Shown here in pieces: positions 1-64,000 of a stretch of DNA of 64,000 nt; within the stretch, counting starts at the first letter, position 1; each line of letters opens with the position of its first letter. This DNA is from Acidimicrobiaceae bacterium (lineage in GTDB: Bacteria > Actinomycetota > Acidimicrobiia > Acidimicrobiales > JAUTXP01): positions 33,625 through 97,624 of the forward strand of contig JAUTXP010000052.1 in assembly GCA_030837965.1 (NCBI GenBank), written 5' to 3'. The position numbers and the translations under genes were made by a program. Below the pieces are notes generated by a model. That model did not search any database and was not told the DNA's origin. It saw only the letters and a program-made list of their open reading frames with translations.

Positions 1-333
1 GTTCGAGCCTGCCCTTCGGCAGTGCTCCTCCCACGCCGCGTCGAGGACGGTGCGCAGTTCCTCGTCGTTGAGCTTGGGAAGCGCGGGGAGCACGATCCCG
101 ACACCGCTTTCGATGTCGTCACCGTCCCCGAGGTACCCGGCCAGATGCAACAGGTCCCCCCGGTTCATCCCGAGGGCCTTGGCCAACTGGGCCACCCTGT
201 CGGGACGGGGAAGGGCGGTGCCGCTCTCCCACCGCGAGACCGTCTGTTGCTTCACCCCCAGCTGCGCGGCGAGGTCGCGTTGGTTCATCCGCATCTCGCT
301 GCGCCGCGATCGCAATGTCTCGGCAAAAATCAC
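1..333 (-). CDS. XRE-family HTH transcriptional regulator, N-terminal part (runs off the left edge)
   Basis: Reverse complement from a GTG at 333 reads VIFAETLRSRRSEMRMNQRDLAAQLGVKQQTVSRWESGTALPRPDRVAQLAKALGMNRGDLLHLAGYLGDG..., a classic XRE HTH; not in the ORF track because it is truncated. Confidence 0.85.
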   Translation of the reverse strand, partial: MIFAETLRSRRSEMRMNQRDLAAQLGVKQQTVSRWESGTALPRPDRVAQLAKALGMNRGDLLHLAGYLGDGDDIESGVGIVLPALPKLNDEELRTVLDAAWEEHCRRAGSN

Positions 334-345
334 GTCTGTGCTTCT

Positions 346-363
346 ACCCCCCAAATGGGGGGT
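346..363. promoter_or_regulatory. Inverted repeat ACCCCCCAAATGGGGGGT, candidate operator just upstream of the XRE gene
   Basis: 7-bp G/C arms around a 4-nt centre, 13 bp upstream of the GTG at 333. Confidence 0.45.
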
Positions 364-465
364 TCGCAAATCAATGGGACGGAACGACACAGCACGGGAC
401 ACCACCAGACAACATGTGTGGACACGTCAGAATCGACAACTTCGACCACCTTGTCGAATGTTTCT

Positions 466-1308
466 CTACGCATTTCTTTCGTTTTCCACGGGTTGACCCC
501 ATTGGCCTCGCAGGGACTCGACCAGGTCTTGGGTCGATTCGTGGCGGGCCAGGGCGTCCATCACTGCGCCGGTGAGGGCATGGAAGAAGGGCTCTCCCTC
601 GGGCGGCGACCAGGCGCAGCCGAGGGCGGCGATGGTCTCGTCGGGCAGCGCGTCGATGGCGGCCCAGGCCTCGATCAGCAGGCGCGCGCTCTCGGGGTCA
701 GCGCCCGCGGCCCAGTAGAACTCGTCCTGGGCCTCGGCCACGGCCAGCCAGGCCGCGAGGTACTGGAGGAACAGGTCGTAGACGCGGTCGGGCAGGTCGA
801 GCCCGGTCTCGGCCGGGTGGTCGCGCACGGCGGTGACGATGGCCGTGGTATTGCGGATCCACACCCGCGCCGCCGACGAAGGCAGCGGGCCCAGGCGCAG
901 GGCGAGGCGGTCGCCCTCTCGGTCCAACCGGTCGAGCAGGGCGCCCGCCAGCTCGTCGGCCATGTCGGGCAACGGGACCTCGAGCTTGGACCACACCCGG
1001 TCGGCCCCGGCCGACAAGGCCAACTGCTGGACGGCCTCGTCGGCGTGGGCCGTGAACAAGAGGATCACGGCGTCGGGACAGACCTGGCGGATGAGGGGCA
1101 GGGCCTGGACGCCGTCGAGTACCGGCATCTGACGGTCGAGCACGACGATGTCGGGCTTGAGGTCGCGGGCCTGGTCGATGGCCTCGGCCCCGTTGGCCGC
1201 CTCGCCCACCACGTCGAAGCGGTCGTCGGTGGACAAGGCGATGCGCAACAGCAGCCGGACGTCGGGCGTGTCGTCCACCACCAGCACGCGGGCGGTCGAC
1301 CCGGCCAT
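466..1308 (-). CDS. Response regulator: N-terminal receiver domain plus uncharacterised helical C-terminal domain
   Basis: RVLVVDDTPDVRLLLRIAL...DIVVLDRQMPVLDG...ILLFTAHADE...SAGADRVWSK receiver signature; no recognised DNA-binding output domain. Confidence 0.85.
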   Translation of the reverse strand: MAGSTARVLVVDDTPDVRLLLRIALSTDDRFDVVGEAANGAEAIDQARDLKPDIVVLDRQMPVLDGVQALPLIRQVCPDAVILLFTAHADEAVQQLALSAGADRVWSKLEVPLPDMADELAGALLDRLDREGDRLALRLGPLPSSAARVWIRNTTAIVTAVRDHPAETGLDLPDRVYDLFLQYLAAWLAVAEAQDEFYWAAGADPESARLLIEAWAAIDALPDETIAALGCAWSPPEGEPFFHALTGAVMDALARHESTQDLVESLRGQWGQPVENERNA

Positions 1309-1316
1309 GACGCCTC

Positions 1317-2105
1317 CTATCGGCCGACCGCAGGGCCGGACAAGCGGTACACCGACACGTGGCCCGCGCTGGCCTCGGTGAAGGGTGCCTTGCGCCAGTC
1401 GGCCCAGCGGTGCTCCAGGGCCATGCCCGCCAACCGGGCCATGAGGTCGAGCTCAGCGGGCCAGGCGTAGCGGTGGTTGGCCGGGTGCAGCCGGACTTGG
1501 CCGTCGCTGAGGCTGACCTGGGTGGTCTGCATGCGCTGGGTCACGGGGTCGATGCGGGCCACGTCGAGGGAGACGTGGTCCTCGGACAGGTGGCGCAGCA
1601 GCACGGCCTCCCCCTTCGCGTCGAAGCGCTCGGGCTGCGGGACCCAGGCCTCGACCACGAAGCGCCCGCCGGGGGCGAGGTGGCGGGCCGTGTTCTGGAA
1701 GCAGCGCACCTGGGCGTCCTGACTGGGCAGGGCGAAGACCGTGTTGAAGGCGAGGACGGCCAAAGCGAAGGGGCCGCCGTCGACGTGGGCGCACTCGAAA
1801 TCGCCTTGGCTGGTGCGGACTCGCTCGCCGCCCGGCTTGGTGTGGAGGCGGTCCAGCATGTCGGGCGACGAGTCCAGCCCATGCACGGCCAGGCCCCGCT
1901 GGGCCAGGGGCACGGCCAGTCTCCCGGTGCCCACACCCCATTCCAGTACCGGGCCCGCGCCTGCCAGTTCGGCGAGGAGGGCCACGGCGCCCTCGGTGTC
2001 GAGCGTGTCCGTGTACAGCCGGTCGTAGTCGTCGGCGATGCGCGCGCCGTAGGCCGTGGGGTCGTGGAGGTCGTGGTCTTCTTGGGCCTTTTGGGCGTCG
2101 GTCAT
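1317..2105 (-). CDS. Class I SAM-dependent methyltransferase
   Basis: GPVLEWGVGTGRLAVPLAQRGLAVHGLDSSPDML motif I/II; ATG overlaps the GT2 stop (ATGA). Confidence 0.85.
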   Translation of the reverse strand: MTDAQKAQEDHDLHDPTAYGARIADDYDRLYTDTLDTEGAVALLAELAGAGPVLEWGVGTGRLAVPLAQRGLAVHGLDSSPDMLDRLHTKPGGERVRTSQGDFECAHVDGGPFALAVLAFNTVFALPSQDAQVRCFQNTARHLAPGGRFVVEAWVPQPERFDAKGEAVLLRHLSEDHVSLDVARIDPVTQRMQTTQVSLSDGQVRLHPANHRYAWPAELDLMARLAGMALEHRWADWRKAPFTEASAGHVSVYRLSGPAVGR

Positions 2106-3085
2106 GCGGCCGGGGCCAGGCGGTCGGCCAGTTCCGGCGTCGGGGTGGCGGCGCGGGTCAGGCGGCGGCCCCCATACCGGCAGCCGCCGGTCAGGCGTTG
2201 GACGACGGCCAGCCACGCGCACACGCCGCGTTCCAGCACCCACACGGGGGCAAACAGGGATGCCACGGCGGGGAACACGCGGGTGCCGCCCTCGGCCCGT
2301 CGCCCCGCCTCGGCCGCGGCCATGGTCGCGGTGGCGAAGGCGAGCACGACCCCGATCCGCGTGCGCCTGCGGCTGGTGGCCACCCGGGCGACGGCGGGCA
2401 GCACAGCCAAGGCCGCAGCCAGTCGGGCAGGCCGGGCCCACTCGTCGTAGGCCTGCCTGGGTCGTTGCGACCAAAACCTTCGGGCCGTCGGGGGCAGGCG
2501 GGGCACGAAGCAGTCGTTCAGGCGATGGACGCGTCCGCCCGCGGCCTGCACCGTGCGCAGCAGCTCGAGGTTCTCGAACAGCACGTTGCCGTCGTAGCCG
2601 CCCACACCGAGCAGGAGGTCGCGGCGCACGCCGAGCGTGCCGGGGAAGTCGCCGCCCGTGGCCCGGGCCAGCAGGGTGCGGGCCGTGTCCCACACCGCGT
2701 GCCAGGGCATGGGCCGGAAGTAGTTCTGGGGCACGACGACATCGGCCCAGTCGAGGGCGGCGGCCACGCAGGCCAGGTCCGGGCCGTCGTAGCGCACGTC
2801 GTCGTCGGCCACCACGACCTTGTCGTGGCGGGCCAGGCGCAGGCCCGTGATCACGCCGTTGACCTTGCCGTTGGCGAAGTCGAGGTCGGGGTCGGGTCGA
2901 ACGTGGCGAAGGCTGGCGGGCAAGCGCTCGGCCACGTCGGAGAAATGGGGCTCGGGGGACCCGTCGACCACCAACACGTCGTCGGTCTGGCCCCGGTCGA
3001 TGAGCGTGCGGAGGTAGGCGGCCAACTCGTCGGCGTCGAGGTCGGGCGACCACCGCAGGGGCAGGACGTAGGAGCAGGGGCCCAC
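2102..3085 (-). CDS. GT2-family glycosyltransferase
   Basis: YLRTLIDRGQTDDVLVVDGSPEPHF...KVVVADDDVRYDG (DxD); GTG start 2 nt after the upstream stop; C-terminal hydrophobic segments. Confidence 0.8.
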   Translation of the reverse strand: MGPCSYVLPLRWSPDLDADELAAYLRTLIDRGQTDDVLVVDGSPEPHFSDVAERLPASLRHVRPDPDLDFANGKVNGVITGLRLARHDKVVVADDDVRYDGPDLACVAAALDWADVVVPQNYFRPMPWHAVWDTARTLLARATGGDFPGTLGVRRDLLLGVGGYDGNVLFENLELLRTVQAAGGRVHRLNDCFVPRLPPTARRFWSQRPRQAYDEWARPARLAAALAVLPAVARVATSRRRTRIGVVLAFATATMAAAEAGRRAEGGTRVFPAVASLFAPVWVLERGVCAWLAVVQRLTGGCRYGGRRLTRAATPTPELADRLAPAA

Positions 3086-3087
3086 GG

Positions 3088-4200
3088 TCAGCGGGGGAGC
3101 GGCGTCAGAAGGGACGTGCGGCCTTGGCCCCAGCAGTCCAGGACCCGTTGGGCGAAGCGGCCTTCGACGGCCAGCGCAGCTCGGGCGCCGAAGACGACGT
3201 CGTCTGCCAGCGCGGGCTCGGCCCGGGCCAGGCCGCCCGCCAACGCGTCGAGGGCCACCACTTGGTGGGTCTCGTCGGCGTCGACGTGGACGTCGTAGAA
3301 CCGCCGGGCCTGGTGGAAGCCGAGGCGGGCCAAGGCCCGGCTGTAGCGGGCCATGGGCACGACCGACGTGGCCTCGAACAGGGCCAAGTGCCCCACCAGC
3401 GCGCCGCGAAGTCGACGGTGCAGGCCGAAGTAGGAGATGAGATTGACCGAGCCGAGGGTGGCCGCGGGCAGCAGGTCGAGGTAGGCGCCGTAGGTCGAGT
3501 CCAGCCCGAGCAGGTCCATGGTGCGGGCGAACAGGCGGGCGTGCATGTCTGGGGCCACGCCGTCGCCGTACTCCTCGGACTGGATGTGCACCAGCGCGGC
3601 CTTGGGCCCGCCGCTGAGGCGGGGGATGGCCCACGTGTGGGGGTCGGCCTCCTTCAACTGGTAGGCCGAGCGGTGGACGGTGAACTCGCGCATCTGGGCC
3701 GACGTGCCCTGGCCTTCGAGGTAGGCGGACAGGGATGGGCCTTCGGCCTCCGCGATGGCGGCCCGGATCTGGTCGGGCACGGGGATGGGGTCGGGCCGCG
3801 GCGTCGGCGGCGGCGGTGGCGGCCCTGTGTGGGAGCCGACCAGGTCGTGCAGGGCGGCGTCGAACCAGCGCTCCAAGTCGGCCCGGACTCGGAGCAGGTC
3901 GGGGTCCCACTCCCAGGCCTCGTCCACCCCCTGAAAGCCCCGGTAGTGCAGCTCATAGCAGCAGTACAAGGCCAGTTGGAGATCCTCGTCCTCCCACGAC
4001 GTGTGGTTGGCCGGGATCACCGGCGTGGGCGCAACGGGCCGCGACCCCGGCGGCTTGGTCAGCGCGCTGAGCAGGGCGGCCGAAACAGGGCCGCGGGCGG
4101 CGGGCAGCGGCGGGGGGACGTCGACCCGGACGTCGCTGTCGACACCGGGCAGGTCGAAGGCGAGCGGCGCAACGGCTTGCATGAGGGCTTCCTTACCCAC
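3088..4200 (-). CDS. Iron-containing redox enzyme family protein (haem-oxygenase-like diiron oxidase fold)
   Basis: ELHYRGF, HIQSEEYGDG, and FEATSVVPMARYSRALARLGFHQARRFYDVHVDADETHQ carry the E/H/D/H ligand pattern of HDO proteins. Confidence 0.8.
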   Translation of the reverse strand: MGKEALMQAVAPLAFDLPGVDSDVRVDVPPPLPAARGPVSAALLSALTKPPGSRPVAPTPVIPANHTSWEDEDLQLALYCCYELHYRGFQGVDEAWEWDPDLLRVRADLERWFDAALHDLVGSHTGPPPPPPTPRPDPIPVPDQIRAAIAEAEGPSLSAYLEGQGTSAQMREFTVHRSAYQLKEADPHTWAIPRLSGGPKAALVHIQSEEYGDGVAPDMHARLFARTMDLLGLDSTYGAYLDLLPAATLGSVNLISYFGLHRRLRGALVGHLALFEATSVVPMARYSRALARLGFHQARRFYDVHVDADETHQVVALDALAGGLARAEPALADDVVFGARAALAVEGRFAQRVLDCWGQGRTSLLTPLPR

Positions 4201-4279
4201 CCCGCGGTTGTTGCAGAACCGCCGCCACCCTGCTGCCGTCGGTCGCGCTGGTTGCGCGGTTGCACCGGACGGTCGGTGA

Positions 4280-4656
<377 letters not shown>

Positions 4657-4828
4657 CCCCACCAGTATCGCACCACCACCCACGCACCCGCCCGCCCGCC
4701 GCCAGCCCGTTCTCGGCACGGTCAGTTCGACCTCCAGGCCGGCGCTCCTGACCAGAACGGCCACGTGGCCCGGCCGGCCCCCACACGGCATGACCCGAAC
4801 GGACGCGGCCCGGCCCGGCCCGGGGCGG

Positions 4829-7444
4829 TCAGCGGGCCAGCTTGACCACGTGGGCCGCACCGACATGGCGGTACCGCTCGGGCAGGCAGGTCAGCACCAC
4901 GACCTGCGCATCCTGGGCGGCCATGGACAGCACCGCCCCCAACTTCTCCAGTCGCTTGCTGTCCGACCAGCCCAGCGCGTCGTCCAGGATTACCGGCACG
5001 CCCCCATCCGGGGCCACGATGGCCGCGCAGGCCAGCCTGCTGATCACGCAGAGCTGCTCGCGGGCACCGGTGCTGAGCTGGTCGAACTCGACAGTGACGC
5101 CCCGCAGCGTGCGGCTGGCGATGCGGAGGTCCTCGCCCAGCTCCACGGTGAAGTCGTCGCCGAACACGACCCGGCCGAAGGCCTCGACCTTGGCTTTCAA
5201 CGGAGCCATGTAGGCCCGCCGGGCCTGGCCCCGGCACCGCTCCAACGTCTCGTACAGCCGTCGGGCCGCGGCCGCCCGCCGCTCGGCGGCCCGCCGTTGC
5301 CTGCTCCGGTGCTCCAAGTCGGCCTCGGCCTCGCCCAGCCGGTCGTGCAGGCCTTCCTGCCCCCACAGGGAGAGTCGCTCGCGCACTCGCACCTGTTCTT
5401 CGGCCGTTCCTCGTCGCTCGGCTTCGAGCTTGTCGAACACGGCGGTGGCGTTTTCGAGCGCGCCCTTCAACTCTTCGGGGCGGGCCTTGTCGGCGGCGGC
5501 GTCGGCGTGGGCCAACGCCGCGTCCGCCTTGGCCACCGCCTTCGCGGTGGCGTCCACCCGGCCCGCCAGCACGCCGTCGGGCACTCGCGCCCGCGCCGAC
5601 TCCAAGTCGTGCCGGGCCGACTCCACCTGTCGATGGGCCAACTCCACCTCACGCTCAGCGGCGTCGAACCTGGCCCTTGCCCGCTGCTCGTCACGTCGGC
5701 GCAGCTCGACCTCGTGATGGGCCTCCCGAAGCAGCTCCAAGGCCGCGCCCGCACCGGCTTCTGCCTCTTCGACCAGCCCTCGCGCCGTATCGAAGTCCAA
5801 GGGCGGGCGGGGATCCTCGGCGAGGCGCGCCCGCAGCCGCTCGACCTTGCCCGCCAACCTGTCCGGCGTCAGGTCCCGCAGGTCGGCCGCCATCCGGGTG
5901 GTGAGGCCCTCGCGCTCGAAGGCCGCCTCTCGCCGGGCCGCGGCCGCCGTCTTGGCCTCGCCTACATCGGCCACGCCTGCGGCCGTGCACAGGTCGGCCA
6001 ACCGTCGCTCCGACGCCGCCAACGAGGCGACCAACTGCCCGGCTTCACCCCTCCCCCTGACGGCGATCCGCGCCACCCCGCCCAACTCCATGGCCGACGA
6101 CGGGCCCATGGCCACCGTCGTACTGCCCCCGGCGGGCAAGGCCTCGACCCCGTCGCCCACCCGGATCTCCAATGGCCGCAGCGCCTCCACCTCGACCAGC
6201 GGGCTCTCGCCTTCCAATCGGACTCGGCCCTGCACGACGGCCAAGTGGGCGTCCTCGATGTCCTCCAACACTTCCGGGCCGACACGGTTGTCCTCCAGCA
6301 GCGTGTCGAGCGCCTCCAACGCGGCTTCGGCCTTGCGCACCCGATCCAGCCGTTCGGTCATCTGGGCCAAGTCCAGGCTGTCGCGTGCGAACGTGAAGTC
6401 GGCCTGGGCAGCAGCCAGCCCCGCTTTCGCGGCCTCACCTCGCTCGCTGGCCTCGGCCAGCCGCTCTTCAGCCGCCTGCACCGCGGACACGGCCGACTCC
6501 AACCCAGGACGATGCCGATCCCGCTCCCGCCCGAGCTCCCGGTGCCTGCCCTGGGCCCGATCCAGCGCCTCCACCAAGGCCTGCCGCCGGCTCTGCTCGT
6601 CACACGCGGCCCGATGGTCGGCCGCGGCCAGGTCGGCGGCCAGCTTGGCCTCGGTGACGTCTCGCAAGAGCGCATCGACCGACGCCCACTTCCGCCGGTA
6701 CTCATCCACGCGCCGACCCTGTGCCTCGAGCTCCTCGGCCAAGCCGCCCATATGCCTAGCCAGGTCGGCTGCGTACTCCACGTCGTCTTCCAACTCGGCC
6801 AGGCGACGGCGCAGTTCCTCGACCCTGTTCGCCGCGTCTTGCTCGGCCCGCTGCAGGTCGGCGATCTCGGCTTTGAGCTTGCGCCCCGGCGTGTGGAACC
6901 GGTCGAGCTCGGCCCGGGCCAAGTCGATGAGGGTGGCCTCGCGGTCACCGGCCAAGGTGCCGGCCGATGCGGTGTCGAGTGCGGCGGCCAACGACGTCTG
7001 TTCTGACAGGTCGGCCTGGTCGGGCCGGACGCCCTGCTGGAGGCGCAGGGCCCGCCAAAGGGGAAGGTCGACGGCCTCGTGGAGGATGGCCAACGCCCGC
7101 TCGTGGGCTTCTCGCCCGGTGTGGTTCTCGGGCCGTGGCGCGTGCACGACCAAGGTGGTGGACCGTTCCCGATGGAACCGCTTCGAGTAGGTGAAGCGAT
7201 ATGCCCCCGCCTCGATGTCGACCTCGATCTCGCTTCCCGCGTCCTTGTGCACGGGCTTGACCGCCTTGACCGCCTTGTTCGTGCTGGTATCGAGGTAGTC
7301 GAACAGCAGGTCGAGGGCCTCGGCCAGGCTGGTCTTGCCCACCTCGTTGTCGCCCTCCACCACGGTGACGCCGGTGGCCGGCAGGCGCACCTCGTGCGCC
7401 TCGATGCCGCGGTAGTTGCGCAGCCGGATGCGGGTGATCCTCAT
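4829..7444 (-). CDS. SbcC/Rad50-like SMC-type ATPase lacking a CxxC zinc hook
   Basis: Walker A GDNEVGKTS, signature LSTGAREQL, Walker B VPVILDDAL; long coiled coils with a beta-rich central insert. Confidence 0.85.
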   Translation of the reverse strand: MRITRIRLRNYRGIEAHEVRLPATGVTVVEGDNEVGKTSLAEALDLLFDYLDTSTNKAVKAVKPVHKDAGSEIEVDIEAGAYRFTYSKRFHRERSTTLVVHAPRPENHTGREAHERALAILHEAVDLPLWRALRLQQGVRPDQADLSEQTSLAAALDTASAGTLAGDREATLIDLARAELDRFHTPGRKLKAEIADLQRAEQDAANRVEELRRRLAELEDDVEYAADLARHMGGLAEELEAQGRRVDEYRRKWASVDALLRDVTEAKLAADLAAADHRAACDEQSRRQALVEALDRAQGRHRELGRERDRHRPGLESAVSAVQAAEERLAEASERGEAAKAGLAAAQADFTFARDSLDLAQMTERLDRVRKAEAALEALDTLLEDNRVGPEVLEDIEDAHLAVVQGRVRLEGESPLVEVEALRPLEIRVGDGVEALPAGGSTTVAMGPSSAMELGGVARIAVRGRGEAGQLVASLAASERRLADLCTAAGVADVGEAKTAAAARREAAFEREGLTTRMAADLRDLTPDRLAGKVERLRARLAEDPRPPLDFDTARGLVEEAEAGAGAALELLREAHHEVELRRRDEQRARARFDAAEREVELAHRQVESARHDLESARARVPDGVLAGRVDATAKAVAKADAALAHADAAADKARPEELKGALENATAVFDKLEAERRGTAEEQVRVRERLSLWGQEGLHDRLGEAEADLEHRSRQRRAAERRAAAARRLYETLERCRGQARRAYMAPLKAKVEAFGRVVFGDDFTVELGEDLRIASRTLRGVTVEFDQLSTGAREQLCVISRLACAAIVAPDGGVPVILDDALGWSDSKRLEKLGAVLSMAAQDAQVVVLTCLPERYRHVGAAHVVKLAR

Positions 7445-8562
7445 GCCGCCCCCCTCGCCAGCCGGTACAACAGCGACAGGGCGTCGCGCGCCTCTTCGTC
7501 CCCGGCGCGGCCCGCGGTCTCCAACTCGGCCAACGCCTCATGGGCGAAGCCGGCCAGGCCCAGCTCAGACAGGTCGGCCTCGTCGGGCAGAACCACGACA
7601 CCGCCTGCGGGCTCCCACACGTCGAGCGCTCCAAATAAGGGACGGGCCTGGTCCAGAACCGCGTCGAGCCGTACCCGCTCGGCCAGGCTGACGCCGCCCG
7701 CCAGATCGAGCCGGACCACGGTGTCGGCCTTGTCCGGTCGACCGGCGAGCCAGGCGGCCAGGGCGTGGATGTCCTCGGGCCCGTCGACCGAGAAGGGCTG
7801 GCGCACGAACCGCCATCGCCCGATGTGGTGGGACGTGACAACGGGTGCGCCCGTGTCCGCTGCGTCGATCTCGACGACGAGGGCATTGCCGGGGTCAAGC
7901 TCGTCGAAGTCGGTGGCCTCCGGCGCGCCCGAGTACCAGATGCGCCCTGTCTTGCCGACGGACGTGGTGGAGTGGCGGTCGCCCAAGGCCACGTAGTGGA
8001 CGGCGGCCCGCTCGAGCGCGTCGACGGAGATGAGGGCGGGGTTGTCCCGATCGGGCGAGAGCGAATCGACCGCCCCATGGCCGACCGCGATGCGGACGGT
8101 TCCTGGAGATGGCGGACCGAGGTCGCTCACCGCGGCACCGAGCAGGTCGTGCAAAGGCCGTTTCGACGTCCATGGGGCGGCGACGAGCTCCACGCCAGGC
8201 CTGACCTGGTGCACGCCCGCGCCGCGCAGGATGGACACGTTGGGGGGTGGGTGTTCGAAGGCGGGTGAGGAGTAGATGGAGCCTGCATCGAGCGGGTCGT
8301 GATTGCCAGGCAGAAGGAAGATGGGCACAGGCACGTCGGCCAGGGCCTCGACGGCGCGGCCCACGACTTGGCGGTCGAGTTGGTTGGCCTCGAACACGTC
8401 CCCGCACACGACGATGAACTCGCAGTCGTGGGCTTGGGCCAGCCGTCCAAGGGCGCGCACCGCCTCGATCCGGGCCTGGGAGAAGCGGGCCTGCGCCTCC
8501 GGTGTGAGGAAGCGCCTGCTCATCCCCAGTTGGAGATCGGCGGTATGGACGAATCTGACCAC
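7441..8562 (-). CDS. SbcD/Mre11-like DNA repair metallophosphoesterase
   Basis: FVHTADLQLG, VVCGDVFEAN, LPGNHDPLD, VGHGAVD, ALGDRHST motifs; ATGA overlap with the ATPase gene; GTG start chosen from the FVHTAD context. Confidence 0.88.
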   Translation of the reverse strand: MVRFVHTADLQLGMSRRFLTPEAQARFSQARIEAVRALGRLAQAHDCEFIVVCGDVFEANQLDRQVVGRAVEALADVPVPIFLLPGNHDPLDAGSIYSSPAFEHPPPNVSILRGAGVHQVRPGVELVAAPWTSKRPLHDLLGAAVSDLGPPSPGTVRIAVGHGAVDSLSPDRDNPALISVDALERAAVHYVALGDRHSTTSVGKTGRIWYSGAPEATDFDELDPGNALVVEIDAADTGAPVVTSHHIGRWRFVRQPFSVDGPEDIHALAAWLAGRPDKADTVVRLDLAGGVSLAERVRLDAVLDQARPLFGALDVWEPAGGVVVLPDEADLSELGLAGFAHEALAELETAGRAGDEEARDALSLLYRLARGAA

Positions 8563-8573
8563 GAGTTCGACGG

Positions 8574-8593
8574 TACCGAGGGGGTGTAACAAC
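8574..8593 (-). promoter_or_regulatory. 20-bp motif GTTGTTACACCCCCTCGGTA upstream of the SbcD-like gene, identical to one upstream of comEA
   Basis: 20/20 identity with 34423-34442 by direct comparison. Confidence 0.6.
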
Positions 8594-8651
8594 TACGTGG
8601 ACCCTTGGCCCGAGTGCGATGCTGTCGGCTCCGCCCGCATGGAGGTCGCCC

Positions 8652-9593
8652 GTGGCCGATCGCCTGGCCCGGCTCACCAACTTGGTCGCCCTGCTGCTCA
8701 ACGCCCCTCGGCCGTTGACGCTCGATGAGGTCGCGTCCGAGTTGGAGCCTGAGTCCGGTTATCCGGCCGGTGACGAGGCTCGGCGGCAGGCGTTCGAACG
8801 GGACAAGCGGGTGTTGCGGGAGGAGGGCATACCCGTCGAGGCCGTGTTCCTCGAGGGCGAGGGGGGCAAGGTCGGCTACCGCATCCCGCCCGACGACTAC
8901 TACCTGCCCGATCTGGCCTTGACCGACGACGAACGGGTCGCGCTGCATCTGGCGCTGGCGGCTGTGCCGTTGGACTCGGGGTGGGGCGCGGAGGCCAGGT
9001 GGAAGCTGGGTGACGTGTCGGGCGCGGACGCCTCGCCCCTCGCCGCACTGCCGTCGGTCGAGGCCCTGCCGCTGCTCTTCGAGGGCTGGCGCCGGCGGGC
9101 ACCGGTCGAGTTCGGGTACGGCGGGTCGCCCCGGCTGGTCGAGCCGTACGGCCTGTTGTTCAGGGAGGGGTTCTGGTATGTCGTGGGGCGGGACCGCGGC
9201 CGTGGGGACTTGCGGCGGTTCCGGGCCGATCGCATCGAGGGCCGGGTCACGCTGGGGGAGGCGGGCTCGTTCGAGCGGCCGGAGGGGTTCGACCCAGCGG
9301 CTGCGTTGGCCAGTCAGCCGTTCATGATCGGAGAGGGCTCGTCGGAGCGGGTGCTGGTCCTGGTCGACGCGGTGCTGGCCGACAAGGTGGAAGGCGAGTT
9401 GGGACCGGCATCCGTCGCCGAACGGCGAGACGACGGCTCCGTGGTCGTGGATGTGGAGGTGACCAACCGGGTCGGACTGCGGTCGTGGGTGTTGGGGATG
9501 CGCGACCACGCCCTCGTCTTGTCGCCGCCTTCCGTGCGCGATGACGTGGTGGAGTGGCTGCGGGCCATGGCCGGCGCGGGCGCGGGCGAGTGA
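8652..9593 (+). CDS. pafB: WYL-domain regulator, PafB-like
   Basis: HTH + WYL architecture (PVEFGYGG..RLVEPYGLLFREGFWYVVGRDRGRGDLRRFRADRI); tandem with a second WYL gene. Confidence 0.82.
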   Translation: MADRLARLTNLVALLLNAPRPLTLDEVASELEPESGYPAGDEARRQAFERDKRVLREEGIPVEAVFLEGEGGKVGYRIPPDDYYLPDLALTDDERVALHLALAAVPLDSGWGAEARWKLGDVSGADASPLAALPSVEALPLLFEGWRRRAPVEFGYGGSPRLVEPYGLLFREGFWYVVGRDRGRGDLRRFRADRIEGRVTLGEAGSFERPEGFDPAAALASQPFMIGEGSSERVLVLVDAVLADKVEGELGPASVAERRDDGSVVVDVEVTNRVGLRSWVLGMRDHALVLSPPSVRDDVVEWLRAMAGAGAGE

Positions 9594-10717
9594 GCCCTCG
9601 GGCCAATCCGGGTGAGCGGCTCCGCAGGCTGTTGGCTGTCATTCCGTGGCTGGCAGCTCGGGGCACGGCGTCGTTGGAGGAGATCGCCGAGCGGTTCGGG
9701 GTGGACGTGGCCACTGTGGAGGACGAGCTGTTGTTGGCGGCCTGCTGCGGGCTCCCGCCGTATTCGCCGGACCAGCTCATCGAGTTGGTGGTGGACGACG
9801 ACGGTGTGACGGCCAACGTGCCCGACTATTTCCGGCGGCCGCTGAAGCTCACCGCCGCGGACGGGTTTGCCATCCTGGCCGCGGGCCGGGCCTTGTTGGC
9901 GGTGCCCGGCTCCGACCCGACGGGGCCGCTGGCCACCGCGCTCGACAAGTTGGCCGGCGTCTTGGGCGGGCCTCGGGGGGTGACGGTCGAGTTGGACGCG
10001 CCTGCCCGGTTGCACGACTTGCGGGACGCGGTGGCGGCGTCGGAGCGCGTGGCCGTGGAGTACTACTCGGCATCGCGGGACGAGGTGACGAGCCGGGAGA
10101 TCGACCCGCTGTCGGTCTTCGCCGACCGGGGGCGGTGGTATGTGGCCGCGTACTGCCATCGGGCACAGGACGTGCTGACGTTCCGGGTGGACCGGGTGCG
10201 GTCGCTGCGGCGGACGGGGGAGACCTTCGATGCGGTCCGGGTGGGCGAGGCGCGCCGGTCGGGTGCGGGCGGGGGAGGCGGCGGCGGAGGCGGGGGATTG
10301 CACATCGCCTCGCTGGGCCCGGACCTGCAACATGTGACCTTGCTGCTTCCGGCCGAGGCCCGGTGGGTGGCGGAGGCGTACCCGACGACGTCGGTTGAGG
10401 ATCTGGGCGATGGTCGGCTCCGCGTCCGATTGGCCGTGACTGGCCTGCCTTGGCTGGAGCGGCTGCTCCTGCGGGTCGGGCCTGAGGTAAGGGTGGAGGA
10501 GCCTCCCGAGTTGGTTGCCGTCGGGCGCGAGGTGGCCCGGCGGCTGTTGGGCCGCTATCTGGCGGACGAGGCAGTTGGTGCTGCCGCTGCGGGCGGTGGT
10601 GCTGGCGACGGCGGCGGCGGGGCTGACGGTGGGGGCGGGGGCGGCTCAGCCGGCGAGTCGGGCGTGTCCGAGCCTGGTCGAGCGGACGCCGCGTCCACCA
10701 AAGGCAGCACGCGGTAG
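9590..10717 (+). CDS. pafC: WYL-domain regulator, PafC-like
   Basis: IPWLAARGTASLEEIAERFGVDVATVEDEL; VEYYSASRDEVTSREIDPLSVFADRGRWYVAAYCHRAQDVLTFRVDRVRSL; GTGA overlap with the previous gene. Confidence 0.82.
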   Translation: MSPRANPGERLRRLLAVIPWLAARGTASLEEIAERFGVDVATVEDELLLAACCGLPPYSPDQLIELVVDDDGVTANVPDYFRRPLKLTAADGFAILAAGRALLAVPGSDPTGPLATALDKLAGVLGGPRGVTVELDAPARLHDLRDAVAASERVAVEYYSASRDEVTSREIDPLSVFADRGRWYVAAYCHRAQDVLTFRVDRVRSLRRTGETFDAVRVGEARRSGAGGGGGGGGGGLHIASLGPDLQHVTLLLPAEARWVAEAYPTTSVEDLGDGRLRVRLAVTGLPWLERLLLRVGPEVRVEEPPELVAVGREVARRLLGRYLADEAVGAAAAGGGAGDGGGGADGGGGGGSAGESGVSEPGRADAASTKGSTR

Positions 10718-11175
10718 GCGATCTGTTCGGTGAGGGCGATCACCGTGGTCGCCCGGTCGATGCCCTGCACCTCGAGGATGCGGTTGATCACGACTTGGAG
10801 ATGGTCGTTGCTGCGGGCGACGACTCGGCAGTGGAGGTCTCCTTGGCCGGTGGTGGCGTGGGCTTCCTGTACCTCCGGGATGGCCCGAAGGTGCTCGACC
10901 ACGTCGTGCAGCCGGCCTTGGGCGATCTCGAGCGTGGTGAAGGCCAAGACGTGGTAGCCGAGGCCGCGCACATCGAGGTCGGGACCGAAGCCGGTGACGA
11001 CGCGCCGACGCTGCAACTTGTCGAGCCGGGCCTGCACCGTGCCCCTGGCCACACCCAGTTGCCGGGCCAACTCCATGACTCCGGCGCGGGGCGAGTCGGC
11101 CATGGCCCGGATGAGGCGGCGGTCCAGAGCGTCGACTGCTCCCGCGGGTTCGGCGGGCGAGGTGGTGGTCAACAT
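10555..11175 (-). CDS. Lrp/AsnC-family transcriptional regulator
   Basis: VDALDRRLIRAMADSPRAGVMELARQLGVARGTVQARLDKLQRRRVVTGFGPDLD; AsnC ligand-binding domain; Pro-rich C-terminal tail. Confidence 0.9.
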   Translation of the reverse strand: MLTTTSPAEPAGAVDALDRRLIRAMADSPRAGVMELARQLGVARGTVQARLDKLQRRRVVTGFGPDLDVRGLGYHVLAFTTLEIAQGRLHDVVEHLRAIPEVQEAHATTGQGDLHCRVVARSNDHLQVVINRILEVQGIDRATTVIALTEQIAYRVLPLVDAASARPGSDTPDSPAEPPPPPPSAPPPPSPAPPPAAAAPTASSAR

Positions 11176-11260
11176 GACCAAACCGTACTGCCAATCGGCC
11201 CACTGATTGGTCAATCTGCTATGGGCTTTTCCAATCACTTGACCAAATCGATGCGACCAA
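11174..11260. promoter_or_regulatory. Cluster of four TTGACCAA-like boxes in the Lrp / HDO-HPPD divergent intergenic region
   Basis: ATGACCAA (11174), TTGGTCAA (11207), TTGACCAA (11239), GCGACCAA (11253); first three spaced 32-33 bp. Confidence 0.55.
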
Positions 11261-11305
11261 TGAAGCTGAGCGCTACAGCCTGTTCAGCTGCAAGGGGGAA
11301 GCACC

Positions 11306-12178
11306 GTGACGGTGACGGAAACGCGAGGCCAGCGGGGCGCCGTTCGGGACCTGCCTGCCTTCCAGGCGCGGGTGGACGAAGTGGTCGGGACACATCCGGT
11401 CGTGGTCGACAACCGCTACACGAAGTGGTTCGCCGCGGGCACGGCCACTTTGGACGAGGTCCGCCACTTGACGGTCCAGTTCTCCGTGTTCAGCCACCTG
11501 TTCGTCGAGGCGCAGCTCCGCAAGGTCATCAACGCCGCGGACATCGACAGCTATCGGGCGGGCAAGGAGATCCTGATGAACGAGTTGGGTGTGGTCTTCA
11601 ACGGCCGCACCGACGACGAGGGGATCGCCACCGAGGGGACGGTCGACGGGAGCCGCTACCGGCATCCGGCCGCCCACTTCGAATGGCTTGTGCGTTTTGC
11701 CCGCCCGCTCGGGCTGGGCTTTGAGGATCTGGGCAAGCGCCGCCACGGCACTCCATCCACCTTGTTCTTCTGCGACGAGCTCCTGCGGGTCTACGGCCAC
11801 CAGGACGCGTCGATCGCCGAGGGGGCCTCGTACGCGGTCGAGCACTGGGCCGCGGCGGGCTTCTGGAAGGAGCTGATCGCGGGCCTGAAGGCGTTCAAGG
11901 CGAGGGAGTGCGCCGAGCTGCACCTCGGCTTTTGGACCTGGCACGACAAGGTCGAGGACCAACACGCGGCCCATACCGCCGACGAGCTGGCCGAGGCCTT
12001 CTACAACGAGGACTTCGATGAGGAGCTGTTCCTGCAAGGCGCCCGCGAGATGCTCGACGGGGTGAAGGCGTTCTGGGACGGGCTGGAGGCCGACCGCGCC
12101 GCCGGCGTGGGGGCTGGGGCGCTCGGCGGCCTTTCGGGTTTTCGGGCGGACGCGAGCGAGGAGGGCGGGCGGCAATGA
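11306..12178 (+). CDS. Haem-oxygenase-like diiron protein (iron-containing redox enzyme / TenA-PqqC-CADD fold)
   Basis: EAQLRKVINAADIDSYRAGKEILMNELGVVFNG...HPAAHFEW...EGASYAVEHWAAAGFWKEL...HLGFWTWHDKVEDQHAAHT ligand pattern. Confidence 0.75.
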   Translation: MTVTETRGQRGAVRDLPAFQARVDEVVGTHPVVVDNRYTKWFAAGTATLDEVRHLTVQFSVFSHLFVEAQLRKVINAADIDSYRAGKEILMNELGVVFNGRTDDEGIATEGTVDGSRYRHPAAHFEWLVRFARPLGLGFEDLGKRRHGTPSTLFFCDELLRVYGHQDASIAEGASYAVEHWAAAGFWKELIAGLKAFKARECAELHLGFWTWHDKVEDQHAAHTADELAEAFYNEDFDEELFLQGAREMLDGVKAFWDGLEADRAAGVGAGALGGLSGFRADASEEGGRQ

Positions 12179-13383
12179 CGTCGACCATCGACGAAGGACA
12201 TGCGGTTGGGACCGGGGCGACGTCTGGCCCGGCGCCAGCGGGCGGGCCTGCGCCCGTCCGGGCGGGGGCGCCTGCCCCCGTAGAAGGGCCTGCGCCCGCC
12301 GAGTTGTTCCTGGGATGGGACCACTTGGAATGGTGGGTCGGGAACGCCCGTGCGTTTGCTGCGTACATGTGCGCCTCGTTCGGGTTCCAGGTCGTGGCCT
12401 ACGCCGGGCCCGAGACTGGGATCACCGACCGGGCCTCGTATGTCTTGGAGCAGGGCGGGATCCGATTCGTGGTGAGCGGCGGGCTGTCGCCTGCCTCGCC
12501 CATTGCCGCATCCGTTCGTGATCACGGCGACGGCGTGCACGACGTGGCCATCGCCGTGACCAGCGCGCAAGGGGCCTATGACGCGGCCCTCGCCAGAGGG
12601 GCCGTCGGCCTCATGGCTCCGACCGTGGAGGAGGACGACAGTGGGAAGCTCGTCCGCGCCTCTATTGCTGCGTATGGAGATACGCAGCACTCGTTCATCG
12701 AGCGTGCCGCGTACAGCGGCCCCTTTGCACCTGGGTACACCACCGAGAACCTGCCACCGCTGTCCGCGGCACACCCGACCAACCTGCGGCTGATCGACCA
12801 CTGTGTCGCCAATGTCGCCAAGGGCGAGCTTGACGGCTGGGTCGACTTCTACCGCAGGACGCTTGGCTTCGATCAGCTCGTCCACTTCGATGACGAGCAG
12901 ATCTCGACCGAGTACTCAGCTCTCATGTCGACCGTCGTTTGGGACGGCTCGAAGATCGTGCTTCCGATCAACGAGCCTGCCGACGGCCTTCGCAAGAGCC
13001 AGATTCAGGAGTACCTCGACTACTACGGCTGCGCCGGCGTGCAGCACGTGGCCATGCGGACGGACGACATCGTGTCGACCGTGAGTGCGCTCCGAGCTCG
13101 AGGGGTCCGGTTCTTGCGGGTCCCCGACGCGTACTACGAGGACGTGCGGGCCCGTTTGCACGACCTCGACTTGCCGTGGGACCGGCTTCAGGAGCTCGGC
13201 ATCCTGATCGACCGGGACCACGACGGGTACCTGTTGCAGATCTTCACGGAGATGGTGACGGACAGGCCAACGATTTTCTTCGAGGTCATCCAGCGCCAAG
13301 GGGCCAAGGGCTTCGGGGCCGGGAACTTCAAGGCCTTGTTCGAGGCCATCGAGCGGGAGCAGGCCCGCCGGGGCAACCTCTAG
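12175..13383 (+). CDS. hpd: 4-hydroxyphenylpyruvate dioxygenase-type VOC dioxygenase
   Basis: GWDHLEWWVGNA, LIDHCVANV, VQHVAMRTDDI, TIFFEVIQRQGAKGFGAGNFKALFEAIEREQ..RGNL; Fe ligands H, H, E present; ATGA overlap with the HDO gene. Confidence 0.9.
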   Translation: MTSTIDEGHAVGTGATSGPAPAGGPAPVRAGAPAPVEGPAPAELFLGWDHLEWWVGNARAFAAYMCASFGFQVVAYAGPETGITDRASYVLEQGGIRFVVSGGLSPASPIAASVRDHGDGVHDVAIAVTSAQGAYDAALARGAVGLMAPTVEEDDSGKLVRASIAAYGDTQHSFIERAAYSGPFAPGYTTENLPPLSAAHPTNLRLIDHCVANVAKGELDGWVDFYRRTLGFDQLVHFDDEQISTEYSALMSTVVWDGSKIVLPINEPADGLRKSQIQEYLDYYGCAGVQHVAMRTDDIVSTVSALRARGVRFLRVPDAYYEDVRARLHDLDLPWDRLQELGILIDRDHDGYLLQIFTEMVTDRPTIFFEVIQRQGAKGFGAGNFKALFEAIEREQARRGNL

Positions 13384-13516
13384 CTAGACGAGCGGCCTCG
13401 CGGCCAAACAGGACTGCGCGGCGCGCCGCGCTGTCAGCCGGCGTCCACCTCCAATTGAGCGCAGTCTCCCCGACTCTGCCGTCGCGCCCCTCGCCCGACC
13501 ACTCGGCCTCACGGCC

Positions 13517-14131
13517 TCACGGGTGGCAGAGGTTCGTGAGCTCGCTCGTGGCAGCCATAACCGAGTCGGGGTCCGACGCGCGGGACGCGGCCAGGAGTCG
13601 GCTCGCCGCGCCCCGCACGTCGGTTGAGGCCGAGGCCGCGTTTCGCACCACCTCCTCCGGCGACGCGGCCTCGCCTGCCAACGATCTCGACCGGTAGTTG
13701 CGGAAGGCGGCACACGCGGCGCCCCCACTGCCACCACCGCCGACACCACTGCCACCAGCGCCACCGGCAGTGCCCCCGCCGTCCAGTCGCGCCAGGGAGG
13801 CCCGCCCCAACGTCAGGCCCAACGCCACCACCACGACCACGGCAACAGCCGCCAGCACGCGGCCCGACGCGCGGGGGAGCAGCCGGGCTTCCTCCGCGCG
13901 CCGAGCCGAGACGATGGCGGCATCGGCATCGCGTGACGCGGTTCGCCACCACGAACGGTTGGCCGCGCCGCAGCCGCAGCGCCAGGACTCCAAAGAGTCG
14001 GGCACTCGTTGCATGGCATCGCAGCGCGCGCACAGCGCCCACCACCAGACCTGTCCGCACGACTGGCACCGGTGCGACACGGACTGCTCGCCGACTTGTT
14101 GCGCAGTGGCACACCACGGGCACCTGACCAT
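13517..14131 (-). CDS. Zinc-ribbon membrane protein of unknown function, last gene of the pilin operon
   Basis: MVRCPWCATAQQVGEQSVSHRCQSCGQVWWWALCARC zinc-ribbon cysteines, then one TM segment and Gly-rich linker; TGATG overlap with the upstream gene. Confidence 0.65.
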   Translation of the reverse strand: MVRCPWCATAQQVGEQSVSHRCQSCGQVWWWALCARCDAMQRVPDSLESWRCGCGAANRSWWRTASRDADAAIVSARRAEEARLLPRASGRVLAAVAVVVVVALGLTLGRASLARLDGGGTAGGAGGSGVGGGGSGGAACAAFRNYRSRSLAGEAASPEEVVRNAASASTDVRGAASRLLAASRASDPDSVMAATSELTNLCHP

Positions 14132-15333
14132 CAGAAACCCACCGAAGAGGACGGAACCTCGTGCCAATGGCTCACCGTCCAGTTGCGGACCAGCTCGGCC
14201 GACAGGTTCTGGTCGTAGCCCAGGGTGAAGTTGGGGGCGCCGTTGACCTTGACAGAGTTGACGGTGATGGACCCGAACCACGTGGCCCCGCCATTCAGCG
14301 TCAGCTCGCTGGCGGGCGCGTACAGAACGGCCGTCGTCGTCGTGGCGTGCGAGCCATTGCCGAAGTCGAGCGCCCCGCTGCCCGCCTTGTAGATCTGCAG
14401 GTCATTGCCGCGGCCGCCTTGGTTGACGGTGCTGTCGGCCATGGTCAGCCGGTGGTCGGCCGTGACGTACACGATGGCGGGCGGGTTGATGACGGTCACG
14501 TTGCCCACGAACGACACGTCGTGATCGCACACGACAGGCACCCCGCTCATGCCGTTGATCACCGTTGTGAACGCCCCCAACGGCGGGCAGGTCTGCACGC
14601 CGATGGTGGGGACCACGATCGGGTCGAGGACGTACGGCCCCTCCTGCGCCAACGGGTTGGGGCAGCCGATGCACGAGCCCGCGGGCGAGTAGTAGTCCTG
14701 GTAGTCGCCCGCGCCCGAACCAGAGTTGACCACGATGCTTCGGTTCGAGCCGAGATGGGCTTTTCCGGTGTGCGGCCCGCCCGAGGTCGAGTACGAGTAG
14801 ATGTTGAGGCCGCCGTTGCCGTTCAACGTCAGGCCCTGGTTGGAGAACAATGCGTACGGGAACTTCTGGCGCCGCGACACCGTCGCCTCCACGGCATGGG
14901 CCGAGCCGTTGATGACGCCCTTCACCTTCACCACGTAGCGGTCGTCGCTCTGTCGTGTGGCCACGTACTGGAAGGCACCGCCGCCCACCGATCCTGCGCC
15001 TGAGATGTTGGTCGACGCGGCCTGGTCGATGCGGAACAAGGCGTCGGACAGACCGCCGTCGGCCGTGGCCAAGGCGGCGACGAAGTCCTGGCCTCGACGG
15101 ACCTGGTTCAGCGAGACCAGGGACCGGGCCAACACGGCGACCGACAGCGTGCTCAGCACGAGCATGACCATCATGGCCACCGCGATCGAGCCCTCCTCGT
15201 CGATGCCGATACGCCCACAGGAACAGGGCGGCCCACTCTCCGGGCCCGGAGCCCAAAGCCGACCCCTAAGCCGACGCCAAAGCCGATCCCGACGGCACCC
15301 ACGCCCGCGCCGCCCGCACACTGGCCTCAACAT
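14131..15333 (-). CDS. PilX-like pilus-assembly/secreted protein
   Basis: EEGSIAVAMMVMLVLSTLSVAVLARSLVSLNQVRRGQDF N-terminal TM, then large beta-rich domain; position in pilin operon; exact start uncertain. Confidence 0.6.
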   Translation of the reverse strand: MLRPVCGRRGRGCRRDRLWRRLRGRLWAPGPESGPPCSCGRIGIDEEGSIAVAMMVMLVLSTLSVAVLARSLVSLNQVRRGQDFVAALATADGGLSDALFRIDQAASTNISGAGSVGGGAFQYVATRQSDDRYVVKVKGVINGSAHAVEATVSRRQKFPYALFSNQGLTLNGNGGLNIYSYSTSGGPHTGKAHLGSNRSIVVNSGSGAGDYQDYYSPAGSCIGCPNPLAQEGPYVLDPIVVPTIGVQTCPPLGAFTTVINGMSGVPVVCDHDVSFVGNVTVINPPAIVYVTADHRLTMADSTVNQGGRGNDLQIYKAGSGALDFGNGSHATTTTAVLYAPASELTLNGGATWFGSITVNSVKVNGAPNFTLGYDQNLSAELVRNWTVSHWHEVPSSSVGF

Positions 15334-15941
15334 CCGACCCCTCCGGGCAGGCGGTTGCGCAACTCGCCGTCAGACTCGCTGCGGAACGGCTGCGGGCCAG
15401 GCGCGCTGTCGGCGTACAGGGTGATGTGCACGCGGATGGTGCAGTTGGCGAAGTCGGCCGCGGTGGCCGTGGTCGACGTCAGCTCGGTGCCCGCCGAGTT
15501 GTAGTACCGGAACAACGGGATGCCGGCGTCGCCGTTGCGCACGCGGCTCAACGAGTACGTCGTCGCCGTCACCGATCCGCCTGGGGCGGCAAGCGTCTGA
15601 CGGCGCACGACCCCGCTGGCCGACTCGAAGTCCCAACGCACATACGCCTGATGCGATCCGCTGGTCGTCTTCAACTCCAGTTCCATCGTGTCGCGATATG
15701 TCGCGGTCGTGGCCAGAGGAAGGAGGGGATCGGCGGCGCGCACGTCGCGGGCGATGGCGACCAGCGCATACCGGACGTCCTCTTGATTGTCCACGCTGGC
15801 CCGGAGCCTGCGTTCGGCCTTGGTCTGGGTGTTGAGCAGGCCCAACAGCGTGGTGAGGACCACGAGCAACAGCATCGAGGCCGTTGCTGTCTCCACCACC
15901 GTGAACCCGGCTTCACTCGGCCGCGCTGGGATCATGGGCAT
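15327..15941 (-). CDS. PilW-like type IV pilin / pseudopilin
   Basis: MPMIPARPSEAGFTVVETATASMLLLVVLTTLLGLLNTQTKAERRLRAS prepilin-type G-FTxxE motif and hydrophobic helix. Confidence 0.8.
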   Translation of the reverse strand: MPMIPARPSEAGFTVVETATASMLLLVVLTTLLGLLNTQTKAERRLRASVDNQEDVRYALVAIARDVRAADPLLPLATTATYRDTMELELKTTSGSHQAYVRWDFESASGVVRRQTLAAPGGSVTATTYSLSRVRNGDAGIPLFRYYNSAGTELTSTTATAADFANCTIRVHITLYADSAPGPQPFRSESDGELRNRLPGGVGC

Positions 15942-17113
15942 GTCTTCGCGTTGTGGACGCAGACGGTCAGGGTCAAAGCGCCGAGGACGTTGCCGCCGCC
16001 GTCCACGACCTGGACCTGGTGCGTCCCGGTGTCCCACGCCGTCGTGATGCCGTTGACCGTCCCCACCCACACGCCCGTCGTCCCGGCGATGAGGTAGGCG
16101 GTGTTGGTCGAGCCGCTGCGGGCCGAGTACCGGAGTTGCAAGCCCGAGCACACGCCAGTCGCGTTCACGCTGGCCACCGCGTCTGCCGACAGCAGGGTCG
16201 ACGCGCCGTTGAGGCGGTTGACGGCCGAGGGCGTCAACGTGGCCGTGCCCAGTTGGCACACAGTCGCCAGTGTCGAGGTGGTCGTGGCCAGCGCCATCAC
16301 CGACCACGACGACTGAAGCCCGTTGGCCGCCTTGGCCGCCACACGGAACTGGTACGCGGTCGACGCGGACAGGCCGGTCGCCGAATACGAGGTGACCGAC
16401 GCGGGCTGTGTGTCCGTGAGCAGATGGGCAGTGGCGAACGAGTCGGTCGAGAACTGCACCACCCACGTGCTGACCGGCGGGGTGCTGATCGGGTTGGGCG
16501 TCCAGGCCAGGTCCACGGTCGACGCGCCCGAAGCGCCAGTCGGCACCGTCGCGGCGAGGGCCAGCGGCGGCGAAGGGGGCACCGGCGACGCCACCACCGT
16601 CGTCGTGGTCGTCACTCCTCCTTGTGGCCCGGTGTAGACGCCCTGTCCGCCCGGATACACGAACGCCTCTTGCCGCACGGCGTGGGCCATGGCCTGGTCG
16701 CTCCACGTCACGACCACCACCACGCGCTTGTAGGCCTGGGCGTAGCCCGCGGTGGATGCGGCGTCGGCCCACACGACCTGTCGCGCGAACTGGAACGTCA
16801 TCCCGCCCAGCACCTGGTCCGGGCCGAAAGGCTGGACGACCGGGTCGCCCACCACGACGGTGACCGCGCCCTCGAACGCCGGGGTGAAGCCGGCCTGCAC
16901 CGGGCTGAAGCCGAGCCGGTCGTAGGGGACGGCGCGCATGGCCTCCGCCTCCTTGGTGGCCAAGGCCACGGCCCGGGAGCGGTTGTTGCCCTCGCTGGCA
17001 ACGGCGAAGGACGCGTGGAACACATGCACGACGCTGCCGATGCCGATGCTCAGGATGGTCAACGCCATCATCAGCTCCACCAACGTGAAGCCATCGTCGC
17101 GCCGGTCGCGCAT
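15932..17113 (-). CDS. PilV-like type IV pilin with C-terminal fibronectin type III-like domain
   Basis: MRDRRDDGFTLVELMMALTILSIGIGSVVHVFHAS prepilin signal; STVDLAWTPNPIST...YSATGLSASTAYQFRVAAKAANGLQS Fn3-like repeat. Confidence 0.82.
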   Translation of the reverse strand: MRDRRDDGFTLVELMMALTILSIGIGSVVHVFHASFAVASEGNNRSRAVALATKEAEAMRAVPYDRLGFSPVQAGFTPAFEGAVTVVVGDPVVQPFGPDQVLGGMTFQFARQVVWADAASTAGYAQAYKRVVVVVTWSDQAMAHAVRQEAFVYPGGQGVYTGPQGGVTTTTTVVASPVPPSPPLALAATVPTGASGASTVDLAWTPNPISTPPVSTWVVQFSTDSFATAHLLTDTQPASVTSYSATGLSASTAYQFRVAAKAANGLQSSWSVMALATTTSTLATVCQLGTATLTPSAVNRLNGASTLLSADAVASVNATGVCSGLQLRYSARSGSTNTAYLIAGTTGVWVGTVNGITTAWDTGTHQVQVVDGGGNVLGALTLTVCVHNAKTCP

Positions 17114-17127
17114 ATGCCACACCTCCA

Positions 17128-17220
17128 GGCGGCCCGGCCGGCCTTCCCCGTGAGGGGGGTGGGCCCCGTGGCTTTGCGTCCCCGCCTTCCGACGGGTTTG
17201 CCTTTGTTCGGGAGTCGCCG
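17128..17220 (-). promoter_or_regulatory. c-di-GMP-I (GEMM-I) riboswitch in the leader of the pilin operon
   Basis: Reverse complement GGCGACTCCCGAACAAAGGCAAACCCGTCGGAAGGCGGGGACGCAAAGCCACGGGGCCC...GGCCGGCCGGGCCGCC: conserved GGCAAACC, GNRA loop (GGAA), GGGACGCAAAGCC; P1 GGCG[ACT]CCCG/CGGG[C]CGCC; GGAGG RBS directly follows. Confidence 0.92.
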
Positions 17221-17391
17221 TCTCTATCGACAAAACCACGCTCTGCGTTATATCGATCCGTGGAAATGGTCCGACCGGGCCAGGAGCCATAGCCCGATGT
17301 GACCCCGCCCGCGGCGACTACGGGCCCAGGCGGAATGACTGCCGGCCGCGTCGGCGGGCGGCCTTCACAACCCGGCTTCTAGGCTGCGGCC

Positions 17392-18324
17392 ATGACCAAG
17401 CCCTTCAGGTTCGGCGTGCAGTCCCAATTGGCCCCGGACGCCAAGGCGTGGCGGGACCGGGCCCGACAGGTCGAGGACATGGGGTACTCGACCTTCTGGA
17501 TTCCCGACCACTTCGGTGAGCAGTGGGGCCCGATCGCGGCCCTGACCGCGGCCGCGGACGCCACCACCACACTTCGAGTGGGCGCCCTGGTCTTCGACAA
17601 CGACTACCGCCACCCGGGGATGCTGGCCAAGGAGATGGCCACCCTCGACATCCTGAGCGAGGGGCGCATGGAGTTCGGCATCGGCGCCGGGTGGATGAAG
17701 AGCGACTACGAGGAGTACGGCCTCGATTACGACTCGCCGGGCGTGCGCATCGACCGCATGGTCGAGGGCCTGGCCGTCATCAAACAGCTCTGGACCGAGG
17801 GCGTGGCCAACTTCGAGGGCAAGCACTACCGCTACACCAATGCCAAGGGCGAGCCCCGGCCGGTCCAGCAGCCCCACCCCCCGGTGCTCATCGGCGGCGG
17901 AGGCAAGCGCATGCTCACCATCGCGGCCAAAGAGGCTGACATCATCGGCTTCAACACCAAGTTGACCGCGGGCTACGTCGGGCCCGAGGCCGCGGCCGAG
18001 GCCACGCCCGAGAAGTTCCGCGAGCGCATCCAGTGGGTGAAGGACGCGGCGGGCGACCGCCTGGACGGCTTGGAGTTCCAATGCTGGTCCGGCTTCTGCT
18101 TCGTCACCGACGACCGCCAAGGCGTGGCCGAGATGATGGGCCCGATGTTCGGCCTCACCCCCGAGCAGGCCCTGCAGGTCCCCATCGTCATGGCGGGCAC
18201 GGTCGACCAGATCGCCGAGTCGCTCCAAGAGCGCCGCGAGGAGTACGGCTTCAGCTATTGGTGCGTGCCCGGCGACGCCTACGAGGCCATGGCCCCAGTC
18301 GTGGCCAAGCTGGCCGGGACGTAA
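17392..18324 (+). CDS. LLM-class F420-dependent oxidoreductase
   Basis: GYSTFWIPDHFGEQWGPIAALTAAADATTTLRVGALVFDNDYRHPGMLAKEMATLDILSEGRMEFGIGAGW. Confidence 0.9.
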   Translation: MTKPFRFGVQSQLAPDAKAWRDRARQVEDMGYSTFWIPDHFGEQWGPIAALTAAADATTTLRVGALVFDNDYRHPGMLAKEMATLDILSEGRMEFGIGAGWMKSDYEEYGLDYDSPGVRIDRMVEGLAVIKQLWTEGVANFEGKHYRYTNAKGEPRPVQQPHPPVLIGGGGKRMLTIAAKEADIIGFNTKLTAGYVGPEAAAEATPEKFRERIQWVKDAAGDRLDGLEFQCWSGFCFVTDDRQGVAEMMGPMFGLTPEQALQVPIVMAGTVDQIAESLQERREEYGFSYWCVPGDAYEAMAPVVAKLAGT

Positions 18325-18331
18325 CCGGCAG

Positions 18332-18910
18332 GTGCGCATCGGGGTTCTGGGCGGCACGTTCGACCCCGTCCACGTTGCCCACGTCTTCGCGGGCGTCAGC
18401 GCCCGTCACGCCCTCGGCCTCGACCGCGTGCTTTTCACCGTCGCCAACGCCCCGTGGCAAAAGGCTGACCGCCGCATCACCAGCGCCGAGGACCGCTTCG
18501 CCATGGTGGCCGCGGCATTGGAGGGCGTCGACGGCCTCGAGGCCAGTCGCATCGAGATCGACAGAGGCGGTCCGACCTACACGGCCGACACCATGGCTGA
18601 CCTGGCTGCGGCCCACCCCGGCGCCGAGCTGTTCCTCATCGTGGGGACCGACGTGGCCGACGACCTCCACACGTGGGAGCGCGTTGACGAGCTGCGGGCC
18701 ACCGCGACCCTCGCCATCGTCAGCAGGCCCGGCGCGCCGCCGGTGCCCATGCCGGGCTGGCGCACGGCGACCGTGGAGATGCCGCTGCTCGACGTGTCGA
18801 GCACCGACCTGCGCCGCTGGGTCGGGGAGGGGCGGCCGGTCGACGGGCTGGTCCCGCCCGGGGCGGTCCGCTTGATCGCGGAACGCGGTCTGTACGCTCT
18901 GACTGGATGA
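18332..18910 (+). CDS. nadD: Nicotinate-nucleotide adenylyltransferase
   Basis: RIGVLGGTFDPVHVAHVFAG; FLIVGTDVADDLHTW; LLDVSSTDLRRWVGEGRPVDGLVP. Confidence 0.95.
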   Translation: MRIGVLGGTFDPVHVAHVFAGVSARHALGLDRVLFTVANAPWQKADRRITSAEDRFAMVAAALEGVDGLEASRIEIDRGGPTYTADTMADLAAAHPGAELFLIVGTDVADDLHTWERVDELRATATLAIVSRPGAPPVPMPGWRTATVEMPLLDVSSTDLRRWVGEGRPVDGLVPPGAVRLIAERGLYALTG

Positions 18911-20148
18911 CGTTGCAGGACGACACGACGGTCGCCGAGGCCCCCGACCTCGACGTCGATGCCATCCACCTTCCTGACGTCACCCGGCGCACCGAGATCC
19001 GTCGGCAAAGGGCCGAGCGGCGTCGGTCCCGTCGCATCCGCAACCTCCGGTACGCGGGCGCCGCCCTCGTCGCGTTGCTGATCGTCGTCCTAGGCGTGGC
19101 GTTGTGGCCGTCCTCCAAACCAGGGCGGGTCTCGACCGCGAAGGGCGCGTCGACGCAAGGCGCGGCCGCCGCCGTCCCGCCCGTGCTGCTCGCCCAACAG
19201 GACTCGACGGGCAAGGCCGTCTCGCTCACCCTGCTGGTCCCCGGCGCGAAGGGCAAGGGCGGCGCCCTCATCCTCATCCCGCCCGGCACCATGACCGAGG
19301 TGGCGTCACTCGGTCTCGAGCCGGTGGGCACATCGCTGGCCCTCGGCGGCGCCCAGCGCCTCGACGCAACCATGGAGAACCTTCTCGGCGTGACCATCGG
19401 CGACGTGCTGGCCCTAGACGACGCCGCTCTGACCGGCTTGGTGCAGGCCGCGGGGCCTCTCACCGTGCGGGTGCCCGAGCGGGTGGAGCAGGTCGACGCC
19501 ACCGGCCGGGTCAACGTGCTCTACGAGCCTGGCCCGCACCGGGTGCCGGCCCAGGACGCGCCAGCCTTTTTGGCCGCAAAGGGGCAGAGCAACGACCTGG
19601 CCCGACTGGCCCGGCACCAGGCCTACTGGGATGCCTGGCTGGCTCGACTGAGGGACCAGCGGTCGGCGGTGCCACAGCAGCCGCCAGGGCTGGCCAAGGC
19701 CGTGAACGCGCTCTTGTCTGGTGGCCCCGACGACGTGGTGACCCGCGTGCTGCCTGTCCAGGCCCTCGGTGCTTCCGGCGAGGACGGCGAGCTGTACCAG
19801 GTCCAGGCCGACGAGCTTCGGCGGATGGTCGGTTCGCTCTTCCCCGGGCCGCGGCCCGGCGCATCCGTGCGCCCCCGGCTGCAGATCCTCAACGGCACTG
19901 GCGCGGTGGGCCTGGCCCAGCAGGTGTCGGACCAGCTCCGGCCCCTCGGCGTGGAGGTCAAGCTGACCGGCAACGCGGGCAGGCTCGACTACACCGAGAC
20001 CCAAGTGGTGTTCTACCGGCGCAGTGACGAGGCTGTGGCCCAGCGGGTACAAAAGGCCTTGGGCGCGGGGCGGCTGGTGTTGAGCCGCAACCCGCTCGAC
20101 GTCGTCGACGTGACCGTCATCGTGGGAAGGGACTACAAGCCGCAGTGA
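18907..20148 (+). CDS. LytR C-terminal domain protein, membrane-anchored
   Basis: Single N-terminal TM; C-terminal RPRLQILNGTGAVGLAQQVSDQLRPLGVEVKLTGNAGRLDYTETQVVFY (LytR_C). Confidence 0.8.
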   Translation: MTLQDDTTVAEAPDLDVDAIHLPDVTRRTEIRRQRAERRRSRRIRNLRYAGAALVALLIVVLGVALWPSSKPGRVSTAKGASTQGAAAAVPPVLLAQQDSTGKAVSLTLLVPGAKGKGGALILIPPGTMTEVASLGLEPVGTSLALGGAQRLDATMENLLGVTIGDVLALDDAALTGLVQAAGPLTVRVPERVEQVDATGRVNVLYEPGPHRVPAQDAPAFLAAKGQSNDLARLARHQAYWDAWLARLRDQRSAVPQQPPGLAKAVNALLSGGPDDVVTRVLPVQALGASGEDGELYQVQADELRRMVGSLFPGPRPGASVRPRLQILNGTGAVGLAQQVSDQLRPLGVEVKLTGNAGRLDYTETQVVFYRRSDEAVAQRVQKALGAGRLVLSRNPLDVVDVTVIVGRDYKPQ

Positions 20149-20164
20149 GCAGCGTGAGCAGCAA

Positions 20165-20563
20165 GTGAGCAGCGACAGCCGAGCAACTCGTTCCGTCGAC
20201 TTGGCCGTCGTGGCGGCCAGGGCCGCATCGGGCAAGAAGGCCGACGACGTGATTGTGTTGAAGGTCGGCTCGGTGCTGGCCATCACCGACGTGTTCGTCA
20301 TCGCCTCGGCGGGCAACGACCGTCTGGTGCGCACCATTGCCGACGAGGTCGAGCGCCAGGTGAAAGAAGCGGGCGGGCCGGGGCCGCTGCGGGTCGAGGG
20401 CAAGGCCGACGCCCGGTGGCTGCTGCTCGACTACGGCGACTTCGTGGTCCACGTGTTCCTGGACGAGGTTCGCAAGTTCTACGACCTCGAACGGCTGTGG
20501 TCCGACGCGCCGCGCGTGGACTGGGAAGAGGGCGCCGCGCCCGCAGTCTCTTCGTCGGCCTGA
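20165..20563 (+). CDS. rsfS: Ribosomal silencing factor RsfS
   Basis: KKADDVIVLKVGSVLAITDVFVIASAGNDRLVRTIADEVERQVKE...WLLLDYGDFVVHVFLDEVRKFYDLERLWSDAPRVDW. Confidence 0.95.
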   Translation: MSSDSRATRSVDLAVVAARAASGKKADDVIVLKVGSVLAITDVFVIASAGNDRLVRTIADEVERQVKEAGGPGPLRVEGKADARWLLLDYGDFVVHVFLDEVRKFYDLERLWSDAPRVDWEEGAAPAVSSSA

Positions 20564-20574
20564 GCCCAGCCCCG

Positions 20575-20605
20575 CCTTCCCACAGGGACTGGCCCTGCGG
20601 GAAGG
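20575..20605. terminator. Bidirectional hairpin terminator between convergent rsfS and the LPXTG-like gene
   Basis: CCTTCCCACAGGG-actgg-CCCTGCGGGAAGG, 13-bp stem with one mismatch. Confidence 0.7.
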
Positions 20606-20625
20606 CGAGACGTGGCATGGCCGGT

Positions 20626-21504
20626 TCAGGCCGCAGCCGCCCGTGACCTGCGCACCAGGAACGTCCCGGTGCCCAGGAGGGCGACAGCCGCCAGCGCCAG
20701 CGTGAGCAAGTCCGCGCCGGCTCCCGTCAGCGGCAGGGCGGCACTGCCCCGAACCGCTTGTGCGCCCATGACCGCGGTGCCCGAGCCGCCCCCGCCCCGC
20801 GTCTCCGCTGAGGCCAGGACTGCGCCGGATGCCGCGCCCGCCGGCGCGATGTCAGCCCGCTCGAAGCCGACGCCCTCGACCTGGGTGACAATGCAGTCCC
20901 GCGAGTCGATGACCCCGTCCCCGTTGGCGTCGACGGCCATCTGGCCGCCTGCGCACTCGGTTGCAGGCTTGGGTGCGTCGTCGGCCGAGTGGCCGCCCGA
21001 CATCTCGGTGCCGCCGACCACAGGGGGCGGCGTATGGGTGGAGCCCGTCGAGCCGGAGCCGGTCGTGCCGGAGCCCGTCGAGCCGGTGCCCGTCGAGCCG
21101 GAGCCCGTCGAGCCCGTGCGGCAACCGGTGTGGGCCGGGTTGGATCGCCCGACGCCATGGTTGCCATCACACTCATAGCCATTGTTGTGGTCAGACCCGC
21201 CGGGCGCCTGGCCCTTGGGGTTCTTGTTGTCGGCCTTGCCGACACAGCCCGCGCAGGGCTTGCCCTTTGCCTCTCCTCCACCGTTGCCGTTGCCCGACGG
21301 CGAGCCGTCACGGGTGCTGTCGTACGACCCGTGCTGGTTGGCGCCGTGACCTGAGTAGTCGGCGTTGGACGCGGGCTGGGGGGAGGAGGTGTCTGTGTCG
21401 TGCTTGGGGGCGGCCGATGCAACACCGGTCAGTAGGAAGAGGCCAACGGCGACTCCGCAGATGAATGTGACGACGCGTCGAAGACTGGTCGTATTGGTGG
21501 ACAC
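20626..21504 (-). CDS. Secreted, LPXTG-like cell-wall-anchored protein with GSTGSGSTG repeats and EF-hand-like loop
   Basis: Signal peptide VVTFICGVAVGLFLLTGVASAA; VDANGDGVIDSRDC; C-terminal LPLTGAGADLLTLALAAVALLGTGTFLVRRSRAAAA. Confidence 0.75.
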   Translation of the reverse strand: MSTNTTSLRRVVTFICGVAVGLFLLTGVASAAPKHDTDTSSPQPASNADYSGHGANQHGSYDSTRDGSPSGNGNGGGEAKGKPCAGCVGKADNKNPKGQAPGGSDHNNGYECDGNHGVGRSNPAHTGCRTGSTGSGSTGTGSTGSGTTGSGSTGSTHTPPPVVGGTEMSGGHSADDAPKPATECAGGQMAVDANGDGVIDSRDCIVTQVEGVGFERADIAPAGAASGAVLASAETRGGGGSGTAVMGAQAVRGSAALPLTGAGADLLTLALAAVALLGTGTFLVRRSRAAAA

Positions 21505-21800
21505 TGCTTGCTCCCGTCCGGTAGAGGAGGCGCAGGATGCGCCTCGTGCTGGGCGGGTCGGTCGCGCCACTCACTCCCCGTGCGGTCTAGGCGCCCGCTT
21601 TGTCTCCGTGCCCCTGGCTGGGGCCGGTGAGGATCGCACGGATCAATGCTTCCCTGTCGGGCCTCGCCGCCGGCTCCGGATGCCGCCGTCGTGATCCGAC
21701 GGTGGATACATCGGTCGACCACTCTCCGTGCTTGAGGAGGATGTGGCCCGATTGGGCCAGGCGTGTCACCGCCCGCCTCTGCGCTCTATGCGGTCGGCCG

Positions 21801-22700
21801 TCAGCCGCCGACGGCGATGGGCGCCTCGTGATGGTCGAGCCACTGGGCCGTAGTGGCATAGCCCTGGTCCACGAGTTTGCGGGAGTGGCGGAAGTCGTCG
21901 TAGCGGAGCTTGCCGGGATCGACTCCGGGCAGGACGAGCAGCTCGACGCCTTCGGGCGGGTCGGCCACCTCGCGCAGGAAACGATGGTTGCGGGCGATGG
22001 AAAAGGACTGCACGAGCACGTCGAGCGGCTTGCGGGGCTGGGGCCGAGGCCGCTCGAAGTTGCCCACGTGGAAGACGACGATGCGGGTGCCGCCCAACAC
22101 CAGGCCCCGGGAGATGGGGACGTTGTCGACGACGGCACCGTCGATCAGCAGGTCGTCGCCGATCTGCACGGGCGGGAAGATGGCGGGAAGGGCGGCCGAG
22201 GCCAGGATGGGGTCGACGACAGGCCCGGTGCTGAACCAGCGGTCGTGGCCGGTGGACAGGGACGTGGCCACCACTTGGAACGGGAGCGGGAACTCCTCGA
22301 AGGTCTGCCAGGGGAGGGTGGTCTCGAGCAGCCTGCGCAGGCCGTCGTTGGGTTGCAGGGAATGGCCTCGGTGGGTGAGCAGGCGCAGGCCGGAGAGGCG
22401 TCCGGCCGGGCAGATCACGTCTTCTTTGATGGCCAGCCAGATGTCGGCCAAACGCTCCATGCCGGTGAGCGAGGGGTCGGCCGCCACCGCGGCCGCGTTC
22501 AGGGCGCCGACGGAGCACCCGACCACCGCGTCCGGGACGATGCCGCGCTCGATGACCGCTTTGAGCATGCCCACCTGGATGGCGCCCAGGTTGCCGCCGC
22601 CGCCGAGCACGAAGACCGTGCGCGACGGGTTGCCCTCGCCGTTGCCGTCTGTTGGCGCCTGGTCGTGTCGGCGCACCCATGGAAGGTGAAGGATCGACAT
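21801..22700 (-). CDS. Patatin-like phospholipase
   Basis: FVLGGGGNLGAIQVGML, VVGCSVGALNAAA (GxSxG), LIDGAVVDNVP (DGA). Confidence 0.9.
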   Translation of the reverse strand: MSILHLPWVRRHDQAPTDGNGEGNPSRTVFVLGGGGNLGAIQVGMLKAVIERGIVPDAVVGCSVGALNAAAVAADPSLTGMERLADIWLAIKEDVICPAGRLSGLRLLTHRGHSLQPNDGLRRLLETTLPWQTFEEFPLPFQVVATSLSTGHDRWFSTGPVVDPILASAALPAIFPPVQIGDDLLIDGAVVDNVPISRGLVLGGTRIVVFHVGNFERPRPQPRKPLDVLVQSFSIARNHRFLREVADPPEGVELLVLPGVDPGKLRYDDFRHSRKLVDQGYATTAQWLDHHEAPIAVGG

Positions 22701-22773
22701 GGGCGTTCCCCTTCTCTGCCCCTGTGTTCGGAGTACGCCCCGCGACCGTTGTCCGGCAATGGCCCGATGTGGT

Positions 22774-22949
22774 CATTTTGGGCGCAGCCCGTGGCTAGTC
22801 CGGGACGCCTTACGCGGGTTCGTGGGGTTCGGACGGCCCCGAGCTGGACGTGGCCGGGCCCGCGTGGTTTTCGCATTTGGGCGCAGTTGACCACCGCCAC
22901 GGTGCACAACTGCGCCCAAATGCCGGCGGGGCCGCGCCCAAATGCCGGG
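22774..22949. repeat. Four copies of a CATTTGGGCGCAG motif, two forming a perfect 16-bp inverted repeat
   Basis: CATTTTGGGCGCAG 22774-22787; CATTTGGGCGCAGTTG 22874-22889; CAACTGCGCCCAAATG 22907-22922; GCGCCCAAATGCCGG from 22934. Confidence 0.75.
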
Positions 22950-22972
22950 CCGCCCCCGCCGCCCTTGCCGGA

Positions 22973-23015
22973 CTGGAGGACATGGACTGCGGAAACCGCA
23001 GTCCATGTCCTCCAG
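22973..23015. repeat. Palindromic element copy 1 (CTGGAGGACAT family)
   Basis: CTGGAGGACATGGACTGCGG-AAA-CCGCAGTCCATGTCCTCCAG, perfect 20-bp stem. Confidence 0.9.
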
Positions 23016-23110
23016 ACGTGCTTGGAGGCGCGCGAAAGCCTGGCGCGGCGGGCCAAAAATCCCTTGGGAGTGTCCCACACGCCGGGTGTCGCACCGACGA
23101 TACTCATAGG

Positions 23111-23401
23111 ATGCAACCCATGGAGATGCCCACCCCCCGGGCCAACATTGTGTTCGGGCAGCGCTTGCGGGCCGTGCGCAAAGATCGGGGCTGGACGCTG
23201 CGCGTCCTGGCCTCGAAGGCCGGCGTGCATTGGACATACCTCGGCCAAGTGGAGCGCGGCGAGCGCAACGTGTCGCTGCTCACCATCCTGCGATTGTCGA
23301 AGGCCTTGGGCATCGACGCAGGCGTGTTGCTCAAGGGCCTGCGGGCCGACGTGGACCCTGGCCATGAGGCCGACCCCGACCAGCCTTCCGACGACGACTG
23401 A
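23111..23401 (+). CDS. XRE-family HTH transcriptional regulator
   Basis: NIVFGQRLRAVRKDRGWTLRVLASKAGVHWTYLGQVERGERNVSLLTILRLSKALGIDAGVLLKGL. Confidence 0.88.
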   Translation: MQPMEMPTPRANIVFGQRLRAVRKDRGWTLRVLASKAGVHWTYLGQVERGERNVSLLTILRLSKALGIDAGVLLKGLRADVDPGHEADPDQPSDDD

Positions 23402-23498
23402 GCCAACCAGGCGGACGCGCAATGCGGACGGGCAGCGCAGGCCTGTCAGTGCGGGCGGACAGTGCGCCACCGCCGCTGGCAAGCCGCACGGCGGGGAG

Positions 23499-23571
23499 TG
23501 GAGCTGATGAGAATCGAACTCACGACCTCTTGCATGCCATGCAAGCGCTCTGCCAACTGAGCTACAGCCCC
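23499..23571 (-). tRNA. tRNA-Ala (anticodon GGC)
   Basis: GGGGCTGTAGCTCAGTTGGCAGAGCGCTTGCATGGCATGCAAGAGGTCGTGAGTTCGATTCTCATCAGCTCCA folds as a cloverleaf; CCA not encoded. Confidence 0.96.
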
Positions 23572-23721
23572 GAAGGACGATCAAGATAGCAGCCCCCGTC
23601 GGCGCCCCTCAGACCCGTATGAACCGCCACGGCGCCGCCAATCACCGCCCACGGCGCCCCCCGACGCACCCCCTTCCAATCCAGCCGGGACGCTTCGGCC
23701 GCATCACTACCATCGGCGGCC

Positions 23722-26139
<2,418 letters not shown>

Positions 26140-26143
26140 CCGC

Positions 26144-26614
26144 ATGCCGTTGACTGTGGTCGTCGTGGACGACGAGCCCATGATCCGCGACCTGCTCAGG
26201 CTCAGGCTGCGCCTCGACGGTCGGTTCGCCGTGGTCGGCGAGGCCAACGACCCCGACCACGGCCTCACCCTGGTTCAAGACCATCGCCCCGACGTGGTGC
26301 TGCTCGACGTGCACCTGGCCGAGGACTCCGGCCTGCGCGTGCTGGAGGCCATGGCGGCCCGGTCGCCCGACACCAAGCTGGTGGTCTTCAGCGGAGCGGC
26401 CCAGCCCGAGATGGTCGAAAGGGCCTATCGACTGGGCGCCCACCTCGTCGTGGAGAAGCTGATGAATTCGGACGCGCTGGCCGACGCCATGGCCGCGCTG
26501 TGCACCGCTGGGGGTGCGCCGAGTGACGGCGCCGACAACCCCCGTGAGTCTTTGGGGAAAGAAGCCCGGCATCCGGTAACCGGCCCTGAGGCGAGGCAGT
26601 CGGAGCCACCGTGA
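26144..26614 (+). CDS. Stand-alone response regulator receiver protein
   Basis: TVVVVDDEPMIRDLLRLRL...PDVVLLDVHLAEDSGLRVLEAM...KLVVFSGAA...RLGAHLVVEK. Confidence 0.9.
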   Translation: MPLTVVVVDDEPMIRDLLRLRLRLDGRFAVVGEANDPDHGLTLVQDHRPDVVLLDVHLAEDSGLRVLEAMAARSPDTKLVVFSGAAQPEMVERAYRLGAHLVVEKLMNSDALADAMAALCTAGGAPSDGADNPRESLGKEARHPVTGPEARQSEPP

Positions 26615-28254
26615 CCACTCTCGTCTCCCGCATCCAGCGCGCCTCGGCGCGTCCCACCGGTGTGACCTTCATCAGCGGAGAGTCCCAGCAGCGGGTGACG
26701 TGGGGCCGGTTCCACGAGGAGGCCACCGCCATGGCCGGCGCCATGCAGGCGCGTGGCGTGGCCCCCGGAGACCACATCGCCCTCCTCGGCCCCACGACCC
26801 GGCCGCTCGTCACCGCCATCCAGGCCGCCTGGTTGACCGGCGCGACAGTGGTGGTGCTGCCGCTGCCCATGCGGATGGGGTCGCTCGAGGAGTTCGTCCT
26901 GCAGACCCGCGCCCGGATGGCCAGCGCCGACGTCACCTTGGCCGTCATCGACCCTGACCTGGCCCCGTTCATCGAGCCCGTCGCGGGCGACCCGCCGATG
27001 GTGCTGTTGTCAGACCTGTCGCAACGAGCGGATGCGTCCCGCTACGAGGAGCCCAAGCTGGGCGGGGACGACCTGGCCGTGCTCCAGTTCACCAGCGGGT
27101 CGACGGCCGATCCCAAGGGCGTCATGCTCCCGCACCGCACGATCCTGGCCAACCTCGACGGTGCCGCGGCCGCGGCCCAGCTCGACCCCGACGACGACGT
27201 GCTCGTGTCCTGGCTGCCGCTGTACCACGACATGGGCCTCATCGGCCTGCTGACCCTGCCCATGGTCACGGGCACGGAGCTGGTGTTGGCCGCGCCGCAG
27301 GACTTCCTCGCCGCCCCGGTCCGCTGGATGGAATGGATCAGCCACTTCGGCGGGACCGCGACGGCGGGGCCCAACTTCTCCTACGCGCTGGCCGCAAGGG
27401 CGCTGACCCGCTCTCCCCAGTTGGACCTGTCTCGTTGGCGCGTCGCCCTCAACGGGGCCGAGCCCGTCAACCCCGCGACCATGGCCGCCTTCTTGGAGGC
27501 GGGCGCCCGCCACGGCTTCCGACCGGGTGCCGCCTTCCCCGCGTTCGGCATGGCCGAGGTGGCCATTGCCGGAACGTTCCCGGAGCCCATGTCCGGCATC
27601 AGGATCGACACCGTCGACCGCCACTCGCTCGAGTCCGAGCACTACGCCGCGCCGGTGGCGGTGGACGATCACCACGGCAAGGCCTTCGCCCTGTTGGGAA
27701 GGCCCGTCCCCGGCTTGGAGATCCGCATCTGCGACCCGGCCACCGGGCAGGTGCGGCGCGAGCGCGAGGTGGGTGAACTGGAGATCAGGGGCACGTCGGT
27801 GACGCCGGGCTACTACAAGCGCCCGGAGGCCACGGCCGCATCGTTCCGAGGCGACTGGCTCCGCACGGGCGACCTGGCCTACACGGTCGACGGCGAGCTG
27901 GTGGTGTGCGGGCGCATCAAGGACGTGATCATCGTGGGCGGGCGCAACGTGTTCCCCGAGGACGTGGAGCGGGCGGCCGAGGCAGTGGACGGGGTTCGGG
28001 CGGGCAACGTGATCGCCTTCGGAGTGGAGAGCAACCGAGGCCGCGAGGGCGTCGTCGTGGTGGCCGAGACCAAGGCCGACGACCCGACCTGCGTGCGCTC
28101 GGCGCTGGCCGAGCGGGTGCGCGAGACAGTCGGCCTGCCCCCGCGGGAGATCGTGCTGGTGACGCCGGGCAGCCTGCCCAAGACATCGTCGGGCAAGCTC
28201 CAGCGCTCGCTCTGCAAGCAGCGCTACTTGGGCTCGGAGCTCCAGCTCGCCTGA
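26611..28254 (+). CDS. Fatty acyl-AMP ligase / AMP-dependent synthetase
   Basis: LQFTSGSTADPKGVMLPH; WLPLYHDMGLIG; WLRTGDLAYTVDGELVVCGRIKDVIIVGGRN; KTSSGKLQR. Confidence 0.92.
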   Translation: MTTLVSRIQRASARPTGVTFISGESQQRVTWGRFHEEATAMAGAMQARGVAPGDHIALLGPTTRPLVTAIQAAWLTGATVVVLPLPMRMGSLEEFVLQTRARMASADVTLAVIDPDLAPFIEPVAGDPPMVLLSDLSQRADASRYEEPKLGGDDLAVLQFTSGSTADPKGVMLPHRTILANLDGAAAAAQLDPDDDVLVSWLPLYHDMGLIGLLTLPMVTGTELVLAAPQDFLAAPVRWMEWISHFGGTATAGPNFSYALAARALTRSPQLDLSRWRVALNGAEPVNPATMAAFLEAGARHGFRPGAAFPAFGMAEVAIAGTFPEPMSGIRIDTVDRHSLESEHYAAPVAVDDHHGKAFALLGRPVPGLEIRICDPATGQVRREREVGELEIRGTSVTPGYYKRPEATAASFRGDWLRTGDLAYTVDGELVVCGRIKDVIIVGGRNVFPEDVERAAEAVDGVRAGNVIAFGVESNRGREGVVVVAETKADDPTCVRSALAERVRETVGLPPREIVLVTPGSLPKTSSGKLQRSLCKQRYLGSELQLA

Positions 28255-28616
28255 TTCACGCGCGCCTCCAACTGGGAGCGCAACAGCGTCTGCACTCGGG
28301 CCACGACCAGCGAAGGGGTCGTGGCCCGAGTCGCGACCAGCACGAAGGGGATCTGGCCGGTCTCCGGGTCGGGGCGCAGGTCGATGACCAGCTTCTCGAC
28401 CGCGTCGTCGTCCATGGCCGAGTCCACCACCACGCCGGCCAGCCAGCCGTGGGCGATGCGGTCCTTGGCCTGGGCCGCCGAGGCCAGTTGCTCGGCGACG
28501 ATCCCGGCCTCGTGCAAGGCCCAGGCCAGGTCCCAGCGATCGCCGACATTCTCGCCGACGACCAGTATGGGTCGGTTCTTGGGGTCGCTCACGGCGTGTA
28601 CTAGGACGGTTGACAT
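28224..28616 (-). CDS. Receiver-like domain protein of unknown function
   Basis: RPILVVGENVGDRWDLAWALHEAGIVAEQLASAAQAKDRIAHGWLAGVVVDSAMDDDAVEKL; receiver-like pattern without the acidic pair. Confidence 0.55.
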   Translation of the reverse strand: MSTVLVHAVSDPKNRPILVVGENVGDRWDLAWALHEAGIVAEQLASAAQAKDRIAHGWLAGVVVDSAMDDDAVEKLVIDLRPDPETGQIPFVLVATRATTPSLVVARVQTLLRSQLEARVNQASWSSEPK

Positions 28617-28624
28617 CCGCGGCA

Positions 28625-29305
28625 ATGACGCGGCGTCTCCGTATCCTCGATCCGGTGCGACGACCCGTCCGGGCGCTGATGGCCCTCGCCTTGGCGTTGG
28701 CCGCCCCGGCGCTCGCCGCGTGCCACAAGGGCGACTCGGCCAAGCCCCGTCCCCCGGCCCGCTCGACCAGCACCACGGCCGTCCCCCAGGTCACGGTGAC
28801 GGCCGCATCCGTGGCCGTCGAATCGATGAAGGCGGACGTGGCCAAGCTGCCCGACGACGTGCGCGACGGCGTGGTCGCCACCTTGAACGCGTGGGTGGGC
28901 ACGGGCGTGGTCGCGCCGCTGTTGACGGGCCAGCCACCGGTGGGCCTGGATGCCGTGTTCACGCCCGCGGCCCTGGCCCGTTTGGTGCCGGGCAGTCCTG
29001 ACCGGGCCTCCCTCTTGGAGGACACCCGGCCCGGAGAGGGCGTGGTCCAGCCCGAGAAGGCGGCAGTGTCGTTGACCGGGCTGGTGGGGGAGAAGGGCGA
29101 CGTCGGGCTGGTGACGGCCGGGCTGGACGTGTCCGTCGTCTTCGTCAGCGCGGCCGGGGGCTCGTTGCGGATCGCCCGCACCGGCGAGGTGGTCCTGGTG
29201 CCCATGCCCGGTGGGTGGCGGATCGACAGCTACGACGTGGGCACGGCGCGCGACACCCTCCCGCCGCCGCCCGCCACCACCACGACCGGGAAGAAGAAGA
29301 AGTGA
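28625..29305 (+). CDS. Hypothetical lipoprotein
   Basis: ALMALALALAAPALAACHKGD lipobox; Thr/Pro-rich tail ending KKKK. Confidence 0.7.
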   Translation: MTRRLRILDPVRRPVRALMALALALAAPALAACHKGDSAKPRPPARSTSTTAVPQVTVTAASVAVESMKADVAKLPDDVRDGVVATLNAWVGTGVVAPLLTGQPPVGLDAVFTPAALARLVPGSPDRASLLEDTRPGEGVVQPEKAAVSLTGLVGEKGDVGLVTAGLDVSVVFVSAAGGSLRIARTGEVVLVPMPGGWRIDSYDVGTARDTLPPPPATTTTGKKKK

Positions 29306-30231
29306 GACGTGCTGGCCGCTCGCGGTCGCGTTCGTGGTCGCGGTGGTCTGTGGCCGGCTTGCTGTTGGCGGGCGTGTTGGCCGTGGGCGGCGCGCCTCTG
29401 GCATGGGCCGCGGCCCAGACCCCGCCGGTCATCGAGGTGCACAAGGTGGACGAGGGGCACTTCGCGCCCCACCCTGGCGAGCCCGTGTTCATGCTCGCCC
29501 TCGGCATCGACGGGCGGGCGGGCATCGACTCGGACCGGGCCGATGCCATCCACATCATCGGCGTCAACCCGGGTGCGGGGTCGGCCGTGATCCTCAACAT
29601 CCCGCGTGACACCTATGTCGACATCCCAGGGCACGGCCGGTCCAAGATCAACGACGCCTTCACCTTCGGCGGCGCCGATTTGCAAGCCCAGACGGTGAGC
29701 AGGCTCACGGGCGTTTCCATCCGCTTCGTGATCACGACGACGTTCGCGGGCTTCCCCCGCATGGTGGACGAGTTGGGCGGCCTGCCGGTGGGCGTGCCCT
29801 TTGCGATGAACGACAAGTTCTCGGGCGCCAACTTCCCGGCCGGGATCGTGCAGATGAACGGGGCCCAGGCCTTTGCCTTCGCCCGCAACCGCCACATCCC
29901 CGACGGCGATCTGGCCCGCACCCAGGACCAGGGCGCGCTGATCATCGCCGCCCTGTCCAAGCTTCGGGGCCAGGGGGTTGGCGCCAATCCCTCGCGCACG
30001 TTCAAGGCGCTGGCCGTGCTGGGGCGCAACTCACGGCTTTCAGGGGTCGGGCTGGTCGACCTCTACAACCTGGGCAGGCTGGGCCTGTCCATCGACCCGG
30101 CCCGGGTGCGCAACGTCACCATGCCCGCCACCATCGGGATGGCGGGCAGCGCGTCCGTGGTCTTCGTGGCCCCGGCCGCAGGCAGCCTCTTCGCCGACTT
30201 CCGCGACGACGCCCTGCTGCAAGCGCACTAG
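29302..30231 (+). CDS. LytR-CpsA-Psr (LCP) family protein
   Basis: RADAIHIIGVNPGAGSAVILNIPRDTYVDIPGHGRSKINDAFTFGG; FARNRHIPDGDLARTQDQGALIIA. Confidence 0.92.
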   Translation: MRRAGRSRSRSWSRWSVAGLLLAGVLAVGGAPLAWAAAQTPPVIEVHKVDEGHFAPHPGEPVFMLALGIDGRAGIDSDRADAIHIIGVNPGAGSAVILNIPRDTYVDIPGHGRSKINDAFTFGGADLQAQTVSRLTGVSIRFVITTTFAGFPRMVDELGGLPVGVPFAMNDKFSGANFPAGIVQMNGAQAFAFARNRHIPDGDLARTQDQGALIIAALSKLRGQGVGANPSRTFKALAVLGRNSRLSGVGLVDLYNLGRLGLSIDPARVRNVTMPATIGMAGSASVVFVAPAAGSLFADFRDDALLQAH

Positions 30232-30283
30232 CTAGGGCCTGCTGGCTGTGGCCCTGGCGGGCGTGAGTTGGGAGGCGGCCGGG

Positions 30284-31300
30284 TCAGGCGGCGCGGAGCT
30301 CGGAGACGATCGGGTGCCACAAGTCGGCGCCTGCCGAGTAGGGCGCGTAGAACGAGAGCCGGTCGACGGCGTCGCCGAAGCGCATCAGCAACTGCTTGGC
30401 CACGTCGGGGGGCTCGGCCACGATGGCGAACGTGGACAGGATCTCGTCGGTGATGAGGTCGCCCATCTGCTGCCACTCGCCTCGCTTCGACAGCCCGTTC
30501 AACTCGGTCTGCAACTCGCCCCAGCCATGCAGGTCGAGCACCCCCCGATAGGCGGGGGTCGATCCGTAGAACGCGATCTGCTGGCGTACCGATGCGGCCG
30601 CCTTGTCGGTCTCCTCGGCCGTGCGTCCGGTGACCACGAAAGCCGGAAGGGAGAGTTGGAAGTCGGCTCCGGTCTTGCCTCCGCCCGCCGTCGACCAGCC
30701 CCGCTCCAGCGCCGGGATGGTGACCTCGCGGAGGTAGCGCTCGGTGGTGAAGCCGTGGACCAGCATGCCGTCGGCCACCTCGCCTGCGACCTCCGTCATC
30801 TTCTCGCCCACGGCGGCGAGGAAGACCTTGGGCACGCCGAACTCGCTCGGGCCTGGGTGGAAGAACGGGGTCATCAGCGTGTGGGAGTAGAAGTCGCCGC
30901 GGAAGTCCAGCTTGGTGTCGTTCATCCAGCAGTCCCACACGGCGCGCATGGCCAGGATGAACTCGCGCATGCGGGCCGCGGGATGCGACCACGGCATGGC
31001 GAAGCGCTTCTCGATGTGGGGCTTGATCTGACTGCCGAGCCCGAGCATGAACCGGCCTTGCGAGAAGCGCTGGAGGTCGTAGCCCTGGTACGCCGTGGTC
31101 ATGGGGTTGCGGGCGAAGGCGACGGCGATCCCCGTTCCCAGCTCCAAGGATGCGGTGTGCTCGGCGGCCAACAGCAGCGGGAAGAACGGATCGTGGCTGG
31201 TCTCGGCCGACCATACGCCGGAGTAACCCGCGGTCTCGGCGTCCTTGGCCTCCTGCGCGGCTCGCTCCAACGTGAACCCGATGCCTCCGTCGACCTTCAT
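30284..31300 (-). CDS. LLM-class F420-dependent oxidoreductase (TIGR03617-like)
   Basis: AAQEAKDAETAGYSGVWSAETSHDPFFPLLLAAEHTASLELGTGIAVAFARNPMTTAYQGYDLQRFSQGRFMLGLGSQIKPHIEKRF. Confidence 0.9.
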   Translation of the reverse strand: MKVDGGIGFTLERAAQEAKDAETAGYSGVWSAETSHDPFFPLLLAAEHTASLELGTGIAVAFARNPMTTAYQGYDLQRFSQGRFMLGLGSQIKPHIEKRFAMPWSHPAARMREFILAMRAVWDCWMNDTKLDFRGDFYSHTLMTPFFHPGPSEFGVPKVFLAAVGEKMTEVAGEVADGMLVHGFTTERYLREVTIPALERGWSTAGGGKTGADFQLSLPAFVVTGRTAEETDKAAASVRQQIAFYGSTPAYRGVLDLHGWGELQTELNGLSKRGEWQQMGDLITDEILSTFAIVAEPPDVAKQLLMRFGDAVDRLSFYAPYSAGADLWHPIVSELRAA

Positions 31301-31414
31301 GGGGCGACGTTAGCCCTGTGTGATGACTCGCCCATCGGTGACTCGGGCCTGCGGGCTCAGCCTGCGTCGTCGCCTGACGAGAACAGGTAGCGCTGGAGCT
31401 CGGCCGCGATCTCG

Positions 31415-32239
31415 TCACCCGTGGGCAGGTTGCCCAAGTCCAGGGCGGGTGTCGGCCGCGTCCTCCTGCCGTTCCATCTGGTCGACCATGGCCCGGTGCT
31501 CGTCGCTGCCCGCGATTAGCGCGTCGATGCGCTCGTTGGTGAGGGCCGCCGCGGCCTGAAGGTCGTCGGTGCGCACGACGATGCCGGCCAGGTCGCGCAG
31601 CCCTTCCAACAGGGCCAGGCTCGCCGCGGGGTAGGGCATGCCGGACACATAGTGCGGCACGCGCGCCCACATACCGACGGCCGGGATGTCGACTTCGGCA
31701 AACCCCCGCTCCAGCGAGGCGTGGATGCCGGAAGGGACGTCGATGGCGCCGGGGAGGAAGCCCACGCGCGAGGCCAACTCCGGCGTGGTCGCGGTGGCCG
31801 CCAGCCGCACGGGCCGGGTGTGGGCCGCGGGCCCGGGGAAGGCGCCCAGCCCGATCACGAGCCGCACGCCGAAGCGCTGGGCCAGTCGGACCACGTCGGC
31901 CGTGAACCGGTGCCAGCGGATGTCTGGCTCAGGGCCCACCAGCACCAGCAGGTCGTGGCCTTCGCGGTCGAGGCCGTGGCGCACGTGGATCTCAGGCCAC
32001 GAAAGCCCGGTGTTGATGCCGTCTTGGATGCGCATCACCGGACGACGGGCCCGATGGTCGACCAGCTCGTCGGCGTCGAACTCGGCCACCACCTCGGTGG
32101 GCACGTTCTCCAGCAGCGCGGCCATGGCCGCGCCCGCGCCGATGCCCGCGTCGATCCAGCCGTCCATGCCGAGGACGAGCACGGGCGCGTTGACCTCGGG
32201 CTCGGAGACAAGCCGGTACAGCGGCTCGGGATCGGCCAC
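31415..32239 (-). CDS. PAC2-family protein, apparently frameshifted near its C-terminus (intact form would end about 31357)
   Basis: APVLVLGMDGWIDAGIGAGAAMAALLENVPTEVVAEFDADELVDHRARRPVMRIQDG; GVPHYVSGMPYPAAS-type C-terminal motif; see frameshift finding. Confidence 0.85.
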   Translation of the reverse strand: MADPEPLYRLVSEPEVNAPVLVLGMDGWIDAGIGAGAAMAALLENVPTEVVAEFDADELVDHRARRPVMRIQDGINTGLSWPEIHVRHGLDREGHDLLVLVGPEPDIRWHRFTADVVRLAQRFGVRLVIGLGAFPGPAAHTRPVRLAATATTPELASRVGFLPGAIDVPSGIHASLERGFAEVDIPAVGMWARVPHYVSGMPYPAASLALLEGLRDLAGIVVRTDDLQAAAALTNERIDALIAGSDEHRAMVDQMERQEDAADTRPGLGQPAHG

Positions 32240-33276
32240 TACAGGCTCCCTGCCGCTTCCTTGGACGCCTCGGCCAGCATCTGCACCTGCTGGGCGAACA
32301 GCTCGAAGCCCGACTGGTCGCCCCCTCCCGCCCCGCCTGCGTACCGGGAGTAGACCCCTTCGAGGATGCAGGCCAGCTTCCAGTAGCCGAACGAGATGTA
32401 GAAGTCGAGTTGGGACAGGTCGCGGTCGCTGCGCGCCGCGTACCTGCGCTTCATCTCCTCGCGGCTCGGGAAGCCGGGGACGGTGGTGGGCGCGGCGCCG
32501 AGCGCAGTGTGCTGGTCGCCCGGCTCGGCCCAATAGACCATCAGCAGGCCAACGTCGGCGAGGGGGTCGCCCAGCGTGCAGATCTCCCAGTCCAGCACGG
32601 CGGCGACCCTGCCGTCGTCGCCCAGCATGGTGTTGTCCAAGCGGTAGTCGCCGTGGACGATGGCCGCCGCCCCCTGCTCCGGGACGCGGGCCTGAAGGAA
32701 GTCGTGCATCTCGTCGACCACGGGGACGCTGCGGTCCTGCAACGCGGCTGACTGCTGGAACTGGCCGTACCAACGCTTCAGTTGGCGCTCGATGTAGCCC
32801 TCCTTGCGGCCCAACTCCCCCAAGCCGACCGCGTCGACGTCGACGGCATGGATGTCGGCCAGCACATCGGCCAGGTGCTCGCCCGCCCGCCGCCTTCCCG
32901 CCTCGTCGAGCACCTTCTCCGCGGTCGGCGCGTCCCGCAGGACATGGCCGTCCACGTAACCCATCACGTAGAACGGCGCTCCATTGACCGCGGGGTCGTC
33001 GCAGAACCCGACGCTCGGGGCCACCGGGACCGGCGTGTCCTGCAAGGCGCTGATGATGCGGTACTCCCGACCCATGTCGTGGGCCGTGGGCAGGACGTGG
33101 GACACGGGCGGACGACGCAGTGCATAGGTCTTGCCCGCCGCGTCGGTGACCTTGAAGGTGAGGTTCGAGCGGCCGCCCGCGATGAGCTCGAAGGCGAGGG
33201 GCGGGGTTGCGCCCGGCACGTGCTGCTCGAACCAACGGGTCACGTTGGCGGCGTCGACGCCCTCGATCGATTGCAT
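32239..33276 (-). CDS. Aminoglycoside phosphotransferase-like kinase family protein
   Basis: AFELIAGGRSNLTFKVTDAAGKTYALRRPP; AAIVHGDYRLDNTMLGDDGRVAAVLDWEICTLGDPLADVG. Confidence 0.88.
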   Translation of the reverse strand: MQSIEGVDAANVTRWFEQHVPGATPPLAFELIAGGRSNLTFKVTDAAGKTYALRRPPVSHVLPTAHDMGREYRIISALQDTPVPVAPSVGFCDDPAVNGAPFYVMGYVDGHVLRDAPTAEKVLDEAGRRRAGEHLADVLADIHAVDVDAVGLGELGRKEGYIERQLKRWYGQFQQSAALQDRSVPVVDEMHDFLQARVPEQGAAAIVHGDYRLDNTMLGDDGRVAAVLDWEICTLGDPLADVGLLMVYWAEPGDQHTALGAAPTTVPGFPSREEMKRRYAARSDRDLSQLDFYISFGYWKLACILEGVYSRYAGGAGGGDQSGFELFAQQVQMLAEASKEAAGSL

Positions 33277-33301
33277 GGAGGCAAACCGTAGACTCGGGCC
33301 G

Positions 33302-34081
33302 ATGCTCGACGTAACCGACGCCACCTTTGAAGACCTCGTCGTCAAGCGGTCGAGCGAGGTGCCCGTCGTCGTCGACCTGTGGGCGCCATGGTGCGGTCCG
33401 TGCCGCACGCTCGGTCCCATTTTGGAAACCGTTGTGGCCGACACGGACGGCAAGGTCGAGTTGGCCAAGGTGAATGTGGACGAGAACCCTTCGATCTCCT
33501 CCGCGTTCCGGGTGCAGTCGATTCCCGCCGTGTTCGCGGTGGTGGACGGCCGGGCCGTCGACTCGTTCATCGGCGCCCTGCCCGAGCATCAGGTGCGGGC
33601 GTGGGTCGAAGCGCTGGTGCCGCAGGAGTCCGACGCCGACCGGCTGGTTGCGGTGGGCGACGAGGCCTCGTTGCGCCAGGCCTTGGAGTTGGAGCCCGGT
33701 CATGAGGGCGCGGTTGTGGCCTTGGCCGAGCTGTTGGTGGCGCGGGGCGACAACGACGAGGCACTGGCCTTGCTGGCCCGGGTGCCCGAGACCGGCGAGG
33801 TGCGGCGGGTGGCCGCGTTGGCGCGGGTCGGGGTGGGGCTTGTGGGCGGCATCGGCGCGGGTGGCGCCGGTGGCGCCGGGGATGGGGAAGCGGCGGGTGG
33901 GGATGGCGAGGCGGCGGGTGGGGCGGGCGAGGCCATCGTGGCCGAGTTGGACTCGCTGCTGGACCGGGTGAAGGGCGACGACGAGGCCCGGCAGCGGTTC
34001 TTGGACCTGCTCGAGGTGCTGGGCCCCGACGACCCGCGTACGGCGTCGTACCGCAAGGCGCTCACGGCCCGGCTGTTCTGA
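33302..34081 (+). CDS. Thioredoxin-domain protein with TPR-like C-terminus (CnoX-like)
   Basis: VVVDLWAPWCGPCRTLGPILE; NVDENPSISSAFRVQSIPAV; TPR-like helices interrupted by Gly/Ala-rich stretch. Confidence 0.88.
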   Translation: MLDVTDATFEDLVVKRSSEVPVVVDLWAPWCGPCRTLGPILETVVADTDGKVELAKVNVDENPSISSAFRVQSIPAVFAVVDGRAVDSFIGALPEHQVRAWVEALVPQESDADRLVAVGDEASLRQALELEPGHEGAVVALAELLVARGDNDEALALLARVPETGEVRRVAALARVGVGLVGGIGAGGAGGAGDGEAAGGDGEAAGGAGEAIVAELDSLLDRVKGDDEARQRFLDLLEVLGPDDPRTASYRKALTARLF

Positions 34082-34137
34082 CCCTGCCCCGGCCGGCCCG
34101 GCTGGCCCGGCCTTATCGGCTGTGGGTCGGCGGGCCC

Positions 34138-34443
34138 GTGCCTCCGGGTGCCGACGCCTGGACGCTGGGGTCGCTGGTCATCGTGCGCCGCCGTTCGGCG
34201 GACGACGAGCGCTTGTTGGCGCACGAGGCGGTGCACGTCGGGCAGTGGCGGTCCCTGGGTGTGGGGCTGTTTCTTTGGCGATACGTGGGCGCCTACCTGC
34301 GCTGGCGGCTGGCCGGGTACCCGCATGTGGGCGCGTACCGGCGCATCCCCTTGGAGGTCGAGGCCACCTGGTCGGCCCGCAATCCGACCGTTGCCGGCGG
34401 CCGGGCCGACAATCCGGGGGTTGTTGTTACACCCCCTCGGTAA
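34138..34443 (+). CDS. Small protein with HExxH motif, putative DUF4157-like metallopeptidase
   Basis: DDERLLAHEAVHVGQWRSLGVGLFLWRYVGAYLRWR. Confidence 0.6.
   Translation: MPPGADAWTLGSLVIVRRRSADDERLLAHEAVHVGQWRSLGVGLFLWRYVGAYLRWRLAGYPHVGAYRRIPLEVEATWSARNPTVAGGRADNPGVVVTPPR
34423..34442 (+). promoter_or_regulatory. 20-bp motif GTTGTTACACCCCCTCGGTA upstream of comEA, identical to one upstream of the SbcD-like gene
   Basis: Identical to the reverse complement of 8574-8593; about 60 bp upstream of the comEA GTG. Confidence 0.6.
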
Positions 34444-34502
34444 CGTTCGCCCTGCCACTTCCCCCTGGTCGTCGGACGTCGTCATCGTCCAGGGGGTCTT
34501 CC

Positions 34503-35252
34503 GTGCCCGAAAACCAATCTGTTCTCGCCGCGCCCGTGGGCGCGCCATCTGTCCGTGAGCGGCTGACCGCGGTGGCCGACGCGCTCGGCACCACGCCGGG
34601 GCGTGTGGTCGCAGGGATGGCCGTGGCCGTGGTGCTGGCCGTGGCCTCGGGGTGGACGTTGCTGGCCTCGCCTGCGTCGGTGGCTTCCGTGGGCGCGGGC
34701 GGTGGCGATTCCGGAGGTGCGGGCGCGGGCGATGGGGCCTTGCCCCGTGCCGTGCCTTCTGCGCCCTCGTTAACAGATGCCGCTGAGGCGGCATCGGGCG
34801 GGCCCGCGTACGTCTACGTCACCGGCGCGGTGGCCCAGCCGGGCGTGTACCGGGCCCCGCCCGATGCCCGGGTGGCCGACGTGCTCGATGCCGCGGGCGG
34901 GCCCGCGCCCGACGCCGACCTGGTGCAACTGAACCTGGCCGCGCCGGTCAGCGACGGCGAGCGTGTGTACGTCCCGCGCAGGGGCGAGCCTCCACCTGCG
35001 GGGGTGCCATCGGGCGTAGCCGCGGGTGCCGGCCTTGTCGGCGGGGCCGTCCCGGCTGGGCTGCCCGTCAACCTGAACACGGCCACGGCCGAACAGCTCG
35101 ACGCCCTGCCCGGCGTGGGCCCGTCGACGGCGCGCGCCATCTTGGCCTGGCGCCAGCAGCACGGCCGCTTCAAACGGGTCGACGACCTGTTGCACGTCCG
35201 CGGCATCGGGCCAGCCAAGCTCGAGGCCCTGCGCACCGAGGTGCGGGTGTGA
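34503..35252 (+). CDS. comEA: ComEA-like DNA-binding competence protein (TM + SLBB + helix-hairpin-helix)
   Basis: YVYVTGAVAQPGVYRAPPDARVADVLDAAGG; PVNLNTATAEQLDALPGVGPSTARAILAWRQQHGRFKRVDDLLHVRGIGPAKLEALR. Confidence 0.95.
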   Translation: MPENQSVLAAPVGAPSVRERLTAVADALGTTPGRVVAGMAVAVVLAVASGWTLLASPASVASVGAGGGDSGGAGAGDGALPRAVPSAPSLTDAAEAASGGPAYVYVTGAVAQPGVYRAPPDARVADVLDAAGGPAPDADLVQLNLAAPVSDGERVYVPRRGEPPPAGVPSGVAAGAGLVGGAVPAGLPVNLNTATAEQLDALPGVGPSTARAILAWRQQHGRFKRVDDLLHVRGIGPAKLEALRTEVRV

Positions 35253-35306
35253 TGCCTGCCCCGCCAGCGCGCTCCACGTCTCGCGCGCCCCGCGCCCTTC
35301 GGCGAT

Positions 35307-35350
35307 CTGGAGGACATAGGCCCGCGTTTTGCGGGGGCTATGTCCTCCAG
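35307..35350. repeat. Palindromic element copy 2 (CTGGAGGACATAG family)
   Basis: CTGGAGGACATAG-G-CCCGC-gtttt-GCGGG-GG-CTATGTCCTCCAG. Confidence 0.9.
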
Positions 35351-35367
35351 AGTCGGAGGTCACGGCC

Positions 35368-36729
35368 GTGACCGACCGGTGGACCGTCGTGCTGGCCCTG
35401 GCCGCGGCCACCGGTGCGTTCGCGGCCCGGCCCGTGGCGTTGGCCCTGCTGGTCCCGGTGGCCGTCGCCGCGTTGGGTTGGCGCGTGCCCGCGCTGGTCT
35501 GTGTGGCCGTGGGACTGGCGGCGTCGATCCTTGCCGCCCGGGCCTGGGCGGGCCTCGACCAGCCCTCGCTGACAACGTGGTCGGGGACCGCGGTCCTCGT
35601 CAACGACCCGGCCCGCCAGCATGGCGCACTCCGGTTCGAGGCCCGCGTGGGCGGCCGCCGGGTCGAGGCCTGGGCCCGGGGCGAGCCGGGCTGGCGGCTG
35701 GCGCCGCGGTTGGCGGGCGAGCGGGTGGAGCTGGCAGGCCGCCTTCGCCCTGTCACCGGCCGCAGCCGCGCCTATCTGGCTCATCGCCACATCGCGGCCC
35801 GGCTCGACGTGCAGTCCGTCGGCCGGACCACTCCCGCGCCCTTGCCGCTGCGAGCGGCCAACGCGGTGCGCCGCCTGATCCTGCACAGTGCCCGTACCCT
35901 GCCCGACCAGACCCGGGCCCTGTTCGCGGGGTTCGTGCTGGGCGATCAGCGGTTCGAGTCCGACCAGACCCGTCAGGACTTCCGCCACTCCGGCCTGAGC
36001 CATCTCCTGGTGGTGTCGGGCGAGAACGTGGCCTTCGTCTTGGCCTTGGCTCAACCGGCCTTGCGCAGGCTGCGGCTCGGCCCCCGGTTCCTGGTCGCCC
36101 TCGGCATCCTCGGGTTCTTCGGCCTGCTGACCAGAGGCGAGCCGTCCGTCCTGCGGGCCGAGGCCATGGCCGCCATCGCCGTGCTCGCCGCCACCTTGGG
36201 CAGACCGGTGTCCACCCAGCGGCTGCTGTGCCTGGCCGTCACCGGGCTGGTCTTGGTCGACCCCATGCTGGTCGGGTCCGTGGGGTTCTTGCTGTCGGTC
36301 GCGGCCACCGCGGGCATTGCCTGGCTGACGCCTCCGCTGCAACGTCGGCTGCCCCTTCCGGTCGCCGTGGCCGTGGCCGCCCAACTGGGCGTCACCCCCG
36401 TGCTGATCCCCGTCTTCGGCGGCCTGCCCGCGGCCTCGCTGCCCGCCAACCTCCTGGCCCTGCCCGCTGCGGGCCCGGTGATGATGTGGGGCCTGGCCGC
36501 CGGGCTTCCCGCAGGCCTGCTCCCTGCGCCCATCGCCGCCGTGCTCCACCTGCCCACCCTCGTGCTGGTGGACTGGGTGGCATTCGTGGCCCGTCGCGCC
36601 GGCAACGGTCCGCTGGGCAGACTCATGATCGGCGGACCCGCGCTGGCCGGACTGTTGGCGGGTGTCGCCGTGACGCGCGTGGGGCGGCGGATAGCGTCCA
36701 AGCGTGCGGCTCGCGCTCGGTCCCCTTAG
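35368..36729 (+). CDS. comEC: ComEC/Rec2-type competence channel protein without metallo-beta-lactamase domain
   Basis: FRHSGLSHLLVVSGENVAFVLALAQPALRR ComEC motif; multi-TM; ORF ends after the competence domain. Confidence 0.9.
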   Translation: MTDRWTVVLALAAATGAFAARPVALALLVPVAVAALGWRVPALVCVAVGLAASILAARAWAGLDQPSLTTWSGTAVLVNDPARQHGALRFEARVGGRRVEAWARGEPGWRLAPRLAGERVELAGRLRPVTGRSRAYLAHRHIAARLDVQSVGRTTPAPLPLRAANAVRRLILHSARTLPDQTRALFAGFVLGDQRFESDQTRQDFRHSGLSHLLVVSGENVAFVLALAQPALRRLRLGPRFLVALGILGFFGLLTRGEPSVLRAEAMAAIAVLAATLGRPVSTQRLLCLAVTGLVLVDPMLVGSVGFLLSVAATAGIAWLTPPLQRRLPLPVAVAVAAQLGVTPVLIPVFGGLPAASLPANLLALPAAGPVMMWGLAAGLPAGLLPAPIAAVLHLPTLVLVDWVAFVARRAGNGPLGRLMIGGPALAGLLAGVAVTRVGRRIASKRAARARSP

Positions 36730-37534
36730 TCACGACATCACCACGCGCGCCCTTGTCATGGGCATCCTCAACCGCACGCCCGACTCGTTCTACGACCGCG
36801 GCGCCTATTGGGACTTCGACGCCTTCCTGCGCCAGGCCGACGCCCTGGTGGAGGAGGGGGCCGACCTGCTCGACGTGGGCGGGGTCAAGGCCGGTCCTGG
36901 TCCCGAGGTGTCCGAGGCCGAGGAGTTGGAACGGGTCGTGCCCGCCATAGAGGCGCTGCACGCGCGCTTCGACGTCCCGCTGTCAGTGGATACGTGGCGG
37001 GCCTCGGTGGCCAAGGCGTGCTTCGACGCGGGCGCGGTGGTCGGCAACGACATAAGCGGGTTCGCCGATCCCGAGTACCTCACGGTCGCGGCCCAGGCCG
37101 GCGCAACAGTGGTCGCCACCCACATACGGCTCGCTCCTCGGGTCCCTGACCCCGAGCCGCACTATGACGACCTGGTCGGGGCCGTGTGCGCGTTCCTGGT
37201 CGAGCGCGCCCGCGGGGCCGAGCAGGCCGGGCTTCGGCCCGACCAGATCGTGCTCGACGCCGGGCTCGATCTGGGCAAGACGGCCGCGCAGTCGCTGGTG
37301 CTGCTGCGCGAGTCGGCTCGCTTCGCCGCGCTCGGCTATCCGCTGCTCCTGTCCGCGTCCAACAAGCGCTTCTTGGGCGAGGTGCTCGGGCTCGAGATCG
37401 GGGACCGGCGAGAGGCGTCCTTGGCCGCGGCCGCGTTGGGCGTTGCCCGCGGGTGCAGCATCGTGCGGGCCCACGACGTCAAGGGGACCAGACGGGCGTG
37501 CGCAGTGGTGTCGGCCATCTTGGAGGCGATGTGA
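36704..37534 (+). CDS. folP2: Dihydropteroate synthase paralogue, FolP2-like
   Basis: ALVMGILNRTPDSFYDRGAYWD; LLDVGGVKAGPGPEVS (FolP2-type in place of the canonical GxSTRPG); SNKRFLGEVLG. Confidence 0.85.
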   Translation: MRLALGPLSHDITTRALVMGILNRTPDSFYDRGAYWDFDAFLRQADALVEEGADLLDVGGVKAGPGPEVSEAEELERVVPAIEALHARFDVPLSVDTWRASVAKACFDAGAVVGNDISGFADPEYLTVAAQAGATVVATHIRLAPRVPDPEPHYDDLVGAVCAFLVERARGAEQAGLRPDQIVLDAGLDLGKTAAQSLVLLRESARFAALGYPLLLSASNKRFLGEVLGLEIGDRREASLAAAALGVARGCSIVRAHDVKGTRRACAVVSAILEAM

Positions 37535-38529
37535 ACGCGTGGTACGTGAAGGGCGACGACGAGTCGCTCGTACGCCAACGCGTCTCCGATCTGGTGGGGG
37601 AGCTGACCCAGGACCCGTTCGCGGTGGAGGACTTCGGGGGCGAGGACTACGAGATCAATGCGGTGCTGGACGCGTGCGCCACGCCGCCGTTCCTGGGCGA
37701 CCGGCGGGTGGTGGTGGCCCGCGGTGTGGGCCGGTTCCGGGCCGAGGAGTTGGCGCCACTGCTGGGCTGGCTGGACGACCCATTGCCCACCACGTCGCTC
37801 ATCTTGGTGGCGGGCGGGGGCACGGTGTCGCAGAAGCTGGTGAACGCGGTGAAGAAGGTCGGCAGCGTGGTGGACGCCAGCGCGGGCACGGGCAAAGCCC
37901 GCACGTCGTGGCTGGTCGCCAAGCTGAAGGACGGTCCTGTCGTGCTCGACGCGGCCGCGGGCAACCTGCTGTCCGAGCATTTGGGGGAGGACGTGAGCAG
38001 GCTGGCGGGGCTGCTGGACGCGCTGGCCGCGGCCTACGGCGAGGGGGCCAGGGTCGGGGTGGAAGAGGTGGCGCCATTTCTCGGCGAAGCCGGGGCGACT
38101 GCGCCATGGGACCTCACCGACGCCATCGACCGGGGCGACACCGAGGGCGCGCTGACCCACCTGCACCGGATGATGCGGGCGGGCGAGCGGCATCCGCTGG
38201 TGATCATGGCCACGTTGCAGCGCCACTTCGCCGCCATGTTGCGCCTCGACGGGGCCGGGGTGGCGGGGGAGCAGGAGGCGGCCGCCCTCGTGGGCATGGC
38301 GCCCTATCCGGCCAAGAAGGCGCTGAACCAGTCCCGCAAGCTGGGGTGGTCGGGCGTGAGCCGGGCCATCACCTTGCTGGCCGATGCCGACCTGGCCCTG
38401 CGGGGCGCGGCGGGCTGGCCGGAGGAACTGGTCATGGACGTGCTCGTGGCCCGGCTCAGCAAGCTGGCCCCGGGCGGCGCCCGGTCCAAGGCCCGTCCCG
38501 CGCCCTCGTCATCGGCCGCGGCCCAATGA
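37531..38529 (+). CDS. holA: DNA polymerase III subunit delta
   Basis: WYVKGDDESLVRQRVSDLV; INAVLDACATPPFLGDRRVVVARGVGRF; conserved position before rpsT. Confidence 0.92.
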   Translation: MNAWYVKGDDESLVRQRVSDLVGELTQDPFAVEDFGGEDYEINAVLDACATPPFLGDRRVVVARGVGRFRAEELAPLLGWLDDPLPTTSLILVAGGGTVSQKLVNAVKKVGSVVDASAGTGKARTSWLVAKLKDGPVVLDAAAGNLLSEHLGEDVSRLAGLLDALAAAYGEGARVGVEEVAPFLGEAGATAPWDLTDAIDRGDTEGALTHLHRMMRAGERHPLVIMATLQRHFAAMLRLDGAGVAGEQEAAALVGMAPYPAKKALNQSRKLGWSGVSRAITLLADADLALRGAAGWPEELVMDVLVARLSKLAPGGARSKARPAPSSSAAAQ

Positions 38530-38617
38530 GGCTCGACGGCGCGCTCGCTGCCGCGACAACCGCGTCAGAGCCGACAACCACGTCAGAGCCGAGAGCAACG
38601 CCGACGACCGTGACTGC

Positions 38618-41600
38618 ATGGCCGAGCACGCAGACATCCAACCGCCTACCCTTCCCGCGTGTGAACCGGCCCGAGGCGGGCGGACGAGGGGGTCGGTCGT
38701 GACCGGACTGCTGTCGTGGTGCAAATCCCATCGGGCGACGGTCACCCTCGCGCTGGTGGCCTTGACGGTAGGCCTGGTCCTGACTCTGCACCACGTGTCG
38801 CCCGACCTCCCCGACGCCCAGCGGGCCACGGCGGGCACGCTCAAGAACTACGACGCCGACAAGGTGCGCACCGGCGCCTACCTCGACTATGCCTTCATGG
38901 TCGCCTACGCGGCATTGGGCTGGGCGCTGTTCTCGCTCATCCGGTCGCCCCACGACAAAGGCCAGCGCCACCCGGCGGCATGGGCAGGCACGTTCCTCGT
39001 GCTCGGCGCGGCCGCGGCCGACGCCGTCGAGAACCTCTTCCTGTTTCGGGCCCTGGGCCATGCGGCCAAGAAGGCCGGATCGGACCTGGGCACCATGCGG
39101 GCCGCAGGCATGGTCAAGTGGTCGCTGTTGCTGGCCGCTGCAGTCACGCTGGCCACGCTGTGCCTGCTGCGGTCGTGGCGCCCGCGGCTCAAGGTGGGTC
39201 GTCCCACGGACAGGCCGGTGCCCCAGCCCCTCGTGGCCGAGCACCACCAGTGGGAGCCGCCGCCCGTGGAAGGCGCCCCCCGGATCGGCGTGTGTCTGTC
39301 GGGTGGCGGCATCAGGGCGGCCGCCTTCTCGCTGGGCGGGCTGCAAGCCCTGCGGGCCAAAGGCAGGCTGGACAAGGCGAACTACCTCACCGCCGCGTCG
39401 GGGGGCGGGTACCTGGCCGCGGGTTGGGCCTTGTCGGACGCCGGGCCGCCGGGGGACCTGGACGCCAACCCGAACAGCGCACCCAGGTGGGACCCGGGCT
39501 CACCCGAGGAGCGCTGGTTCCGGGACCACGCCTCCTACCTGATCCCCGACCTCAAGGGCGGGCTCACCGGATTGTTCCGACTGCTGGCGGGCGTGGTCAT
39601 CAATGTCTTGGTGATCGCCCTCGTGCTGTTCGCGGCGTCGCGCCCAGTCGGGTGGACGTTGCACGCTTTGCACCCGCGCCTGCGGGCCACCGATCCGACG
39701 GTGTTGATCAGGGACACGGCGGGCGACATGAAGGTGAGCGCCATTCGCAGGGTCGGGACGGTGGACACCGGCGGCAACCAAGGCACCATCACCCGCTTCG
39801 CCGTCACGCTGGCGCCCGACCTGACCGTCAAAGACGCGAAGGACCCGCCGCCCAACGAGGCCTGCTTCGACCTGTGGCCCTACAAGCCCAAGCAGCGCGA
39901 CGTGTGCGTCGGGGTGGTGCAGGAGGAGTCGAGGCCGGGGATCGTCGAAGTGCAGAACGGTCGGGCCAAGGTCGTGACCCAGCCCCGAGTCAAGGTCGCC
40001 TATCCCGACCCCGATCCCAACCCGGCTTGCGGGGCCACGTGCCTCACGGTGCGCAAGGCGGCGTTGATCCAGAAGCAGCCTGGCCTGGGCGTCGAGGACG
40101 ACTTGGTGGTCGACGGGGAGCAGCCGACCCTCAGGCAGTTCAAGGTCGAGCACCAGCCCAAGGTCAGCATCAAGACGGGCTTGGCCGCCATGAGGTATCC
40201 CCAGTATCGGTGGTGGATGTGGGAGTTGGTCGGCGGGCTGTTGGCCGCGGGCCTGCTCGTGGCGCTGGCCGTGATGACCGTGCGCCTTCGGGGACAAAGA
40301 GCGGAGGTGGCGCGGTCCTTGGCCCGGGCGCTGGCGGGCACCGGGCTGCTGGCCTTCATCGTCATCGTCGGCCTGCCCTGGCTGGTGGTATGGCTGCCCG
40401 CCACGCTGTCGGCCGCGGCCAACGCGGGCACCAAGTCGGCATCCGGGTCAGGCATTCAGGACTACCTCGTGCCCAGCGGCGGACTGCTCGCGGTGGTGGC
40501 TGCCGCAGCCCGTCAGTTCCTGGCCGGGTCAGAGGGCAAGACGGGGGCGGGCACCGGTCCCAGCCTCCCGTGGTACCGCCGGACGTGGAACGCGCTCACC
40601 AAGCGGTCGGCCCAGTTGAAGTGGTACGAGTCGAGCCCGAGCAAGATCCTGCTCTTCATCATCTCGGCCGCGGCCATGACCGTGGTCTTCGTGAACGCGT
40701 TGCAGTTCGCCACCGCTAACGGCACCCACGGCCGGCTGATGGGCTTCGCCTTCGTCCGCGACTTCCTGCCCGGCTGGGCCTTCGTGCCCGACTGGTGGAA
40801 GCTGGTCGCGGTCGTGGTCGGACTGGCCCTGTTCGGTTGGGCGGCCGACGCACAGTCGTGGTCGCTGTACCCGTTCTACAAGGCCCGCCTCTCGTCCGCT
40901 TTCCTGCTGCGCCGCATCGACGCCCATCACGCCGAGCCCGTCCCCTACGACGAGCTGATCCCCTTCCACGAGCACATGAAGAAGCCGGGCGAGGGCATGC
41001 AACTGGTGGCCTGCTGCTCGGTGAACCTCAGCGACTACGGCGCCGTCCCGCCCGGAAGGCGCGCCGCTTCGTTCACGTTCAGCAGCACGGAGATCGGCGG
41101 CCCGCTGGTCGGCTATGCCACGCCGGAGGAGTATTGGAACCTGCCGTTGAGCAGGCGCAGGGATGTGACGCTGCCTTCGGCCATGGCCATCTCGGGCGCC
41201 GCCTTCTCACCGGCCATGGGCAAGTTCAACCTCGGCCCCATCGGCGGCTTGCTGGCCCTGGCCAACCTCAGGCTGGGCGTGTGGATCCCGCATCCTCGTC
41301 GAGTGCGCGACTGCGGGCCGAGCGAGTGGACGTGGTGGCGCCTGCGCCGCCCGCACTGGGTCTGGTTCCTGCGCGAGCTCACCAACAAGTACGCCTTCAA
41401 CCGCCGCTATCTCTACGTGTCCGACGGCGGCCACTGGGACAACCTCGGCCTGGTCGAGCTGCTGCGTCGCGGCTGCACCGAGATCTACTGCATCTCTGGT
41501 GCGGGCGACGGCGCCGTGTCGTTCGGCACCATCGGCGAGGCCATCGCGCTGGCCCGCGAGGAGCTGGGAGTGGAGATCGACTTGGACCCCTCGCCGCTGC

Positions 41601-41926
41601 GGTCGGCCACCAAGGCGCCCACGCCCGCTCCCGACCGGGAGCTGCGGCGGGAGGGGTCGAAGGACAAGGCCAGCGTCTACGCGGCCGCCGCGGCCAAGAA
41701 GGGCACCTTCCGCTACACGCGCAATCCAGGGGCCGCGCCGGGGGTCATCTACTACGTCGAGGCCGACCTGACTGCGGACATGCCCTTCGACGTCCACTCG
41801 TTCGCGGAGGCCGAGTCGCCCTTCCCTGACGACTCCACCGGCGACCAGGTTTTCAACCACCGCCAGTTCGAGTCCTATCGGGCGCTTGGATACCACCAGG
41901 CGATAAAGGCGGTGGAACTGCCGTAG
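38618..41926 (+). CDS. Large membrane-associated patatin / cPLA2-like phospholipase
   Basis: GVCLSGGGIRAAAFSLGGLQAL; LTAASGGGYLAAGWA; SDGGHWDNLGLVELLRRG; several TM segments inside the protein. Confidence 0.82.
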   Translation: MAEHADIQPPTLPACEPARGGRTRGSVVTGLLSWCKSHRATVTLALVALTVGLVLTLHHVSPDLPDAQRATAGTLKNYDADKVRTGAYLDYAFMVAYAALGWALFSLIRSPHDKGQRHPAAWAGTFLVLGAAAADAVENLFLFRALGHAAKKAGSDLGTMRAAGMVKWSLLLAAAVTLATLCLLRSWRPRLKVGRPTDRPVPQPLVAEHHQWEPPPVEGAPRIGVCLSGGGIRAAAFSLGGLQALRAKGRLDKANYLTAASGGGYLAAGWALSDAGPPGDLDANPNSAPRWDPGSPEERWFRDHASYLIPDLKGGLTGLFRLLAGVVINVLVIALVLFAASRPVGWTLHALHPRLRATDPTVLIRDTAGDMKVSAIRRVGTVDTGGNQGTITRFAVTLAPDLTVKDAKDPPPNEACFDLWPYKPKQRDVCVGVVQEESRPGIVEVQNGRAKVVTQPRVKVAYPDPDPNPACGATCLTVRKAALIQKQPGLGVEDDLVVDGEQPTLRQFKVEHQPKVSIKTGLAAMRYPQYRWWMWELVGGLLAAGLLVALAVMTVRLRGQRAEVARSLARALAGTGLLAFIVIVGLPWLVVWLPATLSAAANAGTKSASGSGIQDYLVPSGGLLAVVAAAARQFLAGSEGKTGAGTGPSLPWYRRTWNALTKRSAQLKWYESSPSKILLFIISAAAMTVVFVNALQFATANGTHGRLMGFAFVRDFLPGWAFVPDWWKLVAVVVGLALFGWAADAQSWSLYPFYKARLSSAFLLRRIDAHHAEPVPYDELIPFHEHMKKPGEGMQLVACCSVNLSDYGAVPPGRRAASFTFSSTEIGGPLVGYATPEEYWNLPLSRRRDVTLPSAMAISGAAFSPAMGKFNLGPIGGLLALANLRLGVWIPHPRRVRDCGPSEWTWWRLRRPHWVWFLRELTNKYAFNRRYLYVSDGGHWDNLGLVELLRRGCTEIYCISGAGDGAVSFGTIGEAIALAREELGVEIDLDPSPLRSATKAPTPAPDRELRREGSKDKASVYAAAAAKKGTFRYTRNPGAAPGVIYYVEADLTADMPFDVHSFAEAESPFPDDSTGDQVFNHRQFESYRALGYHQAIKAVELP

Positions 41927-42022
41927 GCGGCGCGGGGCGCGGCGGCGAGGCGACGGCGGCAGGACGGAGAGGCGACGGCGGCAGGACGGAGAGGTGGGGC
42001 GCAGTGGCAGCCCCGGGCGGGC

Positions 42023-42295
42023 CTACTCGGCTGAAGCGGTGAGCTTGCCGAGGCGCTTCATAAGGCGGGACTTGCGATTGGCGGCCTGGTTCTTGTGGAT
42101 CATGCCCTTGGCCGCGGCCTTGTCCAGCTTCTTCACAGCCAGGCGCAGCGTCTCCGCCGCGTCCTCGGCGCCCGTCTCGGTTGCCTGCACCGCGTTCTTC
42201 ACGCGGGTGCGCAACTCGGAGCGGACGGCCTTGTTGCGCAGGCGTCGGCCCTCGTTCTGCTTGTTGCGCTTGATCTGACTCTTGATATTTGCCAC
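42023..42295 (-). CDS. rpsT: 30S ribosomal protein S20
   Basis: [38 protein letters not shown]...[22 protein letters not shown]. Confidence 0.97.
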
Positions 42296-42351
42296 GGAGC
42301 GAAGAGGGTAGCAGCCGACGCCTGGCGATCCCCAGCCGTACGCTCCCACGT

Positions 42352-43353
42352 GTGGCCGACGCCCCCATGATCGCCCTCGGTCCCGGTCCCATGCGGGGCT
42401 GGCTGCGCCGCCTGCTTGAGCCCACCGGGTGCGTGCCTGCCGACGACCCGGCTCAGGCCGACGGACTCGTGTGGATCGACGCGCACGACCCCCAAGGCCT
42501 GGCCGACGTATTGGCCCGAGCCCCCAAGGTGCGCTGGGTCCAGTTGCCCTCGGCCGGGGTTGAGCGCTGGGTGAAGGCCGGCATCCTGCGAGGGACGGAC
42601 GAAGGCCCGGACCGGGTCTGGACGGCGGCCAAGGGCGTTTACGGCAACCCGGTCGCCGAGCATGTGCTGGCCCTGCTGCTCGCGGGCCTACGGCACCTGG
42701 ACGAACGGGTGGGCGCCACGTCGTGGGGCGGGCTTGCGGGCCGGACCCTGTTCGGGGCCAACGTGGTGGTCCTGGGCGCGGGCGGGATCGCCCAGAGCCT
42801 GCTGCGGCTGCTCGAACCCTTCCGCGTTCAGGCAACACTCGTCCGCCGACAGGCCGATCCACTCGCACGTGGGGCAGGCCACGGCGACGGGCCTGCTGGT
42901 GGCGCGGCCGACGCCGCCGCCGCTACCGCTGAACTGCGAACGGTCGGACGCGACCGGCTGCACGACGTCCTGCCCGAGGCCGACGCGGTGATCCTCGCGT
43001 TGGCCCTCACCCCGGAGACGGCGGGCATCATCGCGGAGCCCGAGCTGCGGCTCATGAAGGATGACGCCTGGCTGGTCAACGTGGCCCGCGGCGGCCATGT
43101 CGTCACCGACGACCTCGTTCGCGCCCTGCGCGAGGGCTGGATCGGCGGGGCCGCCCTCGACGTCACCGACCCCGAACCGCTGCCGGACGGGCATCCCCTT
43201 TGGGTTGCGCCGCGCTGCATCATCACGCCGCACAGCGCGAGCCCCGACTGGATGGCCGGGCCGCTGCTGATGGCCCGCATCGCCGACAACGCCAGCCGCT
43301 TCGCCGAGGGCAGACCCCTGCTCGGCCTGGTCGACCTCGACAACGGCTACTGA
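42352..43353 (+). CDS. D-isomer specific 2-hydroxyacid dehydrogenase
   Basis: [89 protein letters not shown]. Confidence 0.92.
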
Positions 43354-43935
43354 CCCGAGCGATCCGACCTCAATCGAGGTGGACGAGTCGGCCCTGCGCC
43401 ACAGCCGGGAGCGGCAGACCCGATGGGCGCCGAGCACCCCACCCATCACGATCAAGACGTCGCCCACGCTGAACACGTTGGCCAGCGGCAGCGGTCGAGG
43501 CAGAGACCACACGTCGCCCAGGAAGCCAAGGGCGGGGTGGGCCAGCAGAGCGGAGTTCACAAAGCGGCCCGAACCGCTCGCGCCACCGGTCTCCAGGGCC
43601 AGGCCGGCGCTGCGCAAGGCGGCCCGGCCCGCGGGCATCACCCCGCCGTTGGCCAAGAGCGCGGTCAGGTTGGCGCCCGCGCCCAGGCCGATGAGGCGCA
43701 TCCCGGGCACCTCGAGGTTGGCCAGCACGTACCAACAGCCGAGCAGATACGACGCCACGTTGGCCCCCGCAGCCAGGCCGTGGGCAAGGGGCGCCTTGAG
43801 CGCGACGAGCTGCACGAAAAGGGCGGCGGTCAGCACGCCGCCGCGACGCAGCCGAAGGCCGGCCAGAAGGCGGAGTCGGCCCCGGGCGAGGGGCACGGTG
43901 GCCAGGCCCAGCGCGAACAGGGCGACCAGTAGCAC
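42688..43935 (-). CDS. DUF5317-like membrane protein; ORF reads on antisense to the dehydrogenase gene
   Basis: First ~190 aa match DUF5317 style ([47 protein letters not shown]); remaining frame looks noncoding. Confidence 0.6.
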
Positions 43936-44097
43936 GCCTTCTTATCGACGGCGCCCCCGGCGCCCTGAGCGGCCGGCAATCCGGGCCGTGGGTGACTAGC
44001 CCGATTTGACGGTGGCGCTCTCAAGGAACTCGGCCAGTCCGCCGATCAACCGGAAACGGCACCCAGCGTGGGCGCCGTCACCTGAGGAGGAGGTTCC

Positions 44098-44184
44098 GTG
44101 AAGGCTCGTCTGTACCGCGCCGCGTGCGGCATCGCGGGCCTCGTCGCCACGGTGGCGCTGCTCGGCGCCCCGCGGAAGTGGTAG
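44098..44184 (+). CDS. 28-aa hydrophobic peptide ORF
   Basis: GAGGAGG RBS, GTG start: VKARLYRAACGIAGLVATVALLGAPRKW; one TM-like segment; not in ORF track because short. Confidence 0.5.
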   Translation: MKARLYRAACGIAGLVATVALLGAPRKW

Positions 44185-44259
44185 CTGCGGCACTCCCGAT
44201 CACCGAGCGCACCGGGTGAGCACACGACCCGGGTCGCACCTTGTCAGTGGGGTCCACGC

Positions 44260-46257
44260 TTGAGGCTCGTTCGTCTGCAACCGGTTCAGCGATACGTCGG
44301 CGGCGTCATCGTCGTGGGCCTGACCGCGCTCGCCCTCATCGTCGCTTCCGGCTTCAGCCACCTTCTGCACGGGCCCCTCGGCCACGTGGCCGTGTTCACC
44401 CCTCTCGTGGTGCTGGGCGAGCTGGTCCCCATCCGGGTCCGCCGCCACGACGTGGAGGAGGAGGTCACGGTCTCCACGCCGTTCGCCTTCACCTTGCTGC
44501 TCACGTCCGGGCCCGCGGCCGCGGCCCTGGCCTTGGCCGTGGCGTCATGCGTGGCCGACATGGCCGGGCGCAAGCCGCTGTGGAAGGCCTTGTTCAACAT
44601 GGGCCAGTTCTCGCTTTCGGTCGGTGCGTCCGGGGCCGTGCTCACCGGGCTGGGAACCTTCGGCCCGCACCACCACCTGACTCCTGACCAGTTGCCGGTG
44701 ATCGGCGTGGCCGCGGCCGTCTTCTTCGCCGTCAACAACGTGGTGACGGGCACTGGCATCGCGCTGGCCGCCAAGAAGAACGTGGCCGAGTTCCTCCGGC
44801 GCGACCTGCTCTTCCAAATGGGCACCACGGGCGTGCTGTTGACGCTGGCGCCCATCGTGATGTCCGCGGCCGACGACACGCTGCTGCTCGTCCCCCTGCT
44901 CCTTCTGCCCATCGCCGCCGTGCACACGTGTGCGTCGACCTTGTTGGCCAAGGAGTACGAGGCCCTGCACGACCCGCTCACCGCGCTGGCCAACCGGCGG
45001 CTGTTTCGGGACCGGACCATCGAGGCCCTCGACGAAGCGGCCCGAACCAAGACCGTCACCGCGGTCATGCTCATCGACCTCGACCGGTTCAAGGAGGTCA
45101 ACGACACGCTCGGCCATCACATGGGCGACGTGCTGTTGCAGCAGATCGGGCCGCGCCTCTCCGGTGTGCTGCGCGAGTCAGACACCATCGCCCGACCGGG
45201 CGGCGACGAGTTCGCCGTGCTCCTGCCCGACGTCCAGGGGGAGCTGGCGGCCATGGAGATCGCCGACCGCATGCTGGAGGCGCTCGAACAGCACTTCACG
45301 TTGCCCGAGGTCCTGCTCGACATCGACGCCAGCATCGGCATCGCCTTGTCGCCCGTGCACGGCATGGACGTGGACACGCTGATGCAGCGGGCCGACGTGG
45401 CCATGTATCTGGCCAAGGAGACGAAGAGCGGCTACCAGGTCTACGCACCCGAGCGCGACCCGTACAGCCCCAAGCACCTTCGGCTGCTGCACGACCTGCG
45501 CCATGCCATCGAGTCAGACCAGTTCGTGCTGCACTACCAGCCCAAGGCCGCGCTGGGCAGCGGGTCGATCATCGGCGTGGAGGCCTTGGTGCGCTGGCAG
45601 CATCCTGAGCAAGGCCTGATCCCGCCGGACGACTTCGTCCCGTTGGCTGAGCGAAGCGGGCTGTCCCGGCCTCTGACCCTGTTCGTGCTCAACGAGTCGC
45701 TCCGCCAGTTGCACGAGTGGCGGAAGGAGGGCATTCACCTGCGCGTGGCCGTCAACCTGACGGGGCGCAACCTCCACGACCCCAACTTCCCGATCGACGT
45801 GGCCAAGCTCCTCGAAGCGTGGGACATCCCCGCGGGCGACCTGCTGCTCGAGATCACCGAGAACAGCGTGATGTCCGACCCGGCGCGCGTCCTCGGCGTG
45901 CTGAAGGCGCTGCGTGAGATGGGCGTGGAGCTGGCCCTGGACGACTTCGGCACCGGGTACTCCTCGCTCGCCTACCTGAAGCGGCTGCCCGTGCACGAGC
46001 TGAAGATCGACAAGTCGTTCGTGATGAACATGGCGGGTGACGAGAGCGACGCGGTGATCGTGCAGTCGACCATCGGCCTGGCCCGCAACCTCAAGCTGCG
46101 GGTCGTGGCCGAGGGCGTGGAGGACAAGGCCGCGTGGGACGAGCTCGTCGCCCTCGGCTGCGACGTGGCCCAGGGCTACTTCCTCGGCCGGCCCATGGCC
46201 GCGGCGGCCATGACCGAATGGCTGCGGAACGCCGCGGCCGTCGCCGCCGCCCACTAG
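44260..46257 (+). CDS. Membrane GGDEF-EAL c-di-GMP turnover protein
   Basis: N-terminal multi-TM sensor region; [61 protein letters not shown] start inferred. Confidence 0.95.
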
Positions 46258-46321
46258 GGCCCGCCCGACAGAAGGCGGCGTCGCAAGAAACGCGGCCTGC
46301 ACCCGCGAGAATGGGGCCACA

Positions 46322-48109
46322 GTGACCCCGCTCGACCGCATCCGCAACCTCTCCGTCGTGGCCCACGTGGACCACGGCAAGTCGACCCTTTCCGACCGCA
46401 TCCTCGAACTGACGGGCGCGGTGGACGCCAGGGACATGCGCGAGCAGTACCTCGACTCCATGGACATCGAGCGCGAGCGGGGCATCACCATCAAGGCCCA
46501 GAACGTGCGGGTCACCTGGAAGGACACGATCATCCAGTTGATCGACACGCCCGGTCACGTCGACTTCGGCTACGAGGTGAGCCGGTCGTTGGCTGCGTGT
46601 GAAGGCGTCGTGCTGGTGGTCGACGCGGCCCAGGGCATCGAGGCCCAGACGCTGGCCAACTGCTTCCTCGCGCTGGAGGCCGACCTGGAGATCGTGGCCG
46701 CGCTGAACAAGATCGACCTCCCCGCGGCCGACCCCGACCGCTATGCCGCGGAGATCCAGAACGTGCTGGGCATCCCGGCGGGCGAGATCCTGCGCATCTC
46801 GGCCAAGACGGGCGAGGGCGTGCCCGACCTGCTCGACGCCATCGCCGCTCGCATCCCGCCGCCCAAGGGCGATCCCGACGCGTCGCTGCAAGCGCTGATC
46901 TTCGACTCCTACTACGACCAGTACCGCGGCGTGGTGTCGGCCGTGCGCGTGGTCAACGGCGTGCTGTCGACCGGCGACCGGGTCCGCTTCATGCAGACGG
47001 GCAAGACGCACGACATCGAGGAGATCGGGTTCCGCCTCCCTGTGCCCACACCCGTCGCGTCGCTCGGACCGGGGGAGGTGGGCTATCTGATCGCGGGCAT
47101 CAAGGACGTGGGCGAGGCCCGCTCGGGCGAGACGGTGACATCAGCCTTGCGCTCGGCCCCGTCGCCCCTGCCCGGCTACCGCGAGCCCAAGCCGATGGTG
47201 TTCTGCGGCCTGTACCCGGTGGAGGGCGACGACTTCGCCGACCTGCGCGACGCGCTCGAGAAGTTGCGCCTCAACGACTCGTCGTTCACCTACGAGCCCG
47301 AGACGTCGGGCGCGTTGGGATTCGGCTTTCGCTGCGGCTTCCTGGGGCTGTTGCACATGGAGATCGTGCGCGAGCGGTTGGAGCGCGAGTTCGACCTGGC
47401 CCTCATCGCCACCGCGCCCTCCGTGGAGTACGTGGCCCACTTGATCACCGGCGAGGTCGTCGAGGTCGACAACCCGAGCGTCATGCCCGACGCCCACAAG
47501 CTCGACTACGTCGAGGAGCCTTACCTCACGTGCACCATCTTGTTGCCCACCGAGTACACGGGCACGGTGATGGACCTGTGCCAGACCAGGCGGGGCGAGA
47601 TGGTGAAGATGGAGTACCTCTCGCCCGAGCGGCTCGAACTGGTGTACCGCATCCCGTTGGCCGAAGTGGTCATCGACTTCTTCGACCAGCTCAAGTCCCG
47701 CACCAAGGGTTACGCCTCGCTCGACTACGAGCCCGCGGGCTACGACCGGTCGAACCTGGTGAAGATCGATGTGCTGTTGAACAACGTCCCCGTCGACGCC
47801 TTCTCCACGATCATGCACAAGACCAAGGCCGAGGAGTACGGGCGCAAGATGACGTCCAAGCTGCGCGAGCTGATCCCGAGGCAGTTGTTCGACGTGCCCA
47901 TCCAGGCCGCCATCGGCGGGCGCATCATCGCCAGGGAGACGGTGAAGGCCAAGCGCAAGGACGTGTTGGCCAAGTGCTACGGCGGTGACATCACCCGCAA
48001 GCGCAAGCTCCTCGAGAAGCAGAAAGAGGGCAAGAAGCGGATGAAGAACATCGGGCGGGTGGAGGTGCCTCAAGAGGCGTTCATCAGCGCCCTGCGCTTG
48101 GAGGAGTAG
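46322..48109 (+). CDS. lepA: Elongation factor 4
   Basis: [40 protein letters not shown]; LepA C-terminal domain. Confidence 0.98.
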
Positions 48110-48186
48110 CGGTCGGATCTGGATAGAGGCAGAGCCCGGTTTGCCGCATGTCCGGTTCGATGACCGGTTGGGGTAGAAATGCGGTC

Positions 48187-48804
48187 ATGACTGTGGGACT
48201 GCTCATTCTTCGACTGGTGGTCGGGCTCGGCCTGGCCGCTCACGGGTGCCAGAAGCTGTTCGGCTGGTTCGGCGGCGGCGGCATTGCAGGGACGGGTGCG
48301 TTCTTCGAGAACCACCTCCGCTTGCGACCGGGCCGGGTGCACGCCACCTTGGCCGGCCTCACCGAACTGGGCGGCGGCCTGGGATTGGTCCTCGGCCTGC
48401 TGACGCCGGTGGCGGCCGCGGCGGTCGTCGGCGTGATGCTGGTTGCGGGCGCATCAGCCCATCGGGGCAAGGGCTTCTTCGTCACCCAGGGCGGGTTCGA
48501 GTACACGCTCGTGCTCGGCGCGGTGGGCGCGGCGCTGGCCTACACCGGCCCGGGCCGGGCGTCCATCGACCACGCCCTCGGCTGGGACCTGAACGGCTTC
48601 GTGTGGGGCACGGTCGCCACCCTGTTCGGCATCGTGGCCGGGCTGTGCCTGTTGGCCGGTCGGACCAGGCTGGTGGAGGGTGACACGGCCGTGGCCGGTG
48701 GACGTGAGGCCGGCCTCGAGCGCTCCGAGTCGGCGTCGCATGCCGCGCCGCCGCCGGAAACGGCGTCAGCGTCGGACACCGGGTCACAGGCGGCCGGCCG
48801 GTAA
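48187..48804 (+). CDS. DoxX-family membrane protein
   Basis: LLILRLVVGLGLAAHGCQKLFGWFGGGGIAGTGAFFE; four TM pattern. Confidence 0.88.
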   Translation: MTVGLLILRLVVGLGLAAHGCQKLFGWFGGGGIAGTGAFFENHLRLRPGRVHATLAGLTELGGGLGLVLGLLTPVAAAAVVGVMLVAGASAHRGKGFFVTQGGFEYTLVLGAVGAALAYTGPGRASIDHALGWDLNGFVWGTVATLFGIVAGLCLLAGRTRLVEGDTAVAGGREAGLERSESASHAAPPPETASASDTGSQAAGR

Positions 48805-48846
48805 CCCCTGGCTGACAGGGCTGCGCCTGTCGGCGCCGCGTCGCCG

Positions 48847-49206
48847 TCAACCGGCTGGGTCGGCCCGCCGCCGCAATCGGGGCGGCGCGTCGGGCACGGG
48901 GCTGTCCCTTCGCCGGGACAGCTCGTCGAGCAGGTCGAGGGCGTCGGGCGGCAGCCCTTGCACGATCCCGACCAAGGCCTGGCTGGCATCGGCCGTGTGC
49001 AATTCGATCATCTCCAACAGCTCCAAGCGCCGTGGCGCGCTGAGGCCGTCCCACTCGGTGCGCAGCAGTTGGGCCGCCCCTGAGATCACGGTCATGGTGT
49101 TGAGCAGGCCGTGGGCCACCACGCCGGCCGCGTTGTCGAACAGGCCTGCGTCGGTCGGGGCCACGCCCTCCTCCAGCTCGATCGAGGTCGTGTCGGGAAC
49201 GTCCAC
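48847..49206 (-). CDS. Orphan HisKA-like dimerisation / phosphotransfer domain protein
   Basis: GVVAHGLLNTMTVISGAAQLLRTEWDGLSAPRRLELLEMIELHTADASQALVGIVQGL resembles H-box HxxxN; no ATPase domain. Confidence 0.5.
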   Translation of the reverse strand: MDVPDTTSIELEEGVAPTDAGLFDNAAGVVAHGLLNTMTVISGAAQLLRTEWDGLSAPRRLELLEMIELHTADASQALVGIVQGLPPDALDLLDELSRRRDSPVPDAPPRLRRRADPAG

Positions 49207-49276
49207 AAATGGACTTTCTTACGGAATCGACCGACCCCACAAGCCGAGATCGGCGGCAACCCGTAAAGTCGCCCCC

Positions 49277-50491
49277 GTGCGAGCGACTGAAGGCTCTCTC
49301 GCGGCTCGTGTGCAGTCCCGCACGGACGTGTTGGCCCGGCGCATGCTCGACGCCTTCATCGAGCAGATTCCGCTGTATGGGCACTTGCCGCGCGAGCAGC
49401 TTGAAGGCGAGATCCTCGACATCCTGCGCCACAACCTGCGCATCTTCTTCAGCTTCCTCGAGGAAGGCCGCGAGCCCAGCGACTACGAGATGGCCACCAT
49501 TCGGGCCAGCGCGGCCCGCCGGGCCGAGGAGCGCATCCCGCTCGATGCCGTGCTCACCGCGTACCACCTCGGCGCGTTGATCGGCTGGAGCGCGCTGCGG
49601 GAGGAGGCCGAGCCGGACGAGGCGGCCGAGGTGCTCGACATCGCCGAGCGGGTGCTGCTCTACATGCAGGCGGTCACGTCCGCGGTAGCCGAGGCCTATG
49701 TCGAGGAGCGCCAGGCGATTTACGGCGAGGAGCGCGACGCCCGCCGCACCCTGGCCGAGGCCCTGCTGTCGGGCATGTCGGTCAAGGGCATGGCCGAGCG
49801 GGCCGGGCACGAGCCCGCGCCCGCGTATGTGGTGATCGCGTTGGAGATCGGGACCAGCCCGGACGAGACCGACGTCGGCGTCGAGGGTGCGGTGGCGTCC
49901 CGAAGGAAGCTGCGCAGGCTGGAGGGCGAGTTGGAGGCCCGCACCGCCGGACAGGCCCTGCCCATGCTCACGCCCGCGGGCGGGATCGTGCTGCTGGCCA
50001 CGCTGCCGGAGGACTGCGTGGAGGTGGTGGCCTCGTCGCCCAAGCTGGTGGACGCGCTGTCTGCCGCGGCAGGCGCCGAGGTGGTCGCGGGCGTCTCGTG
50101 GCGTGAGACGGCAGAGGTCCCCGCAGGCGCGGATGAGGCCAGGGAGGTCGTGCGTCTGGCCGTCGAGCAGGGCCGCCGCACCGGTGCCTACACGCTGGAC
50201 GACGTGCTGTTGGAGTTCTTGTTGACCCGCCCTTCTCAGGCCGCCGAGCGACTCGAGCGGGTGCTCGACCCCCTGGCCGACGGGCCCGAGCTGATCGCCA
50301 CCTTGGAGGGCTACTTCGCGGCCGACTTCGACCGGCGCCGGGCCGCGGCCAACCTCCACATCCACCCCAACACGCTCGACTACCGGCTGCGCCGGGTGTC
50401 GGAGCTGACCGGGCTGGCCGTGGGGACGGCCAAGGGCGTGCAGGTGCTGGGCGCGGCCCTCACCATCCGTCGCATGCGCTCCGAACCCTGA
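49277..50491 (+). CDS. PucR/CdaR-family helix-turn-helix transcriptional regulator
   Basis: C-terminal LEGYFAADFDRRRAAANLHIHPNTLDYRLRRVSELTG. Confidence 0.88.
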   Translation: MRATEGSLAARVQSRTDVLARRMLDAFIEQIPLYGHLPREQLEGEILDILRHNLRIFFSFLEEGREPSDYEMATIRASAARRAEERIPLDAVLTAYHLGALIGWSALREEAEPDEAAEVLDIAERVLLYMQAVTSAVAEAYVEERQAIYGEERDARRTLAEALLSGMSVKGMAERAGHEPAPAYVVIALEIGTSPDETDVGVEGAVASRRKLRRLEGELEARTAGQALPMLTPAGGIVLLATLPEDCVEVVASSPKLVDALSAAAGAEVVAGVSWRETAEVPAGADEAREVVRLAVEQGRRTGAYTLDDVLLEFLLTRPSQAAERLERVLDPLADGPELIATLEGYFAADFDRRRAAANLHIHPNTLDYRLRRVSELTGLAVGTAKGVQVLGAALTIRRMRSEP

Positions 50492-50504
50492 TTTTCCCGC
50501 CCGC

Positions 50505-50517
50505 CTGGAGGACATAG
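50505..50517 (+). repeat. Palindromic element copy 4, left arm only (CTGGAGGACATAG)
   Basis: Exact 13-nt left arm 13 nt after the regulator stop; right arm not found. Confidence 0.6.
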
Positions 50518-50673
50518 AGGGCGAGCCGATAGGCGAGCCCGTGGCCCGAGCGGCCCGGCGGCGAAGCCGCCAAGAGCGGGGAGGGCAGCGGCCATCGCCC
50601 GGAGGCGGACGCCGGAGGGCGGGTACGGCGTGACCTATCCGCGCCGCCTCATAGGTACCGACTGGGTGTGCCC

Positions 50674-51681
50674 ATGTCCCCAGTCGCGGGTGCGCGGGGT
50701 AGAACGGGCGGCGTGCGTCGGCGCCGGGTTGCCCCCTCCCTTGTGATCGTGCTGTGCGCCGCCGTTGTCTCGAGTGGCTGCGCGGGCGGCGGCAAGGGCG
50801 CGGCCATACCGTCCACGTCGCGGCCGAAAGCAGGACCCGGCACGAGCACGAGCACGAGCACCAGCACCACATCGACGACCGCGCCGCCGCCCCCGGCCGT
50901 GCTGCTGGCCGCGGGCGACATCGCCACCTGTCCCGGCCGGGACGACGAGGCCACCGCCGACCTGTTGGCTGCACAGTTGACCGAGCATCCGGACGCGGTC
51001 ATCGCCGCGGTGGGCGACTTGGCCTACGAGCGGGGCACGGCGGCCGATTTCAAGCAGTGCTTCGCGCCGAGCTGGGGCCGTTTCCACGACCGCATCCGGC
51101 CCGCGGCGGGCAACCACGAGTACGGCACCGGTGTGGCCACCGACTACTTCGACGAGTGGGGTGACCGGGCCGGCCCCGCGGGCAAGGGGTGGTACAGCTA
51201 CGACCTCGGGGCTTGGCACGTGGTGGTGCTGAACTCGAACTGTGGCGTGCCGTCGGTGGGCGGGTGCGGCCCCGACTCCGAGCAGGGCAAGTGGCTGGCC
51301 GCCGACCTGGCTGCACATGCCAACCGATGCTCGCTGGCCTACTGGCACCACCCCCGTTGGAGCTCGGGTCTCCACGGCAGCCAGCCCTCCGTCGATTCGT
51401 TCTGGCAGGCCATGGTGGCGGCCCACGTCGACGTCGTGGTCAACGGCCACGACCACCACTACGAGCGGTTCGCGTCTGTGTCCGGCGTGCGCGAGTTCGT
51501 GGTGGGGACAGGCGGTGCGCCGCGCTATCCCGTGGCCGGGCCGGAGGCCAACAGCGAAGTATGGCACTCGGGCACGCCCGGCGTGCTGCGACTCACCTTG
51601 CATGCCGCCTCGTATGACTGGCGCTTCCTCGCCGCGGCCGACGGTGCGTTCACGGATGAGGGTTCCACGCCCTGCACCTGA
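50674..51681 (+). CDS. Secreted metallophosphoesterase (purple acid phosphatase-like)
   Basis: LLAAGDIATC, AAVGDLAYERGT, AAGNHEYGT, LAYWHHPRW, VVNGHDHHYERF; N-terminal lipoprotein-like signal; start uncertain. Confidence 0.85.
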   Translation: MSPVAGARGRTGGVRRRRVAPSLVIVLCAAVVSSGCAGGGKGAAIPSTSRPKAGPGTSTSTSTSTTSTTAPPPPAVLLAAGDIATCPGRDDEATADLLAAQLTEHPDAVIAAVGDLAYERGTAADFKQCFAPSWGRFHDRIRPAAGNHEYGTGVATDYFDEWGDRAGPAGKGWYSYDLGAWHVVVLNSNCGVPSVGGCGPDSEQGKWLAADLAAHANRCSLAYWHHPRWSSGLHGSQPSVDSFWQAMVAAHVDVVVNGHDHHYERFASVSGVREFVVGTGGAPRYPVAGPEANSEVWHSGTPGVLRLTLHAASYDWRFLAAADGAFTDEGSTPCT

Positions 51682-51725
51682 CCTGGCCTGACCGCGCCTC
51701 GCCGCGCCGCGGCGTGCGCGACCTA

Positions 51726-52559
51726 CTAGGGCGATCCTGCGCCGGGGACGGCGACTCGGACCGTCTCGATGCGGCCGGGACGGTTGCGCAGGTTCTGCTC
51801 GGGCGGCGCGAGCTCGCCGGTGAGGAGGAACAACGTGCGGCCGTCCTCGCCGCCGAGCGTGCAGGCGAAGCAGCCCTGCTCGGTCGGCACCCGCTCGACC
51901 ACCTCGCCTCCTTCGCGTACGCGCACCGCGGCGTTGGCCACTGGGTCGGCGAACCACACCGCGCCCTCGGCGTCGAGGCAGATGCCGTCGGGCAGCGATC
52001 CTTCGACCGTGGCCCATTGGCGCTTGTCGCGAGCGGGCCCTTCCGGGTCGATGGTGAACGCCATCAGCCCCGCGCCGAAGGTCTCGGCCACGATGAGGGT
52101 CGCGCCATCGGGCGTCACCACGGAGCCGTTGGGAAAGCGCATGGAACCGTCGACCACTACGGCGGTGCCGTCGGGCTCCACCTGGATGAGTTGGGAAGGC
52201 GCGGGCGCGGGGATGCCGCCCACGTCGCACGTGCCCACCCACGCCCGGCCCGTCTGGTCGACCACCATGTCGTTGCACGGGAACGTGGCCATAGCGGTGA
52301 GGTCGGCGTGGATGCTGGCTTCGCCGTCGGCGTCGATGCGCAGGATCTGGGCCGGGTTGCCACGGGCCACCAGCAGCGACCCGTCGGGCAGCCAGCCCAA
52401 GCCGGAAGGGCCGCCGTCGATCTCGGCCACGGTCTTGGTGTTGCCGGCCAGATCGACCGACAGCACCAGGCCTGCGGCCACGTCGGAGAAGTAGAGGCGG
52501 TCGGTGCGCCAGCGCGGGCCTTCAGCGAAGGCCAGTCCGTCGAGAAGGGTTTCGGTCAC
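51726..52559 (-). CDS. SMP-30/gluconolactonase-like beta-propeller protein
   Basis: LAFAEGPRWRTDRLYFSDVAAG; FPNGSVVTPDGATLIVAET; LPDGICLDAEGAVWFAD. Confidence 0.9.
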   Translation of the reverse strand: MTETLLDGLAFAEGPRWRTDRLYFSDVAAGLVLSVDLAGNTKTVAEIDGGPSGLGWLPDGSLLVARGNPAQILRIDADGEASIHADLTAMATFPCNDMVVDQTGRAWVGTCDVGGIPAPAPSQLIQVEPDGTAVVVDGSMRFPNGSVVTPDGATLIVAETFGAGLMAFTIDPEGPARDKRQWATVEGSLPDGICLDAEGAVWFADPVANAAVRVREGGEVVERVPTEQGCFACTLGGEDGRTLFLLTGELAPPEQNLRNRPGRIETVRVAVPGAGSP

Positions 52560-54490
52560 CCGCCGAGCGTACGCAGGTGGAGGATGTGCGCGGGCTGGAC
52601 CCAAGGGTCGAGGCGCACATAGGGGTTGGCGCCGATCCATTGGAACGACTGCCCGGTGAGTTCGTCGTAGGCCTCATAGGGCCGGTCGAAGGGCAGGGCC
52701 AGCTCGGTGAGGTCGAGCCCGAGCGTGGCCTCCTGCGTGTTCGAAGGATCGAGGTTGACGACGACCAACACGGTGTCGTCCTCCGCGGTCTTGCTGTAGA
52801 CGAGCAGGTGCTCGTTGTCGCACTGGTGGAAGCGGATGTTGCGCAGTCGTTGGAGCGCGGGGTGGCGGTTGCGGATGGTGTTGATCAACGTGATGAACGG
52901 GGCCAGCGAGTGGGGGTCGTCCCAGTCGCGGTGCTTGATCTCGTACTTCTCGGAGTTCATGTAGTCCTCGTTGGCATCCGACATGGGCTCGTTCTCCATG
53001 AGCTCGTAGCCGCTGTAGATGCCGTACGAGGGGACGAGGGTCGCGGCCAGGACCAGTCGCGTCTTGAAGGCCGCAGGCGGGCCGTTGCGCAGCGGTCCGC
53101 TGAGGATGTCGTGGGTGTTGGGCCAGAAGTTGGGCCGCATGAAGTCGGCTTTGCGGGAGTGGGCGATCTCCTCGAGGTACTCGGTCAACTCGAACTTGGA
53201 CGTGCGCCAGGTGAAGTACGTGTAGCTCTGGCTGAACCCGATCTCGGCCAGCTTCGCCATCACCGCAGGGCGGGTAAAGGCCTCGGACAGGAAGATCACG
53301 TCGGGGTTCTCGGACTGCACCTGCGGGATGAGCCAGGACCAGAAGGCGACGGGCTTGGTGTGCGGGTTGTCGACTCGGAAAACTCGCACGCCCTTGTCCA
53401 CCCAGAACTCGAACATGTGCAGGCATGCGTCCCACAGGGCCTGGCGGTCCTCATCGCTCGCGGGCCAGAAGTTCAGCGGATAGATGTCCTGGTACTTCTT
53501 CGGGGGGTTCTCGGCATAGGCGATCGAGCCGTCCGGCCTGCGGTGGAACCACTCGGGATGCTCGGTGACCCACGGATGGTCGGGCGAGCATTGCAGGGCG
53601 TTGTCGAGGGCGATCTCCATGCCCAGGCTCTGGGCCGCGTCGATCAACGCGGCGAAGTCGTCGAAGGTGCCGAGGGCGGGGTCGATGTCGGTGTGGCCGC
53701 CGTCCGGTCCGCCGATGGCATAGACGCTTCCGACGTCGCCGGGCATGGCCTGCGGTGTGTTGTTGCGGCCCTTCCGGGCCGTCGACCCGGTGGGATGGAT
53801 GGGCGTGAGGTAGACGATGTCGAAGCCCATGTCGGCAATGGCGGGGAGCCGCTCGATGACCCCGCGCAGGCCGCCGTAGGAACGCGGGAACAGCTCGTAC
53901 CACGATGCGAACAAAGCCCGAGTGCGGTCGACCCAGACCTGTTGCGTGTCCGACCGGGTGACGTAATCGGGCTTGAGCGGGCCGGCCATCAGCGCGTCCA
54001 TGGTCGGTCCCAACAGGGCCGCGTAGCGCTCGGCCTGCGTGGTCACGTCGTCGCGCAAGGCCTTGGCCACCGAGTCGAGGTGCTTGCGTTGAGGCATGCC
54101 CGTCTCGGCCGCTCTGCGCTCGACGGCCAGCGCCGCCTCAGCCAGCTCGACGTCCACCTCCTGGCCCGCGTCGAGCTTGGCCTTGAGCTTGTGCTTGATG
54201 GTGGCCCACTCGTCGTACCAGGCCTCGACGGCCACCTCGTGCAGGCCGAGCTGCGTGGGCGCGATGGTGGCCGACCACAGGTCCAGGCCCGCCGACTCGA
54301 CGGACATGGCCGCCTCGGCCCACGTCTTGGTATCCGCCGCCCGCCAGCACACCCGGGCGGCCAGCAGGTCGTGGCCGTCTTTGAAGATGATGGCGGTGAT
54401 GTCCAAGGGCTCGGCGATGACCGCCTTGGCCGGGTAGCGGCCGGTGGGTGTGCGGGGCCGGATGTCGTCGATCACGATCCGTTCGAGCAC
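52556..54490 (-). CDS. glgE: Alpha-1,4-glucan:maltose-1-phosphate maltosyltransferase
   Basis: DIVYLTPIHPTGSTARKGRNNT; IALDNALQCSPDHPWVTEHPEWFHRRPDGSI; VRVFRVDNPHTKP; FLSEAFTRPAVMAKLA. Confidence 0.92.
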   Translation of the reverse strand: MLERIVIDDIRPRTPTGRYPAKAVIAEPLDITAIIFKDGHDLLAARVCWRAADTKTWAEAAMSVESAGLDLWSATIAPTQLGLHEVAVEAWYDEWATIKHKLKAKLDAGQEVDVELAEAALAVERRAAETGMPQRKHLDSVAKALRDDVTTQAERYAALLGPTMDALMAGPLKPDYVTRSDTQQVWVDRTRALFASWYELFPRSYGGLRGVIERLPAIADMGFDIVYLTPIHPTGSTARKGRNNTPQAMPGDVGSVYAIGGPDGGHTDIDPALGTFDDFAALIDAAQSLGMEIALDNALQCSPDHPWVTEHPEWFHRRPDGSIAYAENPPKKYQDIYPLNFWPASDEDRQALWDACLHMFEFWVDKGVRVFRVDNPHTKPVAFWSWLIPQVQSENPDVIFLSEAFTRPAVMAKLAEIGFSQSYTYFTWRTSKFELTEYLEEIAHSRKADFMRPNFWPNTHDILSGPLRNGPPAAFKTRLVLAATLVPSYGIYSGYELMENEPMSDANEDYMNSEKYEIKHRDWDDPHSLAPFITLINTIRNRHPALQRLRNIRFHQCDNEHLLVYSKTAEDDTVLVVVNLDPSNTQEATLGLDLTELALPFDRPYEAYDELTGQSFQWIGANPYVRLDPWVQPAHILHLRTLGG

Positions 54491-54651
54491 GACGCTGTTC
54501 CTACCACCCCCGCCGCGCTGCGGAAACTGCACCCGCATCCGGGGGAGGCGGTCGGATCGACGCCCAAGTGGTGACTGCTCACAACCGGCGGGGTCAGATT
54601 TCAGCAACGGCCCAGTAGGAAACGCACACGAGTCGTGCGAACAACCCTTGC

Positions 54652-55956
54652 ATGGCCGACGTCACGCGCCGCCGCTTCCTCCAGATCGCCGCGGGCGTGG
54701 GTGCGGTCAGCGCCCTGCCCGGGCTTCCTGGGCTGCGGGCCAGCGCCTTCGGCCTGGGCCAGACGCCGACGACCGGCCAGTGGTTCGCAGGCGACTTCCA
54801 CGTCCACACGACCTATAGCCACGACGTGTGGAGCGGGCCTGATGACGACAACACCACCGACCCGCAGGACTACTACACGTTCGGCTGGACCCCAGCCGAG
54901 CAGATCCGCAACGCCGAGCTGCGGGGCCTGCACTTCGTGGCCCTCACCGACCACAACCGGATCAAGTCGGTGTTCGACGCGGGATGGGCGTCGGACAGGC
55001 TCGTCCTCGTCCCCGGCTACGAGCACAGCCTCAGCGCAGGCCACGCGGGCGTGTTCGTCCCCGACCGCGATGACCTGGCCAAGCTGTTCACGTTCACGGC
55101 CGACGGTGACGATCACGGCAAGGGCTTCGACGGGCCGAGCGGCCTGAAGGCGTTCGCCGACGCGGTCCACGCGGTGGGCGGCATGGCCGTGGTCAACCAC
55201 CCGGCCGCTCCGAACTGGAAGGGTGACCTGCTGGCATCGCAGGCGTTCGACGCGGTCGAGGTCTGGAACACGAGCTGGCTCTCGCGCACCAACACCACCC
55301 GCTTCGTGGAGGCCAACAACCATCTGGCCACCCGCTTTTGGCAGGACAACTTCCTCGGCGCCAACCGCCGCAAGGCGGTCACTGGCGGCAGCGACAACCA
55401 CTGGCGCTCGACGACCGCGGTGCAAGGCGTGGGCCAGCCCACAACGTGGGTCTACGCCGAGAGCGCGTCGGCCGCGGCCATCCTCGAAGGGGTCCGGCTG
55501 GGGCGCACCTTCGTCAGTGCCCAGCCTCCAGCATTCGGCGGCCCTCGGCTGATCCTCAGTGCATCTGAGGACTGGGCCGGCGGCCGGACCCGTGCCGTGC
55601 TCCCGGGCGGTACTGTGCGCCCGTTGGGACGGGCCGCGGTGCAGGTGACCGTCGAGCGCGGCTCCGGCCATCGGCTGCGGATCATCTCCACCGGAGAGGT
55701 GGTGAAGGACCTGGCCGTGACGTCTCCCATTGCCGAGATCACCGTCCCGGTCGTGCTGCCCGAAGCCGGGTGGCTGCGGGCCGAGCTGTACGCCGACCCC
55801 GGCTACGCCATGGCCGCGCTGACCAGTCCGATCTATGCCGACCCGGTCGAGACCGCGCCCGCGTCGGCCCGCAAGGAGCCCACCACCGGTGCGCCCGTCA
55901 CCTACGGCTCGCCGCTCGACATCCCGCTCGACCTTCTAGAGGAGCATGTGCATTGA
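54652..55956 (+). CDS. Tat-exported PHP-domain / CehA-McbA-like metallohydrolase
   Basis: [62 protein letters not shown]. Confidence 0.88.
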   Translation: MADVTRRRFLQIAAGVGAVSALPGLPGLRASAFGLGQTPTTGQWFAGDFHVHTTYSHDVWSGPDDDNTTDPQDYYTFGWTPAEQIRNAELRGLHFVALTDHNRIKSVFDAGWASDRLVLVPGYEHSLSAGHAGVFVPDRDDLAKLFTFTADGDDHGKGFDGPSGLKAFADAVHAVGGMAVVNHPAAPNWKGDLLASQAFDAVEVWNTSWLSRTNTTRFVEANNHLATRFWQDNFLGANRRKAVTGGSDNHWRSTTAVQGVGQPTTWVYAESASAAAILEGVRLGRTFVSAQPPAFGGPRLILSASEDWAGGRTRAVLPGGTVRPLGRAAVQVTVERGSGHRLRIISTGEVVKDLAVTSPIAEITVPVVLPEAGWLRAELYADPGYAMAALTSPIYADPVETAPASARKEPTTGAPVTYGSPLDIPLDLLEEHVH

Positions 55957-58136
55957 GACTCCGCCCGACGTTCGTCGCCCTCACCGCCGCCGGCCTGCTC
56001 GCCGCTGGCACCTTCCCGGCCATGGCCGGGCCACAGACGCCCAAGCCCTATGACCCGGCCGCGCCCGGCCGCGAGACGGAGCCGGTGGTGTTGACCGGCG
56101 CCAACTTCGCGGGCTGGTCCGCGCCCGACGAGGTCACGGCCAAGGTTCCCAACACGGAAGGGGCCCAGTGCCTGGGCGGCACCGCCGCGGCCTGCTCCCA
56201 CAACCGCTATGAGCAGCCCGAGGTCGCCACCGGCGCCGCGCTGGGCCAAGGCGTGCCCGTCGACAAGCTGCTGGGCTACCGCTGGGACGGGACCAAGGGC
56301 TGGGTGCAGATCCCGTTCCAAGTCGACGAGCTGGCCACCCGCTACCTCTCCAACGCCAACTCGGGGTTCGCCTTCTACAGCGAGTCCGACCAGAACCTCA
56401 CCTACGTCTACGACCAGGACCGGTTCAACTGGACGGCCGAGGACCCGGCCGACCCGTGCCACGCAGTACCCCGTGGCGAGCCCTCGTCGCCCGACCCCGT
56501 GCCCGGCCTCGACAACAACGACGAGGTCGCCTTCATGGCGGCCGATGCCGGGCCGCAGGCACCCCTCGACGCGGCCCTGCCCCAGGGCGTGGTGGACTCC
56601 CGCCAGGTCGCCATCACCGATCCCAGCACCGGCCAGCAGTCGTTCGCCTACGTGATGCGTGCGGGCGACGGGGCCGACGCGCCCAAGGCCGCGTTCAACG
56701 CGTCCAACGGCTACGTGCGCTATCTCCCCGACAACGACAGCGACACGTTCTTGTACTCGCAGTCGAGCTACGGCTCCTACGGCGCCACCTTCCAGGGCGC
56801 GTACTTCGATCCGAGCACGGGCCAGTGCATCACGGCCACGCCCAAGCAGCACCGGCCCAAGGACACCGGCTGGGTCAAGACGCCGCGCTACGCCTTCCGC
56901 TACGACGGCCGGTGGTTGATGACGGAGACCCGCGTGGCCAGCACGGCCCAAGAGGCGGCCAACGCGGCGCAGTCCGACCCGGCCAAGTGGCAGTACGGCC
57001 CGGACCTCATCGACCAGTGGAAGGCCCGCGCCTTCCAGCAGCGGCCGGGCGGCGAGACGCCGTGCTGCGGCTACGAGGAAGAGGTCAACAACTGGGGCGG
57101 CTCGTCCATGCTGATGGGCTTTCGGGCCGGGCCGGTGCGGGCCATCCGGGCCAGTTGGGGGGCGGACTCTTCCACCAACAACATCCGCACCGAGATCTTC
57201 TACCGCTCGCAGATGCACGAGATGGACAACCTGCGGGTCCATGTGATCCCGCCGGGCGACGGCATCTACAGCCAGTGGGACTACAACGCGGGCCGCATGA
57301 CCAAGTACTACAACCCGTACGTCCCGCAGGGCGTCGACATCGACGGCCGCAACGACGAGGTCTTCGGCAACGGCCGCATGCACATTGCCGATGACGGCGT
57401 GCGCTACCAGTCCAACGACAAGACCGGCGTCGCACCCGTCGACCAACAGGTGAACCAGGGCGCGGCCGTGGGCACGCCCGCCGACAAGTGCCCGAGCGAC
57501 GGCACTGGCAAGGCGTGCATCAACAACGACGTCGACACGGTCGACCCGACCTTCTCCGGTCCCGCGGGGACGTTGAACTGGGAGCAGACGAGCGGGCCAT
57601 GGGGCACGTTCGTCGACCGCATCACGGTCAAGCAGGTGACGGCGGGCGCGGCCTACTCGCTGTTGACCACGCCCTACTACAGGGACGACTCGTGCTTCGA
57701 CGACGGCACCGGCTCTGACCCGGGCCTGCACGTCAAGCCCAAGCACACCGACGGCGACGTCGACAGCGCGGGCCAACCCCGCGAGTGCTGGAAGCCTGAG
57801 TACGGCGACCCGGTCGCGTACGCAGCCGCCCACAACCTGCCCGCCGACCACTTCTACCAGGGCGACATCGGCACCCACGGCGTGCACATCCTGCTGATCG
57901 CGGACTCGGACAACGGCACCCTCACCGTGCCCGTGGACGAGATCGACTCCGACCAGCGCCGGGTGATCCTGAACGGCGACCCCGGCAACGTGGGCGAGCT
58001 GTACGGACGAGGCCTGGAAAAGCCCGCGGTGGCAACGGTGGTGGTCGAGCACCGCGCCCAGGTCGCGCCCGCGCCGGCGGGATCGAAGAAGGCCAAGTCG
58101 ACCAAACACAGCAAGGCGAACCCGCCCCGCCGGTAG
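55953..58136 (+). CDS. Large secreted protein of unknown family
   Basis: TTG start overlapping the PHP stop; FVALTAAGLLAAGTFPAMAGP signal peptide; about 727 aa with no family recognised. Confidence 0.75.
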   Translation: MRLRPTFVALTAAGLLAAGTFPAMAGPQTPKPYDPAAPGRETEPVVLTGANFAGWSAPDEVTAKVPNTEGAQCLGGTAAACSHNRYEQPEVATGAALGQGVPVDKLLGYRWDGTKGWVQIPFQVDELATRYLSNANSGFAFYSESDQNLTYVYDQDRFNWTAEDPADPCHAVPRGEPSSPDPVPGLDNNDEVAFMAADAGPQAPLDAALPQGVVDSRQVAITDPSTGQQSFAYVMRAGDGADAPKAAFNASNGYVRYLPDNDSDTFLYSQSSYGSYGATFQGAYFDPSTGQCITATPKQHRPKDTGWVKTPRYAFRYDGRWLMTETRVASTAQEAANAAQSDPAKWQYGPDLIDQWKARAFQQRPGGETPCCGYEEEVNNWGGSSMLMGFRAGPVRAIRASWGADSSTNNIRTEIFYRSQMHEMDNLRVHVIPPGDGIYSQWDYNAGRMTKYYNPYVPQGVDIDGRNDEVFGNGRMHIADDGVRYQSNDKTGVAPVDQQVNQGAAVGTPADKCPSDGTGKACINNDVDTVDPTFSGPAGTLNWEQTSGPWGTFVDRITVKQVTAGAAYSLLTTPYYRDDSCFDDGTGSDPGLHVKPKHTDGDVDSAGQPRECWKPEYGDPVAYAAAHNLPADHFYQGDIGTHGVHILLIADSDNGTLTVPVDEIDSDQRRVILNGDPGNVGELYGRGLEKPAVATVVVEHRAQVAPAPAGSKKAKSTKHSKANPPRR

Positions 58137-58227
58137 GTGCGTGGCCATGGCGGTCGGCCATGGTTGACTTCTTCGTGGGCGTCTCGGGTAGAGGGGGCGA
58201 AGGCATCCGACGAGTGAAGGAGTCGAC

Positions 58228-58539
58228 ATGGCCGAGGGCCACGAGCAGACGGGCGCGTGGGACGACCACACCCACGACGCCATCGTGCATTCGCACCGCC
58301 ACTACCACGTCACCCACAACCACAATCGGCTGGCGGGCGGTTTCGACCACCTGAGCTCGGAGCACGCGCACGAGCACGATCACGCCGCCCTCACCCACGC
58401 CCACTTCCCACACGAGGACTTCGCCCAGGAGCATGAGGGCGAGGCCCACGACCACGATCACGCCACGCCGGTGAAGAAGGCGACGACGGTCAAGAAGGCG
58501 GCCAAGAAGGCAACGGCTGCGGCCAAGCCGGCCGGGTAG
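58228..58539 (+). CDS. Small histidine-rich protein with Lys/Ala-rich tail
   Basis: 21 His in the first ~80 residues, then KKATTVKKAAKKATAAAKPAG. Confidence 0.7.
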   Translation: MAEGHEQTGAWDDHTHDAIVHSHRHYHVTHNHNRLAGGFDHLSSEHAHEHDHAALTHAHFPHEDFAQEHEGEAHDHDHATPVKKATTVKKAAKKATAAAKPAG

Positions 58540-58630
58540 CGCTCGGGCCTCGTCGGGGTTTCGTGGGGCCGCGATTGGGCCGCATCCGGGCCACGTCTGG
58601 GCCGGCATCTGGGCGGACCGGCCGAAGTGG

Positions 58631-58657
58631 TTAGCACTCGGTAGAATCGAGTGCCAG
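58631..58657 (+). promoter_or_regulatory. CIRCE operator upstream of hrcA
   Basis: TTAGCACTC-ggtagaatc-GAGTGCCAG, ends 1 nt before the hrcA ATG. Confidence 0.95.
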
Positions 58658-58658
58658 G

Positions 58659-59657
58659 ATGCTCGATGATCGCAAGGCCGCCATCCTCCGGGCTGTGGTC
58701 TCGGAGTACATCGAGACGGCCCAGCCCGTGGGGTCGCAGCATGTGGCCCGTCAGCCTGGGCTGGCCGTGTCGCCCGCGACCGTGCGCAACGAGATGGCCG
58801 TGCTCGAGCGCGACGGCTACCTCGTCCAGCCCCACACCAGCGCGGGCCGCATCCCGACCGACAAGGGCTACCGCTTCTTCGTCGACCACCTGAGCGCGCC
58901 GGGGCCGCTCGATCCGGCCAAGCGCCAACAGGTGCGCGATTTCTTCAAGGCCGCGCACGGCGAGATCGAGCGCATGCTCGCCGACACCAGCAGGCTGCTG
59001 GCCAACGTCACCGACTATGCGGCCGTGGTGGTCGGCCCGCCGCACGAGGCCGCCCACATCCGGTCGGTGCAGCTCGTCGGCCTGGCCCCGAAGGTGGCCT
59101 TGGTGGTAGCCGTCCTTTCGAACGGGGTGGTCGAGAAGCGCACCTTGGAGCTGACCGAGGAGGCGGGGGAGGAGCGGCTGGCGGCCGTGGGCAGGCATGT
59201 GTCGGCCCATCTGGTCGGGCGCACCCTGGCCGAGCCCGGCACGCCGCCGTCGTCAGGGGACGACGCCACCGACGCCTTGGTGTCCCAGGCCTTGTCGAGC
59301 CTGATCGAGCACGAGGTCGAGTCCGACAGTGTCTTCGTGGGCGGCGCGTCGCGCATGGCCCGGGCCTTCGACGCGGTGGACACCGTGCGCGGCATCCTCG
59401 GCATCCTCGAAGAGCAGTTCGTGGTCGTCGGCCTTTTGCAGGACGTGCTCGACCGCGGCCTGTCCGTGGCCATCGGCGCCGAGCACGGGCTCGAGCCGCT
59501 GTCGGAGTGCGCGGTGGTGGTCGCGCCCTACGAGGTTGAGGGGGAGCGGGCCGGTACCATCGGCGTCTTGGGCCCGACCCGCATGAACTACCCGGAGGCC
59601 ATGGCCGCGGTGGCGGTCGTGAGCCAGCGGCTGGGCCGTCATCTGAGCGAGGGCTGA
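58659..59657 (+). CDS. hrcA: Heat-inducible transcription repressor HrcA
   Basis: LDDRKAAILRAVVSEYIETAQPVGSQHVARQPGLAVSPATVRNEMAVLERDGYLVQPHTSAGRIPTDKGYRFFVD. Confidence 0.97.
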   Translation: MLDDRKAAILRAVVSEYIETAQPVGSQHVARQPGLAVSPATVRNEMAVLERDGYLVQPHTSAGRIPTDKGYRFFVDHLSAPGPLDPAKRQQVRDFFKAAHGEIERMLADTSRLLANVTDYAAVVVGPPHEAAHIRSVQLVGLAPKVALVVAVLSNGVVEKRTLELTEEAGEERLAAVGRHVSAHLVGRTLAEPGTPPSSGDDATDALVSQALSSLIEHEVESDSVFVGGASRMARAFDAVDTVRGILGILEEQFVVVGLLQDVLDRGLSVAIGAEHGLEPLSECAVVVAPYEVEGERAGTIGVLGPTRMNYPEAMAAVAVVSQRLGRHLSEG

Positions 59658-59662
59658 CGCCG

Positions 59663-60820
59663 GTGGCCACCGACTACTACGAGCTGCTGGGCGTGGCCCG
59701 CAGCGCCACCGAGGACGAGATCAAGCGGGCCTATCGCCAACTGGCCCGCGAGCTGCACCCCGACGCCAACCAGGGCGACAAGGCGACCGAGGACCGCTTC
59801 AAAGAGGTGACGCTGGCCTACGAGACGCTGCGCGACCCCGAGCGGAGGCGGCGCTACGACATGTTCGGGCCCGAGGCCGTGCGGGGCAGCGGGGCGGGCG
59901 GGGGCGGCGGTCCGGGCGGTGCCGGTGACCCCTTCGGGTTCGGCGCGGCCGGCTTCGGCGACATCTTCGAGGCCTTCTTCGGCGGCGCGGGCGGCTCGCC
60001 GTTCGGCGGCGGCCGCGGCGGCCGGGGCGGCCCCGTGCGGGGCAGCGACGCCGAGATCCGCATCGCCCTCGACTTCGAGGAGGCCGTGTTCGGGGCCCAG
60101 AAGGAGTTGGAGGTCCGGCTGCCGGTCGCGTGCACGACCTGCTCTGGCAGCGGCGCCCGTCCCGGCACCACGCCCACCACGTGCTCGCAGTGCGGGGGCG
60201 CGGGTGAGGTGCGGCGGGTGCGCCAGTCCATCCTCGGCCAGATGGTCACCGCGTCGCCGTGTCCGCGCTGTAGCGGTACGGGCGAGGAGATCGCCAGCCC
60301 ATGCGCGGACTGCAAGGGCGATGGCCGCATGGTCGAGGAGCGCACCCTGTTGATCGACGTGCCTGCGGGCGTGGACGACGGGGCCACGCTGCGGCTCACC
60401 GGCCGCGGCGCGGCCGGCCCGCGGGGTGGCCCCGCGGGCGACCTCTATGTGCACGTCACCGTGCGAGCCCACCCCCGGTTCACGCGGAGCGGGTACGACC
60501 TGCTGCACACGCTGCCGGTGCCCATGACCCAGGCCGCGCTCGGGGCCCACCTCACGTTCGAGACGCTCGACGGGCCCGAGGACCTGGTCATCCCCGCGGG
60601 GACGCAGTCGGGCCGGGTGTTCCGGCTGCGAGGGAGGGGCGTGCCCCACGTCGACGGCCGCGGGCGCGGCGACCTCCTGGTGGAGGCGGCGGTGGCCACG
60701 CCCTCCGAGTTGACCCGGGCCCAAGAGGACCTGCTGCGCCAGCTCGCGGCCGAACGCCAAGAGCAGGTCGAGCCCGCCGACTCGGGGCTGTTCTCGAAGA
60801 TCCGCAGTGCCTTCAAGTAG
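59663..60820 (+). CDS. dnaJ: Molecular chaperone DnaJ
   Basis: DYYELLGVARSATEDEIKRAYRQLARELHPDAN; CxxCxGxG zinc-finger repeats. Confidence 0.97.
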   Translation: MATDYYELLGVARSATEDEIKRAYRQLARELHPDANQGDKATEDRFKEVTLAYETLRDPERRRRYDMFGPEAVRGSGAGGGGGPGGAGDPFGFGAAGFGDIFEAFFGGAGGSPFGGGRGGRGGPVRGSDAEIRIALDFEEAVFGAQKELEVRLPVACTTCSGSGARPGTTPTTCSQCGGAGEVRRVRQSILGQMVTASPCPRCSGTGEEIASPCADCKGDGRMVEERTLLIDVPAGVDDGATLRLTGRGAAGPRGGPAGDLYVHVTVRAHPRFTRSGYDLLHTLPVPMTQAALGAHLTFETLDGPEDLVIPAGTQSGRVFRLRGRGVPHVDGRGRGDLLVEAAVATPSELTRAQEDLLRQLAAERQEQVEPADSGLFSKIRSAFK

Positions 60821-60857
60821 GGCCGGGGCGGACGTCGTTTCTGGCTCTGGCTCTGGC

Positions 60858-61601
60858 ATGGAGGGCATGGGCGGAATGGCGCGGCGGGGGGCGGCGGCCC
60901 ACGTGTTCGTCGACTCGGTCGATGCGCCTGTGCTCGACGAGATCGACCGCCACCACCTCGATCGGGTCCTGCGCCTGCGGCCAGGTCAGTCGGTCAGCGT
61001 GTCCGACGGGGCCGGCTCATGGAGGCTGTGCGCCTACACAGGGGCAGGCCGGGTCGACCCGGTGGCGGACGTGGCCTTCGAGCCGCGGGTGGAGCCCGCC
61101 ATCACCGTCGGGTTCGCCTTGACCAAGGGGGACAAGCCCGAGTGGGCCGTCCAGAAGCTCACCGAGGTGGGGGTGGACGTGGTGGCGCCCCTGCTGTCGG
61201 CTCGGTCGGTGGTGCGGTGGGAGCCGGACAAGGCGGCGCGAAACTCCGAGCGCCTGGGCCGGGTGGCGAGGGAGGCGGCCATGCAGAGTCGGCGGGTGTG
61301 GCTGCCCGAAGTGCGGCCCGTGGTGCCGTTCGCGGAGGCGGTGGCCGGGGCGGGGGCCGTGGCGGATGGGGTGGCCGCAGCGCCGCCGGCCCTGGCCGAA
61401 CCAGGCGGCGTCGCCCTCTCGCTCGACCACCCCACCGTGTTCGTGGGGCCCGAAGGGGGCTGGTCGGGCGAGGAATTGGACCTCGGACTGGCGAATGTCA
61501 GTGTGGGATCAACCATTCTGCGTGCGGAAACGGCCACTCTTGCTGTTGGCATCGTGCTGACCGCCGTCCGCGGCGGCTTTGTCGGAATTCACGACGAGTA
61601 G
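60858..61601 (+). CDS. rsmE: 16S rRNA (uracil1498-N3)-methyltransferase
   Basis: HHLDRVLRLRPGQSVSVSDG; QKLTEVGVDVVAPLLSARSVVRW; VFVGPEGGWSGEELDL; ILRAETA; start among several candidates from 60807. Confidence 0.93.
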   Translation: MEGMGGMARRGAAAHVFVDSVDAPVLDEIDRHHLDRVLRLRPGQSVSVSDGAGSWRLCAYTGAGRVDPVADVAFEPRVEPAITVGFALTKGDKPEWAVQKLTEVGVDVVAPLLSARSVVRWEPDKAARNSERLGRVAREAAMQSRRVWLPEVRPVVPFAEAVAGAGAVADGVAAAPPALAEPGGVALSLDHPTVFVGPEGGWSGEELDLGLANVSVGSTILRAETATLAVGIVLTAVRGGFVGIHDE

Positions 61602-61652
61602 TTTCCCGACACCGAGAGTGGGCATACAATGGCGGGCGGAAGGGGGTCCTAG

Positions 61653-62198
61653 GTGATCGAAGAGACCATGCCCAGCAACTACGCGCAGCGTGTGGGCGAG
61701 CGGTTGCGGGCGGTCAGGAAGCAGAAGCGGCTGTCGCTGCAGGCTGTCGAGGCTGCCTCGGACCAGGAGTTCAAGGCGTCCGTGCTGGGGGCGTACGAGC
61801 GGGGCGAGCGGTCGATTTCGGTGCCCCGGCTCCAGCGGCTGGCCGACTTCTACGCCGTTCCCGTGGACCAGTTGCTGCCCCGGGACACCTCGGCCGTGTC
61901 GTGGGCGTCCTCGCCTGCCACCAGGGCTGAAGGGGCGGGGCGGGGGGCCGAGGGGACCAGGTCCGGCGATGACGGCCGGGTCACCATCGACTTGACCAAG
62001 CTGGAGGCCGTCACCGCGCCCGAGCGGGACCTGCTGCGGCGGTATCTCGGGATGATCCAGGTGCAGCGTCAGGACTTCAACGGGCGCATGATCACCATCC
62101 GGTCCGAGGACGTGCGGGCCATCGGCTGCCTGTTCGACATGTCGGCCGAGGGTATGCGCCGCCGCCTGGACGACCTGGGCCTGCGCCTCAACGCCTAG
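61653..62198 (+). CDS. bldD: BldD-like XRE regulator with c-di-GMP-binding C-terminal domain
   Basis: NYAQRVGERLRAVRKQKRLSLQAVEAASDQEFKASVLGAYERGERSISVPRLQRLADFYAVPVDQLLP; CTD RQD-FNGRMITI-RSED matches RxD-X8-RxxD. Confidence 0.88.
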   Translation: MIEETMPSNYAQRVGERLRAVRKQKRLSLQAVEAASDQEFKASVLGAYERGERSISVPRLQRLADFYAVPVDQLLPRDTSAVSWASSPATRAEGAGRGAEGTRSGDDGRVTIDLTKLEAVTAPERDLLRRYLGMIQVQRQDFNGRMITIRSEDVRAIGCLFDMSAEGMRRRLDDLGLRLNA

Positions 62199-62268
62199 CC
62201 GGGCCGCCGGGCCGGTCACCGTCGTCCTTCTGACGAGAAGCGAGCGATGAAGGCGGGGGCGGCGTAGC

Positions 62269-63387
62269 GTGAACGGCGTGGGGGAGGGTGTCGGGCAAGG
62301 CGTGGGGTTCGGCGTCTACGTGCACGTGCCGTTCTGCGCCCAGCGGTGCGACTACTGCGCCTTCGCCACCTGGACCGACCGCTCGCATCTGATGGCGGCC
62401 TACGCCGCTGCGTGCGTGGCCGAAGTGCGGCGGGCCGGCCTGGCGTCAGACTCGGTCACGTCGGTCTTCTTCGGCGGGGGCACGCCGTCGTTGCTGCCCC
62501 CCGGCCTGCTGCTCGACATCCTCTCGGCTGTATCGACGGCTGCGGCCCCGGACGTCGAGGTGACCGTGGAGTGCAACCCCGACACCGTCAGCGCGCCGCT
62601 TCTGGCCGCCTACCGGGCCGGCGGCGTCACCCGGCTTTCGTTCGGCGTGCAGTCGATGGCGCCCCACGTGCTTCGGGCCCTCGGCCGCTCGCACGATCCC
62701 GACAACGTGCGCCGGGCCGTGGCCCTGGCCCGGGCTGCCGGATTCGACACCTTCAACCTGGACCTGATCTACGGCGGCGCGGGCGAGTCGGTCGACGACT
62801 GGGCCCGCACGCTGGCCGAGGTGCTGGCCCTCGACCCGCCACATGTGAGCGCCTACGCCCTCACGGTGGAGCCCGGCACCCCGCTGGCTGCTGACCCGGC
62901 TCGCCACCCCGACGACGACGACCAGGCCGACAAGTACCTCCTGGCTGACGCCCTCTTGGCCGACGCCGGCCTGCGGTCCTACGAGATCTCCAACTGGGCC
63001 CGACCCGGCCACGAGTGCAGGCACAACCTCCTCTACTGGTCGCAGGGCGACTACCTCGGCATCGGATGCGCGGCCCACTCCCACCGACAAGGCCGGCGGT
63101 GGTGGAACGTGCGCACGCCGGAGCGCTACATCGGCCTCATCGAGTCGGGCCAGTCGGCTGTGTCTGCCGACGAAATGCTCGACCCCGAGCAGCGCCGGGC
63201 CGAGGGCCTGCACCTGGCCTTGCGGACGCGCACCGGCGTGCCCGCCGATGCCCTTGGCCTGGACGCGGGCGACGATGGCGACCTGCGCGGCGACTTGCAC
63301 GGCCTGGTCTCGCAGCAGGGCGGGCGCGTCGTGCTGACGCCCCGCGGCCGCCTGCTGGCCAACGAGGTCGCCTCCCGCCTGCGCTGA
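62269..63387 (+). CDS. hemW: HemW-like radical SAM protein (coproporphyrinogen III oxidase family)
   Basis: VYVHVPFCAQRCDYCAFATW (CxxxCxxC); FFGGGTPSLL; LSFGVQSMAPHVLRALGRSHDPDNVRRAV. Confidence 0.94.
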   Translation: MNGVGEGVGQGVGFGVYVHVPFCAQRCDYCAFATWTDRSHLMAAYAAACVAEVRRAGLASDSVTSVFFGGGTPSLLPPGLLLDILSAVSTAAAPDVEVTVECNPDTVSAPLLAAYRAGGVTRLSFGVQSMAPHVLRALGRSHDPDNVRRAVALARAAGFDTFNLDLIYGGAGESVDDWARTLAEVLALDPPHVSAYALTVEPGTPLAADPARHPDDDDQADKYLLADALLADAGLRSYEISNWARPGHECRHNLLYWSQGDYLGIGCAAHSHRQGRRWWNVRTPERYIGLIESGQSAVSADEMLDPEQRRAEGLHLALRTRTGVPADALGLDAGDDGDLRGDLHGLVSQQGGRVVLTPRGRLLANEVASRLR

Positions 63388-63406
63388 CCCGCCTGCGCTC
63401 ACACGT

Positions 63407-63449
63407 CTGGAGGACATAGGTACCCGTGAGGTGTGCCTATGTCCTCCAG
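63407..63449. repeat. Palindromic element copy 3 (CTGGAGGACATAGG family)
   Basis: CTGGAGGACATAGG-TACCCGTGAGGTGTG-CCTATGTCCTCCAG, 14-bp perfect outer stem. Confidence 0.9.
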
Positions 63450-64000
63450 TCCGCAAGAGTGGGGAGGGCGAGCTGCTGGCCGACGTAGAGCAGGTCCGGG
63501 TTGCCGGGGTGGGCCAGGTGGGCTCGGTTGGCCGCCATCAGGGCCCGCCAGTACGGGTCGACTTCGGCGTCGGTGGGTCTTCGGCCGAGGCGAGCCGTCA
63601 GCACCGACTCGGCCACCGACCAGAACGACTGCCCCGCCTTCACCCACCACACGTCGGTCACTGGGGGACCGCCCGCCGGTTCCGGGGGCGGCGCGGGTGG
63701 CGCCTGTGGCCGGGCTGCGGGCGTACGGGGGTCGGGTACGGACGGCGCCACCGCATGCGGGGCCGCGGCAACGGGTGGGCCGGTGGGGGCGGTGTGGGTG
63801 GGCGCGGATGGGTTCGGCGCGGGGTCAGCGAGCCGGTGGAGAACGGGTCCACTGGCCGTGGCGGGCGGGGTCGCGGGGAGGGGGCCGGTGGTGGGTGGTG
63901 TCGGAGGAGCGCGGTCGGGTTGGCGGAGGACGGGCGGGTCGGGCACGGGCGGGGCCGCGGCGGGCTCGGGCGGGGCGGGAGGCGGGCCGGTGGTCCCGGT
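63437..64000 (-). CDS. Pro-rich protein with C-terminal LysM-like domain (runs off the right edge)
   Basis: VWWVKAGQSFWSVAESVLTARLGRRPTDAEVDPYWRALMAANRAHLAHPGNPDLLYVGQQLALP; frame open to position 64000. Confidence 0.78.
   Translation of the reverse strand, partial: TGTTGPPPAPPEPAAAPPVPDPPVLRQPDRAPPTPPTTGPLPATPPATASGPVLHRLADPAPNPSAPTHTAPTGPPVAAAPHAVAPSVPDPRTPAARPQAPPAPPPEPAGGPPVTDVWWVKAGQSFWSVAESVLTARLGRRPTDAEVDPYWRALMAANRAHLAHPGNPDLLYVGQQLALPTLADWRT

Follow-up and report, generated by a model that had tools for sequence, protein, structure and literature searches.

Does c-di-GMP control the minor-pilin operon that lies on the minus strand of a 64,000-nucleotide stretch of DNA (the window) from an Acidimicrobiaceae bacterium, and if so, at which steps and in which direction? 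The source assembly, which comprises 88 contigs and is 97.9% complete, belongs to the Actinomycetota, class Acidimicrobiia, in keeping with the actinobacterial host claimed in a preliminary description of this DNA. That description had also placed a c-di-GMP-I (GEMM-I) riboswitch in the minus-strand leader of the operon and proposed a cmscan run with RF01051. The run returned a match at 17212-17125(-), 12 nt ahead of the operon, which spans the full model (1-87 of 87) and at 57.9 bits lies far above the gathering score of 35 (E = 9.9e-9 with the whole 64 kb window as search space). The contact bases of the aptamer are all present (G20 at 17202, A47 at 17175 and C92 at 17129), and among the 66 GEMM-I elements of the class they are conserved in 64, 66 and 66 cases, respectively, with C93 likewise conserved. 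Base 20, which from Vc2 and GEMM-Ib we take to be the ligand-specificity position, is A in cGAMP-type GEMM-I elements and G in the window element. With G20, A47 and C92 intact, the aptamer presumably binds its ligand, and that ligand should be c-di-GMP rather than cGAMP.

Behind the aptamer, four genes were found on the minus strand, each junction being an ATGA or another overlap of a few bases. The first (15932-17113(-), 393 aa) encodes a pilV-like minor pilin with a prepilin N-terminal methylation motif (N_methyl, PF07963; 6.6e-8) and a C-terminal Fn3 domain (fn3; 6.2e-7); it is followed by a pilW-like pseudopilin (15327-15941(-), 204 aa) with a weak match to the HpsC pseudopilin model (4.6e-4), a pilX-like protein with DUF7305 (14131-15333(-), 400 aa; PF23981, 6.9e-13) and a zinc-ribbon protein that appears to have a single membrane segment (13517-14131(-), 204 aa), for which no Pfam or NCBIfam family was found. 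The reading frames and the N_methyl, fn3 and DUF7305 matches thus bear out the overlapping pilV-like(Fn3), pilW-like, pilX-like and zinc-ribbon order given in the preliminary description. As the pilV-like protein scores under the cutoff of TIGR02523 (PilV, type_IV_pilV; 4e-6, 27.3 bits against 52.2), the gene names are used only as '-like' and not as equivalogs. A 452-aa open frame that runs through the aptamer from 17290 was dismissed as a chance product of high G+C, because the pilA leaders of this genome use another frame across the shared core and because the prepilin leader begins at 17113.

The operon is a duplicate of the minor-pilin set pilV-pilW-pilX that ends the main type IV pilus cluster on contig 51, with identities between the two copies of 45% (pilV), 46% (pilW) and 44% (pilX). 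The zinc-ribbon gene is found only in the riboswitch-bearing copy and is missing from the contig-51 duplicate. An Rfam scan of the contig-51 minor-pilin operon gave no RNA family match, and a WhiG-like site (TCAA-N16-GGCGATAC) is located 7 nt ahead of its first ATG, so close that the leader cannot hold an aptamer.

The layout of the window leader bears on the direction of control. Helix P1, which is outside the Rfam model RF01051, was located by constrained folding and duplex folding, with its 5′ strand (CUCCCG) at 17209-17214(-) and its 3′ strand (CUGGAG) at 17123-17128(-). The GGAG of the latter is part of the Shine-Dalgarno (SD) sequence GGAGGUG (17120-17126(-)), which precedes the ATG at 17113 by 6 nt. 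A plausible P1 had been described previously as having a 3′ strand that abuts the GGAGG; the helix was recovered, but the strand does not abut, since CUGGAG at 17128-17123 includes the GGAG. When P2 and P3 were enforced, the minimum-energy fold of the short window leader contained P1, which was made up of CUCC:GGAG and one further G-C pair beside C92. Over the 66 leaders of the class, the mean duplex energy of P1 was −8.3 kcal/mol for own strands and −6.8 kcal/mol for swapped strands, the own-strand mean being matched by 0 of 1000 permutations, a result that sequence relatedness may inflate.

Because the 3′ strand of P1 holds the GGAG of the SD, a ligand-stabilised P1 should mask the SD, and we infer from this P1-SD overlap that the switch has OFF polarity. 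The preliminary description had regarded polarity as unreadable from sequence; this anatomy points to a probable one, although folding energies do not settle it. With the SD inside P1 and no space for a terminator, the leader is most naturally read as controlling translation, as had been suggested, and the aptamer appears to have no separate expression platform. Such a layout would rank among the simplest possible expression platforms of GEMM-I.

In folds of the longer window leader the SD was mostly paired (open 0.25 unconstrained and 0.22 with P1-P3 enforced), and the fold energies of longer leaders gave no sign of switching and no separation of polarities. In the unconstrained longer fold, the SD was paired with a C-rich P3 segment, which would suit the same riboswitch acting as an ON switch: the SD would be held by the P3 segment in the ligand-free state and freed once the ligand re-forms P3. 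Class I c-di-GMP switches do work in both directions in other bacteria, ON switches included (PMC6366702). However, a ligand-stabilised P1 would take the GGAG from the same SD, and the predicted WhiG-RsiG arm described below is an OFF arm for c-di-GMP; an ON switch is therefore considered unlikely, while still a serious contender.

Upstream of the aptamer, a sigma-28/WhiG-type promoter was predicted at 17224-17250(-), consisting of a −35 element TAAC (17250-17247), N15 and a −10 element GTCGATAG (17231-17224), with a predicted transcription start at about 17220-17216(-). The search used a consensus, TAAA-N15/16-GCCGATAA, that was fixed beforehand and taken from a study of Rubrobacter, in which TAAA-N15-GCCGATAA served as FliA/WhiG consensus with up to two mismatches allowed (PMC8325347). 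TAAC-N15-GTCGATAG has 9 of 12 matches to it, that is, three mismatches. At least 9 of 12 matches were found in 37 of the 66 GEMM-I leaders of the class, as compared with 1.0% of random windows and 1.9% of G+C-matched windows, and 11 of the 66 were within two mismatches (10/12; controls about 0.2%). WhiG-type sites were found in 20 of 25 pilin leaders and 17 of 41 other GEMM-I leaders, and in 21 of 33 genomes; the −10 box mostly ends 7-22 nt ahead of the aptamer, and the class form of the motif is TCAA-N16-GCCGATAc. The c-di-GMP-II-GAG leaders of the same class provide an internal contrast: at 21 sampled loci, 9/12 was reached in just three, and in each of these the box directly adjoins the aptamer. 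Thus the WhiG-type sites are associated with GEMM-I and not to c-di-GMP riboswitches in general.

The proteins expected to act at such a promoter are encoded in the genome. One sigma factor scores above the FliA/WhiG cutoff, namely a WhiG equivalog (NF004935; 388 bits against a cutoff of 343), whose gene adjoins rpsB-tsf and whose best PDB match is WhiG as solved in complex with RsiG from Streptomyces. On contig 83, a homologue of the anti-sigma factor RsiG was found, which matches PF22802 (74.7 bits against a cutoff of 27) in two stretches, as twin repeats, and solved RsiG (PDB 6pfj) at 5.7e-15. Its c-di-GMP motifs, of the form E(X)3S(X)2R(X)3Q(X)3D, are partly altered: in motif 1 Ala replaces the first Glu, and in motif 2 His and Asn replace Gln and Asp. 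This homologue may nonetheless bind c-di-GMP. It was found with a protein consensus of the RsiG motif, which had matched solved RsiG chains at 2.7e-12 before use; across the class, this query matches 245 of 396 genomes. A DNA pattern built from exact codons of the motif was rejected, as it gave 5 matches against 3 in the control, none of them in a plausible gene. Twin-motif RsiG has been reported in three of four Acidimicrobiales, and the type IV pili of Rubrobacter are under the control of RsiG-(c-di-GMP)-WhiG (PMC8325347).

The predicted promoter is probably used by WhiG. The riboswitch might be real and the TCAA-N16-GCCGATAc motif be read by another sigma factor or an activator, with no second c-di-GMP gate. 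The class −35 element is TCAA and not TAAA, other sigma-70-family proteins are encoded in the genome and the RsiG motif residues are partly altered, all of which would fit. Yet the −10 element has the form GCCGATA that is canonical for FliA/WhiG promoters, the sole FliA/WhiG-type factor above the cutoff is WhiG, and no flagellin was found in the genome, so that a reader other than WhiG has a minor, if appreciable, chance of being correct.

The reading preferred here, which we consider fairly probable, is that the duplicated minor-pilin operon stands under a WhiG-type promoter and a 5′-end GEMM-I riboswitch that are both OFF when c-di-GMP is high. The WhiG-type promoter would start transcription a few nucleotides ahead of P1 and thereby place the c-di-GMP-I riboswitch at the extreme 5′ end of the operon mRNA. 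At low c-di-GMP, WhiG would be released from its anti-sigma factor RsiG and transcribe the operon, and an unstable P1 would leave GGAGGUG accessible to the ribosome. At high c-di-GMP, RsiG-(c-di-GMP) would hold WhiG so that transcription falls, and in leftover mRNA the ligand would stabilise P1 over the GGAG of the SD, so that pilV and the genes coupled to it stay untranslated. Since the riboswitch appears to be combined with a promoter type controlled by RsiG-WhiG, which is another c-di-GMP sensor, one signal may gate the pili twice, and two successive c-di-GMP gates of equal sign are the best-supported reading of the locus. If so, two receptors for one ligand on one gene set would yield clear predictions on the steepness and the memory of the pilus decision.

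A broader proposal, held tentatively and somewhat short of an even chance, is that pilins of the Acidimicrobiia are gated by c-di-GMP at both initiation and translation, and that tip composition is changed via the riboswitch-bearing versus the riboswitch-free copy of the minor-pilin set. Were this true, the duplicated set would let c-di-GMP alter the composition of the pilus tip, beyond pilus number alone. GEMM-I elements were found in 35 of the 396 class genomes, and the first gene behind such an element mostly encodes a pilA-type major pilin, a CAP-domain protein or some other protein that is secreted or located at the surface. No GEMM-I element directly precedes a pilV homologue in the other 395 class genomes searched, so that the exact GEMM-I-pilV arrangement rests on one genome, the family of the window being represented by that single genome. 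In one class genome (G285), a GEMM-I element and a pilV homologue lie about 4 kb apart within one cluster.

Being a second copy, the window operon could in principle be decaying or silent, with a riboswitch of no regulatory effect, as some riboswitches of C. difficile are non-functional (PMC6366702); this is very improbable, given that all four frames are open, that no change affects the prepilin motif, the SD or any of the contact bases, and that the copy is uninterrupted in spite of strong divergence. Most improbable of all is an aptamer that senses 3′,3′-cGAMP in place of c-di-GMP: GEMM-Ib members in Geobacter do so on the same GEMM-I scaffold (PMC8835794), but they differ at base 20, which is G in the window element and nearly throughout the class.

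The double-gated operon proposed above was compared with known systems. Both proposed gates belong to types already known to sense c-di-GMP, namely GEMM-I riboswitches and the RsiG-WhiG switch. The window element resembles other RF01051 members in its full-length match, contact bases, P1-P2-P3 layout and location in the 5′ leader of a surface-appendage gene, but differs in that the 3′ strand of P1 itself forms part of the SD and in that the predicted promoter is of WhiG type. Cdi2_4 (pilA1) of C. difficile is likewise a c-di-GMP riboswitch over type IV pilus genes, whereas it belongs to c-di-GMP-II, acts through transcription termination and turns pili ON with ligand (PMC6366702), the window element being class I. 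With the Rubrobacter RsiG-(c-di-GMP)-WhiG system the locus shares WhiG-type promoters on pilus genes, which are predicted here, and the presence of WhiG and RsiG homologues; here, however, the twin-motif RsiG has changed residues and a GEMM-I riboswitch lies downstream of the promoter. The word riboswitch is absent from the Rubrobacter paper (PMC8325347), and no description of GEMM-I and RsiG-WhiG on the same transcripts was found in the open-licence full text of PubMed Central. The riboswitch itself is a further member of a known family and stands in a suitable location; what appears new within that literature is that GEMM-I is coupled to WhiG-type promoters and that the SD lies within P1 ahead of a duplicated minor-pilin set.

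Six GEMM-I elements above the cutoff were found in the assembly; the five outside the window, like the duplicate operon and the WhiG-type site, go beyond the preliminary description. Three of them are on contig 51, about 0.8 kb apart, one before each of three tandem pilA genes (contig 51 (L007), 6738-8487) that are flanked by pilC and the gene for the prepilin peptidase. The window aptamer is most similar (68%) to one of these pilA aptamers, which suggests that it may have been recruited from a pilA leader. The pilA leaders have the CCUGGAGG aptamer end in common with the window element, but their translation starts 80-90 nt further on, so that their expression platform differs from that of the window. 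The contig-51 cluster also includes pilM and a pilus ATPase with an MshEN domain; MshEN binds c-di-GMP, and the domain may constitute a third control point. The two further elements lie ahead of genes for secreted proteins, one with a CAP domain and the other GH5-like. These CAP/GH-type leaders (L008 8603-8692 and L009 6288-6371) have another P1 (CCCACG/CGAAUGGG), and in the former a downstream CCUCC has either the SD or the 3′ strand of P1 as a possible pairing partner, that is, another expression platform.

Several other features were observed. GGDEF matches number 27 in the genome, and the best WhiG-consensus site of the window (44021-44048(+), TCAA-N16-GCCGATCA, 10/12) is located about 210 nt upstream of a gene for a GGDEF-EAL protein (44260-46257(+)); WhiG promoters in Rubrobacter were also found before cyclase and phosphodiesterase genes. 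A second c-di-GMP riboswitch of the window, c-di-GMP-II-GAG (RF03169; 21662-21547(-), 41.9 bits against 40), is separated from the GEMM-I element by 4.3 kb and precedes a 314-aa secreted protein (20626-21570) with an LPLTG-like C-terminal anchor; RF03169 is found in 98 of the 396 class genomes. The window also harbours an RNase P RNA class A gene at 4279-4652(-) (214.8 bits).
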